A DNA stretch of 64,000 nt from Streptomyces noursei (GTDB lineage: Bacteria > Actinomycetota > Actinomycetes > Streptomycetales > Streptomycetaceae). Positions 1 to 64,000 of the stretch are shown one piece after another. Each line of letters begins with the position of its first letter. Position 1 is the first letter of the stretch. The notes below the pieces were generated by a model. The model was not told the DNA's origin. It ran no database searches and was given only the letters and a program-made list of their open reading frames with translations. The position numbers and the translations under genes are program-made. The stretch lies in contig NZ_LWBU01000405.1 in the NCBI RefSeq assembly GCF_001646665.1, forward strand, positions 62,001-126,000. The letters are read 5' to 3'.

Positions 1-676
1 CCAGCACCAGGTCGCCGAGGTCGACCCGGCGACCGGCAAGCCGAGGTGGACGTACCGCCTGCCGGCCAACTGGGAGGTCACCAAGGTCTTCTCGGTCAGC
101 CCGCTGGTCGTCTCCATCGAGGAGCCGGACAAGAAGACGTGGAGCATCATCGCGCTGACCGACGCGGGCAAGCTCCGCTCGACGCTCGACGGCGGCAAGG
201 ACAAGTTCAACCCCAAGTGCGGCGGCTCCTTCGTCGTCTTCGGTGAGAACCTCCAGGGCTGCGTCGGTGTCGCCGCCGACGCCGCCACCTTCTACATGGC
301 CACCGAGCCCACCCAGCTCACCAACGGCACCAACGAGGTCGTGGCGTTCAGCCTCGACACCGGCAAGGCCAAGTGGCGCGCCCCGGCCGGGCCGCAGCGG
401 ACGATGACCCCGCTGCGCATGGAGGGCACCAATGTGCTGCTGTACATGGAGGGCTCCTGGGACCGCGGCGGCGCCGTCGCGACCCTCGCCCCGACCGGCG
501 GCGCCCCGAAGGTGCTGCTCCAGCACCCGGCGTCGACGGCCGAGATCGAGAGCGACTTCTACTCGCCGCGGTACGCCTACGCCGACGGGCGCTTCTTCAT
601 CGCCAGCGGCCGCGTCAGCGCCCGCAACGACACCGAGGAGAAGCAGACCAAGACGATGATGGCCTTCGGCAAGTGA
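1..676 (+). CDS. PQQ-like beta-propeller repeat protein, C-terminal fragment (5' end outside window)
   Basis: Only the C-terminal 224 codons are in the window; the frame is read from base 2. The visible part holds outer-membrane-assembly/PQQ-type propeller blades, recognisable by repeats of the form D-x-TG-x-x-x-W (VDPATGKPRWTY near the start, FSLDTGKAKWRAP later). It ends in TKTMMAFGK, a tail nearly identical to those of the next two genes, so it is the first member of a four-gene tandem family. By analogy with those complete neighbours it should carry a proline-rich cytoplasmic N-terminus and one membrane segment, with the propeller outside the cell. The ligand or partner is unknown. The next gene starts 16 bp downstream. 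Confidence 0.85.
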   Translation, partial: QHQVAEVDPATGKPRWTYRLPANWEVTKVFSVSPLVVSIEEPDKKTWSIIALTDAGKLRSTLDGGKDKFNPKCGGSFVVFGENLQGCVGVAADAATFYMATEPTQLTNGTNEVVAFSLDTGKAKWRAPAGPQRTMTPLRMEGTNVLLYMEGSWDRGGAVATLAPTGGAPKVLLQHPASTAEIESDFYSPRYAYADGRFFIASGRVSARNDTEEKQTKTMMAFGK

Positions 677-692
677 GCACAGGGCCCGTCCG

Positions 693-2210
693 ATGAGTCA
701 GCCGATCCACGACGCGTACGGCCCGCCCGGGCCGTACGACTCGCTCAACCCGCACGGCGGCGCCCCCCGTCCGCCGTCCCCGCCCCGCCGGAGCGGCGGC
801 CGGGCCCTGCTCGCCGCCGTGGTGGCCCTGGTCGTCCTCGGTGGCGGCGGGGCCTGGTGGTACGCCGGCACCGGTGGCGACCGCGACGGCGGGAGCCCCG
901 CGGCCGGCGGCTCCGCCCCGCCGTCCGGCCGGCCGCTGCCCGGCGCCGGCCGGACGGCCCCGCCGAGCCTGGACCAGGCGGTGGCCGACCGCGTCAACGC
1001 CGCCCGCGCGGCGGACGAGGCGAAGCTGCTGTACCTGCGCAGGAACACCGTGGACGTCCCCGGTACGGGCGTCGCCGTCCACGGCCCCTGGCAGGTGGGC
1101 GACACCGTCGTCACCGCCATGTACCGCACCGTCACCGCCCATTCGGCCGCCGACGGCCGGGAGAAGTGGCGCCTGGCGCTCGACGGCGACCTCTGCTCCG
1201 CCTCGACCCGCATGACCGCCGACCGGCGCATCGCCGTCGTCACCAAGGACGGTCCCGGCAAGAAGGGCGACTGCCGCCGGCTCCGCATGATCGACCTGAA
1301 CACCGGCCGGGCGGGCTGGGAGACCCGGATCGCCAAGGAGAACGGGTCGGACGTCAGCGAGACGTACTCGCTGGCCTTCACCGGCGGCACGGTGGCCGTC
1401 GGGCGACTCGGCGCCTCCAGCGCGTACCGCCTCACCGACGGCAAGCGGCTGTTCGGCTCGCCCCCGGTCACCGGGTGCGTGCCCTACGCGTTCGCCGGCG
1501 GTCCGAAGCTCGTCGCGGCGGCCTCCTGCCTCCGGCCCGGCGGCGGGGGACGGGAGGAGGTCCAGGAACTCGACCCGGTCACCGGCGCGGTGCGCTGGCG
1601 GCACCCCCTCCCGCCCGGCTCCCGCGTCCAGGGCGTCTACTCGGTCGCCCCCCTGGTCGTGGCCGTGGGCGACGACGCGGGCGCGACGACCGGTGTGTTC
1701 GCCCTCACCGACGGCGGCGCCCGGCGGTCCGCGCTCGCCGGCGCGGCCGGGTTCGACGCGCACTGCGGCGACCCCGACGACAGCGAACTGCTCAGCTGCC
1801 GGACCGCGGTGGACGGCGACACGCTCTACGTGGCCACGGCTCCCGGCGCGGACGGGGGCGAGGGCAACGCGATCGTCGCCGTCGACCTCGCGACCGGAAA
1901 AACGGTACGCCGCATCGCCACGCCCGCGAAGGCGCTCGCCCGCCCGCTGGGCATGTCCGGCCGGGACCTGCTGTTCGACGCAGCGCCGCTGGACGACGGC
2001 CCGCACCTGGTCGGGTCCGTCGCCCCGGGCGCCACCACGCCCCGGGTCCTGATGCGCGCCCCGGTCGGCCGCGCCCAGGAGGAGGGGCGGCTCTCCGACC
2101 CCGAACCGCTGTACGCCGACGGGCGCTACCTGCTCGTCACCGGCAGGGTCGACGGCTTCGGCGACGACCAGGAGCGGGAAGCGGCGACCATGATGGCTTT
2201 CGGCACGTGA
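693..2210 (+). CDS. membrane-anchored PQQ-like beta-propeller protein (tandem paralogue 2)
   Basis: A 505-residue protein. Residues 1-36 are Pro/Gly-rich and basic, 37-59 form one hydrophobic segment (RALLAAVVALVVLGGGG...), and the rest is a predicted extracytoplasmic beta-propeller with repeated D-x-x-TG-x-x-x-W blades (MIDLNTGRAGWETRI, ELDPVTGAVRWRHP, AVDLATGKTVRRI). The topology suggests a type II anchor. It shares blade order, conserved cysteines and the C-terminal TMMAFGT tail with its neighbours, and lies 16 bp from the genes on both sides, so the array is probably one transcript. No catalytic residue set is recognisable; a scaffold or ligand-sensing role is a guess. The ATG at 693 is chosen because the Pro-rich/TM architecture starts right after it. 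Confidence 0.85.
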   Translation: MSQPIHDAYGPPGPYDSLNPHGGAPRPPSPPRRSGGRALLAAVVALVVLGGGGAWWYAGTGGDRDGGSPAAGGSAPPSGRPLPGAGRTAPPSLDQAVADRVNAARAADEAKLLYLRRNTVDVPGTGVAVHGPWQVGDTVVTAMYRTVTAHSAADGREKWRLALDGDLCSASTRMTADRRIAVVTKDGPGKKGDCRRLRMIDLNTGRAGWETRIAKENGSDVSETYSLAFTGGTVAVGRLGASSAYRLTDGKRLFGSPPVTGCVPYAFAGGPKLVAAASCLRPGGGGREEVQELDPVTGAVRWRHPLPPGSRVQGVYSVAPLVVAVGDDAGATTGVFALTDGGARRSALAGAAGFDAHCGDPDDSELLSCRTAVDGDTLYVATAPGADGGEGNAIVAVDLATGKTVRRIATPAKALARPLGMSGRDLLFDAAPLDDGPHLVGSVAPGATTPRVLMRAPVGRAQEEGRLSDPEPLYADGRYLLVTGRVDGFGDDQEREAATMMAFGT

Positions 2211-2226
2211 CGGCAGGGCACCTTCG

Positions 2227-3807
2227 ATGACTCAGCACACTCCGCCGCCGCCCGGTCCGGCCGGGCCGTACGGCACGCTCAACCCGCACGGGGGCGCACC
2301 GGCGCAGTCCGGTCCGCCCACCGGTCCGCCCACCGGTCCGCCCACCGGTCCTTCCGGTCCGCCCCGTCCGCGGCGCCGCACCGGCAGGATCCTGCTCGCC
2401 GCCGCCGCGGCGCTGGCCGTCCTCGGCGGCGGCACCTGGTACGCCGCCACCCGGGACGGCGGCGGTCACGGCGACGGGCCGTCCGCCGGCGCACCCGCGC
2501 ACAGCGCCCCGGCCTCCCCGGGCGGTCCGTCCGCCGCGCCGCCGGCCGGCCCGGACACCGCCGGGGCCGCGCGCATCAACGCCGGCCGCAAGCCCGGCGA
2601 CGCCAAGGCGCTGTGGCTGCGGAAGAACGACACCGACCTGCCCAACGCGCTGGTCGAGGTCCTCGGTCCGTGGACCGTCGGCGACACGATCGTCACGGCC
2701 ACCCACCGCACGGTCTCGGCGTACGGGACGAGCGACGGCCGGCTCCGCTGGAGCCTGCCCCTCGACCGCGACCTGTGCCGGGCCACACCGACGGCGTCGG
2801 CCGAGGGCCGGATCGCCGTGGTGACCCGGCTGGAGCCGGGGCCGAAGAGCGAGTGCCGCTCCCTGCGGATGATCGACCTGCGCACCGGCAAGCAGGGCTG
2901 GCAGAAGAAGATCACCCAGGAGGGGCCGTGGGACGCCTTCACCGACTACTCCCTGGCGATCACCGGCGACACGGTCACCGCGGGCCGGGTCAGCTTCTCC
3001 ACCGCCTACCGGCTCAGTGACGGCAGGCAGCTCTTCCGCCAGGCGCCCGGGCGGTGCACGGCCCAGGCCTTCGCCGGCGGGCCCGCCCTGATCGCCTCCC
3101 TGTCGTGCCAGGACGGCACGGCCGACGTACCGCACGAGCAGATCCAGGAGGTCGACCCGGTCACCGGCCGGGCGCGGTGGACGTACGACATCAAGCGCGG
3201 CTACCACATCGACCACGTCTACTCCGTCCGCCCGCTGGTGGTGTCCCTGTACGACCGGGCCAACGAAAAGCGGGCCGTCCTGGCGCTCACCGACAGGGGC
3301 GCCAGGCGGTCCGCGCTCGTGGGCCCGGACCAGTACGCCCCGGGGTGCACGTCGCACAGCAGCGACACCAACAGCCTCCAGAACTGCCGGACCGTCACCG
3401 ACGGCCGCGTCTTCTGGATGGCGACGCGGGCGAGCGGCACCGGGCCCGGCGCCGGCAACCAGGTGGTGGGCTTCGACCTGGACACCGGCACCGTCGTCCG
3501 CCGCGTGTCCGCCCCGCCCGGGCGGCTCGTCATGCCGCTGCGGATGTCCGGCCCCGACCTGCTGGTCGAGGTCCTGCCCGCCCCCACCGGAACCGCCCGG
3601 GCGGGCGCGGTCGCGTCCGCCGGACCGGGCGCGACGGCGTTCCGGCCGCTCCTGCGGCTGCCGGAGTCCAGTGCCAAGGCCCACTTGCGACTGGACGAGC
3701 CGAACGCCGTGTACCAGGACGGCCGTTACTTCCTGGTGTCCGCCAACCTCGTCGGCGACGACGCCCATGAGAGGACGAGTGACGTCCTCATGGCCTTCGG
3801 CCCGTGA
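2227..3807 (+). CDS. membrane-anchored PQQ-like beta-propeller protein (tandem paralogue 3)
   Basis: A 526-residue paralogue of the preceding protein. The N-terminus starts MTQHTPPPPGPAGPYGTLNPHGGAP, closely like the previous gene's YDSLNPHGGAP. It contains a perfect 12-bp tandem repeat encoding PTGP units (2311-2346 plus a partial copy). A membrane segment at about residues 55-74 (ILLAAAAALAVLGGGTWYAA) is followed by a propeller with blades such as MIDLRTGKQGWQKKI, EVDPVTGRARWTYDI and GFDLDTGTVVRRV. The C-terminus VLMAFGP keeps the family tail. The role is unknown; the N-terminal length differences among paralogues come from repeat number. Confidence 0.85.
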   Translation: MTQHTPPPPGPAGPYGTLNPHGGAPAQSGPPTGPPTGPPTGPSGPPRPRRRTGRILLAAAAALAVLGGGTWYAATRDGGGHGDGPSAGAPAHSAPASPGGPSAAPPAGPDTAGAARINAGRKPGDAKALWLRKNDTDLPNALVEVLGPWTVGDTIVTATHRTVSAYGTSDGRLRWSLPLDRDLCRATPTASAEGRIAVVTRLEPGPKSECRSLRMIDLRTGKQGWQKKITQEGPWDAFTDYSLAITGDTVTAGRVSFSTAYRLSDGRQLFRQAPGRCTAQAFAGGPALIASLSCQDGTADVPHEQIQEVDPVTGRARWTYDIKRGYHIDHVYSVRPLVVSLYDRANEKRAVLALTDRGARRSALVGPDQYAPGCTSHSSDTNSLQNCRTVTDGRVFWMATRASGTGPGAGNQVVGFDLDTGTVVRRVSAPPGRLVMPLRMSGPDLLVEVLPAPTGTARAGAVASAGPGATAFRPLLRLPESSAKAHLRLDEPNAVYQDGRYFLVSANLVGDDAHERTSDVLMAFGP

Positions 3808-3867
3808 TCGCGTCCTGATGCCCCACGCCCCGAACCGACACCCTTCACTTCCCGAGGTGCTCAACCC

Positions 3868-5652
3868 ATGACCCAGCCGCCACCCCCGCCGAACCAGCCG
3901 CCCTCGGGCGGATTCGGCGCCCCGCAGGACCCTCCCCCGCAAGGCTTCGGCGCGCCGACGCCGCCGCCGCAGGACCCGGCGTACGGCTACCCGCAGGGCC
4001 AGCCGCCGCAGCCGCCCCAGACGCCCCCGCCCGCCCAGCCGCCCGGCTACGGCTATCCGCAGGCGCCCGGCCCGCAGGCCCCCGGCCCGTACCCGCCGGC
4101 CCCGCAGTCCGGCCCCGGCTACCCCCAGCAGCCCGCCTACGGCTACCCCACCGCCCCGATGCAGCACCCGGTGCCGCCGCAGCAGGGCGCCGGCGGGGGC
4201 CGCAAGCTGTCCACGCAGATGCAGATCATCATCGCGGCGGTCGTCGCCGTGGTCCTGATCGTCGGCGTCGGCATCTGGTACGCCTCCTCCAAGGACGACC
4301 CCGCCAACGAGGCCAAGGGGTCCACGGGCACCGGTGACACCACCGGCGGCAAGGGGTCCGGCGGCGCCCCCGGCGGCAGCGGCAAGGAGAAGGCGCCGGG
4401 CAACACCAAGGCGAAGGTGGCGTTCCAGCTCCCGCTGCCGAAGGTCACCGACATCACCAACGTCGCCGGTTCCTGGGCCACCGACAAGGCGTACGTGAAG
4501 ACCGGCATCGAGTCGGTCGTCGGCTACGACATCGCCAAGGGGACGCCCCTGTGGACCACCGCGCTGCCCGGCCAGGTCTGCGCGGCCTCGCGGCACGTGA
4601 AGGACAACAAGACCGCCATCGTCTTCGAGGCCGCCAAGCGCGTCCCGCCGAAGAACTTCCAGCCCTGCACCGAGGTCGGCGTCATCGACCTGGCCACCGG
4701 CAAGCTGCTCTGGCGCAAGTCGGTCACCAGCCCCGACTCCGGTGACGAGAAGGCCGGGTTCGACGAGGTCACCATCGGTGCCACCACCGTCGCGGCGGGC
4801 GGCCTGGACGGCGGCGCTGCCTGGGACCTGGCCACCGGCAAGGAGCTGTGGAAGCCGCAGGTCGACGCCGAGGAGTGCGAGGACCGCGGCTACGGCGGCG
4901 GCGAGGCCCTGGTCGCGGCCCGGCTGTGCGGGTCGATCGACAACGGGTACCTGCTCATCCAGAACCTCGACCCGAAGACGGGCGCGCCCCTGTCGTCGTT
5001 CAAGATGCCGGCCGGCGTCGAGGACGCGGGCATCGTCTCCACCAAGCCGCTGGTGGTCGCCGCCGACGTCGGCGACACCGCCGGCGACGGCTCCGGCATC
5101 TCGGACTTCTTCTCCATCGACGAGAAGACCGGCAAGCTCAAGGTGAAGATCGCCGCCGACGCCGAGCGGTACGCGGCCGAGTGCGACTCGACCGGTGTGG
5201 AGGTCTGCCACCGGGTGGTCGTCGGCAACAACCGGCTCTACCTGCCGACCGAGGACCACGAGGGCGGCGGCGAGTACGGCGACACCAACGAGATCGTCTC
5301 CTTCGACCTCACCACCGGCAAGCCCACCACCGACAAGGCCGACGCGGGCGACCGGTACTCGATGTTCCCGCTGCGGATGGACGGCGGCAACATCCTCGCC
5401 TACAAGAAGCCGCCGTACGACAAGGGCGGGCAGGTCGTGAGCATCGACGGCGCGACGTTCAAGCAGACCGTCCTGCTGGAGAACCCGTCCGACAAGTCCG
5501 TCCGGGACGCGGAGTCGTCCTTCGTGCTGGACTCCGCCGAGATCGTGTACACCAACGGCCGGCTGTTCATCGCGGACGACCTGTTCGACGCCCCCAGCGG
5601 CTCGTCCACGGACCGCAAGGAGTACCTGGCCATCTCGTTCAGCACGAGCTGA
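3868..5652 (+). CDS. membrane-anchored PQQ-like beta-propeller protein (tandem paralogue 4)
   Basis: A 594-residue protein, the longest of the tandem set. Residues 1-110 are a Pro/Gln/Gly/Tyr-rich cytoplasmic region with repeated YGYPQ/PPQ motifs, a type seen on Streptomyces membrane proteins. One TM helix spans about 118-141 (IIIAAVVAVVLIVGVGIWYA), then an acidic/Gly linker, then the propeller (VIDLATGKLLWRKS, AWDLATGKELWKP, SFDLTTGKPTTD). It is more diverged than the other copies: the tail is AISFSTS, not MAFG, and the spacing from the previous gene is 60 bp. The strong hairpin just downstream suggests that it ends the operon. No enzymatic signature was found. Confidence 0.85.
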   Translation: MTQPPPPPNQPPSGGFGAPQDPPPQGFGAPTPPPQDPAYGYPQGQPPQPPQTPPPAQPPGYGYPQAPGPQAPGPYPPAPQSGPGYPQQPAYGYPTAPMQHPVPPQQGAGGGRKLSTQMQIIIAAVVAVVLIVGVGIWYASSKDDPANEAKGSTGTGDTTGGKGSGGAPGGSGKEKAPGNTKAKVAFQLPLPKVTDITNVAGSWATDKAYVKTGIESVVGYDIAKGTPLWTTALPGQVCAASRHVKDNKTAIVFEAAKRVPPKNFQPCTEVGVIDLATGKLLWRKSVTSPDSGDEKAGFDEVTIGATTVAAGGLDGGAAWDLATGKELWKPQVDAEECEDRGYGGGEALVAARLCGSIDNGYLLIQNLDPKTGAPLSSFKMPAGVEDAGIVSTKPLVVAADVGDTAGDGSGISDFFSIDEKTGKLKVKIAADAERYAAECDSTGVEVCHRVVVGNNRLYLPTEDHEGGGEYGDTNEIVSFDLTTGKPTTDKADAGDRYSMFPLRMDGGNILAYKKPPYDKGGQVVSIDGATFKQTVLLENPSDKSVRDAESSFVLDSAEIVYTNGRLFIADDLFDAPSGSSTDRKEYLAISFSTS

Positions 5653-5673
5653 GCCGTACTCCGGTCCGCCCCG

Positions 5674-5711
5674 CGGCCCGGCACATCGGGAGCACCCGAT
5701 GTGCCGGGCCG
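5674..5711. terminator. intrinsic-type terminator hairpin after the beta-propeller array
   Basis: A perfect 17-bp inverted repeat (5674-5690 and 5695-5711) with a 4-nt AGCA loop starts 21 bp after the stop of the last propeller gene. There is no T-tract, as is common for Streptomyces. The 163 bp from 5712 to the next start hold no gene; a TAGCTT hexamer at 5810-5815 could be a -10 element for the regulator at 5875. Confidence 0.8.
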
Positions 5712-5874
5712 TCCACTTGGTGCCCCGCGTGTCGCCCTGTTCGGCGAACTATTCGACATTACGGGGGGCTTCTGCCACGTAGGGGGCGCGCGGCGTCGAA
5801 CAAGCGTGTAGCTTGCCGGGTCAACGGTGCCGGGGGCGGCGGGGGGTCGGACCCCGGGGGATGGGGGATGGTCG

Positions 5875-6627
5875 ATGGGCGTGCGGCTCATGGTGGTCGA
5901 CGAGCACCGGCTGCATGCCGAGGCACTGGCCTCGGCGCTCAAACTGCGCGGGCACCGGGTGCTCGCGGCCGCCGCGCCGACCGCGGGCGCGGCCGAGCTG
6001 GTGGTGAGCCGGGCGCCCGAGGTGTGCCTGCTGGGGACGGCCGCACCGGCCGAGCCGGGGGTCTTCGACCCGGTCGTGACGATCAAGCGGGAGCGCCCGC
6101 AGGTGGCGGTCGTGGTGCTCGGCCCGGTGCCGTCGCCGCGCGGGATCGCGGCCGCGTTCGCGGCCGGTGCCTCCGGTTACGTCCGCCACGACGAGCGCAT
6201 CGAGGGCGTGGAGCGGGCCATGATGAAGGCGCGGGCGGGGGAGGCGGCGGTGGCGCCGCAACTGCTCCAGGGCGCCTTCACCGAGCTGCTCAACCCGGCG
6301 GCGCAGCCGGACGACGAGGGGCAGCGGCTGCTGCGGCTGCTCACCCCGCGCGAGGTGGAGGTGCTGGTGCGGGTCGCGGAGGGCGAGGACACCCGGCTGA
6401 TCGCGGCGGGGATGAGGATCGCGCCGAGCACCGCGCGGACGCATGTGCAGCGGGTGCTGATGAAACTGGGCGTCGGGTCGAGGCTGGAGGCCGCCGCGCT
6501 CGCCGCCCGTACCGGTCTGCTGGACCGGGCGGCGTCCTCGGGCGCGGCGGCCGGGTCCGCGGTGGGGCCGGTGGGTCCCGGTGGACCGGCGGGGCCGGTG
6601 GGGCCGGTGGGGCCGGACGTCCTGTGA
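5875..6627 (+). CDS. LuxR/NarL-type regulator with a degenerate receiver domain
   Basis: A 250-residue protein with an N-terminal receiver-like domain (1-120) and a C-terminal LuxR HTH (LLTPREVEVLVRVAEGED...STARTHVQRVLMKLGV). The acidic pair is kept (D9, E10 in VVDEHR), but the position expected for the phosphoacceptor is Gly54 in CLLGTAAP, the Thr/Ser position is Gly83 (VVLGPVP) and the invariant Lys is Arg104 (GYVRHDE). It should therefore not be phosphorylated in the usual way and is probably controlled otherwise or constitutive. No kinase gene is adjacent. The tail is a collagen-like Gly-Pro-Val repeat. The start at 5875 removes a 16-codon non-conserved extension and begins right at the receiver fold. 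Confidence 0.85.
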   Translation: MGVRLMVVDEHRLHAEALASALKLRGHRVLAAAAPTAGAAELVVSRAPEVCLLGTAAPAEPGVFDPVVTIKRERPQVAVVVLGPVPSPRGIAAAFAAGASGYVRHDERIEGVERAMMKARAGEAAVAPQLLQGAFTELLNPAAQPDDEGQRLLRLLTPREVEVLVRVAEGEDTRLIAAGMRIAPSTARTHVQRVLMKLGVGSRLEAAALAARTGLLDRAASSGAAAGSAVGPVGPGGPAGPVGPVGPDVL

Positions 6628-6716
6628 CGTCCCGGCGCCGGACGTCCCGCGTCCGGGCGCTCGTGCGTCCGGACGGGGTGGCCTGACGGCCCGTCCCGGT
6701 CGTCCGGCCCCGGGCC

Positions 6717-6998
6717 TCACTCGGCGGGCGGTCGCGGCGCCGGCGGGGCGACCGGCCGCAGCCACAGCCAGACCAGGAAGAACAGGCCGAGGGCGAGCAT
6801 GCCCAGCCCGGTCCAGAGGTTGATGTTGACGCCGACGGCCTTCTCCAGGTCCGCGTCGGACGCGGTGAGACCGGCGACGGTGACGATGACCCCGTAGACG
6901 GTGAACAGGCCGCCGATGATGCGCCGGATGTCGAAGAGCCGGGCGGCGGTGGCGGACTTCTTCTCCAGCTCGGAGACCTCGCGCTGCAGTTCGGACAT
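6717..6998 (-). CDS. small two-helix membrane protein
   Basis: 93 residues: a short charged, probably coiled-coil N-terminus (MSELQREVSELEKKSA), two hydrophobic helices at about 26-45 and 62-81, and a Pro-rich C-terminal tail. It lies 21 bp downstream of the sodium:solute symporter on the same strand, with a GGAGG ribosome site just before the ATG, so the two are probably co-transcribed. That position suggests an accessory role to the transporter, but I do not recognise a named family. Confidence 0.75.
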   Translation of the reverse strand: MSELQREVSELEKKSATAARLFDIRRIIGGLFTVYGVIVTVAGLTASDADLEKAVGVNINLWTGLGMLALGLFFLVWLWLRPVAPPAPRPPAE

Positions 6999-7019
6999 GG
7001 TTCGGTGCCTCCGGGGCGG

Positions 7020-8708
7020 TCAGAAGGAGTACGGCAGGTAGCAGACGGCGGCCAGCAGGACGGCTCCCCAGCCGAGCAGGGCGGGGCGGCGGTACCAGGC
7101 GTCGTCGCCCTCGGAGGGCGCCTCCTCCATGCCCGGGGACGTCGTGCCGTACACCAGCCCCGCCAGTTCGGCCTCGGGCTTGGGGGCGGTGAAGAGCGTG
7201 ACGGCGACCATCACCACCGCGCCGGCGGCGAAGCCGACGATCGCGGAGACGAAGTTGGCGCCCTGGTCGGTGGGCATGGCGATGAGGCCGTGCTTGTAGA
7301 CGACGAAGTAGTTGACCATCGCGGCGACCGTGCCCGCGATCAGGCCCCAGAAGCCGGACTTGACGGAGGCGCGCTTCCAGAACATGCCGATGATGAAGAC
7401 GACGAACATCGGCACGTTGAAGAAGGAGAACAGGGTCTGGAGGTACCCCATGATGTTGGAGAAGCTCGCGGCGAGGAACGCGGTGCCGATGGAGGCGAGC
7501 ACGCCGAGGACCGTGACGAGCCGGCCGAAGCGCAGGTAGTAGGAGTCGTCGCGGTCCATGACGACGTACTTCGCCCAGATGTCGGCGGTGACGACGGTGT
7601 TGAACGACGACACGTTCGCGGCCATGCCGGCCATGAAGGCGGCGAGCAGGCCGGTCACGGCTATGCCCAGCACGCCGTTGGGCAGCAGTTCCCGCATCAG
7701 CAGCGGGACGGCGTCGTTGTAGGTGAGGTCCGAGCCCGCCGTGCCGATCCTCGGCACGAGGACGGCGGCGACCAGGCCGGGGATCATCACCACGAACACG
7801 ATGAAGATCTTCGGGAAGGCCGCGATCAGCGGGGTGCGCTTGGCGGCCGACAGGTTCTTCGCGGACAGGGCGCGCTGAACCTCGGCGAAGTTGGTGGTCC
7901 AGTAGCCGAAGGAGAGCACGAACCCGAGACCGAGGACGATGGTCAGCCAGTTGGCGCCCAATGGGTTGGCGTCGCCGATGCCGGTGCCGCTCCAGGCGGA
8001 GAGGAAGTCGGGACCGTGGCTCCTCTCCAGAGAGCCGGTCAGACCGTCCCAGCCGCCGACCCGCTTGAGACCGAGGACGGTCAGCGGGATGAGCGCGGCG
8101 AGGATCACGAAGAACTGCAGCACCTCGTTGTAGATCGCCGAGGAGAGGCCGCCGACGGTGATGTACGCCAGCACGAAGAAGCCGGCGACGACGATGGAGA
8201 CCCACTGCGGCCAGCCGAGCAGCGCCTCCACGACGATCGACAGGGCGTAGAGGTTGACGCCCGCGATGAGGACGGCGGCGAAGGCGAACAGCCCCGAACT
8301 GAGCAGGTGCGCCGGCTTGTCGAACCGCTGGAGCAGGAACTCGGGTACGGACCGGACCTTGGAGCCGTAGTAGAAGGGCATCATCACCAGACCGAGGAAG
8401 ACCATGGCGGGTATGGCGCCGACCCAGTACCAGTGGACGACGGCGACACCGTACTGCGCGCCGGTCGCGGCCATGCCCAGGATCTCCGTCGCCCCGAGGT
8501 TGGCGGCGACGAAGGCCAGCCCGGTGACCCAGGCCGGCAGGGAGCGGCCCGAGAGGAAGAAGTCGAGGCTGGTTCTCACACTGGCCCGGGCGGCGAACCC
8601 GATGCCCAGGACGACGGCGAAGTAGATCGCCAGGATCGCGTAGTCGAGCCCGTTGGTGGGGAGCCGGAGCCCGTCGGCCAGGTACGGCCCGTCGGCCAGG
8701 GGACGCAT
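7020..8708 (-). CDS. sodium:solute symporter (SSS family), probable galactose/glucose-type carrier
   Basis: A 562-residue polytopic protein with about 13-14 hydrophobic helices along its length. It carries SSS-family features such as DFFLSGRSLPAWVTGLAFVAANLGATE near the N-terminus and the signature stretch WTTNFAEVQRALSAKN. Members such as Vibrio SglT couple sodium entry to sugar uptake across the cytoplasmic membrane. It is transcribed divergently from galT-galE-galK across a 242-bp regulatory gap, which makes galactose the likeliest substrate; this is inference from context. The small membrane gene follows 21 bp downstream. The start is ATG at 8708. Confidence 0.88.
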   Translation of the reverse strand: MRPLADGPYLADGLRLPTNGLDYAILAIYFAVVLGIGFAARASVRTSLDFFLSGRSLPAWVTGLAFVAANLGATEILGMAATGAQYGVAVVHWYWVGAIPAMVFLGLVMMPFYYGSKVRSVPEFLLQRFDKPAHLLSSGLFAFAAVLIAGVNLYALSIVVEALLGWPQWVSIVVAGFFVLAYITVGGLSSAIYNEVLQFFVILAALIPLTVLGLKRVGGWDGLTGSLERSHGPDFLSAWSGTGIGDANPLGANWLTIVLGLGFVLSFGYWTTNFAEVQRALSAKNLSAAKRTPLIAAFPKIFIVFVVMIPGLVAAVLVPRIGTAGSDLTYNDAVPLLMRELLPNGVLGIAVTGLLAAFMAGMAANVSSFNTVVTADIWAKYVVMDRDDSYYLRFGRLVTVLGVLASIGTAFLAASFSNIMGYLQTLFSFFNVPMFVVFIIGMFWKRASVKSGFWGLIAGTVAAMVNYFVVYKHGLIAMPTDQGANFVSAIVGFAAGAVVMVAVTLFTAPKPEAELAGLVYGTTSPGMEEAPSEGDDAWYRRPALLGWGAVLLAAVCYLPYSF

Positions 8709-8792
8709 GAATACTCGCTTCGTCGCGGGAACTGATCAGCCCGGAACCTACGCCGCCACCTTCGAAATCTGAACACTTCTGTTCGTTTTCTT

Positions 8793-8806
8793 TGTTTGAT
8801 TGTGAT
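8793..8806 (+). promoter_or_regulatory. candidate gal operator copy 1 (TGTTTGATTGTGAT)
   Basis: One of two near-identical 14-mers in the symporter/galT gap, same orientation; the other is at 8905-8918 (TGTTTGATTCTGTT). This copy lies about 85 bp upstream of the symporter start. It includes TGTGAT, the hexamer that, from memory, recurs in the galP1 operator of the S. lividans galactose operon. Binding is inferred, not shown. Confidence 0.45.
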
Positions 8807-8830
8807 CGGGTGAGGGGATTTGTCCTGGAG

Positions 8831-8840
8831 CAAGCGCTTG
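8831..8840. promoter_or_regulatory. LacI-family-like palindrome CAAGCGCTTG
   Basis: A perfect 10-bp palindrome with the AAGCGCTT core typical of LacI/GalR-family operators, in the middle of the divergent symporter/galT promoter region. No LacI-type gene is in the window, so the cognate regulator would be elsewhere. Confidence 0.4.
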
Positions 8841-8904
8841 TCTGGGGGCGATCGACGGTGAGCGGCGACGTCATTGACGGCCGCTGTTGGTCTGTGGTTG
8901 TTTA

Positions 8905-8918
8905 TGTTTGATTCTGTT
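8905..8918 (+). promoter_or_regulatory. candidate gal operator copy 2 (TGTTTGATTCTGTT)
   Basis: The second copy of the 14-mer at 8793, 33-46 bp upstream of the galT GTG, where a regulator could overlap the promoter. Outside these motifs the 242-bp gap 8709-8950 shows no gene. Confidence 0.45.
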
Positions 8919-8950
8919 GGGTGGGTGTGCGAGGCCTGCGAGGAGCCCGA

Positions 8951-9994
8951 GTGAAGAAGACGTCGACCCGGCTGGCCGACGGCCGTGAGCTGGTCTATTA
9001 CGACGCCCGGGACGACGTCGTGCGCGACGCCGTGGACCGGCGGCCCCTCGACCCCATCTCCACCACGTCCGAGGTCCGCCGCGACCCCCTGCTGGGCGAC
9101 CGGGTCGCCGTCGCCTCGCACCGCCAGGGCCGCACCTACCACCCGCCCGCCGACGAGTGCCCCCTGTGCCCCTCGCGCGACGGCCGCCGCAGCGAGATCC
9201 CGGACGACGACTACGACGTCGTCGTCTTCGAGAACCGCTTTCCCTCCCTCGCCGGCGACTCCGGTCGCTGCGAGGTCGTCTGCTTCACCTCCGACCACGA
9301 CGCCTCCTTCGCAGACCTCGACGAGGACCGTGCCGCACTCGTCCTGGAGGCGTGGACCGACCGCACCGCCGAACTCGCCGAACTCCCCGGCGTCCGGCAG
9401 GTGTTCTGCTTCGAGAACCGCGGCGCCGAGATCGGCGTCACCCTCGGCCACCCCCACGGCCAGATCTACGCCTACCCCTTCATCACCCCGCGCACGGAGC
9501 TGATGCAGCGCTCCGCCGCCGCCCACCGGGAGGCCACCGGCCGCAACCTCTTCGACGACGTCGTCGAGCGCGAGCGCGCGGAGGCCGAACGGGTGGTTCT
9601 GGAGACCGGCGAATGGATCGCCTTCGTGCCGTACGCCGCGCACTGGCCGTACGAGGTGCACCTCTACCCCAAGCGGCGCGTGCCCGACCTCCGGGCGCTC
9701 GACGGCGCGGCGCGCACCGGGTTCCCCGCGGTCTACCTGGAGCTCCTGCGGCGCTTCGACCGGATCTTCGGGGACGGCGAACCCCCGACGCCGTACATCG
9801 CGGCCTGGCACCAGGCGCCGTTCGGGGACCCCGCTCGGGACGACTTCGCGCTGCATCTGGAGCTTTTCACCATCCGACGCACTTCCGGCAAGCTGAAGTT
9901 CCTCGCGGGCTCGGAGTCCGGTATGAGCGTGTTCATCAACGACGTGCCGCCGGAGACCGCGGCCCGCCGACTCCGAGAGGTGGCGACCACGTGA
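8951..9994 (+). CDS. galT: galactose-1-phosphate uridylyltransferase
   Basis: A 347-residue Leloir enzyme that exchanges UMP between UDP-glucose and galactose-1-phosphate. The catalytic H-P-H-G-Q motif is visible (H167, P168, H169, G170, Q171; the second His is the nucleotidylated residue), as is a C-x-x-C pair (C70, C73) typical of the zinc site. GTG at 8951 is preferred over the upstream GTG at 8921 because an AGGAG site (8941-8945) lies 5 bp before it. It is the first gene of galT-galE-galK; its stop overlaps the galE start by 4 bp (GTGA), implying translational coupling. Confidence 0.95.
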
Positions 9995-10968
9995 GCAGAG
10001 GCAAGTACCTGGTGACGGGCGGGGCCGGCTACGTCGGCAGTGTGGTCGCCGCGCACCTGCTGGAGGCCGGGCACCGGGTGACCGTCCTGGACGACCTGTC
10101 GACCGGATTCCGCGAGGGCGTCCCGGACGGCGCGCACTTCGTCGAGGGCCGCGTCCAGGACGCCGCCCGCCACCTGGACGCCTCCTACGACGGCGTCCTG
10201 CACTTCGCCGCCTTCTCCCAGGTGGGCGAGTCCGTCGTCGACCCGGAGAAGTACTGGGTGAACAACGTCGGCGGCACGATGGCGCTGCTGGCCGCGATGC
10301 GCGACACGGGCGTGCGCCGCCTGGTGTTCTCCTCCACGGCCGCGACCTACGGCGAGCCGGTCTCCGTCCCCCTCACCGAGACCGACCCCACCGCCCCCAC
10401 CAGCCCCTACGGCGCCTCCAAGCTGGCCGTCGACCACATGATCAGCGGCGAGGCCGCCGCCCACGGCCTGGCCGCCGCCTCGCTCCGGTACTTCAACGTC
10501 GCCGGGGCGTACGGGAAGTACGGCGAGCGGCACGACCCCGAGTCCCACCTCATCCCCCTGGTCCTCCAGGTGGCGCTCGGCCGGCGCCCCTCGATCGCGG
10601 TGTACGGCGACGACTACCCGACGCCCGACGGGACCTGCGTGCGCGACTACATCCACGTCGCCGACCTCGCCGAGGCGCACCTGCTCGCACTGGACGCGGT
10701 CACCCCGGGCGAGCACCTGATCTGCAACCTCGGCAACGGCAACGGCTTCTCGGTCCGCGAGGTCGTCCGGACCGTGCGCGAGGTCACCGGCCACCCGGTG
10801 CCGGAGGTCGTCTCCGCCCGGCGCGGCGGAGACCCGGCGGTACTGGTCGCCTCGGCCGCCACCGCGCGCGACCGGCTCGGCTGGAAGCCGTCCCGCCCGG
10901 AGCTGGCGGGCATCGTGGCGGACGCCTGGGAGTTCGCCCGGGCGCGGCCGGCGGAGGCGGGGGAATGA
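9991..10968 (+). CDS. galE: UDP-glucose 4-epimerase
   Basis: A 325-residue short-chain dehydrogenase/reductase of the extended type. The NAD-binding glycine motif is at the N-terminus ([12 protein letters not shown]) and the catalytic Y-x-x-x-K is Y140/K144 (SPYGASK). The TATYGEP and [11 protein letters not shown] stretches are typical of GalE. It interconverts UDP-galactose and UDP-glucose, closing the Leloir cycle with galT and galK. The GTG start at 9991 overlaps the galT stop, and its own stop overlaps the galK ATG (ATGA at 10965-10968). Confidence 0.95.
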
Positions 10969-12179
10969 GCGCCGGTACGGGCCGCGGCGGGAGCGGGGGC
11001 AGGACCGGGAGCGGGAGCAGGCACGTGGGAGTGGGCGTGGGCGTCGCGGAGGAGTTCCGGCGGCTGTACGGGTACGCCCCCGAGGGGGTGTGGGCCGCCC
11101 CCGGCAGGGTCAACCTGATCGGCGAGTACACCGACTTCAACGACGGGTTCGTGATGCCGCTGGCGCTCCCGCACACCGCCGTCGCCGCCGTGGCGCGGCG
11201 CACCGACGGGCGGTTGCGCGTCCACTCGGCCGACACCGGCCAGGGTGTGGTCCAGCTCGACGCCGACGCCCTGGAGCCGCTCGCCGACACCGGCTGGGCC
11301 GCCTACCCGGCCGGTGTGCTGTGGGCGCTGCGCGAGGCGGGTCACGCCGTCGCGGGCGCCGACGTCCACCTCGCCTCCACCGTCCCGACGGGCGCCGGGC
11401 TGTCGTCGTCGGCCGCCCTGGAGGTGGTCACCGCGCTCGCCCTGAACGACCTGTACGGCCTCGGGCTGGACGCCGCGCGGCTGGCCGTCCTCGGACAGCG
11501 CGCCGAGAACGCGTTCGTGGGCGTCCCGTGCGGCGTGATGGACCAGATGGCGTCGGCGTGCTGCACCGAGGGGCACGCGCTGTACCTCGACACCCGGGAC
11601 CTGTCGACCCGCCAGGTGCCGTTCGACCTCGGCGCCCGGGGCCTGCGGCTGCTGGTCGTCGACACCCGGGTGAAGCACGCGCTCGGCGACGGCGCGTACG
11701 CCGAGCGGCGCGCCGGGTGCGAGGCCGGCGCGCGGGCGCTCGGTGTGCGCACGCTGCGCGAGGTGGATCACGTGCAACTGCCGGACGCCCTGGCCCGGTT
11801 GCGTGACGAAACGGTTCGCCGGTACGTCCGTCACGTGGTGTCCGAGAACCGCCGGGTCAAGCGGACGATCGCGCTGCTGGACGGCGGCGACGTGCGGGCG
11901 GTCGGGCCGGTCCTCACCGAGGGCCACGCCTCGCTCCGCGACGACCTGCGCGTCTCCTGCCCCGAGCTGGACCTTGTGGTCACGGCCGCGACGGACGCCG
12001 GGGCGCTGGGGGCGCGGATGACCGGCGGCGGGTTCGGCGGCTCGGCGATCGTGCTGGTCGAGGCGGCCGACGATGACACGGTGACCAAGGCGGTCGCGGA
12101 GGCGTTCGCGGCGGCCGGGCACACCGCTCCGCGGGTGTTCGCGGCGGTGCCGTCGGCGGGGGCGCGGCGGGTCGGCTGA
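10965..12179 (+). CDS. galK: galactokinase
   Basis: A 404-residue GHMP kinase that phosphorylates galactose at C1. It contains the galactokinase signature ([16 protein letters not shown], starting about residue 47), the ATP-binding GHMP loop ([13 protein letters not shown]) and a C-terminal [11 protein letters not shown] motif. Residues 1-25 are a Gly/Ser/Arg-rich extension ([13 protein letters not shown]) not seen in typical GalK; since the ATG overlaps the galE stop, this start is likely real, but an internal GTG near 11025 is possible. It is the last gene of the operon; a weak hairpin (12183-12205) follows the stop. Confidence 0.94.
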
Positions 12180-12471
12180 GCGCGGGCGGGGGGCCGGGGC
12201 GCCCGTGGTCCTCGGCGGCGGAGGCGGCCGCGAAGGGCGGTGGCGGTGGCGGGTGCGGGCCGGTGAGTTTGGGCAAGTGGCCTTCCCCTCGGGCCACGCC
12301 GCCGTACGCTGATGCACAGCACCGGTGGGGGCCGGTGCTGATCAGGGGGCGAGACAGCCGGGTACGACGCCCGGGGCGGGGGTAACAGTCACTGCACGGC
12401 GGCGGCCGTGCGACCACTGGGGCCTGTCGTCTCCGGGCGCCGTACCCGCAGCTGCTCCGTTTCCTCGACAC
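12180..12471 (+). other. intergenic leader of the second LuxR-type regulator
   Basis: This 292-bp stretch has no convincing gene. It holds a weak CGGGCG/CGCCCG hairpin after galK (12183-12205), a possible -10 element TACGCT (12305-12310), and a perfect 9-bp stem-loop (12317-12325/12332-12340) ending in GATC inside what would be the 5' leader of the next gene. Confidence 0.5.
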
Positions 12472-13257
12472 ATGGGGGTGTCAGTGGTCCGTATCCGGGT
12501 TCTGGTGGTGGACGACCACCGCATCTTCGCCGAGTCGCTCGCCGCCGCCCTGGCGGCCGAGCCCGACGTGGACGTCGCGGCGGCCGGCAGCGGCCCCGCC
12601 GCGCTGCGCTGCCTGGACCGGGCGACGGCCGAGGGCCGCAGGTTCGACGTGCTGCTCGTCGACGCCGACCTGGGCGTGGCGAACGCGCCGGCGGTCGCCC
12701 GCGCCGTACCGGACAACGGCGAGGGGGTCGTGGACGGCATCTCCCTGGTGGCCGGTGTCCGCGAGGGCCGCCCCGAGGTGCGTACGGTCGTGCTGGCCGA
12801 GAAGGACGACCCGGGACGGGCGGCGCTGGCCCTCCAGGCGGGGGCCTCGGGCTGGGTCGCCAAGGACTGCTCGCTCCAGCGGCTGCTGACGGTGATACGG
12901 GGCGTGCTGCGCGACGAGACGCACCTGCCGCCCGCGCTGCTCACCGGGGTGCTGCGGGAGCTGACGGCGGCGCGCAAGCACCGGACCGAGAGCGAGCGGC
13001 TGGTGGAGTCGCTGACGCCGCGCGAGCGGGAGGTGCTGCGCTGCATGGTGGCGGGCCTGGGCCGCAAGGCGGTCGCCGAGCGGTTGTTCCTGTCCCCGCA
13101 CACGGTGCGTACGCACATGCAGAACGTGCTGGGGAAGCTGGGGGTGCACTCCACGCTGGCGGCGGTCGCGCTGGCCCGCCGCGCGGGGGTGGGACCGGCG
13201 GAGCCGGCGCCCGGCCTAGCCGGGGATGTTGTCGAACGGGGCGGTCAGCTGGCGTAG
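12472..13257 (+). CDS. LuxR/NarL-family two-component response regulator
   Basis: A 261-residue protein: receiver domain, then LuxR HTH (SLTPREREVLRCMVAGLGRKAVAERLFLSPHTVRTHMQNVLGKLGV). The acidic pair (VLVVDDHR), phosphoacceptor Asp (VLLVDADLG) and Lys (GWVAKD) are intact, so it can be phosphorylated, unlike the regulator at 5875. An insertion of roughly 20 residues (GVANAPAVARAVPDNGEGVVDG) follows the phosphorylation strand. No kinase is adjacent. The start is uncertain: ATG 12472 is used here, but GTG 12478 or 12484, the latter behind a GGGGG run, are equally plausible. The 3' end overlaps the convergent tamR gene by 42 bp. Confidence 0.85.
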   Translation: MGVSVVRIRVLVVDDHRIFAESLAAALAAEPDVDVAAAGSGPAALRCLDRATAEGRRFDVLLVDADLGVANAPAVARAVPDNGEGVVDGISLVAGVREGRPEVRTVVLAEKDDPGRAALALQAGASGWVAKDCSLQRLLTVIRGVLRDETHLPPALLTGVLRELTAARKHRTESERLVESLTPREREVLRCMVAGLGRKAVAERLFLSPHTVRTHMQNVLGKLGVHSTLAAVALARRAGVGPAEPAPGLAGDVVERGGQLA

Positions 13258-13713
13258 CAGGGCGGCCAGCTCGGCGCGCTGGGCGCGGGACAGCTCCGCC
13301 AGGATGGCCCGCTCCTGCGCGAGGAGCCCGGCGAGCGCCTGGTCGGCGCGGTCGCGGCCCTCGGAGGTGAGGCGGACCAGGACGCCGCGGCGGTCGCTGG
13401 GGTCGGGCAGCCGCTCGACGAGGCCCTTCTTCGCGAGCCGGTCGATGCGGTTGGTCATGGTGCCGGAGGTGACCAGCGTCTGGGTGAGCAGCTGGCCGGG
13501 GGAGAGCTGGTAGGGGGCTCCGGCGCGGCGCAGCGACGTCAGGACGTCGAACTCCCAGGGCTCCAGGTTGTGCTCGGAGAAGGCGAGGCGGCGGGCGCGG
13601 TCGAGGTGGCGGGCCAGCCGGGAGACGCGGCTGAGCACCTCGAGCGGTTCCACGTCGAGGTCGGGGCGCTCGCGGCGCCATGCAGCGACCAGTCGGTCGA
13701 CCTCGTCCTCCAT
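13216..13713 (-). CDS. tamR: MarR-family regulator TamR
   Basis: A 165-residue winged-helix MarR protein (LEPWEFDVLTSLRRAG...LLTQTLVTSGTMTNRIDRLAKKGLVERLPDPSDRRGVLVRLT: recognition helix and beta-wing DxR motif). It is divergent from a trans-aconitate methyltransferase gene with a perfect palindrome between them, exactly the arrangement of S. coelicolor TamR (SCO3133, from memory), which senses trans-aconitate, citrate and related metabolites and derepresses tam and the aconitase gene. The start is ATG at 13713; longer readings run through the palindrome and were dropped. The 3' end overlaps the response regulator on the other strand by 42 bp. Confidence 0.88.
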   Translation of the reverse strand: MEDEVDRLVAAWRRERPDLDVEPLEVLSRVSRLARHLDRARRLAFSEHNLEPWEFDVLTSLRRAGAPYQLSPGQLLTQTLVTSGTMTNRIDRLAKKGLVERLPDPSDRRGVLVRLTSEGRDRADQALAGLLAQERAILAELSRAQRAELAALLRQLTAPFDNIPG

Positions 13714-13748
13714 GGCGATCAGTGTAGGCGATCTGTCGATGTGAAGTC

Positions 13749-13762
13749 TCTTGACGTCAAGA
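13749..13762. promoter_or_regulatory. TamR operator palindrome TCTTGACGTCAAGA
   Basis: A perfect 14-bp palindrome in the tamR/tam divergent gap, 36 bp from the tamR start and 84 bp from the tam start. The CTTGA...TCAAG core fits the binding sites of urate/aconitate-sensing MarR proteins. Occupancy would repress both genes. Confidence 0.75.
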
Positions 13763-13845
13763 AATATCTGCCTGGACCATTGGGCATGACGGGGCCGGGA
13801 CTCTGTTCCGCTTCGGCACTTCGTTCCAGCAAGGGGGCTCCACAC

Positions 13846-14685
13846 ATGCACTCCGCACCGATCTGGGATCCACAGCAGTACCTGCGCCACTCCTCCCACC
13901 GCACCCGACCGTTCCTCGACCTGCTCGCCCGCATACCGGAACTGCCCGCCACCGCCGAGGGCCGCTCCCCCCGCATCGCCGACCTGGGATGCGGACCGGG
14001 CAACGTCACGGCGCTGCTGGCCGACCGCTGGCCGCACGCCCGCATCACCGGCTTCGACCTCTCGCCCGAGATGCTGGAACAGGCCGAGAAGCACTACGCC
14101 GGCACCACCGACGGGGGCGGCTGGCTCGACTTCCGCCCCGCCGACGCGGCCCACTGGACACCCGACGAACCCTATGACCTGATCATTTCCAACGCCGCGC
14201 TCCAGTGGGTGCCCAACCATCCCGAATCGCTGCCCGTGTGGACCCAGGGGCTCGTCCCCGGCGGCACCCTGGCCTTCCAGGTCCCCGCCAACTTCACCTC
14301 ACCCAGCCACGCGCTCCTCGGCGAGCTGTGCGAGACGCCCCAGTGGCGGGCCCGGCTGACCGGCCACGGCCGCCGCTTCGTCCACATCCTCGAACCCGCC
14401 GACTACCTCACCCGCCTGGCCGACCTGGGCCTCGCCGTCGACGTGTGGGAGACCGTCTACTCCCAGCTCCTCCAGGGCGAGGACCCCGTCCTCGACTGGG
14501 TGAAGGGCACCGCCCTGCGCCCCGTCCTCACCGCCCTGGACGGCGACGACGACGCGGTCGCCGCCTTCCTCGCCCAGTACCGCGACCTGCTCCGCGAGGC
14601 CTATCCGCCCGGCGCGCACGGCACGGTGTTCCCGTTCCGCCGCGTCTTCGCCGTCGCCACCAGGAGCCCGGAGGCGGCGGGGTGA
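13846..14685 (+). CDS. tam: trans-aconitate 2-methyltransferase
   Basis: A 279-residue class I SAM methyltransferase. Motif I is IADLGCGPGNVT, followed by the acidic-loop region ITGFDLSPEMLEQA and the NAALQW stretch typical of Tam. It methylates trans-aconitate, a toxic isomer of the TCA intermediate cis-aconitate that inhibits aconitase. Identification rests on the family pattern and on the divergent tamR with its operator. ATG 13846 is chosen behind an AAGGGGG run; upstream codons cross the operator. It converges on the TetR gene, with a shared hairpin in between. Confidence 0.88.
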   Translation: MHSAPIWDPQQYLRHSSHRTRPFLDLLARIPELPATAEGRSPRIADLGCGPGNVTALLADRWPHARITGFDLSPEMLEQAEKHYAGTTDGGGWLDFRPADAAHWTPDEPYDLIISNAALQWVPNHPESLPVWTQGLVPGGTLAFQVPANFTSPSHALLGELCETPQWRARLTGHGRRFVHILEPADYLTRLADLGLAVDVWETVYSQLLQGEDPVLDWVKGTALRPVLTALDGDDDAVAAFLAQYRDLLREAYPPGAHGTVFPFRRVFAVATRSPEAAG

Positions 14686-14715
14686 CGTCCCACTTACCGG
14701 CGCACCCGGCGACGG

Positions 14716-14760
14716 CCGCGCCGGGGTGCGGCGCGCAGCGGCGCCCGCACCCCGGCGCGG
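14716..14760. terminator. bidirectional terminator hairpin between tam and tetR
   Basis: A perfect 15-bp GC-rich inverted repeat (14716-14730/14746-14760, 15-nt loop) lies exactly between two convergent stop codons and can serve both strands. Confidence 0.7.
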
Positions 14761-15438
14761 TCAGCTCTTGCGGTGCCCTATCAGCCGCGGCTTCGGCTCC
14801 AGGCCGTCCAGCCCGTGCCACGCCAGGTTCACCAGGTGGGCGGCCACCTCGGCCTTCTTCGGCCGGCGGGCGTCCAGCCACCACTGGCCGGTCAGCGCCA
14901 CCATGCCCACCAGAGCCTGCGCGTACAGCGGCGCCAGCTTGGGGTCGAAGCCCCGCGCCTTGAACTCCAGGCCGAGGATGTCCTCGACCTGTGTGGCGAT
15001 GTCGGAGATCAGCGACGCGAACGTACCCGTCGACTGCGCGACCGGCGAGTCCCGCACCAGGATGCGGAAACCGTCCGTGTACGTCTCGATGTAGTCGAGC
15101 AGCGCGAAGGCGGCCTGCTCCAGCAGCTCACGCGGGTGGCCCGCCGTCAGGGCGCCCGTCACCATGTCGAGCAACTGGCGCATCTCCCGGTCCACCACGA
15201 CCGCGTACAGACCTTCCTTGCCGCCGAAGTGCTCGTACACCACCGGCTTGGAGACACCCGCCTTGGCGGCGATCTCCTCCACCGACGTGCCCTCGAACCC
15301 CCGCTCGGCGAAGAGCGCGCGGCCGATGTCGAGCAGCTGCTGCCGACGCTCGGCGCCCGTCATCCGGACCCGGCGCCCCCGCCTGGGTTTGTCAGTACTA
15401 CCGCTGCCACTGCCGTCGATCGCCACACCGTCCATCAT
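14761..15438 (-). CDS. TetR-family regulator linked to fatty-acid desaturase
   Basis: 225 residues with an N-terminal TetR HTH (LFAERGFEGTSVEEIAAKAGVSKPVVYEHFGGKEGLY). The ATG overlaps the desaturase stop by 4 bp (ATGA, 15435-15438), so it is translated from the desaturase message and probably controls that operon in response to an acyl-CoA-type ligand; this is inferred from desaturase-TetR pairs elsewhere. Its likely operator is the pair of inverted repeats at 16463-16492 upstream of the desaturase. The longer reading (to 15618) lies wholly within the desaturase gene and was rejected. Confidence 0.88.
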   Translation of the reverse strand: MMDGVAIDGSGSGSTDKPRRGRRVRMTGAERRQQLLDIGRALFAERGFEGTSVEEIAAKAGVSKPVVYEHFGGKEGLYAVVVDREMRQLLDMVTGALTAGHPRELLEQAAFALLDYIETYTDGFRILVRDSPVAQSTGTFASLISDIATQVEDILGLEFKARGFDPKLAPLYAQALVGMVALTGQWWLDARRPKKAEVAAHLVNLAWHGLDGLEPKPRLIGHRKS

Positions 15439-16421
15439 GCCGCGTTCGCGGCGCGGTCCTGGCGTCGGGCGGCGATCCGCTCGGCGGTCGGCCAGCGCAC
15501 GTCGTACGCCCAGCCCAGCTTCTCGAACCAGCGGATCAGCCGGGCGCTGGAGTCGATCTGCCCCCGCATCACGCCGTGCCGCGCACTCGTCGGGTCCGCG
15601 TGGTGCAGGTTGTGCCACGACTCACCGCACGACAGCACCGCCAGCCACCACACGTTCCCGCTGCGGTCCCGCGACTTGAACGGACGCTTGCCGACCGCGT
15701 GGCAGATCGAGTTGATCGACCAGGTGACGTGGTGCAGCAGCGCCACCCGCACCAGCGAGCCCCAGAAGAACGCTGTGAAGGCCCCCCACCACGACATCGT
15801 CACCAGACCGCCCACCAGCGGCGGGATCGCCAGCGACAGGACCGTGAAGCCGATGAACCAGCGGGAGATCGCCCGGAGCGCCGGGTCCTTGATCAGATCG
15901 GGCGCGTACTTGGCCTGCGGCGTGCGCTCCTCGTCGAACATCCAGCCGATGTGCGCCCACCACAGGCCCTTCATCAGCGCCGGCAGGGTCTCGCCGAACC
16001 GCCACGGCGAGTGCGGGTCGCCCTCGGCGTCCGAGAATTTGTGGTGCTTGCGGTGGTCCGCCACCCAGCGCACCAGCGGCCCCTCCACCGCCAGCGACCC
16101 CATGACCGCCAGAGCGATCCGCAGCGGACGCCTCGCCTTGAACGAGCCGTGCGTGAAGTAACGGTGGAAGCCGATCGTGATGCCGTGGCAGCCGATGTAG
16201 TACATCGCCACCATCAGCCCGAGGTCCAGCCAGCTCACCCCCCAGCCCCACGCCAGCGGCACCGCCGCGAGCAGCGCCAGGAACGGCACCGTGATGAACA
16301 GCAGCAGCGCGATCTGCTCGACCGAGCGCTTGCTGTCCCCGCCGAGGGTGCCGGGGGGCAGGTCCGGAGAGGGGGAGGCGGACGGGTCCGAGTTCTCGAG
16401 CACGTCGGGGCTTGTGGTCAT
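15435..16421 (-). CDS. acyl-CoA/fatty-acid delta-9-type desaturase
   Basis: A 328-residue integral-membrane di-iron desaturase. The three histidine boxes are present: H-x4-H (H86-H91, HRYFTH), H-x-x-H-H (H123-H127, HRKHH) and a C-terminal HNLHH. Hydrophobic helices flank the boxes at about 36-80 and 175-215. It introduces a double bond into long-chain acyl groups, using oxygen and reductant, and so tunes membrane fluidity. The start ATG 16421 has an AGGGGA site just upstream. It is the first gene of a two-gene operon with the overlapping TetR gene. Confidence 0.92.
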   Translation of the reverse strand: MTTSPDVLENSDPSASPSPDLPPGTLGGDSKRSVEQIALLLFITVPFLALLAAVPLAWGWGVSWLDLGLMVAMYYIGCHGITIGFHRYFTHGSFKARRPLRIALAVMGSLAVEGPLVRWVADHRKHHKFSDAEGDPHSPWRFGETLPALMKGLWWAHIGWMFDEERTPQAKYAPDLIKDPALRAISRWFIGFTVLSLAIPPLVGGLVTMSWWGAFTAFFWGSLVRVALLHHVTWSINSICHAVGKRPFKSRDRSGNVWWLAVLSCGESWHNLHHADPTSARHGVMRGQIDSSARLIRWFEKLGWAYDVRWPTAERIAARRQDRAANAA

Positions 16422-16462
16422 GGGGTCCCCTGGGGGGTGAGGGATGCAAAGGAAGCCGAGGC

Positions 16463-16492
16463 TACGGTCCCGTAACCTACGGCGACGTAAGT
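16463..16492. promoter_or_regulatory. candidate TetR operator upstream of desaturase
   Basis: Two adjoining inverted repeats, TACGGTCCCGTA (16463-16474, 5-bp arms perfect) and ACCTACGGCGACGTAAGT (16475-16492, 6 of 7 arm pairs), 42-71 bp upstream of the desaturase start. Position and symmetry fit autoregulation by the TetR protein encoded in the operon. They also lie about 143 bp upstream of ppc on the other strand. Confidence 0.5.
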
Positions 16493-16634
16493 ATGGCAGC
16501 GGTTCGGCACGCGGCAAGAGGGCTGGGGGCGGTGCCGCCGGAAGCGACACCTATCCTGGGTGTCGTCGGACAGCGCGGTCCGCAGCCTCCAGTACCCCTC
16601 CAGACGTGCTCAAACACTGCAAGGAGCCGCACCT

Positions 16635-19364
<2,730 letters not shown>

Positions 19365-19381
19365 CCCGCGCCCGGACAGCA

Positions 19382-19419
19382 CGAAGGGGGCGCCCGGCCG
19401 AAACCGGGCGCCCCCTTCG
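19382..19419. terminator. terminator hairpin after ppc
   Basis: A perfect 16-bp inverted repeat (19382-19397/19404-19419) with a 6-nt loop, 17 bp after the ppc stop. It also faces the convergent small membrane gene. Confidence 0.85.
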
Positions 19420-19440
19420 CGTCCCTCCCCGCAATTCCCC

Positions 19441-19488
19441 GGCAGCTCCCTAGAGGGCCAGGAAGGCAGCTCCCTAGAGGGCCAGGAA
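19441..19488. repeat. 24-bp perfect tandem duplication at a gene 3' end
   Basis: 19441-19464 and 19465-19488 are identical (start GGCAGCTCCCTAGAGGGCCA). The second copy holds the last codons (FLAL) and TAG stop of the minus-strand membrane gene; the first repeats them downstream of the stop, in the same frame because 24 is a multiple of 3. Confidence 0.9.
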
Positions 19489-19941
19489 CGTCCCCACCAG
19501 CAACGCCCCGCCCACCGACGCCGACGCCCACGCCAGCCTCGGCAACCGCATCCCGCCGCCGATCACCAGCGCCGCCAGCAGCAGCGCCCCGCCCAGCGGC
19601 AGCCACGCGTGCAGCCCGCCCGACCACCCCGTGCGCACCAGCTCGGTCGTGCCCGGCTTCACCACGACCGCGTACCGGCCGCCCTTCTCCACGGCCACCG
19701 AGTGGCCGATCGTCATGTCCGTACGCGGACCGGCCGGCCCCTCGGGGTCGAAGCGCCCCGTGCACACGTCCGTCGAGCAGCCCGTGACCGTCAGCGTGCC
19801 GTGCTCACGGCCCTTCGCCAGCAGCACGTGCTGCGCCGACCCCCATGACGCCCACACGCCCGCGACCACCAGCACCAGGGCGACCAGCGCCATCGCGGCA
19901 GCACGGGCATACGGGAGGGCTGAAGTCCGCTTCTTGCTCAT
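19474..19941 (-). CDS. membrane protein of unknown function
   Basis: 155 residues: basic N-terminus, a TM helix at about 15-36 (MALVALVLVVAGVWASW), an extracytoplasmic middle with a C-x4-C pair (CSTDVC), then two hydrophobic C-terminal helices. I do not recognise a family with a known role; it resembles small Streptomyces membrane proteins. The ATG at 19941 (MSKKRTSALPY) is preferred over an upstream start because a membrane-protein-like basic N-terminus begins there. It lies downstream of pth on the same strand (54-bp gap). Its stop lies inside a tandem duplication. Confidence 0.7.
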   Translation of the reverse strand: MSKKRTSALPYARAAAMALVALVLVVAGVWASWGSAQHVLLAKGREHGTLTVTGCSTDVCTGRFDPEGPAGPRTDMTIGHSVAVEKGGRYAVVVKPGTTELVRTGWSGGLHAWLPLGGALLLAALVIGGGMRLPRLAWASASVGGALLVGTFLAL

Positions 19942-19995
19942 GGGGCGCGATCCTCTGGCACACGACCGCACCCGGTCAATTCCGGTCCGGAACGG

Positions 19996-20598
19996 TCAGG
20001 AGTTGTACGCGGACTGCGCCCGCTCCAGCCCCTCCGTCACCAGGCACTCCACCGCGTCGGCCGCCCGGTCGACCAGGTAGTCCAGCTCCTTGCGCTCCGC
20101 CGACGAGAAGTCCTTCAGCACGAAGTCGGCGACCTGCATCCGGCCCGGCGGACGCCCGATCCCGAACCGCACCCGGTGGTAGTCCGCGCCCATCGCCTTC
20201 GTCATCGACTTCAGACCGTTGTGCCCGTTGTCCCCGCCGCCCAGCTTCAGCCGCATCGTGCCGTAGTCGATGTCCAGCTCGTCGTGGACCGCCACGACGT
20301 GCGCCGTCGGCACCTTGTAGAAGTCCCGCAGCGCCGTCACCGGACCGCCCGACAGGTTCATGTACGACATCGGCTTCACCAGCACCACCCGCCGGCTCGC
20401 CGGCCCCGGAGCGCCGATACGGCCCTCCACCACCTGCGCCTGCGCCTTGCCCGCCCGCTTGAACTTCCCGCCGATCCGCTCCGCGAGGAGATCGGCCACC
20501 ATGAACCCGACGTTGTGCCGGTTCGCGGCGTACTCCGGCCCCGGGTTCCCCAGGCCCACGATCAGCCAGGGCGCACCGGCCTCCGTCGCCGTCGTCAT
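19996..20598 (-). CDS. pth: peptidyl-tRNA hydrolase
   Basis: A 200-residue enzyme that cleaves peptidyl-tRNA released from stalled ribosomes. Family landmarks: [23 protein letters not shown] (catalytic His in RHNVG), [41 protein letters not shown] and FGIGRPPG. The start is ATG 20598 (MTTATEAG). It follows rplY on the same strand, an order common in actinobacteria, with a hairpin between them. Confidence 0.95.
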
Positions 20599-20643
20599 GT
20601 CGTCAGTCTCCTCGTGTGCGTACAGGTACACAGAACAGGGAAA

Positions 20644-20673
20644 CGGGGTGGCGGGCCGCAGCCCGCCACCCCG
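20644..20673. terminator. terminator/attenuator hairpin between rplY and pth
   Basis: A perfect 13-bp stem (20644-20656/20661-20673) with a 4-nt CGCA loop, 21 bp after the rplY stop on the minus strand. It would reduce read-through into pth. Confidence 0.75.
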
Positions 20674-20694
20674 TCAAGCAGAGCCCAGGACGGC

Positions 20695-21288
20695 TCAGGC
20701 CTCGGCGGCCTCTTCGCCCTCGGCACCCTCGGCGGCCGGCTCCTCGGCCTGCGCGGCCAGGATCTGCAGCACGACGGTGTCACCGTCGACGGCCAGCGTG
20801 GTGCCCTTCGGCAGCGCGATGTCCTTCGCCAGGATGGAGGCACCGGCCTCCAGGCCCTCGACGGAGACCGAGACGGACTCGGGGATGTGGGTGGCCTCGG
20901 CCTCGACCGGAAGCGCGTTGAGCACGTGCTCCAGCAGGTTGCCGCCGGCGGCCAGCTCGCCCTCGGTGTGCACCGGGATCTCCACGTTGACCTTCTCGCC
21001 ACGCTGCACGAGCTGGAGGTCGACGTGCTCCAGGAAGCCCTTCAGCGGGTCGCGCTGCACGGCCTTCGGGATGGCCAGCTCGTTGGTCTTGCCGTCGATG
21101 TCCAGGGCGATCAGGACGTTCGGCGTACGCAGCGCCAGCAGCAGGTCGTGACCCGGCAGCGTCAGGTGGATCGGGTCGGAACCGTGGCCGTACAGCACAC
21201 CCGGAACCTGGTTCGCACGGCGGATACGGCGGGCAGCGCCCTTGCCGAACTCGGTACGGGTCTGGACGGTGAGCTTCACCTCGGACAT
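20695..21288 (-). CDS. rplY: 50S ribosomal protein L25/general stress protein Ctc
   Basis: 197 residues: an N-terminal L25 5S-rRNA-binding domain (VKLTVQTRTEFGKGAARRIRRANQVPGVLYGHGSDP) and a C-terminal TL5/CTC beta-domain ending in a long acidic Glu/Ala tail (AEEPAAEGAEGEEAAEA). Proteins with the second domain are the Ctc type, often stress-induced. ATG 21288 has GAGGAG upstream at good spacing; the next ATG, two codons earlier, would lie too close to it. Confidence 0.95.
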   Translation of the reverse strand: MSEVKLTVQTRTEFGKGAARRIRRANQVPGVLYGHGSDPIHLTLPGHDLLLALRTPNVLIALDIDGKTNELAIPKAVQRDPLKGFLEHVDLQLVQRGEKVNVEIPVHTEGELAAGGNLLEHVLNALPVEAEATHIPESVSVSVEGLEAGASILAKDIALPKGTTLAVDGDTVVLQILAAQAEEPAAEGAEGEEAAEA

Positions 21289-21475
21289 GTGCACTCCTCG
21301 TAAGAGACAGGCAGATCAACGGTCTGGGGGCGCCCCCTGCTCCGAAGGAGTTCGGGGGAGGTCACCCGGCCACGACTGGACTTGGCCTGCTACGAAGAGC
21401 GCGTCGATAACGGACCGCCGCACCTGACAGGTACGGCCTCCCTCGCCGAGCAACTACACCATCCTAACCGAACGC
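21289..21475 (-). other. leader region of rplY
   Basis: No gene seen. Reading on the minus strand, a TAGGAT -10-like hexamer lies near 21464, and a GC-rich fold (CCCC...CTCC-TTC-GGAG...GGGG, about 21325-21352) lies in the putative 5' leader, where a ribosomal-protein or stress attenuator could act. This is weak evidence. Confidence 0.35.
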
Positions 21476-21514
21476 GGAAGGCCGCCCCGACCCGAGAGTC
21501 GGAAGCGGCCTTCC
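21476..21514. terminator. terminator hairpin after prs
   Basis: A 10-bp outer stem (21476-21485/21505-21514) plus a 5-bp inner stem (21487-21491/21498-21502), starting 21 bp after the prs stop on the minus strand. It separates prs from rplY. Confidence 0.75.
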
Positions 21515-21534
21515 CGTACGGCGAGGGCGGACGA

Positions 21535-22512
21535 TCAGCCCTGCTCCTCGAAGAGGCTCGTCACCGAACCGTCCTCGAACACCTCGCGCACCGCGCGGGC
21601 GATCGTCGGCGCGATCGACAGCACCGTGATCTTGTCCAGCTCCAGCTCGCCCGGTGTCGGCAGCGTGTTCGTCAGCACGAACTCGCTCACCTTCGAGTTC
21701 TTCAGCCGGTCCGCCGCCGGACCCGACAGGATGCCGTGCGTCGCGGTGACGATGACGTCCTCCGCGCCGTGCGCGAACAGCGCCTCGGCGGCGGCGCAGA
21801 TCGTGCCACCCGTGTCGATCATGTCGTCGACCAGGACGCACACCCGGCCCTCGACCTCGCCGACCACCTCGTGCACCGTCACCTGGTTCGCCACGTCCTT
21901 GTCACGGCGCTTGTGCACGATCGCCAGCGGCGCGTCCAGCCGGTCGCACCAGCGGTCGGCGACCCGGACACGGCCGGCGTCCGGCGAGACGACCGTCAGC
22001 TTCGACCGGTCCACCTTCGCACCGACGTAGTCCGCCAGCACCGGCAGCGCCGACAGGTGGTCCACCGGGCCGTCGAAGAAGCCCTGGATCTGGTCCGTGT
22101 GCAGGTCCACCGTGAGGATCCGGTCCGCACCCGAGCACTTCAGCAGATCGGCGACCAGACGGGCCGAGATCGGCTCACGGCCGCGGTGCTTCTTGTCCTG
22201 CCGGGCGTAGCCGTACGACGGGATGATCACGGTGATGCTCCGGGCCGAGGCCCGCTTCAGAGCATCGATCATGATCAACTGCTCCATGATCCACTTGTTG
22301 ATGGGAGCCGTGTGGCTCTGCATCAGGAAGCAGTCCGCACCACGGGCCGACTCCTGGAACCGGACGTAGATCTCACCGTTGGCGAAGTCGAACGCCTTCG
22401 TCGGCACGAGGCCGACACCCAGCCGGTGCGCGACCTCCTCGGCCAGCTCGGGGTGGGCGCGGCCGGAGAAGAGCATCAGCTTCTTCTCGCCGGTCGTCTT
22501 GATCCCGGTCAC
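21535..22512 (-). CDS. prs: ribose-phosphate pyrophosphokinase
   Basis: A 325-residue class I PRPP synthase: makes PRPP from ribose-5-phosphate and ATP for purine, pyrimidine, His, Trp and NAD synthesis. Motifs: the N-terminal FANGEIYVRFQES, the ATP loop YARQDKKHRGREPISA, the metal/ATP motif VDLHTDQIQGFFDGPVDHL and the PRPP-binding loop VLVDDMIDTGGTI. GTG 22512 is preceded by GAGGAG. It sits just downstream of glmU on the same strand (108-bp gap), a conserved actinobacterial order. Confidence 0.96.
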   Translation of the reverse strand: MTGIKTTGEKKLMLFSGRAHPELAEEVAHRLGVGLVPTKAFDFANGEIYVRFQESARGADCFLMQSHTAPINKWIMEQLIMIDALKRASARSITVIIPSYGYARQDKKHRGREPISARLVADLLKCSGADRILTVDLHTDQIQGFFDGPVDHLSALPVLADYVGAKVDRSKLTVVSPDAGRVRVADRWCDRLDAPLAIVHKRRDKDVANQVTVHEVVGEVEGRVCVLVDDMIDTGGTICAAAEALFAHGAEDVIVTATHGILSGPAADRLKNSKVSEFVLTNTLPTPGELELDKITVLSIAPTIARAVREVFEDGSVTSLFEEQG

Positions 22513-22620
22513 AGCACTGTCTCCTCAGACGTGTTCCCTGGCCGCGACCACTTTCGCGCGAACCAGCCGAATTTGTGTGCACGTATCACGGTACGCCGAG
22601 TTGGACGCACCTGTTTCCGG

Positions 22621-24072
22621 TCAGTCCTCGCGAGAACCCTGCTCGGAGGCCGTCGCAGCCGCCTGCGCGGCAGCGCTGCCGGGCCGCTTCCGGGCGACCC
22701 AACCCTCGATATTCCGCTGCTGGCCACGGGCGACCGCCAGCGACCCCGGCGGCACGTCCTTGGTGATCACCGACCCGGCGGCGGTGTACGCGCCGTCCCC
22801 GACCGTGACGGGAGCCACAAACATGTTGTCCGAGCCGGTCCGGCAGTGGGACCCGATCGTCGTGTGGTGCTTGCTCTCACCGTCGTAGTTCACGAAGACG
22901 CTCGCGGCGCCGATGTTCGAGTGCTCGCCGATCGTCGCGTCGCCCACGTACGACAGGTGCGGCACCTTCGACCCCTCGCCCACCCGGGCGTTCTTCATCT
23001 CCACGTACGTGCCGGCCTTCGCCCCGGCACCGAGCACCGTGCCGGGACGCAGGTACGCGTACGGGCCCACCGTCGCGCCCTCGCCCACGTCCGCGCGGTC
23101 CGCCACCGTGTTGTCCACCCGGGCGCCCCGGCCGACCTTCGTGTCCTTCAGCCGGCTGTTCGGACCCACCTCGGCGTCCTCCGCCAGGTGCGTCGCACCC
23201 GTCAGCTCGGTGTTCGGGTGCACCACCGCGTCCCGCTCGAACGTCACCGTCACGTCCAGGAACACCGACGCCGGGTCCACGACCGTCACGCCCGCCATCA
23301 TCGCCCGCTCCAGCAGCCGGTCGTTCAGCAGCCGGCGCGCCTCCGCGAGCTGGACGCGGTTGTTGATCCCCAGGATCTCCCGGTGGTCGCCCGCCACCGA
23401 CGCACCCACCCGGTGCCCGGCCTCGCGCAGGATCCCCAGCACGTCGGTGAGGTACTCCTCGCCCTGGCTGTTGTCCGTACGGACCTTCCCCAGCGCGTCC
23501 GCCAGCAGCTTCCCGTCGAACGCGAACACCCCGGAGTTGATCTCCCGGATCGCCCGCTGGGCCTCCGTCGCGTCCTTGTGCTCCACGATCGCCGTCACGG
23601 CGCCCGTCTCCGCGTCCCGCACGATCCGCCCGTAACCCGTCGAGTCCGGCACCTCGGCCGTCAGCACGGTCACGGCGTTGCCGTCCTCGGCATGGGTCCG
23701 CGTGAGCGCCGTCAGCGTCTCGCCGGACAGCAGCGGGGTGTCCCCGCACACGACCACGACGGTCCCGTCCAGCGCGCCTGCGCCCAGCTCCTCCAGAGCC
23801 ATGCGCACGGCGTGACCGGTGCCGTTCTGCTCGTGCTGCACGGCGGTGCGGGTACCGGCGTAGTACTCGTCGAGGTGCGCGGTCACCTGCTCGCGGGCGT
23901 GCCCGACGACGACGCAGAGGGCTTGCGGATCCAGCTCGCGTGCGGCCGACACCACGTGTCCGACGAGCGAGCGCCCGCAGATCTGGTGCAGGACCTTGGG
24001 GGTCTTCGACTTCATGCGGGTGCCCTCACCCGCTGCGAGGACGACGACGGCTGCCGGGCGGTTGGCGCTCAC
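22621..24072 (-). CDS. glmU: bifunctional GlcNAc-1-P uridyltransferase/GlcN-1-P acetyltransferase
   Basis: A 483-residue enzyme that makes UDP-GlcNAc for peptidoglycan. The N-terminal pyrophosphorylase domain starts with AAVVVLAAGEGTRMKSKTPKVLH; the C-terminal domain is a left-handed beta-helix of hexapeptide repeats (VGPYAYLRPGTVLGAGAKAGTYVEMKNARVGEGSKV) with the GlmU NYDGESKHHT motif. GTG 24072 is chosen (AAGGG site upstream); the open frame continues upstream but runs through the terminator and tRNA-Gln, so that extension is spurious. It is upstream of prs. Confidence 0.96.
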   Translation of the reverse strand: MSANRPAAVVVLAAGEGTRMKSKTPKVLHQICGRSLVGHVVSAARELDPQALCVVVGHAREQVTAHLDEYYAGTRTAVQHEQNGTGHAVRMALEELGAGALDGTVVVVCGDTPLLSGETLTALTRTHAEDGNAVTVLTAEVPDSTGYGRIVRDAETGAVTAIVEHKDATEAQRAIREINSGVFAFDGKLLADALGKVRTDNSQGEEYLTDVLGILREAGHRVGASVAGDHREILGINNRVQLAEARRLLNDRLLERAMMAGVTVVDPASVFLDVTVTFERDAVVHPNTELTGATHLAEDAEVGPNSRLKDTKVGRGARVDNTVADRADVGEGATVGPYAYLRPGTVLGAGAKAGTYVEMKNARVGEGSKVPHLSYVGDATIGEHSNIGAASVFVNYDGESKHHTTIGSHCRTGSDNMFVAPVTVGDGAYTAAGSVITKDVPPGSLAVARGQQRNIEGWVARKRPGSAAAQAAATASEQGSRED

Positions 24073-24164
24073 GGGAATGCCCTTCGGCTTCGGGTGGTGG
24101 ACACCCGCAGGATACCGGGGGGTTTCGGAGCGGAACCGGGGGCGGGGGGCTCCGGGAACGGGAG

Positions 24165-24192
24165 CGGGTCCTGACCGTGTGGTCAGGACCCG
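24165..24192. terminator. terminator hairpin after tRNA-Gln
   Basis: A perfect 12-bp stem (24165-24176/24181-24192) with a 4-nt GTGT loop, starting 8 bp beyond the tRNA 3' end on the minus strand. Confidence 0.8.
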
Positions 24193-24200
24193 AACATGAG

Positions 24201-24271
24201 CTCCCGGGGAAGGAATCGAACCCTCATTCAATGGACCAAAACCATTTGTCCTGCCATTAGACGACCCGGGA
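24201..24271 (-). tRNA. tRNA-Gln (anticodon TTG)
   Basis: Folded by eye on the minus strand: acceptor arms 24265-24271 and 24202-24208 pair perfectly (7 bp). A D-arm follows; the anticodon stem AATGG/CCATT has the loop TTTTGGT giving anticodon TTG; and the T-arm contains TTCGATT with a 5-bp stem holding one G-T pair. CCA is not encoded. The position upstream of glmU matches other Streptomyces as I recall them. Confidence 0.95.
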
Positions 24272-24493
24272 TGGTTCGCCTTCTATGTCCGATTTCATGC
24301 ATCGGTTGCGACGGCAGCCCCTACTATGCCGTACCAAGTGCCCTCAGTGCGACGGTAGGAGCCGGTGCTCCACCGGACGCCGCCGACCGGGCGGGGCGGA
24401 TGTTCCGCGTGCCGTTCTCCACGCCGTTCCGCCGCGCCGGTCCCCGCCGCAGTGCCCGGAAAATGGGTCGCGGCCGCCCGTAGGCTGGTGGAC

Positions 24494-25834
24494 ATGACCA
24501 CAACGGGGGCTCACCAGGAAGCCGCGGGCCGGACCGCCCGGGGCTGGTGGTGGTGGGGGCGGCGGCGCAGTGCCGTGCTGGACGTGACGCTGGGGGCCGT
24601 GTCGGCCGTGGAGTGCGCGGCCGAGGGGGTGGGGTTCGCCGACCGGGCCGGGCTGCCGGTGCCCGTCGGGGTGCTGTTCGGGTTCGCGGTGGGGGCGGTG
24701 CTCGTCGTGCGCCGGCGGTGGCCGGTCGCGGTGGTGCTGGTCTCGATCGCGATCACGCCGGCCGAGATGGGCTACCTGATGGGGATGGTCGGGCTGTACA
24801 CGCTCGCCGCCTCCGAGGTGCCGCGGCGGATCATCGCGGTACTGGCGGGGATGTCGCTGGCCGCGGTGCTGATCGTGACGTTCGTGCGCGTGCGGCAGGA
24901 CATCGCGTCGGCCGACTTCGACCCCGGGCCGTGGTACGTGCTGCTGATGGCGGTGATCCTGTCGCTGGGGATGAACGCGCCGCCCGTGCTGTTCGGGCTG
25001 TACATAGGGGCGCGCCGGCGGCTGCTGGAGAGCCTGCGGGAGCGGGCGGACAGTCTGGAGCAGGAGCTGTCGCTGCTGGCGGACCGGGCGGAGCAGCGGG
25101 CGCAGATGGCGCGGACGGAGGAGCGGACGCGGATCGCGCGGGAGATGCACGACGTGGTGGCGCACCGGGTGAGCCTGATGGTGGTGCACGCGGCGGCGCT
25201 CCAGGCGGTGGCGCTGAAGGACCCGCAGAAGGCGGTGCGGAACGCGGCGCTGGTGGGGGACATGGGGCGGCAGGCGCTGACGGAGCTGCGGGAGATGCTG
25301 GGCGTGCTGCGGGCGGGGGACGTGGCTCCGGTGCGCGGCTCGGTGCCGCTGGCCGCGGTGGGGCGGGTGGCCGCGGCCGCGGCGGCGGTGGGGGCGGACG
25401 GCCCGGTGGGGGCCGGGGCGCCGGACCCGGTGGACGACGGGCCGTGCCTGGACGCCCTGGAGGAGCTGGTGGAGCAGTCCCGGCAGGCCGGGATGGTGGT
25501 GGAGCTGCGGGTGTCGGGCGAGACGCGGTCGTACGGTGCGCGGGTGGAGCGGACGGCGTACCGGGTGGTGCAGGAGGGGCTGACGAACGTCCACAAGCAC
25601 GCCGCGGGGGCGAAGGTGGTGGTGCGGCTGGCTCACCGGGAGGGTGAGGTGGCCATGCAGGTGGAGAACGGTCCGACGGACGGGAGTGCGGCGGACGCGG
25701 GGCTGCCCAGCGGCGGCAACGGCCTGGTGGGGATGCGGGAGCGGGTGACGGCGCTGGGCGGGGTGTTCGTGTCGGGGCCGACCGACGAGGGCGGTTTCAA
25801 GGTGTCGGCGGTACTGCCGGCCGCCGCTGTCTGA
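24494..25834 (+). CDS. sensor histidine kinase (NarL-partner type), no adjacent regulator
   Basis: 446 residues: several hydrophobic helices in residues 25-175, a coiled linker, then HisKA_3 dimerisation with phospho-His H219 (TRIAREMHDVVAHRVSLMVVHAAALQ) and a HATPase_c domain (AYRVVQEGLTNVHKHAAG, N-box; NGLVGMRERVTALGG, G-box). This class normally phosphorylates LuxR-type regulators. None is adjacent, but two LuxR-type regulators without kinases lie 11-19 kb away (5875, 12472). ATG 24494 is used; a TAGGCT -10-like hexamer at 24481-24486 would place the transcript start at or next to the ATG (leaderless). Confidence 0.88.
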   Translation: MTTTGAHQEAAGRTARGWWWWGRRRSAVLDVTLGAVSAVECAAEGVGFADRAGLPVPVGVLFGFAVGAVLVVRRRWPVAVVLVSIAITPAEMGYLMGMVGLYTLAASEVPRRIIAVLAGMSLAAVLIVTFVRVRQDIASADFDPGPWYVLLMAVILSLGMNAPPVLFGLYIGARRRLLESLRERADSLEQELSLLADRAEQRAQMARTEERTRIAREMHDVVAHRVSLMVVHAAALQAVALKDPQKAVRNAALVGDMGRQALTELREMLGVLRAGDVAPVRGSVPLAAVGRVAAAAAAVGADGPVGAGAPDPVDDGPCLDALEELVEQSRQAGMVVELRVSGETRSYGARVERTAYRVVQEGLTNVHKHAAGAKVVVRLAHREGEVAMQVENGPTDGSAADAGLPSGGNGLVGMRERVTALGGVFVSGPTDEGGFKVSAVLPAAAV

Positions 25835-25892
25835 GGGGTGCGGCGGGCCGGGGGGATGGGGCCGTCGGGCCGGGCGGGGGCGTGGGCCGGGG

Positions 25893-26381
25893 TCAGGTCG
25901 AGGTGAGGCGGGCGGGCTGGGCGCCGGTGATCAGGGTCGCCAGGGCGTGGTCGATGCCGGGGCCGAGGAACCAGTCGCCGGCGTGGTCGAGGCTGTAGAC
26001 GCGCCCTTCGGCGTCGATGGCGAGCACGGCCCGGTTGTCGGCCTCTTCGCCGAGGGGCGCCATCTCGGTGTCGAGGGCGCGGCCGAGGTCGGTGAGGCTG
26101 CGGGCGTGGTGGAGTCCGGCGAGCGGGTCGAGGTGCACCGGGGTGGGGGCGATCTGGCGGCCGGGTCCGGACGCGGTGATCCGCAGGCCGCCGAACTCGG
26201 CCCAGGCCTCGACGGCGGCGGGGAAGACGCTGTGCCGGTGGCCGGCGGGGGAGACGTGGGCGCGGAGGACGTCGGCCCAGTGTTCGGCCCGTTTGATGTC
26301 CCAGCGGCCGGGCTGCCAGCCCGCTTCCCTGAGGGTTGCGTCGACGGCGACGGGGAAGCGGGTGGTGTTCAGGTCGGGCAT
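25893..26381 (-). CDS. SUKH-3-type immunity-like protein
   Basis: 162 residues resembling the SUKH-3 group of the SMI1/KNR4 superfamily (FPVAVDATLREAGWQPGRW at the N-terminus, AAVEAWAEFGGL, and a C-terminal DHAGDWFLGPGIDHALATLI). SUKH proteins commonly act as immunity factors for polymorphic toxins. It lies 10 bp downstream of a YwqJ-like deaminase gene on the same strand, the usual toxin-then-immunity order. That it neutralises that neighbour is inference. No signal peptide, so cytoplasmic. Confidence 0.75.
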   Translation of the reverse strand: MPDLNTTRFPVAVDATLREAGWQPGRWDIKRAEHWADVLRAHVSPAGHRHSVFPAAVEAWAEFGGLRITASGPGRQIAPTPVHLDPLAGLHHARSLTDLGRALDTEMAPLGEEADNRAVLAIDAEGRVYSLDHAGDWFLGPGIDHALATLITGAQPARLTST

Positions 26382-26391
26382 GAGCGTGCGG

Positions 26392-26907
26392 TCAGCCGTT
26401 CTGGGCGGTGGTCGGGTCGACGGGGCGTACGCCGAAGTGGGCGAGGAGTGCGGCGCAGGAGCGGCAGGGGGCGGCGTAGCTGCCGTGGAGTGGGTCGCCG
26501 TCCTCGCGGATCCTGCGAGCGGTGATCTTGGCGTTCTTCAGGGACCGGCGGGCCTCGCCCTGGCTGAGGGGTTTGCGCTGGGCGCGTTTGGAGCGGTTCG
26601 CCTCGGTGGCGGTGAGGTGGCGGGAGAGGAGGATCGCCTCGGGGCAGCGCCCGGTGAAGCGTTCGCGCTGGCCGCTGGTAAGGGTGTCGAGGAAGTCCTG
26701 TACGAGCGGGTGGAGGGTGGGGGGCCGGTCGCCGCGGCCGGCGGTGCACGTGAGGGTCTCGCCGCGTACGGAGAGTGCTGCTCCGACGGTCGGCAGGATG
26801 CCGTCGCGGCGGTGGCGGAGTATGGGGGTGAGGTCGGGGCCGGTGCTGCTCCAGCTGAGGCGTGGGTCGCCGGTGGCTGGCGTCGTGCCTGGTCGCGCTG
26901 TGTGCAT
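26392..26907 (-). CDS. YwqJ-like putative nucleic-acid/nucleotide deaminase
   Basis: 171 residues with the two metal-binding motifs of the cytidine-deaminase fold as used in bacterial toxins: C-P-E (GRCPEAILLSRHL) as the [H/C]-x-E element and P-C-x2-C (AAPCRSCAALL) as the second. The overall layout matches the YwqJ-deaminase family seen at the C-termini of polymorphic toxins, but here it stands alone with no secretion or delivery domain. It is followed by a SUKH-3 gene on the same strand and is divergent from a WHH-nuclease/SUKH gene. The substrate is unknown; the family call is from motif memory. Confidence 0.7.
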   Translation of the reverse strand: MHTARPGTTPATGDPRLSWSSTGPDLTPILRHRRDGILPTVGAALSVRGETLTCTAGRGDRPPTLHPLVQDFLDTLTSGQRERFTGRCPEAILLSRHLTATEANRSKRAQRKPLSQGEARRSLKNAKITARRIREDGDPLHGSYAAPCRSCAALLAHFGVRPVDPTTAQNG

Positions 26908-27027
26908 GATGCGTGTCGTCCCCTCTGCAATCCCCCGAGTTGCGTGGGACAGCCTGCCAAATGGGTGAGCCCATGGGAAAGCGGGGGCGCTGAAACGTGT
27001 GATCGGTGTGTCGGGTGATCGTCATTG

Positions 27028-27055
27028 GGTCACCTGAGTGTGACGGTTGGTCACC
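27028..27055. promoter_or_regulatory. GGTCACC direct repeats with an internal inverted half-site
   Basis: GGTCACC occurs at 27028-27034 and 27049-27055, 21 bp apart (two helical turns), with GTGAC at 27040-27044 between them in inverted orientation. It sits in the 227-bp divergent promoter region of the deaminase/SUKH and WHH-SUKH operons. A TAGGCT -10-like hexamer is at 27093-27098. Confidence 0.4.
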
Positions 27056-27134
27056 GGAGCGGAGGGCGGGTTCCCCCTGTCGGCCCACCGCTTAGGCTGT
27101 GCGGACCAGCCAGCAGCAGCAGGGGGCATCCGCC

Positions 27135-28118
27135 ATGACGACAGGTCGGCTCGGGCAGCAGAGTGCCGCGCCACCGAACGCGGCCTACGCCGGGCAGGTC
27201 GTGCACTTCCCGGACCCGGTCCGGGCCGCCCGGCATCCCGGTGGGGTGCGGGTGGACGGGAACGGCCACCCGGACTTCTCGCCGTACGCCCGTGCGGCGG
27301 CCGAGATCGCCGACCCGCCGGAGGGGTTCGGCGTCGACGAGCTGCGGCTGACGGACTACGTGTCGGCGAACGCCGCGCTGTCCGCGTCGGGGCACCCGCT
27401 GTGGGACACGGTCCCGGCGGTGGCGACGCCGCACGGCTGGACCTGGCACCACGTGGCCGGCACGCGGCGCATGGAGCTGGTGCCGGTGGAGGTCAAGGCG
27501 CTGCTGCGGCATCACGGCGGGCTGACGACGGCCGCGGTGGACCACGGCAAGCGCGGTACGCGGCCGTTGCAGGAGACGCGCCCGGCGCACTTCGGGCTGC
27601 CGAAGGGCGCGCTGTCGGTGACCGAGGCGCAGTTGCAGGGCGTGGAGGAGGACCTGGGCTACCGGCTGCCGGGGGCGTACCGGTCGTTCCTGAAGGCGGC
27701 GGGGGGCTGCGCGCCGGTCGGCGCCGCGCTCGACGCCGAGCTGGGGCTCCTGGTCGACCAGCCGTTCTTCACGGTGCGCGACGAGGCGGCGGTCAACGAC
27801 CTGGTGTACGTCAACAAGTGTCTGCGGGACCACCTGACGAAGGACTACCTGGGGGTGGCCTTCGTGCAGGGCGGCCTGCTGGCGGTGAAGGTGCGGGGCG
27901 GCGGTGACGTGGGCTCGGTGTGGTTCTGCGCCTACGACGACGCCCGGGACCGGGACGGCTTGACGGTGCAGGAGCGGATGGACGGGCTGCTGCTGCCGTG
28001 CGGGGACGACTTCGACGCGTTCCTCCAGCGGCTGGCGGGCGGTCCGCCGGAGCTGGAGACGGTGGCGAACCTGATGGTGGACGGCGGCTTCGCGCGGGCC
28101 GTTCCGGTGGGGGAGTGA
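27135..28118 (+). CDS. WHH-type HNH nuclease domain fused to a SUKH (SMI1/KNR4) domain
   Basis: 327 residues. Residues about 25-150 resemble the WHH group of HNH/Endo VII nucleases: GHPDFSPYA, then W104-H105-H106 in WTWHHVAGTRRMELVPVEVKALLRHHGG, where the His pair and downstream His residues form the expected metal site. From about 158 to the end is a SUKH fold (SVTEAQLQGVEEDLGYRLPGAYRSFLKAAGGCAP...). A toxin-type nuclease and an immunity-type domain in one chain, with no signal peptide, is unusual. ATG 27135 is used. The gene 8 bp downstream is probably co-transcribed. Domain names are from memory. Confidence 0.75.
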   Translation: MTTGRLGQQSAAPPNAAYAGQVVHFPDPVRAARHPGGVRVDGNGHPDFSPYARAAAEIADPPEGFGVDELRLTDYVSANAALSASGHPLWDTVPAVATPHGWTWHHVAGTRRMELVPVEVKALLRHHGGLTTAAVDHGKRGTRPLQETRPAHFGLPKGALSVTEAQLQGVEEDLGYRLPGAYRSFLKAAGGCAPVGAALDAELGLLVDQPFFTVRDEAAVNDLVYVNKCLRDHLTKDYLGVAFVQGGLLAVKVRGGGDVGSVWFCAYDDARDRDGLTVQERMDGLLLPCGDDFDAFLQRLAGGPPELETVANLMVDGGFARAVPVGE

Positions 28119-28125
28119 GCTTTCG

Positions 28126-30690
28126 ATGGTGACCTTCGCGCAGGCGCAGGAGCGTGCGGAAGAGTGGGTCAACGGTGACCTGCCGGCGTACCAGCACCGT
28201 GAGGTGCGGGTGCGGGAGTTCGAGCTGGGGTTCGTGGTGTGGGCGGAGGACCGGGAGAACGGTCCGACGTCGGACGGGGGCCGTCAGCGGCTGGTCATCG
28301 CCCGGGACAGCGGCGAGGCGACGCTGTGGCCGGGCCTGCCGGTGGGTGAGGTGATCCGCCGGTACGAGGAGGAGTACGGGGCCGCCGCGGCCGCGCCGGT
28401 CCCGGCGGCGGCCCCGCCGGAGCGGATCGACCTGAACCAGACGTCGTTCCTGCTGACGCCGCCGGAGTGGTTGCAGGACGCGGCGGACAGGATGGGCGTG
28501 CCGGACCGGCGTTCCGGCGGGGACACCTCCGGTGGCGCTTCCGGTGCTCCTGGTGCTCCTGGTGCTTCCGGTGCGGATGGTCCGGGGAGTGCTTCCGGCG
28601 CGGACGGGGGGCCCGGAGCCCCTGTTCCCGCCGACGACGTGCCGGCCGCCCCGGTGGTCGCGGCGTCCGACGCCGTGCCGGCCGCGCCGCCCGCCCCCGC
28701 GGCGCCGGTGGACGGCGGGTCCCACGGCGGGGTGACCGCCTGGCCCGCCGCGCCCGGGGACCACGAGCCCACCACCCCGGACGGGGTGCCCGCCTCCGTG
28801 CCGTGGAGCGGTGTCGACGCGCCCGGTTCCGAGGGGGACGACGCCTCCGTGCCGCTGCCCGCGACCGTGTTCGCGCCGCCGCTGTCGGGGTCGGACGACG
28901 ACGACACCCCGCCGCCGGCGGTGGGCGCCGACGCGCCGACCGCGCTGATGTCGGGCGGCAGCCAGTTGCCGCGCACCGCCGTGGTGCCGGCCTTCGACGC
29001 GCAGGCGGGTCCGGCGGGCGACATCGCTGACGCCGCCACCAGCAAGGCCGCCGTCACGCCGCGCGGCGCCAGGCCCTCGCGCGGGACCGGCCCCACGACC
29101 CCGCCGCCGCCCGGCGCCCCGGGGACGCCCGGCGCCCGCCCGCCCGCGTCCGGGCCCGGTGCGCCCGGTGCTCCGGCCGGGGGATACGTACCGACGCAGC
29201 TGGTCTCGCAGCTCCCGCCCGGCGCCACGCCGCCGCCCGGTCCGCCGGCTCCGCCGCCGCCTCCGGGTGCGACGCCGCCGCCGGGCGGTGGGGTGCACCA
29301 CGCGGCGACGATGCTCGCGCAGCCGGGTCCGGGCACTCCGCCGCCGCCCGGTCCTCCCGGCGTGCCGGGCGGTCCCGGCGCCACGCCGCCGCCCGGTCCG
29401 CCGGCTCCGCCGCCGCCTCCGGGTGCGACGCCGCCGCCGGGTGGCGGGGTGCACCACGCGGCGACGATGCTCGCGCAGCCGGGTCCCGGCACTCCGCCCC
29501 CGCCCGGTCCTCCCGGCGTGCCCGGCGGTCCCGGTACGCCGCCGCCCCCGGCGCCTCCCGGTCCTCCCGGCGGCGGGGTGCACCACGCGGCGACGATGCT
29601 GGCGCAGCCCGGTCCGGGCGGGCCCGGTCAGGTGCCGCCGCCGGGGCCGGTCCCGCCCGGCCCCGTGCCGCCGGCGCCGCCCGCGTACGGCTACCCGCAG
29701 GCGCCGCCCACCGGGATGCCGACCGTCGGCCCGGGCTACCAGGCCGTGCTGCGCTACCGCGCGCCCGACGGTTCCGAGGCCCAGCTGATCCGCCGCTCCG
29801 CGCCCGGTACGCCGCACCCGGAGTGGCAGATCCTGCACGAGCTGCGGGCCATGAACGTGCCGCCGCAGCAGGTGCTGGAGCTGCACACCGAGCTGGAGTC
29901 GTGCGAGCTGCCGGGTGGTTACTGCGCCCGGATGATCCGGGAGACGTGGCCGCAGGCGCGGATCACGTCGATCGCCCCGTACGGGCGGGACCACACCGGC
30001 CGTCAGCAGGGCATGCGGCAACTCATCGCCCACCAGGGCGAGTTGCACCAGGTCGCCGACGGTCCGGCGCGTCCGGCCCCGCTGCGGGTGCCGTTGCCGC
30101 CGGTGCAGCCGGTTCCGCCGGTTCCGCCGGAGGCGGTCGCGCAGGAGCTGGTGGGCGCGTTCGGGCCGCAGGGGATCTGCCGGTTCGATCAGCGGGCCGT
30201 GTCGCGCCAGGGCGTGCCGGAGCTGGTGGCGCGCACGCTGGTGTGGGCGGGTCTGCCGGCGGACTTCGGGCCGTTCTTCTGGGCGCAGCCGGCCCAGCCG
30301 GTGGTGCCGACGCTCGCCGAGCTGGCCGCGCAGCGGCAGGTGCAGCCGGCGTCCGACGCGGGCTCGTACCTGGTGATCGGGTCCGACTTCGGGCGGGCGA
30401 TCTGCGTGCAGTACGGGACGGCGCACATCGTGGCCGTGCCGGTGGAGGCGGGGCCGGACGGGCGGCCGGTGGCGCCGCAGTTCGTCAACAGCGGGCTGCC
30501 GGAGTTCACCCGGTGCCTGGGCCTGCTGGGTCGGATGTGGCGGCTGCGGTTCGGGTTGACCCCCGAGCAGGCGGGCCGCTGGACGGTCGACTTCCAGGCG
30601 CAGCTGGCGATGCTGGACCCGGCGGCCCTGTCGTCGCCGGAGAGCTGGTGGTCGGTGCTGCTGGAGCAGATGTGGGACGGGCTGCTTTAG
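28126..30690 (+). CDS. multidomain Imm35/YrhB - repeat linker - deaminase - SUKH protein
   Basis: 854 residues. 1-90: YrhB/Imm35-like domain (TFAQAQERAEEWVNGDLPAY...LVIARDSGEATLWPGLPVGEVIRRYEEEYG). About 130-530: a Gly/Ala/Pro-rich linker with a 52-residue tandem repeat containing VHHAATMLAQPGPG. About 540-640: a deaminase-like domain with H587-T-E589 and C593-x6-C600 (LHTELESCELPGGYC), the pattern of XOO_2897-type toxin deaminases. About 675-854: a SUKH-4-like domain (FDQRAVSRQGVPELVARTLVWAGLP...SDFGRAICVQYGTAHIVAV). There is no signal peptide or transport domain. Both ends are immunity-like and the centre is toxin-like, suggesting a cytoplasmic multi-immunity or self-inhibited effector. Confidence 0.75.
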   Translation: MVTFAQAQERAEEWVNGDLPAYQHREVRVREFELGFVVWAEDRENGPTSDGGRQRLVIARDSGEATLWPGLPVGEVIRRYEEEYGAAAAAPVPAAAPPERIDLNQTSFLLTPPEWLQDAADRMGVPDRRSGGDTSGGASGAPGAPGASGADGPGSASGADGGPGAPVPADDVPAAPVVAASDAVPAAPPAPAAPVDGGSHGGVTAWPAAPGDHEPTTPDGVPASVPWSGVDAPGSEGDDASVPLPATVFAPPLSGSDDDDTPPPAVGADAPTALMSGGSQLPRTAVVPAFDAQAGPAGDIADAATSKAAVTPRGARPSRGTGPTTPPPPGAPGTPGARPPASGPGAPGAPAGGYVPTQLVSQLPPGATPPPGPPAPPPPPGATPPPGGGVHHAATMLAQPGPGTPPPPGPPGVPGGPGATPPPGPPAPPPPPGATPPPGGGVHHAATMLAQPGPGTPPPPGPPGVPGGPGTPPPPAPPGPPGGGVHHAATMLAQPGPGGPGQVPPPGPVPPGPVPPAPPAYGYPQAPPTGMPTVGPGYQAVLRYRAPDGSEAQLIRRSAPGTPHPEWQILHELRAMNVPPQQVLELHTELESCELPGGYCARMIRETWPQARITSIAPYGRDHTGRQQGMRQLIAHQGELHQVADGPARPAPLRVPLPPVQPVPPVPPEAVAQELVGAFGPQGICRFDQRAVSRQGVPELVARTLVWAGLPADFGPFFWAQPAQPVVPTLAELAAQRQVQPASDAGSYLVIGSDFGRAICVQYGTAHIVAVPVEAGPDGRPVAPQFVNSGLPEFTRCLGLLGRMWRLRFGLTPEQAGRWTVDFQAQLAMLDPAALSSPESWWSVLLEQMWDGLL
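29221..29532 (+). repeat. two 156-bp tandem repeats in a coding linker, plus a partial third
   Basis: 29221-29376 and 29377-29532 are near-identical copies encoding 52 residues each (Pro-rich plus GGGVHHAATMLAQPGPG). A third, shorter copy keeps the VHHAATMLAQPGPG core at about 29572-29620. Copy number is prone to change by recombination or assembly collapse. Confidence 0.9.
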
Positions 30691-30778
30691 GCCGCGTCCG
30701 GCCGCAGCTTGGCGCACGGGCGCCCCTTTCCGACGGTACGGGTTGTTGCATCCTGGACCGGGGAAAGGGGCGTCTGTC

Positions 30779-31639
30779 ATGAGCGGTTTCTCTGTCGTAT
30801 GGGGGCGCGGCTACCGGGCCGAGCAGGTCGACCGGGCCGTCGCCGTTCTGGAGTCGGAGCGGGACGCCGCGCGGCGCCGGGCGGACGAACTGGCCGGGCG
30901 TGCCGGGGAGCTGGCGGCGGAGGCGGCGCGGCTGCGGGAGTTCGTCGCGGAGCTGCCGCCGCAGCGGTACGAGGACCTGGGGCGGCGCGCGCAGCAGATC
31001 CTCATGCTCGCGGAGGAGGAGGCCGACGCGCTGCGGGCGGACGCGCTGGAGGAGGCGCGGCGGCTGGCGGACGGGGTGCAGGAGGCGGCCCGGTCGCTGC
31101 GGGACGCGGCGCGCGAGGCGGCCCAGGAGGTGCGGGGCCGTGCCGAGGAGCGGGCGGAGGAGACCCTGGCGGCCGCGCGGGGCACGGCGGCGGAGGTCAT
31201 GGCGGGCGCGCTCGCCGAGGCGGAGGAGCGGCGGGGCGAGGGCCTGGCGGCGCTGCACGCGGCGCGGGAGCGCGCGGAGCGGCTGCTGGCCGAGGTGGAG
31301 ACCCGGCACGCCGAGCGGTGGGACGCGGCGGAGCGCGATGCGGCCGGGCGGGAGGCGGAGCTGGAGCGGCGCCACGCGGAGCGGTCCGGTGTGGCCGAGG
31401 GGCGGCTCGCGGAGGCGGAGCGGGCGCTGTCGGCGGCGGCCGAGCGGGCGCGGCACGAACAGGAGGAGGCGGACGCGCGGGCCGCGGCGCTGCTGGCCGA
31501 GGCGCGGCTGCGGGCCGAGCGGGTGGAGCGGGAGACGGAGCGGATCCTGCGGGAGCACGAGACGGCACGTGACGAGATGCGCGCCCACATGGCCCATGTC
31601 CGCAGCAGCCTGGCCGCCCTGACGGGCCGTTCGGAGTAG
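30779..31639 (+). CDS. long coiled-coil protein (DivIVA/cellulose-binding-protein-like)
   Basis: 286 residues. The N-terminus SGFSVVWGRGYRAEQVDRAVAVLESERDAARRRADEL resembles the DivIVA-like start of Streptomyces coiled-coil proteins annotated as cellulose-binding. The rest is an almost unbroken Ala/Glu/Arg heptad-rich helix. Such proteins (FilP/Scy relatives) can form cytoskeletal filaments, but assignment to one of these is not possible here. ATG 30779 lies behind GGGGAAAGGGG. It is 88 bp downstream of the multidomain deaminase gene on the same strand and may have its own promoter. Confidence 0.75.
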   Translation: MSGFSVVWGRGYRAEQVDRAVAVLESERDAARRRADELAGRAGELAAEAARLREFVAELPPQRYEDLGRRAQQILMLAEEEADALRADALEEARRLADGVQEAARSLRDAAREAAQEVRGRAEERAEETLAAARGTAAEVMAGALAEAEERRGEGLAALHAARERAERLLAEVETRHAERWDAAERDAAGREAELERRHAERSGVAEGRLAEAERALSAAAERARHEQEEADARAAALLAEARLRAERVERETERILREHETARDEMRAHMAHVRSSLAALTGRSE

Positions 31640-31732
31640 CACGCGGCGCCGTGGTCCTCGCGTACGGGCCGTGTGCCGCCGCCGTCTCCGCTGTCGTCGT
31701 CAGGTCGCCCTCAGGTCGCCGTCAGGTGGTCG

Positions 31733-33280
31733 TCAGGTGGTCGTCCGGTCGTCGTCCGTGAGGACGGGGAAGCGGCGCGGGGCGAGGGTCAGCAGGACGG
31801 CGAGCGCCAGCGCCCCGGCCGCGGCGGCGCCGGCGAACACGTACTCCACGGCCGTGTCCACCGCGGCGGGGGTGAGCGCGGCGGGGTCGTCGAGGCCGCC
31901 CTCGGTGAGGCGGGTGGACAGGACGGCGTTGGCGACGGCGCCGAAGACGGCGGCGCCGACGCTCTGTCCGACCTGGCGGCAGAAGAGGACGGACGCGGTG
32001 GTGGTGCCGCGCTCCGCCCAGGGGACGGTGGACTGCACGCCCACGATGAGCGGGAGCTGGAAGAGGCCGAGGGCGGCGCCCAGCAGCAGCATGAGGAGGG
32101 CCGGCTGCCACGGTTCGCCCGGGTGGGGCAGCAGCGGGAAGGCGAGCAGGACCAGGACGGCGAGCGTCATGCCGGTGACGGCGGTCAGGCGGAAGCCGAT
32201 GCGGTTGTACAGGCGGTTGGAGAGCGCCGCGGTGATGGGCCACGACAGGGTCATCGCGGACAGGACGAACCCCGCGGCGATGGGCCCGAGACCCAGCACG
32301 GACTGGGCGTAGGTGGGGAGGAACACCGTCGGCGCCACCATCAGCAGGCCCAGCGCGCCGAGGGAGAGGTTGACGGCGGCTATCGTGCGGCGGCGCCAGA
32401 CCCACCCGGGGATGATCGGTTCGGCGGCGCGGCGTTCGATCAGGACGGTGACGGCCGTGAGGGCCGCGGCGCCCGCGAAGAGGGCCAGGGACGGTGCGGA
32501 CAGCCAGGGCCAGGCCACGCCGCCCTGGACGAGCGCGGTCAGCAGCAACGTACCGGTGGCGAAGATCGCGAGCGCGCCCGGCCAGTCGACGCGGGCCCTC
32601 GCCCGGGGGCCGGGGCGGGCGCCGGCGGCGGGGCGGGCGCCGGCCCGGTCCGGTTCGGCGAGGTGGCGGACGATCAGCCACAGGGCCACGCCGCCGACGG
32701 GCAGGTTGACCAGGAAGATCCAGCGCCAGTCCGCGTACCCGGCGAGCAGTCCGCCGAGGGCGGGGCCGGCCACGGAGGACGCCGCCCAGACGGTGGAGAG
32801 CCGCGCCTGGATCCTGGGGCGTTCCTTGAGCGGGTACAGGTCGGCCGCGATGGTCTGCACGGTGCCCTGGAGGGCGCCGCCGCCCAGCCCTTGGACGATC
32901 CGGAAGGCGATGAGGGACTCCATGCTCCACGCGGCGGCGCACAGCAGCGAGCCGGTGAGGAACAGGACGATGCCGGCGATCAGGACGGGTTTGCGGCCGA
33001 AGGTGTCGGAGAGCTTGCCGTACACCGGGAGGGTGACGGTCACCGCGAGGAGGTAGCCGGAGAAGAGCCAGGAGAAGACGGAGAGCCCGCCCAGGTCGCC
33101 GACGATCTGCGGTACGGCGGTGGAGACGATGGTGCCGTCGAGGGCGGCGAGGGCCATGCCCGTCATGAGCGCCGCGACGACCGGCCCGCGTCCGCGGGGG
33201 GCCGCGGGGGTGCCCGGGCGGTGCGGTCCGCCGGGGGTGGCGCCGTCCTCGGGGTCTGCTCGGCCGGCGGTGCCGCTCAC
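31733..33280 (-). CDS. MFS drug-type exporter (EmrB/QacA subfamily)
   Basis: 515 residues, about 14 hydrophobic helices, with DHA2-family motifs: ALDGTIVSTAVPQIVGDLGG in helix 1, GKLSDTFGRKPVLIAG (motif A) and RIVQGLGGGALQ (motif B). A proton-driven exporter of small molecules or toxic compounds; the substrate is unknown. GTG 33280 is chosen, with GGGGGGAA just upstream; an in-frame ATG at 33325 would overlap the putative operator. It is transcribed away from the DUF2079 gene, with a short inverted repeat upstream, so it is probably regulated by a TetR-type protein encoded elsewhere. Confidence 0.88.
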   Translation of the reverse strand: MSGTAGRADPEDGATPGGPHRPGTPAAPRGRGPVVAALMTGMALAALDGTIVSTAVPQIVGDLGGLSVFSWLFSGYLLAVTVTLPVYGKLSDTFGRKPVLIAGIVLFLTGSLLCAAAWSMESLIAFRIVQGLGGGALQGTVQTIAADLYPLKERPRIQARLSTVWAASSVAGPALGGLLAGYADWRWIFLVNLPVGGVALWLIVRHLAEPDRAGARPAAGARPGPRARARVDWPGALAIFATGTLLLTALVQGGVAWPWLSAPSLALFAGAAALTAVTVLIERRAAEPIIPGWVWRRRTIAAVNLSLGALGLLMVAPTVFLPTYAQSVLGLGPIAAGFVLSAMTLSWPITAALSNRLYNRIGFRLTAVTGMTLAVLVLLAFPLLPHPGEPWQPALLMLLLGAALGLFQLPLIVGVQSTVPWAERGTTTASVLFCRQVGQSVGAAVFGAVANAVLSTRLTEGGLDDPAALTPAAVDTAVEYVFAGAAAAGALALAVLLTLAPRRFPVLTDDDRTTT

Positions 33281-33308
33281 GTTCCCCCCAGGACTCCAGG
33301 ATGCATGT

Positions 33309-33325
33309 ATGGAGCAGCATTCCAT
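33309..33325. promoter_or_regulatory. candidate operator ATGGA-N7-TCCAT upstream of the MFS gene
   Basis: A 5-bp inverted repeat with a 7-bp spacer (33309-33313/33321-33325), 29-45 bp upstream of the exporter GTG. The spacing is typical of TetR-family operators for drug exporters. Confidence 0.45.
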
Positions 33326-33340
33326 GCGGGGGTGAGGGCG

Positions 33341-34789
33341 TCACGGGGTGCGACGCTCCATCAGGAGGTAGCCGCCGGCCTCGCCGGCCACGCGGTAGCG
33401 GGCCTTCGGGTGGAGCTGCCGGGCGTAGGCGTGCGGGTCGCGCACCCAGCCGGAGGAGTTGTCGAGCGCGATCCAGTCGGGCGTCACCCGGCCGGTGCCG
33501 CCGACCCACAGCACCCGGCACCTTCCGGCCAGGCGGCTGATCGGCCCGACGTTCGCCTCGACGGTCGCGCCGTCGGGGACCCGGGCGAGGAGCTCCTCGG
33601 CCTCGACGGCCCGGGGCGGCTTGCGGTAGGCGGCGGCCTCGGTGAGCGCGGAGAGCGGCAGCGAGGGCGTGAGGGCGAGCGCGACGGCGGCGGCGCAGGC
33701 GGGCAGCCGGTCCGCGTACGCGCGCAGCCACGGGCGCGGGCTGCGGCGCGAGACGTCGGCGGCGTCGGCGAGGGCCAGGAACAGCACGGGCATCAGCACG
33801 GCGCTGTAGTGCCAGTCGGTGGACCAGTAGTGGTCGTCGCCGGACAGGAACCGCCAGCCGAGGGTGGGGGCGGCGGCCAGCACGAGGGGGGAGCGGAGGG
33901 CGAGCAGCCCGGTGGTGGGCAGCAGCAGCCAGGCGAGGGTGCGCAGCTTGGTGTCGGCGCCGGCGAGGGGGGAGGGGCCGTCGCCGACCTTGGTCCAGTA
34001 GTCGTAGCCGCCGGTGGTGTTGAAGGCCGGGATGACGGCGGTGAGGGTGAGGAGGGTGGCGGCCGCGCCGAGGACGGCGGCACCGAGGGCGTACGCGGCG
34101 GCGCGGGGCGCGGTCCGGCGGGCCCGCCAGGCCACGACGAGGGCGATCGCGGCGAGGGTGACGCCCAGGTCCTCCTTGACCAGGACGAGCGGCGCCGCCC
34201 ACAGCAGGGCGGGGCGCCACCGGCCGCGCAGGAGGGCTTCGAGGGAGTGAGCGATCAGCGGGACGGCGAAGCAGATCTCGTGGAAGTCGAAGTCGGCCGC
34301 CTGCTGGATGCCCCAGGACAGCCCGTACGCGACGCCGATCGCCGTTCCGGACGCCCGGCCCAGCAGGCGGGTGGCGGCGCGGGTGACGGGGACGGCGGCG
34401 AGCGCGAACAGCGCGGCCTGCGCGACGAGCAGGGTGACGGGGGTGGGGAAGAGCCGGTAGGCGGGCGCCAGCAGGGCGGTGACGGGGCTGAAGTGGTCAC
34501 CGAGGACGTTGGTGCCCGGGCCCTTGAGGTCGGCGACCGGGAGCTGGAGCCGGGCGTAGCCGCGGACGGCCTGCTCGAAGATGCCGAGGTCCCAGGAGCG
34601 GGTCTCCATGCGGTGGTACCGCAGCACGGACAGGGTGCTGTACGCGGCGAACAGCGCGAGCGCGAGGAGGTACGGCGCGCGGTCCGTCCACGTCCGCTGC
34701 CGGAGCCCCGGCGCGGGCGGACGGCGCGCGCCGGGTATTCGGACCGGCTCGGTGCCACCGGCGGGCGGGGAGAGGAGGGCTCCACGCAT
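33341..34789 (-). CDS. DUF2079 polytopic membrane protein
   Basis: 482 residues with about 10-12 hydrophobic helices. Features of the DUF2079 family are visible: RMETRSWDLGIFEQAVRGYARLQLPVADLKGPGTNVLGDHFSPVTALLAPAYRLFP near the N-terminus and GLSWGIQQAADFDFHEICFAVPL in the middle. The family is distantly related to GT-C glycosyltransferase folds, and the Asp residues in the first loop fit that, but no activity is established. It is the third gene of a sigma factor operon (25 bp after the small single-pass gene); AAGGAG lies 11 bp before ATG 34789, so the start is somewhat uncertain. Confidence 0.8.
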   Translation of the reverse strand: MRGALLSPPAGGTEPVRIPGARRPPAPGLRQRTWTDRAPYLLALALFAAYSTLSVLRYHRMETRSWDLGIFEQAVRGYARLQLPVADLKGPGTNVLGDHFSPVTALLAPAYRLFPTPVTLLVAQAALFALAAVPVTRAATRLLGRASGTAIGVAYGLSWGIQQAADFDFHEICFAVPLIAHSLEALLRGRWRPALLWAAPLVLVKEDLGVTLAAIALVVAWRARRTAPRAAAYALGAAVLGAAATLLTLTAVIPAFNTTGGYDYWTKVGDGPSPLAGADTKLRTLAWLLLPTTGLLALRSPLVLAAAPTLGWRFLSGDDHYWSTDWHYSAVLMPVLFLALADAADVSRRSPRPWLRAYADRLPACAAAVALALTPSLPLSALTEAAAYRKPPRAVEAEELLARVPDGATVEANVGPISRLAGRCRVLWVGGTGRVTPDWIALDNSSGWVRDPHAYARQLHPKARYRVAGEAGGYLLMERRTP

Positions 34790-34814
34790 GGGTCGGGTTT
34801 CTCCTTCGGGTCGC

Positions 34815-35303
34815 TTACGGGGTGCTGGACCCGGTGGGGGTCGGGGAGGAGGACGAGGGGAGCACCGTCCCGGTCGGGGGCGTGGGCGGGGTCGTGGTCG
34901 GAGTGGGGGTGGCCGTGGCCGGCGGGTCCGGCGGCGCGGACGGGGTCCCGGGGGAGGCCGGGGAAGCCGGGGACACCGGGAACGAGGAGCCCGCCGGGGA
35001 CGCGGGGGAGGGCGACACCGACACCGGTACGGAAGGGGACGGCGACGGTGAGGGCGACGACGGCGACAGGGGCCCCGGCAGCGGGTCGGGCCGGAGCCCC
35101 AGCACCGCGAGGGCGCCCGTGGTGGCCAGGACGCACACGGCGCAGGCGGCCGCGGCGGCCGCGGTACGGCGCCGGCGCCGCGCGCCCCGCAGCACCACCC
35201 GCGCGGCGGGTTCGGGGACGGCCGCCCGCGCGCCGGCCGCGGCGGCGGCCTTGAGGGCGGCGGACAGGGCCCGGTCGGGGCCTTCGTCACGCGGATCGGT
35301 CAC
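34815..35303 (-). CDS. single-pass membrane protein coupled to a sigma factor (anti-sigma candidate)
   Basis: 162 residues: a short cytoplasmic N-terminus (about 1-45, Ala/Arg-rich), one TM helix (about 47-70, AAAAAACAVCVLATTGALAVLGL), then an extracytoplasmic tail made almost wholly of Pro/Ser/Thr. The GTG start overlaps the sigma factor stop (GTGA, 35300-35303), the classical arrangement for a sigma/anti-sigma pair. The HxxxCxxC zinc anti-sigma motif is absent and the cytoplasmic part is very short, so anti-sigma function is only a guess. The tail could be a cell-wall-spanning sensor or anchor. Confidence 0.65.
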   Translation of the reverse strand: MTDPRDEGPDRALSAALKAAAAAGARAAVPEPAARVVLRGARRRRRTAAAAAACAVCVLATTGALAVLGLRPDPLPGPLSPSSPSPSPSPSVPVSVSPSPASPAGSSFPVSPASPASPGTPSAPPDPPATATPTPTTTPPTPPTGTVLPSSSSPTPTGSSTP

Positions 35304-35812
35304 CGTGCTGCTCCTCGGCCGTCGTCGGCTTCCTCGGTGGCGGACAGGTGGGGCGCCAGAGCGGTCCGCGCCCGCGACAGGTGCGTCTTGACCGTCCCGG
35401 ACGAGATGCCGGTCTCGGCCGCGACCTGCTCCACGCTCAGGTCGCACACGTAGTGCAGGACGGCGACCCGCCGCTGCCGGTCGGGCAGCCGGCGCAGCGC
35501 GGCGACCAGGGCGACCGTCCCCGGGCCGGGGGCTGGCACCGTGCCGGCGAGTCCGCCCGCGTGCCGGCGCCACGCCTCGGCGGCCCGCCCGCGGCGGCGC
35601 CACCGGCTGACGGCGAGCCTCCAGGCGACGGTGCGCAGCCAGGCCTCGGGCCCGGCGTCCCTGACGAGCCGGGAGCGGCGGCCCCAGGCGCGTACGAACG
35701 CCTCCTGGACGACGTCCTGGGCCTCGTGGAGGTCACCCGTCATCAGGTACAGCTGGCCGACGAGCCGCGTGACGGAGTGGGCGTAGAGCTCCTGGAACTC
35801 CTCTTCGGTCAA
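35300..35812 (-). CDS. SigE-family ECF-like RNA polymerase sigma factor
   Basis: 170 residues: region 2 (FQELYAHSVTRLVGQLYLMTGDLHEAQDVVQEAFVRAW) and region 4 (ALRRLPDRQRRVAVLHYVCDLSVEQVAAETGISSGTVKTHLSRARTAL), of the SigE-family group (SigE/SCO-type subfamily, TIGR02983-like from memory). The start is TTG at 35812 with GGGAG at good spacing; an in-frame stop lies 10 codons upstream and no ATG/GTG is available, so TTG is nearly forced. First gene of a three-gene operon. A row of 11-bp repeats lies 100-160 bp upstream. Confidence 0.85.
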   Translation of the reverse strand: MTEEEFQELYAHSVTRLVGQLYLMTGDLHEAQDVVQEAFVRAWGRRSRLVRDAGPEAWLRTVAWRLAVSRWRRRGRAAEAWRRHAGGLAGTVPAPGPGTVALVAALRRLPDRQRRVAVLHYVCDLSVEQVAAETGISSGTVKTHLSRARTALAPHLSATEEADDGRGAAR

Positions 35813-36172
35813 TGCGGCTCCCAGCGGATCGGACGGCTCTCACGGCGTATACGTCCGCGGGCACCGTCCCGGTTGACACTCCGCCGCACATATTTTCGGA
35901 CAGCTCGCGGGCGGGTCCGACACGAGGTCCGTGCGAGGTCCGCCCCGGGTCCGCCCGAGATCCGCGCGAGGTCCGCCCCCGCAGCGCCGCACCACCGCAG
36001 CGCCGGCCGCGGCACCCGCCCGCCGGCCCGCCACAGGGCCCGGCCGCCCGCACACCCGCCGGGGGAAGGTTTCGGGCGCGGGCACCGGACCGACGTCGTA
36101 GGCTGGAAACCCCCGGCCCGTGCGACGTGTCGGGCGGTTCGCGTTGCCCCCACCCCCCGGATGGAAGCCTTC
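35813..36172 (+). other. divergent promoter region sigma factor / mfd
   Basis: 360 bp without a gene. It contains the six-copy 11-bp repeat array (separate entry) and a TAGGCT -10-like hexamer at 36099-36104 that could serve mfd with a leader of about 65 nt. The open frame through this region in the mfd phase is non-coding in character (Arg/Pro/Ala-rich). Confidence 0.6.
35914..35975. repeat. six GGTCCG direct repeats at 11-bp spacing
   Basis: GGTCCG at 35914, 35926, 35937, 35948, (GATCCG) 35959 and 35970; intervals 12, 11, 11, 11, 11. Spacing near one helical turn puts all copies on one DNA face, as in multi-unit response-regulator operators. It lies between the sigma factor and mfd starts. 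Confidence 0.75.
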
Positions 36173-39703
<3,531 letters not shown>

Positions 39704-39800
39704 CGCCGCCGCCCGCACGTACGGCGCGGGGCGGCTCTCCTCCGGGGAGGCGGGCCGCCCCGCCGCGTCGTCCGGCCGCGCCGTCGTCCGGCCGCGCCGC

Positions 39801-40364
39801 TCAGCCGCGCTTCGGCGCCAGGTGCAGGGCGGTGATGCCGCAGTCGAACGGCCGGGCGGCGACCAGCTCGAACCGCTGGTGGGCCCCGGTGGAGGGGAAG
39901 ACGGGCAGTCCGGTGCCGAGGGCGACGGGGTTGACGAGCAGGTGCAGTTCGTCGAGCAGGTCCGCGGCGATCAGGCGCTGCGCGAGCGTGGCACCGCCGT
40001 AGGTGATGATGTCGCCGCCGGGCCGGGCCTTGAGCTCCGCCACGATCTTCGTGAGGTCCCCGCCGGCGACGACGGCGTTCTCCCACGGCGACTCGGTGAG
40101 GCTGTCGGAGACGACGACCTTCGGGGTGTCGTTCATCTTGTCGATGGACGCCTGGTCCTCACCCTCGGGGCCGGCGGCCCAGGCCGGGATGAACCCCTCG
40201 GCGAGCCTGCGGCCGAGCACGATGCAGTCGACCGGGGCGGTGAGCGCGTCGAGGTGGGCGTTGATGTCGTCGGTCCACGGGAAGGTGAGCCAGTCCATCT
40301 CCCCGTTCGGGCCGGCCATGTAGCCGTCGACGCTCATCTGGAGCTGAAGCTTGAAGGTGCGCAT
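39801..40364 (-). CDS. RibD C-terminal/dihydrofolate-reductase-like protein
   Basis: 187 residues of the DHFR-like RibD_C family: MRTFKLQLQMSVDGYMAGPNGEMDWL at the N-terminus, CIVLGRRLAEGF, GGDIITYGGATLAQRLIAADLLDELHLLVNPVALGTGLPVF. Typically an NADPH-dependent reductase of unknown substrate, not a true riboflavin enzyme because the deaminase half is missing. ATG 40364 is the natural start. Neighbouring TetR gene on the same strand lies upstream with a 100-bp gap; they may be linked, but nothing shows it. Confidence 0.85.
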   Translation of the reverse strand: MRTFKLQLQMSVDGYMAGPNGEMDWLTFPWTDDINAHLDALTAPVDCIVLGRRLAEGFIPAWAAGPEGEDQASIDKMNDTPKVVVSDSLTESPWENAVVAGGDLTKIVAELKARPGGDIITYGGATLAQRLIAADLLDELHLLVNPVALGTGLPVFPSTGAHQRFELVAARPFDCGITALHLAPKRG

Positions 40365-40464
40365 GAGGTGGGTTCCTTGAGCCGTGGGCGAGCCGTCGGT
40401 GTGTCGTCGTCGTTGTGGACCGGCGCCGGGCCGGAAACTCATCGGCGGTCGGGGGGATCGTCGG

Positions 40465-41019
40465 TCAGGACCCGAACAGCATGCCGGTGAGCGCGCGGAA
40501 GACGTCCTCCGGGTCGCGGTCGCCCACCGGGCCGGTGAGGTTGTGGGTCAGCAGCAGTGTGGCGAAGCCGTGGGCCAGGGACCAGGCGGCGACGCCCGCC
40601 AGGCGGGGGTCGCCGGTGTCGACCGCGGCGGTCACGGCCTCCCGGAGCCGGTCGCCGGCACGGAGTCTGGCCTCCTGGAGCGCCGGGTCCTCGGGACGGT
40701 GGAGGTCCGGCCGGAACATGACCTGGAAGTGCGCGGGGTGCTCCCTGGCGAAGCGCACGTAGCGGACGCCCGCGTCGCGCAGTCCGTCCGCGTCCGCGAG
40801 CGTGGCCGCCAGCAGGTCGAACCCCTCGGCCGCGATGGCGGTGAGCAGCCCGGTGCGGTCCTTGAAGTGGTGGGCGGGGGCCGCGTGCGAGACGCCCGCA
40901 CGGCGGGCCAGGTCGCGCAGGCTCAGGGCGGCCGGGCCGTCGGAGCCGATGACGTCGAGGGCGGCGGTGAGGACGGCCCGCCGCAGGTCGCCGTGGTGGT
41001 AGGCGCGCTGTCCGGTCAT
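40465..41019 (-). CDS. TetR-family regulator facing an SCO6745-family gene
   Basis: 184 residues with the N-terminal HTH (GDLRRAVLTAALDVIGSDGPAALSLRDLARRAGVSHAAPAHHFKDRTGLLTAIA), of the subgroup with a WHG-type ligand domain. It is divergent from an SCO6745-family gene; a perfect 15-bp palindrome (41080-41094) lies between the two starts and is the likely operator for repression of both or of the divergent gene. The ligand is unknown. ATG 41019. Confidence 0.88.
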   Translation of the reverse strand: MTGQRAYHHGDLRRAVLTAALDVIGSDGPAALSLRDLARRAGVSHAAPAHHFKDRTGLLTAIAAEGFDLLAATLADADGLRDAGVRYVRFAREHPAHFQVMFRPDLHRPEDPALQEARLRAGDRLREAVTAAVDTGDPRLAGVAAWSLAHGFATLLLTHNLTGPVGDRDPEDVFRALTGMLFGS

Positions 41020-41079
41020 GGGACCACCGTACGCCCAATCTAGGCATTGACAAGTCGGTGTGGCGGGAGGACGCTCGGA

Positions 41080-41094
41080 CTAGTCAGTGACTAG
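41080..41094. promoter_or_regulatory. perfect 15-bp palindrome CTAGTCAGTGACTAG, probable TetR operator
   Basis: 7-bp arms around a single G, ending 13 bp before the ATG of the SCO6745-family gene and 60 bp from the TetR start. At this position a bound repressor would block transcription initiation of the downstream gene. A TTGACA hexamer at 41047-41052 may be its -35 box. Confidence 0.75.
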
Positions 41095-41107
41095 ATGCGG
41101 AGGCGTC

Positions 41108-41968
41108 ATGAACCAGGACCTGGGTCGCGTACGGCAGATGTGGCACCTGCTGGAGCCCCTGCACGCCGTGCTCTACTACGCGCCCGAGACGTTCGAGGAG
41201 GCCGCCGCGCTCGGGTACGCCACCGAGGAGCGCTGGCCGTCCTACTTCGCCTGGCGGGCCGCGCCGCTCGGGCCGGTGGGCGCCGGACAGGTGACGGCCG
41301 CGTTCTACGGCTTCGCCCCCGCGATGGTCGAGCGGTACGTGCCCGCCGCCTGGGAGGCCGCCGCACCCGCGGACGTCCTGGCGGCGCGCCTGCGGGCGGT
41401 GGACCGGTTCTACCGGCGGCTGCTCGGGGAGGAGGCGGGCGCCCTGAAGGAGGCCGCCGCCCTCGCCCGGCGCGCCGCCGAGGCCGCCGTCCACGCCGGG
41501 CGGCCGCTCGCCGCCGCCAACGCCGCCCTGGAGTGGCCGGGCGAGCCGCACCTGGAGCTGTGGCAGGCCGCGACCGTGCTGCGCGAGCACCGCGGGGACG
41601 GCCACCTGGCCGCGCTGCTCACCGCCGGGCTCGACCCGGCCGAGTCGCTGGTCTCCTTCGCCGCCGTGGGCGCCGCGTCCCCGGAGGTGTTCGCGAGCCG
41701 GGGGTGGAGCGCGGAGCAGTGGGCCGCCGCCCGCGAACGGCTCGTCGCACGCGGCCTCCTCGCCCCCGACGGCACCGCCACCGACGCGGGGCGCGCCCTG
41801 CGCGACGAGGTGGAGCGCCGTACCGACGAGATGGCCGCCGGGCCCTGGGCGGCGCTCGGCGCCGACGACACCGCACGGCTCGCGGACGCCCTCGGCGGCG
41901 TCTGGCTCGCCGTCATCGGCAGCGGCCTGCTGCCGGGTGAGAACACCCTGGGCATCGGCAAGGTGTAG
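41108..41968 (+). CDS. SCO6745-family protein (helix-rich, function unknown)
   Basis: 286 residues. Opens with VRQMWHLLEPLHAVLYYAPETFEEAAALGY and contains YFAWRAAPLGPVGAGQVTAAFYGFAPAMVERYVPAAWE, which is diagnostic, from memory, of the SCO6745 family of actinobacterial proteins with a winged-helix-like C-terminal part (EQWAAARERLVARGLLAPDGTATDAGRALRDEVERRTDEMA). Its biochemical role is unknown; DNA binding is possible. ATG 41108 with GGAGG just upstream. Its promoter carries a TetR-type palindrome, so expression is probably inducible. Confidence 0.8.
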   Translation: MNQDLGRVRQMWHLLEPLHAVLYYAPETFEEAAALGYATEERWPSYFAWRAAPLGPVGAGQVTAAFYGFAPAMVERYVPAAWEAAAPADVLAARLRAVDRFYRRLLGEEAGALKEAAALARRAAEAAVHAGRPLAAANAALEWPGEPHLELWQAATVLREHRGDGHLAALLTAGLDPAESLVSFAAVGAASPEVFASRGWSAEQWAAARERLVARGLLAPDGTATDAGRALRDEVERRTDEMAAGPWAALGADDTARLADALGGVWLAVIGSGLLPGENTLGIGKV

Positions 41969-42054
41969 GGGGCGTCTCGCCGATCACGCCGGGCTCCCGC
42001 CGATCCGGCCTGACCGGCGAGACACCCCCTGGGCCCGGCGCCTACGATGCGGGG

Positions 42055-42834
42055 ATGCCCCTGACACGGATGCCCCGGCCGTCGGCGCCCACCGCGGCGG
42101 CGGTGCTCGCCGCGACGCTCGCCGCGTCGTTCCTCACCGGGTGCGACGCGGCCGGTCTCGTCGACGGCGGCGGGACCGCCGGGCCCGGGCCGGCCCGCGC
42201 CGCCGGGGTCGTCCCGCTGGACAACCCGGACGGGACGAGGCCGGGCCTCGCGCCCCTCGCCTCCGACGCCGACCGGGCGGAGGCCCGCCGGCTCGTGGAG
42301 ACGCTCACCGTGAAGGGGCGCGGGCCCCGGACCGGGTACGACCGCGACGAGTTCGGGTACGCCTGGATGGACACCGCCGACGGCGTACCGCTGGCCCGCA
42401 ACGGCTGCGACACCCGCAACGACCTCCTGCGCCGGGACGGCCGGGAGGTGCGGCTCCGCTCCGGTTCGGACTGCGTGGTGGTCGCGATGACGCTGCACGA
42501 CCCGTACACCGGCAAGGCCATCGTGTGGAAGAAGGCGGAGGCGGCCGCGGTGCAGATAGACCACGTCGTCCCGCTGTCCTACAGCTGGCAGATGGGCGCC
42601 TCGCGCTGGCCGGAGAGTAGGCGCGAGCAACTGGCGAACGACCCGCTGAACCTGCTGCCGGTGGACGGGCCGTCCAACAGCCGCAAGGGGGACTCCGGTC
42701 CGGCGTCCTGGCTGCCGCCGGACCGGTCGGTGCGGTGCGCGTACGCCGTGCGGTTCGCGCAGGTCGCGAAGAAGTACGCGCTGCCGGTCACCGCCGCGGA
42801 CAAGGACACGATGCTGCGGCAGTGCGGCGGCTGA
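42055..42834 (+). CDS. DUF1524/HNH-family secreted nuclease lipoprotein
   Basis: 259 residues: signal peptide with lipobox (AATLAASFLTGC, Cys about residue 30), then an extracytoplasmic domain with the HNH signature QIDHVVPLSYSWQMGASRW and downstream NDPLNLLPVDGPSNSRKGDSGPASWLPP, the Asn/His layout of the DUF1524 family. Probably a metal-dependent DNase/RNase at the cell surface, perhaps for nutrient release; substrate unproven. Two cysteine pairs (CDTRN, CVVV and C-terminal RCAY, QCGG) could form disulphides. A TACGAT hexamer ends 6 bp before the ATG, so the transcript may be leaderless. Confidence 0.85.
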   Translation: MPLTRMPRPSAPTAAAVLAATLAASFLTGCDAAGLVDGGGTAGPGPARAAGVVPLDNPDGTRPGLAPLASDADRAEARRLVETLTVKGRGPRTGYDRDEFGYAWMDTADGVPLARNGCDTRNDLLRRDGREVRLRSGSDCVVVAMTLHDPYTGKAIVWKKAEAAAVQIDHVVPLSYSWQMGASRWPESRREQLANDPLNLLPVDGPSNSRKGDSGPASWLPPDRSVRCAYAVRFAQVAKKYALPVTAADKDTMLRQCGG

Positions 42835-42850
42835 GCCGGCGGAAAACACG

Positions 42851-42880
42851 TTGGGCTCCGCCGGGGCGGCTGTTTAGCCT
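42851..42880 (+). promoter_or_regulatory. candidate promoter giving a leaderless GNAT transcript
   Basis: TTGGGC (42851-42856), an 18-bp spacer, then TAGCCT (42875-42880), with ATG at 42887. Transcription 6-7 bp after the -10 box would begin at the A of the ATG. No Shine-Dalgarno is present upstream, which supports leaderless translation. Confidence 0.5.
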
Positions 42881-42886
42881 GCCCGG

Positions 42887-43633
42887 ATGGAACTGCACAT
42901 AACGACGCTCGCCGAACGACCCGAACTCCAGGGCCCCTTGTGGCGGATGGGTGACCTGTGGCCCGAGTTCATGCGCCACGACCCCATCGGCTGGGCCAAC
43001 ATGGGCCGGATCGTCGCCGAGCTGCCGGAGTACGTCCTGGTGGCCACCGACTCCGAGGGGGCGGTCGTGGCGCGGGCGTTCAGCGTTCCGTTCCAGCTGG
43101 CGGCGGAGGGGCGCGGCGAACTGCCGGCGACCGGCTGGGACCAGGTGCTGCTGTGGGCGTTCTCGGACCGGCGGCACGGGCGCATCCCGGACACGGTGAG
43201 CGCCATCGAGATCGCCGTCGACGCCGGCGTACAGGGCAAGGGGCTGTCGGCCCGGATGCTGGCGGCGATGCGGGACAACGCGCGGGCGATGGGCTTCCGC
43301 GAGGTGGTGGCGCCGGTCCGGCCCAGCGGCAAGCACCTGGAGCCGGGTTCACCGATGCGGGAGTACGCCTTCCGGACGCGGGAGGAGGACGGGCTGCCGC
43401 ACGATCCGTGGCTGCGCGTCCACGTCCGCGCGGGGGCGGTCGTGGAGTCCGTGGCGCCCGCGTCGATGACGATCGCGCACTCGGTGGAGCGGTGGCGCGA
43501 GTGGACGGGGCTGCCGTTCGACACGGACGGGCCCGTGGAGGTGCCGGGCGCGCTGGTGCCGGTGCGGTGCGAGGCGTCGAGCGGGTACGCCGTGTACGTC
43601 GAGCCCAACGTGTGGGTGCGCCACCGGCTGTAG
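42887..43633 (+). CDS. GNAT-fold N-acetyltransferase-like protein
   Basis: 248 residues. The acetyl-CoA-binding region is AIEIAVDAGVQGKGLSARMLAAMRDNARAMGFREVVAPVRPSGKH, with Q-G-K-G-L in place of the classic Q/RxxGxG/A loop. The C-terminal half (HVRAGAVVESVAPASMTIAHSVERWREWTGLPFD) is conserved among actinobacterial relatives and is not part of the minimal GNAT domain. The substrate is unknown. Its ATG follows directly on a -10-like box. A strong bidirectional hairpin separates it from the convergent lipoprotein gene. Confidence 0.8.
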   Translation: MELHITTLAERPELQGPLWRMGDLWPEFMRHDPIGWANMGRIVAELPEYVLVATDSEGAVVARAFSVPFQLAAEGRGELPATGWDQVLLWAFSDRRHGRIPDTVSAIEIAVDAGVQGKGLSARMLAAMRDNARAMGFREVVAPVRPSGKHLEPGSPMREYAFRTREEDGLPHDPWLRVHVRAGAVVESVAPASMTIAHSVERWREWTGLPFDTDGPVEVPGALVPVRCEASSGYAVYVEPNVWVRHRL

Positions 43634-43674
43634 GCGGCGGGGCGCGTGCCGGCGGGGGCGCCGGGACGCGCGGC

Positions 43675-43716
43675 GGAGCCGGACAGGCCGTCCCCTCCGA
43701 CGGCCCGTCCGGCTCC
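43675..43716. terminator. bidirectional terminator between convergent genes
   Basis: A 17-bp stem with one mismatch: 43675-43684 pairs with 43707-43716 and 43686-43692 with 43699-43705; loop of 6 nt. It lies between the GNAT gene and the lipoprotein gene. Confidence 0.8.
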
Positions 43717-43748
43717 ACCGTTCCCCCGTGTGCCCCCCGTTGGCCTCT

Positions 43749-44522
43749 TTACTGCGCGCCGAGTTCGTCGAGGTCGAGAATGTCCTTGGCGGCCGGCTTC
43801 TTCGCCGCGACCGGCTTGTCGTAGTCCCGGAAGGACATGGTGCCCGGCTCCTCGCCGCCCTTCTGCTCGATCTTCAGCAGGTAGGGCTCGCCCTCCGTGG
43901 CGACGTAGATCTTGTACGTCGCCGCGCCGTCCTTCTCGGTGAGTATCAGCGCCTTCTTGCCGTCGACGGTGGTCTCCGCGCCCCGCTGGGCGAAGTTGAT
44001 GCCCGTCTCGAACTCGTAGAGCATCGTGTCGAGTTCGCACATCTCCAGGCTGTCCTTCGCCTCGGGGTCCGTGGCGTCGGTCTTCATCCAGCGGCCCTTG
44101 AGCATCTTCAGGACCGCCTCCGTCTCCTCCGCGGAGCCGCCCTCGTTCTGCTCGCGCAGGAAGGCCTCGTCGAAGCGCATGTAGGCGTCCTCGCCCGTCT
44201 TGATGAGCTCCATGGTGCCGGTGGAGCCCATGGTCATGGTTCCCGCGCACCGGCCCTTGGTGTCCATGGCCATGAAGGCCTTGATCTGGCCGTCGGCCGT
44301 CTTCAGGTTCGCGTCGAGGGTGAGGGATTCGGCCGTCTTGGTCGCCTTGACGGCCTTGTTGGCGATCTGCGGGCCGGACAGGCCGGGGAACGGGCCGCTG
44401 TCCTTCGCCTGGCCCCCGCCCGGGGAGCCGGACGGGCCGCAGGCCGTGAGGCCGAGCGCGGCGACGGCGCAGAGGGCGGTCAGCACGGAGCGGGTGAGGG
44501 CGCGGGGGGCGGTGGAAGACAT
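43749..44522 (-). CDS. lipoprotein (LppX/LprG-like)
   Basis: 257 residues: signal peptide with lipobox LGLTAC (Cys about 28), a Gly/Ser linker, then a beta-rich domain with repeated motifs on a theme of SLTLDANLKTADGQIKAFMAMD and MELIKTGEDAYMRFDEAFL, characteristic of actinobacterial LppX/LprAFG-type lipoproteins that bind hydrophobic ligands. Probably anchored outside the membrane. The specific ligand is unknown. It lies 55 bp downstream of a membrane protein gene on the same strand and may share its transcript. The stop is TAA, rare in this genome. Confidence 0.75.
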   Translation of the reverse strand: MSSTAPRALTRSVLTALCAVAALGLTACGPSGSPGGGQAKDSGPFPGLSGPQIANKAVKATKTAESLTLDANLKTADGQIKAFMAMDTKGRCAGTMTMGSTGTMELIKTGEDAYMRFDEAFLREQNEGGSAEETEAVLKMLKGRWMKTDATDPEAKDSLEMCELDTMLYEFETGINFAQRGAETTVDGKKALILTEKDGAATYKIYVATEGEPYLLKIEQKGGEEPGTMSFRDYDKPVAAKKPAAKDILDLDELGAQ

Positions 44523-44577
44523 GGGGGTGCTTTCTGGGGACGGGGAGGCGGGGGAAGGGTGGTGCGGTGGTGCCGGG

Positions 44578-45486
44578 TCAGAGCTTCAGGTCCCACTGGG
44601 TGGCGTCGTAGTCGAAGCCGGGGGAGACCTCGACGGTCAGGGACTTGGCGTCGGCGGGGGCGTCGAAGGCGTACTTCACCGTGGCCTTCTTGCCGGGCAG
44701 GATGCTGCCGGTGAAGCCCTCGCCGTACGTCTCGCCGTCGAAGATCTCCTCGGCGGCGACCCCGTCGGCACCCGCGCGGGCGCTCACGGTGAGGCCGTCG
44801 GTGGAGAACTTCTCCTTGCCGGCGTTCTCGACGGTGATCGTCAGCTCGTGGACCTTGTTGCCCTCGGTGTGGCCGATCGCGAACTCGCCCGGCTTGACGG
44901 AGGTGGCCGCGGAGACGGTCACCTGGAGGTCGTCGTCGTAGATCGAGGTGTCGCCGGCGGCCAGCGGCTTGCCCTTGGCGGCCTCCTCGGTGGCCTCGGC
45001 GTCCCCGGCGGGCTTGCCGGACGCGGTGCCGCCGCTGCCGGCGGCCGGGTCCTTGGGAGCCGTGCTGCTCGTCGACTTGACGGCCTCGTTCACGGCGTCG
45101 TCCACGACCTTGTAGAGGAGGACCGCGCCGACGACGGACAGGATCATGGCGACCAGGCCGAGGATCGCGCCCGCCGTGGTCACGCCCTTGTTGACGGCCT
45201 CGCCCCGCTTGACGCGGCCGCGGCCCGCCAGGCCGAGGACCAGGGCGATGAGACCGAGGAGGCCGGCGAGCCAGAACATCAGCGGGATGACGCCCGCGAG
45301 GGTGCCGATGATGCCGAGGATCAGGGCCGCGGTGCCCAGTCCGTTGCGGGCCGGACGCGACGGCTGCTCGTAGGCCGGGGCGGCCCCGAACTGGCCGGGT
45401 CCACCGCCGTACGCGCCGGGGGCGCCGCCGTACTGGCCCGCTCCGGGCTGGGTGCCGTGCTGGGGCTGCTGCGTGAAGTCGGACAT
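44578..45486 (-). CDS. DUF4190/DUF4352-type membrane protein
   Basis: 302 residues: a Gln/Gly/Tyr-rich N-terminus (about 1-50, PGAGQYGGAPGAYGGGPGQFG), two to three hydrophobic helices (LGTAALILGIIGTLAGVIPLMFWLAGLLGLIALVLGLAGRGRVKRGEA... then AGAILGLVAMILSVVGAVLLYKVV) matching the DUF4190 layout, then an extracytoplasmic Ig-like domain (DLQVTVSAATSVKPGEF...HELTITVENAGKEKFSTDG) of DUF4352 type. Likely an envelope protein of unknown role. ATG 45486; followed by the lipoprotein gene. Confidence 0.8.
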   Translation of the reverse strand: MSDFTQQPQHGTQPGAGQYGGAPGAYGGGPGQFGAAPAYEQPSRPARNGLGTAALILGIIGTLAGVIPLMFWLAGLLGLIALVLGLAGRGRVKRGEAVNKGVTTAGAILGLVAMILSVVGAVLLYKVVDDAVNEAVKSTSSTAPKDPAAGSGGTASGKPAGDAEATEEAAKGKPLAAGDTSIYDDDLQVTVSAATSVKPGEFAIGHTEGNKVHELTITVENAGKEKFSTDGLTVSARAGADGVAAEEIFDGETYGEGFTGSILPGKKATVKYAFDAPADAKSLTVEVSPGFDYDATQWDLKL

Positions 45487-45573
45487 GGGTGCCCTCCCGG
45501 ACAGTGACATGGCTGTGTGCCGGGGCCTGTGGCAGCTGCCCCGTGTGGCGATGGGTCAATAAGACCAGAGCGT

Positions 45574-45597
45574 GTGAACCGAGTCAACACGGTTCAC
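45574..45597. promoter_or_regulatory. inverted repeat GTGAACCG-N8-CGGTTCAC
   Basis: Perfect 8-bp arms (45574-45581/45590-45597) in the 201-bp divergent gap between the DUF4352 protein and the methylase-like gene; a second small palindrome TCACACTGTGA is at 45613-45623. Either could be an operator. A TAGGAT hexamer at 45648-45653 may be the -10 box of the methylase-like gene. Confidence 0.45.
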
Positions 45598-45687
45598 GGA
45601 ATCGCGGTCCGGTCACACTGTGAAGAGATCCCTCTTGTGTACGGCTGTAGGATCGGCGCCACAGCAGCAGAGGAAGGGAGTCGGCCG

Positions 45688-47823
45688 GTGCCGGAGAACG
45701 CAGCAGAGGTGACCGCGGCCGGGATCGCCCGCCTCGCCGGGGTGGGGCGTGCCGCGGTCAGCAACTGGCGGCGCCGGCACGCCGACTTCCCCAAGCCCGT
45801 CGGCGGCACCGAGACCAGTCCGTCGTTCTCGCTCGCCGACGTCGAACGGTGGCTGCGCGTCCAGGGCAAGCTCGCCGAGGTGCCGCTGCGGGAGCGGGTC
45901 TGGCAGCAGATCGCCGGCCACCCCGCCGGAGCCGTCACCGCCCTCGTCCACACCGGCTGCGCGCTCCTCGTCGTACGCGACAGGCCCAGCGGCTGGCTGG
46001 AGATGACCGCCGTGTCCGACGAGCGGATGGCCCGACTCCTGCCGCCCGCCCTGGAAGAGGTCCTGACCCTCCGTCTGGGACCCGAGCGGCCCGTCCCCAC
46101 CCCGAACCCCACCGAGACGGCCCCGTCCGTCCCCCTGCTGCGCGCCGCCGCCGAACTCGCCGCCGAGACGGGCGCCCGGCAGGCCTTCGAGTTCCTCCTC
46201 GGCCGCCACCTGGACGCCAATCCCCGCCAGTACACCCTGACCCCGCCCGGCCCGGCCTCCCTCATGGCCGAGCTCGCGGGCCCGGCCGGGACCGTGCTCG
46301 ACCCCGCCTGCGGCACCGGCGCCCTGCTGCGCGCCGTCACCCGCCCCACCGCCCTGTACGCCCAGGAGGCCGACCGCGACCTGGCCGCGCTCACCGCGCT
46401 CCGCCTGGCCCTCCAGTCCGGCGCCGACGTCCGCGTCCGGGCCGGCGACTCACTGCGCTCCGACGCCTTCCCGCGGCTCACCGCCGACGCGGTGCTCTGC
46501 CACCCGCCGTTCAACGAACGCAACTGGGGCCACGAGGAACTGGCCTACGACCCGCGCTGGGAGTACGGCTTCCCCGCCCGCACCGAGTCGGAACTGGCCT
46601 GGGTGCAGCACGCCCTGGCCCGGCTGCGCCCCGGCGGGACCGCCGTCCTGCTGATGCCCCCCGCCGCCGCCTCGCGCCGCTCCGGCCGCCGCATCCGCGC
46701 CGACCTGCTGCGGCGCGGCGCGCTGCGGGCGGTCGTCGCCCTGCCGGCCGGCGCGGCACCCCCGTACGGCATCCCGCTCCACCTGTGGGTGCTGCGCAAG
46801 CCGGTCGCGGGCGTCCCGGCCCCGCCCGCGCTGCTGGTCGTGGACACCGCCGAGCACACCGACACCGGCCGCGACAAGCTCGACTGGCCGGCCGTCCACT
46901 CCGCCGTGCTCGACGCCTGGCAGCCCTTCGACAAGCACGGCACCGTCGAGGAGCGCCCCGGCGGCCACCGCTGCGTGCCGGTCATCGAACTCCTCGACGA
47001 CGACGTCGACCTCGCCCCCGCCCGCCACCTGCCGCCCCCGCCGGCCGTCGGCGGCGCGGAGGAACTGGCCGGTGTCCGCGACCGGCTGACGGCCGTGCTG
47101 CGCCGCACCGGCGAGCTGACCCCGCCGCCCGCCCGCACCGCCGCGCACCCTGAGCCCGCCCGCCTCCCCGGCGTCACCGTCGGCGAACTGGCCCGCACCG
47201 GCGCCCTGGAACTGCGCGCGGGCGGCACCGGAACCGCCCCCGCGAGCGGCACCGCGGTCACCGTCCCCGGCGCGCCCGCCGCCACCGCCCCCTCCGGCAC
47301 GGCGGCCGCCGCCACGGCAGGCGACGGCCCCGCCTCCGTACCCGTCCTCACCGAGCAGGACGTCCTGGCCGGCCAGGGGCCCTCCGGGAGCCTCCCCGAG
47401 GGCGCCGCCGAGGAGCCCGTGCTCGTCCGCGCCGGCGACGTCGTCGTCCCGGTCCTCGGCGGCGGGTCGATCGCCCGGGTCGTCGACGACGCCACCGCGG
47501 GCGCCGCCCTGGGCCGCAACCTCCAGCTGCTGCGCCCCGACCCGGCGGCGATCGATCCCTGGTTCCTCGCCGGCTTCCTGCGCGGCACCGCCAACAACCG
47601 GCAGGCCAGCAGCTACGCCTCGACGGCGACCCGGCTCGACGTGCGGCGCCTCCAACTGCCCCGGCTGCCGCTCACCGAGCAGCAGCGGTACGGGGAGACG
47701 TTCCGCGCGCTCGCCGAGTTCGAGGAAGCCCTGCGCCTCGCGGGGCGGCTGGGGGAGCGGCTGGTGCAGGGCATGTACGACGGACTGACGGACGGCACGG
47801 TGGAGGCCGCACCGGGCGGGTGA
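45688..47823 (+). CDS. HTH - N6-adenine-methylase-like - specificity-like fusion protein
   Basis: 711 residues. 10-70: a MerR/Rep-like HTH (AAGIARLAGVGRAAVSNWRRRHADFPKPVGG). About 165-400: HsdM-like SAM domain with motif I D205-PACGTGALL. Motif IV, normally N/D-P-P-F/Y, reads H272-P-P-F275 (CHPPFNERNWG), so the catalytic Asn/Asp is replaced by His. About 570-700: HsdS-like half domain (LVRAGDVVVPVLGGGSIARVV...PWFLAGFLRG...LDVRRLQLPRLPLTEQQRYG). No restriction gene is nearby. It may bind DNA and SAM without methylating and act as a regulator. GTG 45688 behind AAGGGAG. Confidence 0.85.
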   Translation: MPENAAEVTAAGIARLAGVGRAAVSNWRRRHADFPKPVGGTETSPSFSLADVERWLRVQGKLAEVPLRERVWQQIAGHPAGAVTALVHTGCALLVVRDRPSGWLEMTAVSDERMARLLPPALEEVLTLRLGPERPVPTPNPTETAPSVPLLRAAAELAAETGARQAFEFLLGRHLDANPRQYTLTPPGPASLMAELAGPAGTVLDPACGTGALLRAVTRPTALYAQEADRDLAALTALRLALQSGADVRVRAGDSLRSDAFPRLTADAVLCHPPFNERNWGHEELAYDPRWEYGFPARTESELAWVQHALARLRPGGTAVLLMPPAAASRRSGRRIRADLLRRGALRAVVALPAGAAPPYGIPLHLWVLRKPVAGVPAPPALLVVDTAEHTDTGRDKLDWPAVHSAVLDAWQPFDKHGTVEERPGGHRCVPVIELLDDDVDLAPARHLPPPPAVGGAEELAGVRDRLTAVLRRTGELTPPPARTAAHPEPARLPGVTVGELARTGALELRAGGTGTAPASGTAVTVPGAPAATAPSGTAAAATAGDGPASVPVLTEQDVLAGQGPSGSLPEGAAEEPVLVRAGDVVVPVLGGGSIARVVDDATAGAALGRNLQLLRPDPAAIDPWFLAGFLRGTANNRQASSYASTATRLDVRRLQLPRLPLTEQQRYGETFRALAEFEEALRLAGRLGERLVQGMYDGLTDGTVEAAPGG

Positions 47824-47932
47824 TCGTTTCCACAACGGTTCCGTACAACCCCGGCACCGCTGTCGGTGTCGATGTATACGCTCGTCCTCTCGCCCGACTC
47901 TCCGGGTCGGCACACGTCATCCAGGAGCAGTA

Positions 47933-48604
47933 ATGCACGGCCACGGCCACGCACCGCCTCAGCCAGGGCGCCCCGCCGACGGCACGCTGGTCGTCCTGCG
48001 CACGCTCTTCGTGGTCCTCACCGTGCTGAGCTGCGGCTTCCTCGCCTGGACCCCGCTGCTGCGGCTGGCCGTCGTCACCCGGAAGGCCCTCGACTGGGCC
48101 CTGTTCGGCCTTCTCCTGCTGTCCACGGCCGGGATCTTCGTCTTCCTCGGCAAGACGGTTCCCGAGGACGAGAAGCAGGAGATGAGCGACGGGGCGGCGC
48201 TCTTCTTCGGCGGGTGGATGATCGTCACCATCGTGGGCGTCACCATCTACTACCTGATCGCCGAGATACGGCACTACGGGCGCCCCGTCCCGCCCGTCGG
48301 CGGGTACGGGCCCGCCCGGGCCACCGGGTACGGCTACCCGCCCGTCGCGGCCCCGGCGCAGCAGACCTTCCCGCAGCAGGCGACGCCCCCGCCGCTCCAC
48401 CAGGCGCCCCGGCCCCCGGCCGCCGGGCCCGTCCCCGCCCCGCCGGCCCCCCGGCCGCACCCGCAGTCCCAGGCCCCCCACACCCCGCCGCAGCCCTCCG
48501 CCAAGCCGAAGTCGCAGCGCATCGACCAGGTGCGCGCCGAGCTGGACGAGCTCAGCGACCTGCTGCGCCGGGAGCCCCAGGACCCGCGGGAAGAGGGCAA
48601 GTGA
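47933..48604 (+). CDS. membrane protein coupled to a Ser/Thr kinase
   Basis: 223 residues with three hydrophobic helices in the first 115 residues (VLRTLFVVLTVLSCGFLAWTPLL; DWALFGLLLLSTAGIFVFLG; ALFFGGWMIVTIVGVTIYYLI), then a long Pro/Gln-rich cytoplasmic tail ending in a charged helix (IDQVRAELDELSDLLRREPQ). Its stop overlaps the kinase start (GTGA, 48601-48604), so the two are translationally coupled and the membrane protein may recruit or be a substrate of the kinase. The family is unnamed as far as I know. Confidence 0.8.
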   Translation: MHGHGHAPPQPGRPADGTLVVLRTLFVVLTVLSCGFLAWTPLLRLAVVTRKALDWALFGLLLLSTAGIFVFLGKTVPEDEKQEMSDGAALFFGGWMIVTIVGVTIYYLIAEIRHYGRPVPPVGGYGPARATGYGYPPVAAPAQQTFPQQATPPPLHQAPRPPAAGPVPAPPAPRPHPQSQAPHTPPQPSAKPKSQRIDQVRAELDELSDLLRREPQDPREEGK

Positions 48605-50127
48605 ACGGCCGGGTGATTTCCGGGCGGTACGAGCTGTCCACCGTCATAGGCCAGGGCGGCATGGGCCAGGTCTGGACCGCCTACGACGGGCGGCTCGACC
48701 GCCGCGTCGCCGTCAAGCTGCTGCGCCCCGACCACATGGCCGCGGCTACCGGCGCCGACGAGATGCGCCGCCGCTTCGTCCGCGAGTGCCGCGTCACCGC
48801 CCAGGTCTCCCACCCGGGCCTGGTCACCGTGCACGACGCCGGCAGCGACGGCGACGACCTGTTCCTGGTGATGCAGTACGTGGAGGGCGCCGACCTCGCC
48901 GACCACCTGGCCGAGCACGACCCCTACCCGTGGCAGTGGGCGGTGTCCGTCGCCGCGCAGCTGTGCGCGGTGCTCGCCGCCGTGCACGCCGTGCCGATCG
49001 TCCACCGCGACCTCAAGCCGCGGAACGTCATGGTGAAGCCCGACGGCACGGTCACCGTCCTCGACCTCGGCGTCGCCTCCGTCATCGACACCGACACCAC
49101 CCGCCTCACCCACACCGGCTCGCCCATCGGCAGCCCCGCCTACATGGCGCCCGAACAGGCCATGGGCGGCGCGGTCGGCCCGTACACCGACCTGTACGCG
49201 CTCGGGGCGCTGCTCCACGAACTGCTCAGCGGCAACGTGCCGTTCGCCGGCTCCACCGCGCTCGGCGTGCTCCACCGCCACCTCTACGAGCCGCCGCTGC
49301 CCGTCCGCCAGCTGCGCCCGGAGATCCCCGACGCGCTGGAGGCCCTGGTCCTGCGGCTGCTGGCCAAGGACCCGCAGCACCGGCCGTCCGGCGCGCAGGA
49401 GGTGTACGAGGCGCTGGCCCCGCTGCTGCCCGCGCGCGGCGTCCCGACCGGCCCGCTCGACCCCACGCGCCCCTTCCTGCGCCCGCACGCCCCCTGGCCC
49501 GACCGGGTCACCACGCCCCCGCCGGTGCCGCAGCCGACCGTCCCGCCCGCCGCGACCCGCCCCGACGTGGCGGCCGCCGTGGACGAGGTCAAGCGGCTGC
49601 TCGGCGAGGGCAGCATCACGCAGGCCGTCGACATCCTCGGCGGGATCCTCCCGGCGGCCGCCGCCGAGCACGGCGAGCACTCCCCGGTCGTCCGGATCCT
49701 GCGCAAGCAGTACGCGACGACGCTGATGGACGACGGCCAGTTCCGGCGCGCCCTGCCCGAACTGCGGAGGCTCGCCGACGACCGGGCGGCCGAGGCGGGC
49801 CCGGCCGACCCGCAGACGCTGCAGTTCCGGTACGACGCGGCCCTGTGCCTGGAGCAGTTGGGCGAGACGGCCGCCGCGCTCGCCGAGTACCGCGCGGTCC
49901 TGCCCTACTACACGGGCAGCGGGTCCGCCGCGGCCGACCCGGCCCGCGCCTTCGACATCCGGCACCGCATCGGGCACCTGCTCCTCGCCATGGGCGACCA
50001 CACGGCGGCCCAGCAGCAGCTCCAGAACCTGCTGTACGACACCGAGCGGGTGTACGGCCCGTACCACCCGCTGCCGGCGGAACTGCGCCGGGCGCTCGAA
50101 CGGCAGCGGCAGATGCGCGGCGTGTGA
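48601..50127 (+). CDS. PknB-type serine/threonine protein kinase with TPR-like C-terminus
   Basis: 508 residues. Kinase domain 8-275: Gly loop IGQGGMGQVW, K39 (VAVKLL), H135-R-D137-LKPRN, DLG in place of DFG (VLDLGVAS), APE (YMAPEQA). After a Pro-rich linker, residues about 320-508 form helical TPR-like repeats (AVDEVKRLLGEGSITQAVDILGGIL...RRALPELRRLADDRA...LEQLGETAAALAEYRAVLPYY...MGDHTAAQQQLQNLL). There is no C-terminal membrane helix, so the protein is soluble and probably held at the membrane by its coupled partner. All residues needed for phosphotransfer are present. Confidence 0.9.
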   Translation: MNGRVISGRYELSTVIGQGGMGQVWTAYDGRLDRRVAVKLLRPDHMAAATGADEMRRRFVRECRVTAQVSHPGLVTVHDAGSDGDDLFLVMQYVEGADLADHLAEHDPYPWQWAVSVAAQLCAVLAAVHAVPIVHRDLKPRNVMVKPDGTVTVLDLGVASVIDTDTTRLTHTGSPIGSPAYMAPEQAMGGAVGPYTDLYALGALLHELLSGNVPFAGSTALGVLHRHLYEPPLPVRQLRPEIPDALEALVLRLLAKDPQHRPSGAQEVYEALAPLLPARGVPTGPLDPTRPFLRPHAPWPDRVTTPPPVPQPTVPPAATRPDVAAAVDEVKRLLGEGSITQAVDILGGILPAAAAEHGEHSPVVRILRKQYATTLMDDGQFRRALPELRRLADDRAAEAGPADPQTLQFRYDAALCLEQLGETAAALAEYRAVLPYYTGSGSAAADPARAFDIRHRIGHLLLAMGDHTAAQQQLQNLLYDTERVYGPYHPLPAELRRALERQRQMRGV

Positions 50128-50230
50128 CCCCGCCCCCGGTCCGCCCGGCCGCCGCCCTCCCGCCGGGGCCACCGGGGCCACCGCGGTGACCGGGGCGGTC
50201 CGGTTCCGTTCCGTGCGGACTGCTCCGCGG

Positions 50231-51034
50231 TCAGGCCGCCCGGCAGTACACCGAGTCGGCGACCCGCCCGAGGCCGGTGAGGCCCGCCGGGCGCGGCTGG
50301 TCGCCGATGACGACGACCGCGCCGGGCGCCGCGAGGTCCCGCACGGCCGCCAGGTCGTGCCGGCCGTTCACCACGATGACGCCGTAGCGGCGGTCGGCGA
50401 TCCGCTCGCGCACCCCGCCGTCCTCGAACCCGCCCCGCTCGATGCGCGCGATGTCCGCCGGTGCGGCCACGCCCCCTAGGGCCAGGTTGCCGCGCACCAC
50501 GTCCTCCCGGGTGGGGGAGCCGTCCAGCGGGTCGACGATCGTCAGCCGCGCCTCGACCCCGCCGCGCCGCAGCATCCGGCGGAGCGCGGCGGCGAACAGC
50601 CCGTGGGCGGTGCCGATCTCCAGCACCTCGCCGTTCGGCGGGGCGAGCAGCGGGACGGTCGCGAGCCGCCCGCACACGTCGGAGACCGTGCCGGCCAGGC
50701 CGCCGGCGCCGAGCGCCTCCAGCGCCACCAGGTGGCGGTAGGCGACGGTGACGTCGTGCCGGGCCCGCTCGCCGTCGTCGCCGGTGACGGCGCGCACCTC
50801 CCGCACGAGGGTGTCGACCTGGGCGGCGGTGGGCATCCGGTGCCCGTCCCGCCCGGCCTGGTCGAGCAGCAGCCCGAGGCCGTAGCTCTGGCGGCGCAGG
50901 TCGGCCACCGCGTGGTGCAGGGCGTCGAGGTCGGTCTGGAGCGCGTTCGTCGCACGCTCCATGCGCTGCTCGACCAGGGCGAACGCGGGGCGCATGACCC
51001 GCTTCGCCAGCCGGTTGCTCAGAAGAGGGGGCAT
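50231..51034 (-). CDS. class I SAM-dependent methyltransferase-like protein
   Basis: 267 residues. A helical N-terminus (about 1-100, QTDLDALHHAVADLRRQSYGLGLLLDQAG) is followed by a Rossmann domain with motif I GEVLEIGTAHGLFAAALRRML and an acidic strand LTIVDPLDG. It looks like the class-24/macrocin-O-methyltransferase-type group, but the acceptor is unknown. ATG 51034 (MPPLLSNRLAKRVM); the next start upstream adds only eight non-conserved residues. It is convergent with the kinase gene. Confidence 0.7.
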   Translation of the reverse strand: MPPLLSNRLAKRVMRPAFALVEQRMERATNALQTDLDALHHAVADLRRQSYGLGLLLDQAGRDGHRMPTAAQVDTLVREVRAVTGDDGERARHDVTVAYRHLVALEALGAGGLAGTVSDVCGRLATVPLLAPPNGEVLEIGTAHGLFAAALRRMLRRGGVEARLTIVDPLDGSPTREDVVRGNLALGGVAAPADIARIERGGFEDGGVRERIADRRYGVIVVNGRHDLAAVRDLAAPGAVVVIGDQPRPAGLTGLGRVADSVYCRAA

Positions 51035-51431
51035 GCGGGGCAAGCTACGCCGCCCCACCTGCCGTCCCGGTCACAGCCCGGTGGTGCGCGGGTGAAGTCT
51101 TGGTGGCGCGCAGGCGACCCGTCGCGGCCACCGCCACCAGGACGCTGAGCGCCACGCCCCCGGCGGCCGTCCCAGCGCGCAGCCCGGGCGGTGGGGGAAG
51201 GGCCATCAGCCCCGATCGAGGGTGTCGCCCCGGTGAAGGGGGTCGGCACCCGCGGATATGTCACCCTGCTGGTGACGGTCACGGCACTCGCCGGGGTCCG
51301 GATGGCGTGGGACCCGTCGGCGAGCAGGTGGGCCGTATCCATGACGAGGTGAGAAGGCGCCCGCACCTGCCGGTGAAGGCGACCGACGCGCCCGTACCGC
51401 ACCGCCGACCCCGTGGGGAGCTCGTACGCCG
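51035..51431. other. 397-bp intergenic region
   Basis: No convincing full-length gene. It contains a possible 53-codon small membrane ORF on the plus strand (separate entry), and the GGGGAG ribosome site (51416-51421) of the GtrA gene. The rest shows mixed frames with no consistent G/C third-position bias. Confidence 0.5.
51191..51352 (+). CDS. possible small single-helix membrane protein
   Basis: A 53-codon GTG-initiated frame with high G/C at third positions and one hydrophobic helix (GYVTLLVTVTALAGVRMAW). It lies 80 bp upstream of the GtrA-family gene in the same direction. No ribosome site is obvious and I know no homologue, so it could be chance or the remnant of a longer gene. Confidence 0.25.
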   Translation: MGEGPSAPIEGVAPVKGVGTRGYVTLLVTVTALAGVRMAWDPSASRWAVSMTR

Positions 51432-51851
51432 ATGACCGTCCGCGGCCAGATGGTCAGGTTCGCGCTGGTGGGCGCGGTGAACACCGCCACCTACTACGGC
51501 TTCTACCTGTCGTTCCTGGCGCTGGGCCTGCCCTATGTGGCCGCCCACGTCCTCGCCTTCCTGCCGGCGATGACCGGGTCCTTCTTCCTGAACTGCCGGT
51601 TCACCTACCGGACCCGCCCCACGTGGCGGAAGTTCCTCCTCTTCCCGCTGACGAACGCCGCGAACTTCGTGATCACCACGAGCGGGGTCTGGCTGCTGGT
51701 CGACGTGGCGGGCTTCTCCAGCCGCTGGGCCCCGCTGCTCGCCGCCGCGGCGGCCATCCCGATCACCTTCGTGGTCTCGCGGACGATCATGCTGCGGCCC
51801 GAGACCCCCCGGACCCGTGACTCGTTGACCGAAGCAGTGGCCTCGAAGTAG
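51432..51851 (+). CDS. GtrA-like small membrane protein
   Basis: 139 residues with four TM helices of the GtrA/DPMS family (MVRFALVGAVNTATYYGFYLSFLAL; GLPYVAAHVLAFLPAMTGSFFLNCRFTYR, the conserved N-x-x-x-TF/Y region; FLLFPLTNAANFVITTSGVWLLV; WAPLLAAAAAIPITFVVSR). GtrA proteins are thought to help flip polyprenyl-linked sugars across the membrane for wall or O-antigen glycosylation. No glycosyltransferase is adjacent. ATG 51432. Confidence 0.88.
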   Translation: MTVRGQMVRFALVGAVNTATYYGFYLSFLALGLPYVAAHVLAFLPAMTGSFFLNCRFTYRTRPTWRKFLLFPLTNAANFVITTSGVWLLVDVAGFSSRWAPLLAAAAAIPITFVVSRTIMLRPETPRTRDSLTEAVASK

Positions 51852-51933
51852 TGGCCTGAGCCACATTCACTGCCTACCATCGATCACCGCAAGGTCGTTC
51901 CCACTGACGCACGACCCACGCCGGGAGGCTCCT

Positions 51934-52578
51934 TTGCACCGCCTGCATCGCCGCCGTCGCACCGCGCTCTCCGTCTCCGTCGCGCTCCTCGCCGCGACCC
52001 CGCTCCTGGCCGCCTGCGGAAGCGACGCCCACCCCGGCGCGGCGGCCGTCGTGGACGGCGACCGCATCGAGGTGGCCGCGCTCCAGGCGCAGGTCAGGGA
52101 CGTCCGCAGCGCCCAGGAGGCCTCCCCGCAGGCGAAGCAGCTGATCGAGGCCACCGGGGACCTGAACCGCGAGAAGCTGAACGGCATGATCTTCGACCGG
52201 GTGGTGCGGAAGGTCGCCGCCGACCAGGGGATCACCGCCAGCCGCAAAGAGGTCCAGGAGACCCGGCGGGCAGCGGCCGCCCAGAGCGGCGGCGAGGAGC
52301 AGCTCGCCGCGATGCTGCTCCAGCAGCAGGGCGTGGCGCCCGACGAGATCGACGACGTGGTGCGGCGGAACGTCCTCATGAACAAGATCGCCGCCAAGCT
52401 GGGCGCCGGGAACACCCCGGAGGGGCAGCAGAAGCTCACCGAGGTCTTCGCCGCCGCCTCCAAGGCGCTCGACATCGACGTGAACCCCCGGTACGGCACC
52501 TGGGACAACGACAAGATCCAGCTCGGCGAGTACCGCGCGCCCTGGCTCCGTCAGTCGCCCGAGCAGCGGCAGATGTAG
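51934..52578 (+). CDS. SurA N-terminal-domain lipoprotein
   Basis: 214 residues: basic signal peptide with lipobox LLAAC (Cys about 28), then a SurA-like chaperone N-terminal domain (AAVVDGDRIEVAALQAQVRDVRS...LNREKLNGMIFDRVVRKVAADQGITASRKEVQETRRA). No PPIase domain follows. Probably a periplasm-side folding chaperone anchored to the outer face of the membrane. The start is TTG 51934, 6 bp after GGGAGG; no ATG/GTG gives a proper signal peptide. It is 9 bp upstream of mazG. Confidence 0.85.
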   Translation: MHRLHRRRRTALSVSVALLAATPLLAACGSDAHPGAAAVVDGDRIEVAALQAQVRDVRSAQEASPQAKQLIEATGDLNREKLNGMIFDRVVRKVAADQGITASRKEVQETRRAAAAQSGGEEQLAAMLLQQQGVAPDEIDDVVRRNVLMNKIAAKLGAGNTPEGQQKLTEVFAAASKALDIDVNPRYGTWDNDKIQLGEYRAPWLRQSPEQRQM

Positions 52579-52587
52579 GTTCGAGGG

Positions 52588-53604
52588 GTGAACGCCGACA
52601 CCCCCGACACCCCCGGTACCGACACCTCCGACACGCCCGGCCGCGTCGTCCTGCTCACCGCCAGCCACCGCGTCGCGCCCGGACTGCTGTCCTGGCCCGC
52701 ATGGCGGACGCTGCACGCCGCCGACCTGGTGCTGTGCGCCGACGAGGCGCACCCGCAACTGCCGTACCTGCGCGAGGCGGGCGTCGCCGTGGAGATCGCC
52801 GCGCCCACCGCGCGGGAGCTGGTGGACGCCTGCGCGGGCGGCCGCACCGTGGTCGTCGTGGCGGCCGGCGAGGGCGACGGCGCCCTGACGGACGGGCTGG
52901 CCAGGATGGCGGGCTCCGGCCGGGTCGCCATGCCGGACCTGGAGCTGCTGCCGGGCTCGTACGACCTGCCGGGGGCCCGGCTGCTGGACCTCGTCGAGGT
53001 CATGAACCGCATCCGCCGCGAATGCCCCTGGTCGTCGCGGCAGACGCACGAGGGCCTGGCCAAGTACGGCATCGAGGAGGCGTACGAGCTGGTCGAGGCC
53101 ATCGAGGACGGCGACCGCGACGAGCTGCGCGAGGAGCTGGGGGACGTACTGCTCCAGGTCGTCTTCCACGCGCGGATCGCCGAGGAGCACGAGGAGGAGC
53201 CGTTCTCGGTCGACGACGTGGCGGGCACGATCGTCGAGAAGCTCATCCACCGCCACCCCCATGTGTTCGGCGACGAGCGGGCCGAGACGCCGGAGGAGGT
53301 CAAGGCGCACTGGCTGCGCACCAAGGCCGTCGAGAAGCGGCGCTCCTCGGTGACCGACGGCGTCCCGCTCGGACAGCCCGGTCTGGCGCTGGCGGCCAAG
53401 CTCGCGAGCCGGGTCCGCACCGCGGGCCTGGACGTCGACCTCCCGTCCGGTGACGGCATCGGCTACGAACTGCTGGCGCTCGCCGCGCGCGCCGAGGCGG
53501 AGGGCGTCGACCCGGAAGCCGCCCTCCGCGCGGCGGGCCGCGCCTACCGCGACGCCATCCGCGCGGCGGAGGGCCAGGGGGCGCCGGATACCGTCGAGGG
53601 GTGA
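52588..53604 (+). CDS. mazG: nucleoside triphosphate pyrophosphohydrolase MazG
   Basis: 338 residues. An N-terminal part of about 130 residues (VVLLTASHRVAPGLLSWPAWRTLHAADLVLCADEAHPQL) resembles the tetrapyrrole-methylase-type module that often precedes MazG; the C-terminal MazG domain has MNRIRRECPWSSRQTHEGLAKYGIEEAYELVEAIEDGDRDELREELGDVLLQVVFHARIAEE with the ExxE...ExxD metal site. It hydrolyses (d)NTPs to NMP and PPi, probably cleaning aberrant nucleotides. GTG 52588; the stop overlaps the P450 start by 4 bp (GTGA). Confidence 0.92.
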   Translation: MNADTPDTPGTDTSDTPGRVVLLTASHRVAPGLLSWPAWRTLHAADLVLCADEAHPQLPYLREAGVAVEIAAPTARELVDACAGGRTVVVVAAGEGDGALTDGLARMAGSGRVAMPDLELLPGSYDLPGARLLDLVEVMNRIRRECPWSSRQTHEGLAKYGIEEAYELVEAIEDGDRDELREELGDVLLQVVFHARIAEEHEEEPFSVDDVAGTIVEKLIHRHPHVFGDERAETPEEVKAHWLRTKAVEKRRSSVTDGVPLGQPGLALAAKLASRVRTAGLDVDLPSGDGIGYELLALAARAEAEGVDPEAALRAAGRAYRDAIRAAEGQGAPDTVEG

Positions 53605-55037
53605 ACGCCCCGCACGACACCCCGCAGGACACCCCCCGCTGCCCCGGCACCGGAAACGGCCCCGGGAACGACAACCGCCCCGGCACCCGCGACGCCCCCG
53701 GCACCGGCGCGCCGGGCGCCCCGCCCCCGCCGGCCGCCCCTGCCGCCCCGGCGGACTCGGGGGGCGCCCCGCGGTCCGGGCCCGGCGTACCCCCCGGTGC
53801 CGGACCCGAGCTGTTCACCTGGGAGTTCGCCACCGACCCGTATCCCGCCTACGCCTGGCTGCGGGAGCACGCGCCCGTGCACCGCACCACGCTGCCCAGC
53901 GGGGTCGAGGCGTGGCTCGTGACGCGGTACGCCGACGCCCGGCAGGCCCTGGCCGACCAGCGGCTCAGCAAGAACCCGGCCCACCACGACGAGCCCGCCC
54001 ACGCCAGGGGCAGGACCGGCATCCCCGGTGAGCGCAAGGCCGAGCTGATGACGCACCTGCTCAACATCGACCCGCCGGACCACACCCGGCTGCGCCGGCT
54101 GGTGTCGAAGGCGTTCACGCCCCGCCGCGTGGCCGAGTTCGCCCCGCGCGTGCAGGAGCTCACGGACCGGCTCATCGACGACTTCGCCGCGAAGGGGAGC
54201 GCCGACCTCATCCACGAGTTCGCCTTCCCGCTCCCCATCTATGCCATTTGCGACCTGCTCGGCGTGCCCGCCGAGGACCAGGACGACTTCCGCGACTGGG
54301 CCGGGATGATGATCCGGCACGGCGGCGGCCCGCGCGGCGGGGTGGCGCGGTCGGTCAAGAAGATGCGCGGCTACCTCGCCGAGCTGATCCACCGCAAGCG
54401 GCAGGAGCCCGGCGACGACCTCATCTCGGGGCTCATCAAGGCCTCCGACCACGGCGAGCACCTCACCGAGAACGAGGCCGCCGCCATGGCGTTCATCCTC
54501 CTCTTCGCGGGGTTCGAGACGACCGTGAACCTGATCGGCAACGGCGTCCACTCCCTGCTGCGCAACCCCGGCCAGCGCGAGCGCCTCCAGGCCTCCCTCG
54601 CCGCCGGCGAGCGGGGCCTGCTGGAGACCGGTGTGGAGGAACTGCTGCGCCACGACGGGCCGGTGGAGCTGGCGACCTGGCGGTTCGCGACCGAGCCGCT
54701 CACCATCGGCGGCGAGCGGATCGCGGCCGGCGACCCGGTCCTCGTCGTCCTCGCGGCGGCCGACCGGGACCCGGAGCGGTTCGCCGACCCGGACGTGCTC
54801 GACCTGTCGCGCCGGGACAACCAGCACCTGGGGTACGGGCACGGCATCCACTACTGCCTCGGCGCGCCGCTCGCGCGGCTGGAGGGGCAGACCGCGCTCG
54901 CGACGCTGCTGACGCGACTGCCCGATCTCCGGCTCGCGGTGGATCCGGCCGATTTGCGGTGGCGTGGCGGGCTCATTATGCGGGGACTGCGCACGCTCCC
55001 GGTCGAGTTCACCCCGTTTGCGCCCCTTGGAAACTGA
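53601..55037 (+). CDS. cytochrome P450 (CYP107U-like)
   Basis: 478 residues, longer than the usual ~400 because of a Pro/Gly/Ala-rich N-terminal extension of about 70 residues. P450 marks: I-helix LLFAGFETTVNLIG, the E-x-x-R motif (EELLR), and the haem-ligand loop LGYGHGIHYCLG with Cys419 (first position Leu, not Phe). Position between mazG and the rpf genes matches, from memory, S. coelicolor CYP107U1 (SCO3099), which has been linked to sporulation. GTG 53601 overlaps the mazG stop, so it is translationally coupled to a housekeeping nucleotide-cleaning gene. No electron-transfer partner gene is adjacent. Confidence 0.92.
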   Translation: MNAPHDTPQDTPRCPGTGNGPGNDNRPGTRDAPGTGAPGAPPPPAAPAAPADSGGAPRSGPGVPPGAGPELFTWEFATDPYPAYAWLREHAPVHRTTLPSGVEAWLVTRYADARQALADQRLSKNPAHHDEPAHARGRTGIPGERKAELMTHLLNIDPPDHTRLRRLVSKAFTPRRVAEFAPRVQELTDRLIDDFAAKGSADLIHEFAFPLPIYAICDLLGVPAEDQDDFRDWAGMMIRHGGGPRGGVARSVKKMRGYLAELIHRKRQEPGDDLISGLIKASDHGEHLTENEAAAMAFILLFAGFETTVNLIGNGVHSLLRNPGQRERLQASLAAGERGLLETGVEELLRHDGPVELATWRFATEPLTIGGERIAAGDPVLVVLAAADRDPERFADPDVLDLSRRDNQHLGYGHGIHYCLGAPLARLEGQTALATLLTRLPDLRLAVDPADLRWRGGLIMRGLRTLPVEFTPFAPLGN

Positions 55038-55151
55038 CGCTCCGTCATTTCTGTGATCTTCGCGTAATCTCCGCTGCATCGACTTGTGACTAGCGTTCGA
55101 ATGCCGCTACGTTCACCGTCACCTCAGCAGTCACGCGAAAGGCAGTACCGC

Positions 55152-56138
55152 ATGCGCTCCGGGAACGGTCGGCACCGACGACCCCGCCAAGCCCCCGCCA
55201 TCGTCGTCGCGGCAGGGGTGACCGGATCCGCCATCGCGCTCCCGCTGCTCGGCGCGGGTTCCGCGTCGGCGGCCGACGCCACCACGTGGGACCGGGTGGC
55301 CGAGTGCGAGTCCGGCGGCCTGTGGAGCGCGGACCTCGGCAACGGCTTCTACGGCGGCCTGCAGATGTCGCAGGAGACCTGGGAGTCGTACGGGGGCCTC
55401 GCCCACGCCCCGCGGCCCGACCTCGCCAGCCGCGCCGAGCAGATGGCCGTCGCCGACAAGGTCTACGCGGCCACCGGCGTGGAGGCGTGGGAGACCTGCG
55501 CCCCGGTCGCCGGCCTCGGCGGCACCACTTCCGCCCCCGGCGCCGACCCGACCGGCACCGCTCCGGCGGCGACGGACCCGGCCGAGGTCCTGGAGGACCC
55601 GGGTACGCCCGCGGCGTCCGACCCGGCGAGCCCCGCGGACCCGACCGGGACGCCGCGGCCCACCGACCCGGCGACGGCGTCGCCCGGCGCGTCGCAGAGC
55701 CCCGCGCCCGGCACCGGCAAGCACCGCGGCGAGCCCGCCAAGGAGGAGGCCGCGGTGACCGACCCCGCGGCCCCCGCCGACCCCACCGCACCGGCCGCCC
55801 CGGCCGACCCCACCGCGCCGCTCACGCCCGGCGCCCCGGAGGGCGGGGGCACCCTGGAGCCCACCGGTCCGGCCGATACCGGCAATTCGGTCACCGATCG
55901 CGAAAAGGACGCACACGCCTCCCGGGGCGACGGGGCGACGCGCGACCCGGGGAGCGTCGCGCCGGGCGCGTACACGGTCCGGCCCGGCGACAGCCTGTCG
56001 GTCATCGCGGACGAGCACGAGGTGCCCGGCGGCTGGTCGGCCCTCTACGAGGCCAACCAGGACACCGTCGGCGCCGATCCGGACCTCATCCTCCCTGGCC
56101 AGAGCCTGGAACTGACGGCCGATCAGCCCAAGAAATAG
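55152..56138 (+). CDS. rpfC: resuscitation-promoting-factor-like muralytic enzyme with LysM
   Basis: 328 residues: basic N-terminus and signal peptide (cleaved near 40, ASA-AD), Rpf lysozyme-like domain (TTWDRVAECESGGLWSADLGNGFYGGLQMSQETWESYGG, catalytic Glu53), a Pro/Ala/Thr-rich linker of about 150 residues and a C-terminal LysM (YTVRPGDSLSVIADEHEVPGGWSALYEAN...LILPGQSLEL). It is secreted and cleaves peptidoglycan to aid germination or growth. The symbol follows synteny with SCO3098 from memory. ATG 55152 is preferred over 55086/55101 because it directly begins the signal peptide and has AAAGG upstream. Confidence 0.85.
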   Translation: MRSGNGRHRRPRQAPAIVVAAGVTGSAIALPLLGAGSASAADATTWDRVAECESGGLWSADLGNGFYGGLQMSQETWESYGGLAHAPRPDLASRAEQMAVADKVYAATGVEAWETCAPVAGLGGTTSAPGADPTGTAPAATDPAEVLEDPGTPAASDPASPADPTGTPRPTDPATASPGASQSPAPGTGKHRGEPAKEEAAVTDPAAPADPTAPAAPADPTAPLTPGAPEGGGTLEPTGPADTGNSVTDREKDAHASRGDGATRDPGSVAPGAYTVRPGDSLSVIADEHEVPGGWSALYEANQDTVGADPDLILPGQSLELTADQPKK

Positions 56139-56217
56139 GACTGTATGTCCGCTTCTGGGTAAGTGAGACATGAATCTCTTCACACGTCTCGCGACCTCCT
56201 GACCGTCCGAACCGCAC

Positions 56218-56283
56218 AATCCGCCCTTCACCTGCGTAAACGCCCGTCAAGGGCAGGCGCATAAGGGCGGATTGACCCTGATG
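56218..56283. terminator. long hairpin between the two rpf genes
   Basis: 11-bp outer arms AATCCGCCCTT (56218-56228) and AAGGGCGGATT (56273-56283) enclose further pairing (TGCG/CGCA, GCCC/GGGC). It lies 80 bp after the first rpf stop and about 70 bp before the riboswitch; most likely a terminator that isolates the second gene's promoter and leader. Confidence 0.65.
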
Positions 56284-56351
56284 TCCGTCTTTGAACTTCG
56301 GGGAGGTCTGTGTCTACGGTCGTGACCGCTCGCCACCGCGGGCCCTTTCGA

Positions 56352-56557
56352 CCGGAACGCCGAATCCTGCCGCCGGTCGACGGGAACAGTCGTCGCGTCA
56401 TGCGCCGAAGGCAGGAGCGGGGGACCCAGGTAAGTGCCGGGCCCGGCCATGGAGACATGGCACGGGACCGGCTTGGGGTGAAGCCGCGCGCACCACGGTG
56501 CCGCGCGGCCGGGCCACTCACTCGCCCGAACCCGACAGCTCACCTCGCAGGCGTCGG
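56352..56557 (+). promoter_or_regulatory. ydaO/yuaA-type c-di-AMP riboswitch
   Basis: The leader upstream of the second rpf gene carries the conserved ydaO blocks in order: CGCCGAATCC (56358), GGCAGGAGCGGGGGACCCA (56404), CTTGGGGTGAA (56472) and CGAACCCGACAGCTCACCTC (56527). A closing stem is visible, CCG..ACGCC (56352-56361) with GGCGT.CGG (56550-56557). The 3' side leads straight into the GAGGAG ribosome site (56559-56564); CTCACC (56539-56544) can alternatively pair with GGTGAG (56556-56561). In S. coelicolor the rpfA leader is a known c-di-AMP riboswitch (from memory). Confidence 0.88.
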
Positions 56558-56571
56558 TGAGGAGATGTCCC

Positions 56572-57267
56572 ATGCTGTTCTCCGGCAAGTCCAAGCACCG
56601 TCGCCCCTCCAAGGCCGCCCGATTCGTCGCGTTCGCCGGTATCACCGGTGCCGCCGTCGCCGCCCCGCTGATGGGCGCCACGACCGCCTCGGCCGCCACC
56701 ACCGCCGAGTGGGACAAGGTCGCCCAGTGCGAGTCCGGCGGCAACTGGTCCATCAACACCGGCAACGGCTACTACGGCGGCCTGCAGTTCTCGGCCTCCA
56801 CCTGGGCCGCGTACGGCGGCACCGCCTACGCCCAGACGGCCGACCAGGCCTCCAAGTCGCAGCAGATCGAGATCGCCGAGAAGGTCCTCGCCGGTCAGGG
56901 CAAGGGCGCCTGGCCCAGCTGCGGCGTCGGCCTGTCCAACGCCTCGTACGACGGCGGCGCCGCCGAGCAGGCCCAGCCGCAGCAGGAGCGCGAGGCCGAG
57001 CAGCCCACCACGCGCAGCGAGCAGCGCACCGCGCCCAAGGCCGAGGCCGCGCCGAAGGCCGAGTCGAAGAAGACCGTCACCACCCCGACCGGCAAGAAGG
57101 TCGAGAAGGGCGACGGCGAGTACAAGGTGAAGGCCGGCGACACGCTGAGCACCATCGCCGCCGAGAAGAAGGTCGCGGGCGGCTGGGCGAAGCTGTTCGA
57201 GCTGAACAAGGACATCGTCGACGACGCCGACCTGATCTACGTGGGCCAGCAGCTCCACCTGAGCTGA
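56572..57267 (+). CDS. rpfA: resuscitation-promoting-factor-like muralytic enzyme RpfA
   Basis: 231 residues: signal peptide (cleaved near 41, ASA-AT), Rpf domain (AEWDKVAQCESGGNWSINTGNGYYGGLQFSASTWAAYGG, catalytic Glu54), a Gln/Glu/Ala/Lys linker, and a C-terminal LysM (YKVKAGDTLSTIAAEKKVAGGWAKLFELNKDIVDDADLIYVGQQLHL). A tandem paralogue of the preceding gene with a shorter linker. It is secreted and acts on peptidoglycan. Control is expected through the c-di-AMP riboswitch directly upstream. ATG 56572 lies 7 bp after GAGGAG. Confidence 0.92.
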   Translation: MLFSGKSKHRRPSKAARFVAFAGITGAAVAAPLMGATTASAATTAEWDKVAQCESGGNWSINTGNGYYGGLQFSASTWAAYGGTAYAQTADQASKSQQIEIAEKVLAGQGKGAWPSCGVGLSNASYDGGAAEQAQPQQEREAEQPTTRSEQRTAPKAEAAPKAESKKTVTTPTGKKVEKGDGEYKVKAGDTLSTIAAEKKVAGGWAKLFELNKDIVDDADLIYVGQQLHLS

Positions 57268-58931
<1,664 letters not shown>

Positions 58932-58950
58932 TCGTTCCCCAGCCCGGGCT

Positions 58951-58997
58951 ACGTACGTCCCCGGCCGCGGTCCCGTACCGTGTCCGGGGACGTACGT
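58951..58997. terminator. 14-bp hairpin between eno and ftsB
   Basis: Perfect arms ACGTACGTCCCCGG (58951-58964) and CCGGGGACGTACGT (58984-58997), 19-nt loop, 19 bp after the eno stop and 30 bp before the ftsB ATG. It could terminate most eno transcripts or protect the 3' end, making eno far more abundant than the downstream genes. Confidence 0.7.
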
Positions 58998-59026
58998 ACG
59001 TGACGGGCAAGGGGAGGCGGGTAGAC

Positions 59027-59497
59027 ATGGCCCGGGACCGGTTCTCCACCGCGACCAGACTGCGGCTGCTCGGCGAGCAGACCGCCGCCCGTGTCTACCG
59101 CTCGCAGACCCGCCGGCAGGCCCGCCGTTCCCGGCTCACCGGCCGGGCGGCGTTCCTCGCGCTGGTCGTCTGCTCGCTCGTGGTGGCCCTGGCCTACCCG
59201 ATGCGCCAATGGGTGTCCCAGCGCGCCGAGATCGCCGAGCAGGAACGGCTGGCGGCGGAGGCGGGCGAGCGCGTCGAGCGGCTGCGCGACGAGAAGGCAC
59301 GGCTCCAGGACGACGCGTACGTCAGGCGCCTGGCGCGCGAGCACCTGCACTACGTACTCCCGGGGGAGACCGGCTACACGGTCATCGACCCCGACGCGGT
59401 GCGCGAGCGCCGCACCGACCAGGGCGCGGCCGACCGCCCCTGGTACTCCAACCTCTGGGACGGCGTGGACACCGCCGACCGCACCGACCGCAAGTAG
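59027..59497 (+). CDS. ftsB: FtsB/DivIC-type septum formation initiator
   Basis: 156 residues: a basic cytoplasmic N-terminus (RLRLLGEQTAARVYRSQTRRQARRSRL), one TM helix (about 43-62, AAFLALVVCSLVVALAYPM), then an extracytoplasmic leucine-zipper coil (EIAEQERLAAEAGERVERLRDEKARLQDDAYVRRLAREHLHYVLPGETGY), the DivIC/FtsB signature including the conserved ...ARE.L.YV.PGE. stretch. Part of the FtsQLB divisome link. Next to eno as in most bacteria. ATG 59027 behind GGGGAGG. Confidence 0.92.
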   Translation: MARDRFSTATRLRLLGEQTAARVYRSQTRRQARRSRLTGRAAFLALVVCSLVVALAYPMRQWVSQRAEIAEQERLAAEAGERVERLRDEKARLQDDAYVRRLAREHLHYVLPGETGYTVIDPDAVRERRTDQGAADRPWYSNLWDGVDTADRTDRK

Positions 59498-59511
59498 AAC
59501 CCAAGGCAGGC

Positions 59512-60048
59512 ATGGAAACGCCCCCTCCGCAGACCGAACGCACCGAGCCCACCGAGGCGGACGTCGCGGCGTTCGAGGAACAGCTCGGCCGCCCGCCGCG
59601 CGGCCTGCGCGCCATCGCGCACCGCTGCCCGTGCGGCAACCCGGACGTGGTGGAGACCGCGCCCCGGCTCCCGGACGGCACGCCCTTCCCGACGACGTAC
59701 TACCTCACCTGCCCGCGCGCGGCCTCCGCGATCGGCACGCTGGAGGCGAACGGCGTCATGAAGGAGATGACCGAGCGGCTCGAGCGCGACCCGGAGCTGG
59801 CCGCCGCCTACCGCGCGGCGCACGAGGACTACATCGCCCGCCGCGACGCCATCGAGGTGCTGGAGGGCTTCCCGAGCGCCGGCGGCATGCCGGACCGGGT
59901 GAAGTGCCTGCACGTGCTCGTCGGCCACTCGCTGGCCGCCGGGCCGGGCGTGAACCCGCTGGGTGACGAGGCCCTCGCGATGCTGCCGGAGTGGTGGGCC
60001 AAGGGCCCCTGCGTGACGGCCCACCGGGACGCGGAGGCCGGCGAATGA
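59512..60048 (+). CDS. DUF501 protein
   Basis: 178 residues of the DUF501 family: VAAFEEQLGRPPRGLRAIAHRCPCGNPDVVETAPRLPDGTPFPTTYYLTCPRAASAIGTLEANGVM and KCLHVLVGHSLAAGPGVNPLGDEAL. Four conserved cysteines (CPCG, TCPR, KCLH region) suggest a metal or redox site, but the function is unknown. It always lies between ftsB and ppx in actinobacteria, as far as I recall. Its stop overlaps the ppx ATG (ATGA, 60045-60048). Confidence 0.9.
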   Translation: METPPPQTERTEPTEADVAAFEEQLGRPPRGLRAIAHRCPCGNPDVVETAPRLPDGTPFPTTYYLTCPRAASAIGTLEANGVMKEMTERLERDPELAAAYRAAHEDYIARRDAIEVLEGFPSAGGMPDRVKCLHVLVGHSLAAGPGVNPLGDEALAMLPEWWAKGPCVTAHRDAEAGE

Positions 60049-60965
60049 CCCGCGTCGCCGCCGTCGACTGCGGTACGAACTCCATCCGGCTGCTCGTCGC
60101 CGACGTCGACCCGTCGACCGGCGAAGTCACCGACCTGGACCGCAGGATGACGATCGTGCGGCTCGGCCAGGGCGTCGACAGGACCGGCCGGCTCGCCCCC
60201 GAGGCGCTGGAGCGGACCTTCGCGGCCTGCCGCGAGTACGCCGCCGTCATCAAGGAGTACGGCGCCGAGAAGCTGCGCTTCGTGGCCACGTCGGCCTCGC
60301 GCGACGCCGAGAACCGCGACGACTTCGTCCGGGGCGTCCTGGACATCCTGGGCGTCGAGCCCGAGGTCGTCAGCGGCGACCAGGAGGCCGAGTTCTCCTT
60401 CACCGGGGCGACCAAGGAGCTGGCGGGCGGCGGCGCGGGCGAGTACCTGGTCGTGGACATCGGCGGCGGGTCCACCGAGTTCGTGGTCGGCGCCGCGCAC
60501 GCGCGTGCGGCCCGGTCGGTCGACATCGGCTGCGTGCGCCTGACCGAGCGTCACGTCCGCAGCGACCCGCCGTCGCAGGCGGAGGTGGCGGCGATCCGGG
60601 CCGACATCGAGGCGGCACTGGACCTGGCGGAGGAGACGGTCCCGCTGCGGGAGGCGCGGACGCTCGTCGGGCTGGCCGGATCCGTCACGACGGTCGCGGC
60701 GATCGCCCTGGGGCTGCCGGCGTACGACTCCGAGGCCATCCACCGCTCCCGGATCTCCTACGAGCAGGTCGCCGACGTCACCGCGCGGCTGCTGGCGGCG
60801 ACGCACGAGGAGCGGTCGCGGATCTCCGTGATGCACCCGGGCCGGGTGGACGTCATCGTCTCCGGCGCCCTGGTGCTGCTGGCCGTGATGGACCGGGTCG
60901 GGGCCCGCGAGGTGGTCGTCTCCGAGCACGACATTCTGGACGGAATCGCCCTCTCGCTCGTCTGA
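60045..60965 (+). CDS. ppx: Ppx/GppA-family exopolyphosphatase/guanosine pentaphosphatase
   Basis: 306 residues, the short form with only the ASKHA N-terminal module. Phosphate-binding motifs: AAVDCGTNSIRLLVAD (phosphate 1) and YLVVDIGGGSTEFVVG (phosphate 2), with VATSASRDAENRDDF and LVGLAGSVTTVAAIALGL. Such proteins trim polyphosphate and/or convert pppGpp to ppGpp, linking phosphate and stringent control. It is translationally coupled to the DUF501 gene. Which substrate dominates cannot be told from sequence. Confidence 0.92.
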   Translation: MTRVAAVDCGTNSIRLLVADVDPSTGEVTDLDRRMTIVRLGQGVDRTGRLAPEALERTFAACREYAAVIKEYGAEKLRFVATSASRDAENRDDFVRGVLDILGVEPEVVSGDQEAEFSFTGATKELAGGGAGEYLVVDIGGGSTEFVVGAAHARAARSVDIGCVRLTERHVRSDPPSQAEVAAIRADIEAALDLAEETVPLREARTLVGLAGSVTTVAAIALGLPAYDSEAIHRSRISYEQVADVTARLLAATHEERSRISVMHPGRVDVIVSGALVLLAVMDRVGAREVVVSEHDILDGIALSLV

Positions 60966-61010
60966 TCGACTGCCGGATCCGGTGCCGCCGGACGGCCGGT
61001 CGGAAAAGTT

Positions 61011-61026
61011 CGTGAAGTTCTTCACA
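61011..61026. promoter_or_regulatory. Rex-like redox operator (ROP)
   Basis: CGTGAAGTTCTTCACA compares with the Rex consensus TGTGAACGCGTTCACA (from memory): the right half is perfect, the left half has one outer mismatch, differences otherwise fall in the centre. It lies 310 bp upstream of ndh and just after ppx. Rex would repress at high NADH/NAD+ inversely; ndh is a typical Rex-regulon member. Confidence 0.55.
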
Positions 61027-61030
61027 AGGA

Positions 61031-61094
61031 AAAGGGCCCTGAGGGGGGTCACGGAGCCGCCCGAGGGCCTCCGAAGCCCCCTTCGGGGCCCTTT
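61031..61094. terminator. terminator structure after ppx
   Basis: AAAGGGCCC (61031-61039) pairs with GGGCCCTTT (61086-61094), enclosing a smaller CCGAAG/CTTCGG stem-loop (61071-61086 approx). Placed right after the Rex-like site. From 61095 to the ndh start (241 bp) no gene is seen. Confidence 0.65.
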
Positions 61095-61335
61095 CGCAGG
61101 CCGGGAAGCCACCCCCGTCTATGTTTCGCAGGTGTGAACTCGGATGGCGGTCCACGGTTAAAAGGTGCTCGCTGTCGCAGTTCAACGGGGGTGAACAACG
61201 TCTTCCGTTACACCGTGGTTCCCCTCCGGCGCCATGACCTCGGTCACGCGGGCCGCGCAGTGTAGCAGAGGTCTCCCAGGAGCTTGTGAAGGGGCGCACG
61301 AGCGACCCCCCTCGACCGGGTGGATACTCGATGGC

Positions 61336-62718
61336 ATGAGCACCACGGAGCGTCCCAGGATCCTCGTAGTAGGCGGTGGGTACGTAGGCCTGTACGCAGC
61401 TCGGCGCATCCTCAAGAAGATGCGCTACGGCGAGGCGACCGTCACGGTCGTCGACCCCCGGTCGTACATGACCTACCAGCCCTTCCTGCCCGAAGCCGCC
61501 GCCGGCAGCATCTCGCCCCGGCACGTCGTCGTCCCGCTGCGACGCGTGCTGCCCAAGGCCGAGGTACTCACCGGCCGGGTCACCACCATCGACCAGGACC
61601 GCAAGGTCGCCACGATCGCGCCGCTCGTCGGCGAGTCGTACGAGCTGCCCTTCGACTACCTGGTCATCGCGATGGGCGCGGTCTCCCGCACCTTCCCGAT
61701 CCCCGGCCTCGCCGAGCAGGGCATCGGCATGAAGGGCATCGAGGAGGCCATCGGCCTGCGCAACCACGTCCTCGAGCAGCTCGACAAGGCCGACTCGACG
61801 ACCGATGAGGAGGTCCGCCGCAAGGCGCTGACCTTCGTCTTCGTGGGCGGCGGCTTCGCCGGCGCGGAGACCATCGGCGAGGTCGAGGACCTGGCCCGGG
61901 ACGCCGCCAAGTACTACAAGAACGTGAAGCGCGAGGACATGCGCTTCATCCTGGTGGACGCCGCGGACAAGATCCTCCCCGAGGTCGGCCCCAAGCTCGG
62001 CAAGTACGGCAAGGAGCACCTGGAGGGCCGCGGGGTCGAGGTCTACCTCTCGACGTCCATGGACTCCTGCGTCGACGGCCACGTGGTGCTGAAGAACGGC
62101 CTCGAGGTCGACTCCAACACCATCGTCTGGACCGCCGGCGTCAAGCCGAACCCGGCGCTCGCCCGCTTCGGGCTGCCGCTGGGCCCGCGCGGCCACGTGG
62201 ACTGTGACGCCACCCTCCAGGTGACCGGCACCGACTACATCTGGGCCGCCGGCGACAACGCCCAGGTCCCGGACATGGTCGGCCGCAAGGCCGGCAACCC
62301 GAACGCCTGGTGCCCGCCGAACGCCCAGCACGCGCTGCGCCAGGCCAAGGTCCTCGGCGACAACGTGATCTCCGGCATGCGGGGCTTCCCGCAGAAGGAG
62401 TACAGCCACGCCAACAAGGGTGCGGTCGCCGGTCTCGGCCTGCACAAGGGCGTCGCGATGATCGTCATGGGCAAGGTGAAGATCAAGCTCAAGGGCCGTC
62501 TCGCCTGGTACATGCACCGCGGCTACCACGGCATGGCGATGCCGACCTGGAACCGCAAGATCCGCGTCTTCGCGGACTGGACGCTCGCGATGTTCCTCAA
62601 GCGCGAGGTCGTCTCGCTCGGCGCCATCGAGTCGCCGCGCGAGGAGTTCTACGAGGCCGCCAAGCCGGCCCCGGCCGCGCCCGCGGCGTCGAAGCCGGAG
62701 AAGGCCAAGGCCTCCTGA
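61336..62718 (+). CDS. ndh: type II NADH dehydrogenase (NDH-2)
   Basis: 460 residues. Two dinucleotide folds: FAD-binding RILVVGGGYVGLYAARRIL at the N-terminus and NADH-binding LTFVFVGGGFAGAETIGEVEDL at about residue 175, plus the C-terminal FAD motif DYIWAAGDNAQVPD and the WCPPNAQHALRQ quinone-site stretch. An amphipathic C-terminus (WTLAMFLKREVVSLGAIESPREEFYEAAKP) would attach it to the membrane. It passes electrons from NADH to menaquinone without pumping protons. ATG 61336. Strong hairpin follows. Confidence 0.94.
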   Translation: MSTTERPRILVVGGGYVGLYAARRILKKMRYGEATVTVVDPRSYMTYQPFLPEAAAGSISPRHVVVPLRRVLPKAEVLTGRVTTIDQDRKVATIAPLVGESYELPFDYLVIAMGAVSRTFPIPGLAEQGIGMKGIEEAIGLRNHVLEQLDKADSTTDEEVRRKALTFVFVGGGFAGAETIGEVEDLARDAAKYYKNVKREDMRFILVDAADKILPEVGPKLGKYGKEHLEGRGVEVYLSTSMDSCVDGHVVLKNGLEVDSNTIVWTAGVKPNPALARFGLPLGPRGHVDCDATLQVTGTDYIWAAGDNAQVPDMVGRKAGNPNAWCPPNAQHALRQAKVLGDNVISGMRGFPQKEYSHANKGAVAGLGLHKGVAMIVMGKVKIKLKGRLAWYMHRGYHGMAMPTWNRKIRVFADWTLAMFLKREVVSLGAIESPREEFYEAAKPAPAAPAASKPEKAKAS

Positions 62719-62748
62719 CCCGGGCACGTCCTCGAGGTCACCTCGTGG

Positions 62749-62784
62749 AGGGGCCGCCTGCCATCCGTGGTGCAGGCGGCCCCT
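62749..62784. terminator. terminator hairpin after ndh
   Basis: A perfect 13-bp stem (62749-62761/62772-62784) with a 10-nt loop, 31 bp after the ndh stop. The remaining 187 bp to cfa hold no gene. Confidence 0.8.
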
Positions 62785-62971
62785 TCCGCGTGCCCGGGCG
62801 GCCGCGGGGCGGGGAGGCTCCGGCGGACTGACGGGGCGTCAGAGGACGCGTCGCGGGGGGACGGCGCGTTTTTTGCCGTGGCTTGCCCCGCCCCGGGACT
62901 GCATCCACCGGCTCCCGGTGTTTTCGTGGTGCTGAGCCTTTCCGGTACTCCTCATAACGGAGGTGTGCACC

Positions 62972-64000
62972 ATGGCCGACACCGCGTCGCGGCTCACCGC
63001 GCTCGCCGAGGACCTGCTGGGCGTTCCGCTGCCGGTCGCGATCCGCGCCTGGGACGGCAGCGAGGCGGGGCCGCCGGGTGCGCCCGTCCTCGTCCTGCGC
63101 AGCCGCAGGGCGCTGCGGCGGCTGCTGTGGAAGCCGGGGGAGCTGGGGCTCGCCCGGGCGTGGGTCGCCGGGGAGCTCGACGTGGAGGGCGACCTGTACG
63201 ACGCCCTCGACCGGCTCGCCGGCCTCCTCTGGGAACGGGGCGGCGACGGTGCCGCGACGCCCGCGGCCCGTGCCGTGCGGGCCGCCCGTGCCGCGGGCGA
63301 CCCGCGGCTGCGGTCCGCCGCCCGCACCCTGCTCCGGCTCGCCGGCCCCCTCCCGCCGCCCCGCCCGCCCGCCGAGGAGGTCCGGCTCCGCACCGGCCCG
63401 CTGCACACCAAGCGGCGCGACAGGGCGGCCGTCAGCCACCACTACGACGTCGGCAACGACTTCTACGAGCTGGTCCTCGGGCCGTCCATGGTCTACTCGT
63501 GCGCCTACTGGACCGAGGACGGCACCCTCGAAGAGGCCCAGACCGCCAAGCTCGACCTCATCTGCCGCAAGCTCGCCCTGAGGGCGGGCGACCGGCTGCT
63601 CGACGTGGGCTGCGGCTGGGGCTCCCTCGCCGTCCACGCCGCCCGCGCGTACGGCGCCCGGGTCGTCGGCGTCACCCTCTCCACCGAGCAGGCCGCCTAC
63701 GCCCGCAAGCGGGTCGCCGACGAGGGCCTGACCGACCTGGTCGAGATCCGGGTCCAGGACTACCGGGACGTCAGGGACGGTCCGTACGACGCCGTTTCGT
63801 CGGTCGGGATGGCCGAGCACGTCGGCCGGGTCCGCTACCGCGAGTACGCCGACCACCTGCACGCCCTGCTCGGGCCCGGCGGCCGGCTCCTGAACCACCA
63901 GATCTCCCGCCGCCCCGAGAAGGACGAGGCCGCCTACCGGGTCGACGACTTCATCGACCGGTACGTCTTCCCCGACGGTGAGCTCGCGCCCCTCGGCCGC
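62972..64000 (+). CDS. cfa: cyclopropane-fatty-acyl-phospholipid synthase, N-terminal part (3' end outside window)
   Basis: 343 codons are visible and the frame stays open to the window end. SAM-binding motif LLDVGCGWGSLAVHAARAYGARVVGVTLS (near residue 212), preceded by the family stretch VSHHYDVGNDFYELVLGPSMVYSCAYW (the YDVGNDFY box binds the phospholipid headgroup side) and followed by SVGMAEHVG (conserved EH/Glu). Methylenates unsaturated acyl chains in membrane lipids, or could be a related mycolate-like methyltransferase. ATG 62972 has GGAGG (62959-62963) upstream at 8 bp. Confidence 0.93.
   Translation, partial: MADTASRLTALAEDLLGVPLPVAIRAWDGSEAGPPGAPVLVLRSRRALRRLLWKPGELGLARAWVAGELDVEGDLYDALDRLAGLLWERGGDGAATPAARAVRAARAAGDPRLRSAARTLLRLAGPLPPPRPPAEEVRLRTGPLHTKRRDRAAVSHHYDVGNDFYELVLGPSMVYSCAYWTEDGTLEEAQTAKLDLICRKLALRAGDRLLDVGCGWGSLAVHAARAYGARVVGVTLSTEQAAYARKRVADEGLTDLVEIRVQDYRDVRDGPYDAVSSVGMAEHVGRVRYREYADHLHALLGPGGRLLNHQISRRPEKDEAAYRVDDFIDRYVFPDGELAPLGR

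Follow-up and report, generated by a model that had tools for sequence, protein, structure and literature searches.

A methylase-like protein with histidine at motif IV in a core Streptomyces locus: a possible DNA-binding regulator of restriction-type descent

What is the role of a protein that has the fold and the cofactor motif of an N6-adenine DNA methylase, but carries histidine where the catalytic Asn or Asp should be? The question is raised by a gene at 45688–47823 of the window, by which we mean the whole stretch of 64,000 nucleotides analysed here. The gene lies in the high-GC core chromosome of a Streptomyces-like actinomycete, with what we take to be an mfd-like gene at 36173 and an enolase-like gene at 57645. 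Public records annotate relatives of the protein as “N-6 DNA methylase”. Literature searches by topic returned no description of it, nor was a paper found under SCO3102–SCO3105, which we assume to be the locus tags.

The gene, its product and its locus

The open frame runs from a GTG at 45688 to 47823 and encodes 711 amino acids. This start agrees with the orthologues: most have [MV]P(D/E)... at the N-terminus and then VTAAGIARLAGVG. The features to which we refer are the following; neighbouring genes were called by a simple GC-frame script.

43749–44522, minus strand: lipoprotein-like protein without a Pfam family, possible operon partner of the 44578 gene
44578–45486, minus strand: divergent membrane or exported protein with DUF4352 (Pfam; DUF4190 below cut-off), candidate target
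45573–45589, plus strand: candidate operator TGTGAACCGAGTCAACA, an imperfect 7-3-7 dyad, with CGGTTCAC downstream
45688–47823, plus strand: HTH, N6-methylase-like and half-HsdS protein, HPPF in motif IV
45703–45885, plus strand: winged HTH, residues 6–66 (model secondary structure, omega, PADLOC mad1)
46300–46320, plus strand: motif I, DPACGTG (SAM binding), residues 205–211
46501–46512, plus strand: motif IV, HPPF, residues 272–275, His replacing the catalytic Asn/Asp
47170–47805, plus strand: HsdS-like half domain and C-terminal helix, residues ~495–706 (PADLOC Specificity_I)
47933–48604, plus strand: small Pro-rich protein with hydrophobic stretches, by eye a membrane protein, without a Pfam family
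48601–50127, plus strand: Ser/Thr protein kinase with a TPR tail (Pkinase 2e-44, TPR_12 2.5e-10)

The order is thus divergent gene, methylase-like gene, membrane protein and kinase, the last two genes overlapping at the start of the kinase. Further out, at 42070–42834, the window encodes a lipoprotein-like protein with a GmrSD_C/HNH nuclease domain (Pfam, 4e-16), and a gene of this kind is also found near mfd in several loci that lack the methylase gene.

The initial annotation had described a protein with an N-terminal HTH, an intact motif I, HPPF at motif IV and an HsdS-like half domain, and this architecture holds in every part. The AlphaFold2 model (mean pLDDT 91) has a winged HTH with helices at residues 10–17, 21–30 and 49–58 and strands at 37–40 and 45–48. 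The domain is also visible in the conservation and gives a weak PADLOC mad1 match (4.8e-5); a Pfam search up to E 1 returned no HTH, and comparison with PDB sequences gave no convincing match (best E 0.13). A helical domain separates the HTH from the methylase domain, which matches Pfam N6_Mtase over residues 166–374 (1.7e-27; 97 bits, above the gathering cut-off of 20.4). Type I M subunits are the nearest structures to the methylase part of the model (7vru_A, Z 33.3, rmsd 4.3, 383 aligned residues). phmmer aligns HPPF to the NPPF of the solved M subunits 7vru_A and 3khk_A, and His272 is placed in the pocket by alignment. Several PADLOC Specificity_I models cover residues ~553–706, the best at 5.5e-6.

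Motif IV and the cofactor site

Among 117 distinct core-type sequences, motif IV carries His in 114, Arg in three and Asn in none. HPPF/Y or RPPF/Y therefore stands in all of them at the place of the D/N/S-P-P-F/Y/W of active N6-adenine and N4-cytosine DNA methylases, which rules out a strain-specific mutation or a sequencing error. The His set includes the best 80 of at least 534 relatives from named genomes, hence the closest ones, and HPPF is present in 80 of these 80. At the genus level, 28 of 61 genomes carry the gene, each with HPPF; 27 of the copies have at least 65% identity, and the 28th is the divergent L066. Family- and class-level samples add eleven further His sequences (L092–L099, L104, L105 and L251, the last with HPPY). 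The three Arg sequences (L101, L103 and L118) are all syntenic sisters of the His gene. The 39 unnamed His sequences were grouped after the motif was known, and the three same-locus Arg sequences are counted alongside them. Five duplicates, judged over residues 20–329, were removed, and G080, in which the gene is split across two contigs and motif IV is missing from the stretches, is excluded from the counts.

With the motif IV columns removed, a quick tree places the 40 included core-type sequences in one clade, with support of 89 and 94 at the two deepest forks (midpoint root). L055, with fewer than 400 aligned residues, was left out, and this tree, like the kinase tree described below, is a quick search with some long branches. 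Outside the clade, motif IV has Asn (NPPY in restriction loci, NPPF or NPPS elsewhere), Asp, Thr, Tyr, Ser, Gly or Ala, and again His in the distant relatives L122, L248, L252 and L253; L127 and the second methylases fell under the score limit of this comparison. Because the residue varies so much among these relatives, loss of the Asn probably happened repeatedly in the family, and here it appears to have become fixed in a vertically inherited core gene. Four family-level relatives (L109–L112) have lost motif I, which reads NPATTHG or DPATTHG, while NPPF, the HTH and the exact dyad are kept. They may represent the opposite way of losing methylation.

The cofactor site itself is well preserved, in accordance with the earlier view that the protein has the parts for DNA and SAM binding. 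Residues 205, 209 and 211, the acidic residue 227 and D254, which together cover motifs I–III, are kept in 113–114 of the 114 His sequences (D205 and G209 in 114, G211 in 113), and D205, G209 and G211 also in three of three Arg sequences. The PPF/N/W surrounding motif IV is nearly invariant. Omega values, from a few pairs and a simple counting method, are 0.02–0.10 for the HTH in seven His-clade pairs, 0.04–0.21 for residues 266–375, the motif IV region, and 0.23–0.43 for the SAM-binding half, residues 161–265. The SAM half gives 0.18–0.24 in two restriction-linked pairs and 0.75 in one solitary pair with NPPF; the last value indicates that a relaxed SAM half is not peculiar to these pairs with His. 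The specificity half (residues 501–706) has a mean pairwise identity of 0.74 in the His clade against 0.55 in restriction-linked relatives, where the whole protein has 0.70 and 0.59, respectively. A more uniform specificity half fits a fixed DNA target and does not prove one.

Could the protein still be a methyltransferase? His might replace Asn as a hydrogen-bond partner, or the substrate might be other than DNA adenine, whether a different base, RNA or the side chain of a protein. The almost unchanged SAM residues and motif IV surroundings are compatible with an active enzyme too, the strong constraint on residues 266–375 points the same way, and the nearest solved structure comes from a DNA- and SAH-bound M1M2S complex (7vru_A). 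However, three syntenic sisters have Arg, and other relatives have Tyr, Gly, Ala, Thr or Ser at the same position, which is unlike one conserved new chemistry. We therefore regard continued methyl transfer as unlikely. The initial annotation had held that base methylation probably does not occur. Replacement of the catalytic Asn in every orthologue examined strengthens that prediction short of proof, and we consider it very likely that the protein would not methylate bases.

The upstream dyad and the neighbouring genes

In the window, the dyad TGTGAAC-N3-GTCAACA (45573–45589) lies between the start of the divergent gene and the 45688 gene; the upstream regions of the orthologues share TGTGAACCGAGTCAACA, often followed by CGGTTCAC. 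With three mismatches or fewer and no more than 400 nt upstream, the dyad is present in all 80 named loci, the best 80 of at least 534, and is exact in 65. At up to four mismatches, it is found in none of 14 loci lacking the gene. Among the unnamed core sequences, it is present at up to three mismatches in 35 of 39, and the Arg sequences and L066 have degraded sites only, with four to five mismatches.

The dyad was first spotted in this window, and the core counts partly reflect common descent; unlinked paralogues are therefore the better test. The looser consensus TGTGAAYNNNGTCAAYR occurs exactly before eight of 13 solitary paralogues, all four motif-I-less relatives and the single L114, and the other five solitary paralogues have two to four mismatches to it; base-shuffled upstream regions reach two to four mismatches at best. 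No exact copy was found in 11 upstream regions of the mini, L100/L106/L107 and L119/L122 rows (one to four mismatches, four of them at one), in ten restriction-linked rows or in 15 class-level rows; L248 is too short for this comparison. The restriction-linked relatives have a variant of their own, TGAAAGC-N3-GTCAAA, within two mismatches in ten of ten and exact in seven, a motif read from the very sequences in which it was counted; it occurs in only three of 166 other upstream regions. Since these relatives thus have a related but different element, a site bound by the HTH would be no proof of a non-enzymatic role. The relatives of Streptosporangiales type have another upstream element, TGGTTGA-N4-YTTCACAAGC, exact in L243, L250, L255 and L090 and with one mismatch in L247.

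A conserved promoter-region dyad that tracks its gene, in 80 of the best 80 of at least 534 named loci against none of 14 gene-less loci, and that recurs before many unlinked paralogues is what would mark an autoregulator. Within Streptomycetaceae, the dyad accompanies the HTH-bearing family rather than a chromosomal position. This pattern suggests autoregulation, and we consider it likely that the gene would be controlled through this site. The motif-I-less relatives keep the HTH and the dyad without the SAM motif, so DNA binding would be the more widely shared trait.

How far would such regulation extend? In genome-wide scans, the exact TGTGAACNNNGTCAACA is found at the methylase-like gene in ten of 11 carrier genomes (the exception is G051) and nowhere in seven non-carriers; G040 has a second exact copy elsewhere, where the surrounding 3 kb contain no HTH gene. 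One-mismatch scans give one to five extra matches in every genome, carrier or not. One of these, GGTGAACGCGGTCAACA, is present in most genomes, including non-carriers, and a reversed control pattern also gives zero to two matches per genome at one mismatch. About one exact dyad per genome argues for a local role over a wide regulon. The earlier proposal of a DNA-binding regulator is thus supported by the conserved dyad before the gene, with a predicted regulon that looks local.

The dyad might, of course, belong to an unrelated transcription factor, in which case the protein would regulate nothing there. Its 5′ part resembles the Streptomyces Crp motif, TGTGA...TCA being like Crp-type sites, and a promoter site would vanish along with its gene. 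The dyad's near-single exact occurrence in carriers and absence from the seven non-carriers, its presence before many unlinked members of the family and the separate variant of the restriction-linked members speak against this, and we give the idea little chance.

The neighbours offer candidate targets and inputs. Some divergent gene is present upstream in all 38 other core loci, and a crude hydropathy scan finds a strongly hydrophobic stretch in the product of 33 of the 38. The window's divergent protein has a clear homologue in 15 of 39 core loci and in 24 of the best 80 of at least 534 named loci, and in none of 14 gene-less loci; these counts exclude the DUF4352-type gene as an invariant partner. 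The 500 nt upstream of the membrane-protein gene contain no divergent gene in 11 of the 14 gene-less loci; the other three are L068 and L300, which retain a divergent lipoprotein-like gene, and L301, with a 60-aa call. mfd lies within the fetched stretch at 29 of 39 core loci.

The kinase follows on the same strand in 40 of 42 core loci, the other two ending at contig ends, and in 76 of the best 80 of at least 534 named loci. Three of the four exceptions also end at contig ends. The fourth is L156 (Streptomyces varsoviensis), whose HPPF gene is followed by the next core genes, without the membrane protein or the kinase in the following 3.9 kb. Conversely, a search of 32 gene-less genomes with the kinase finds its orthologue kept in 14, with the membrane protein and the kinase still at the locus; 12 of them show no trace of the methylase gene, and two (L068 and L069) have remnants. 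An obligate partnership with the kinase is thus ruled out in both directions. In the kinase tree, ten of the 14 gene-less kinases are scattered over several places, and the order agrees with the methylase tree, where L105 is outermost and L101/L103/L118 branch off next, before the rest.

From a restriction-type subunit to a candidate regulator

Where does such a protein come from? Its NPPY relatives are encoded in type I restriction operons, alongside a second methylase and HsdR. Of the 11 type I-like restriction loci whose sequence extends past hsdR, nine (G025, G044, G026, G040, G014, G071, G090, G043 and G024, at L287–L291 and L338–L341) have a Ser/Thr kinase gene 0.2–2.7 kb further on, and these kinases have full-length homology to the window's kinase, at 41–45%. 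The other two, G006 (L337) and G052 (L342), have no kinase in the 12.6 and 6.3 kb, respectively, past hsdR. Solitary relatives have a kinase gene within 3 kb in 12 of 13 cases. Their kinases belong to several kinase clades, so the link was probably made repeatedly. Relatives with Asp, catalytically competent in that respect, also adjoin a kinase: L090, L243, L250 and L255 have DPPF and a kinase directly after. In L247, motif IV is NPPF and the stretch contains no kinase. At L108, L113 and L115, solitary HTH-methylase genes are accompanied by Ser/Thr kinase genes, one of them convergent and two upstream, possibly a kinase-methylase cluster.

This ancestry raises another alternative, a structural or specificity subunit that provides DNA recognition in trans to an active methylase or nuclease, like the M1-S part of M1-M2-S. 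The second methylase and HsdR beside the NPPY relatives, the origin of the nearest structure as one chain of the PacII M1-M2-S complex and the close second methylase in nine of 28 carrier genomes would all suit it. But no HsdR or second methylase is found among the core-locus neighbours, as a type I restriction-modification system would have, and 19 of the 28 carrier genomes lack a close second methylase, ten of them giving the His protein itself as the sole match; an active heterodimer is unsupported for those 19. We see only a slim chance for a role of this kind. A decaying restriction-modification relic without present function, which repeated gene loss and the remnants at two loci might suggest, is very improbable: decay is ruled out by omega in seven His-clade pairs (0.17–0.32 over the whole gene, the HTH and motif IV region far below 1), and the 61 genus genomes hold 27 full-length frames and one copy cut by a contig end.

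We therefore lean towards the 45688 protein being a domesticated pseudo-methyltransferase that works as a local DNA-binding regulator; on this view, an enzyme once used in virus defence would have turned into a regulator of genes. In the scheme we propose, a restriction-type modification subunit with its own HTH (HTH, N6-methylase and half specificity domain) would have settled at a core site in Streptomycetaceae and lost the catalytic Asn, which is now His, or Arg in one branch. The HTH, probably as a dimer, would bind the dyad and control both the gene that encodes it and the divergent gene, whose product mostly looks exported. More speculatively, binding to the dyad might be altered by SAM or SAH in the retained pocket, by the half specificity domain or by phosphorylation by the neighbouring kinase. 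SAM as the effector, as the initial annotation had it, is a tentative proposal with less than even odds, its suggested coupling to growth state is speculative, and input from the kinase is doubtful. It is tempting to join all of these. Descended from a kinase-linked type I modification subunit, a dead transcription factor with bound SAM would control itself and the exported protein encoded divergently, and would take a second input from the kinase; a single protein would then act as a switch that responds both to the level of SAM and to signalling at the membrane. In this full form, the proposal is rather unlikely, and L156, with the gene and no kinase, lowers the odds both for it and for kinase input.

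Streptomyces methylome and restriction-barrier studies would probably include the core gene among the methylases. If a dead methylase is indeed used as a regulator, the label “N-6 DNA methylase” misleads. In PMC9240718, three predicted methylases are deleted in S. roseosporus L30, and deletion of one, SroLm2 (838 aa, gamma type), retards growth on two minimal media; SroLm2 might be a relative of the 45688 gene. The family would also offer a traceable case of a defence enzyme turning into a host regulator, from NPPY relatives in restriction operons through intermediates with Asp, Arg or motif I loss to a candidate DNA site, and it shows a recurring link of HTH-methylase proteins with Ser/Thr kinases in actinomycetes.

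Among known systems, the type I M subunit or M-S fusion (PADLOC MTase_I PDLC03037; PDB 7vru/7vs4, PacII M1M2S; 3khk; 7eew) shares the methylase fold, motif I and the half specificity domain. PDLC03037 spans an NPPY relative end to end (952 bits), whereas it matches the 45688 protein in two stretches (398 bits). The latter differs in having HPPF instead of NPPF/Y, a fixed core locus with no HsdR or second methylase beside the gene and, compared with 7vru_A, one chain of the DNA- and SAH-bound PacII complex, an extra N-terminal HTH.

MADS, the methylation-associated defence system, comprises MAD1 (HTH), MAD2 (methylase), MAD5 (specificity) and MAD6 (kinase). In the 45688 protein, mad1- and mad2-like parts (and mad5 in a relative) are fused, and the kinase matches mad6. 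However, the NCBIfam MADS2 model gives 25 bits against a cut-off of 720, the 48601 kinase fits generic kinase models (PD-T4-6) better than mad6, and the catalytic residue is absent. Of the four neighbours scanned for the MADS gene set, the kinase matches mad6 and the three others have no PADLOC match, the HTH itself being weakly mad1-like.

METTL14 and other pseudo-methyltransferases retain the methylase fold after loss of the catalytic motif. METTL14 acts with an active partner, whereas none is visible for the 45688 protein in most carrier genomes.

A precedent in the way of working is M.SsoII, a cytosine-5 methylase whose N-terminal region, according to PMC3978073, regulates transcription of its own restriction system. 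M.SsoII is an active type II enzyme, whereas the 45688 protein is a catalytically substituted N6-type protein outside restriction systems.
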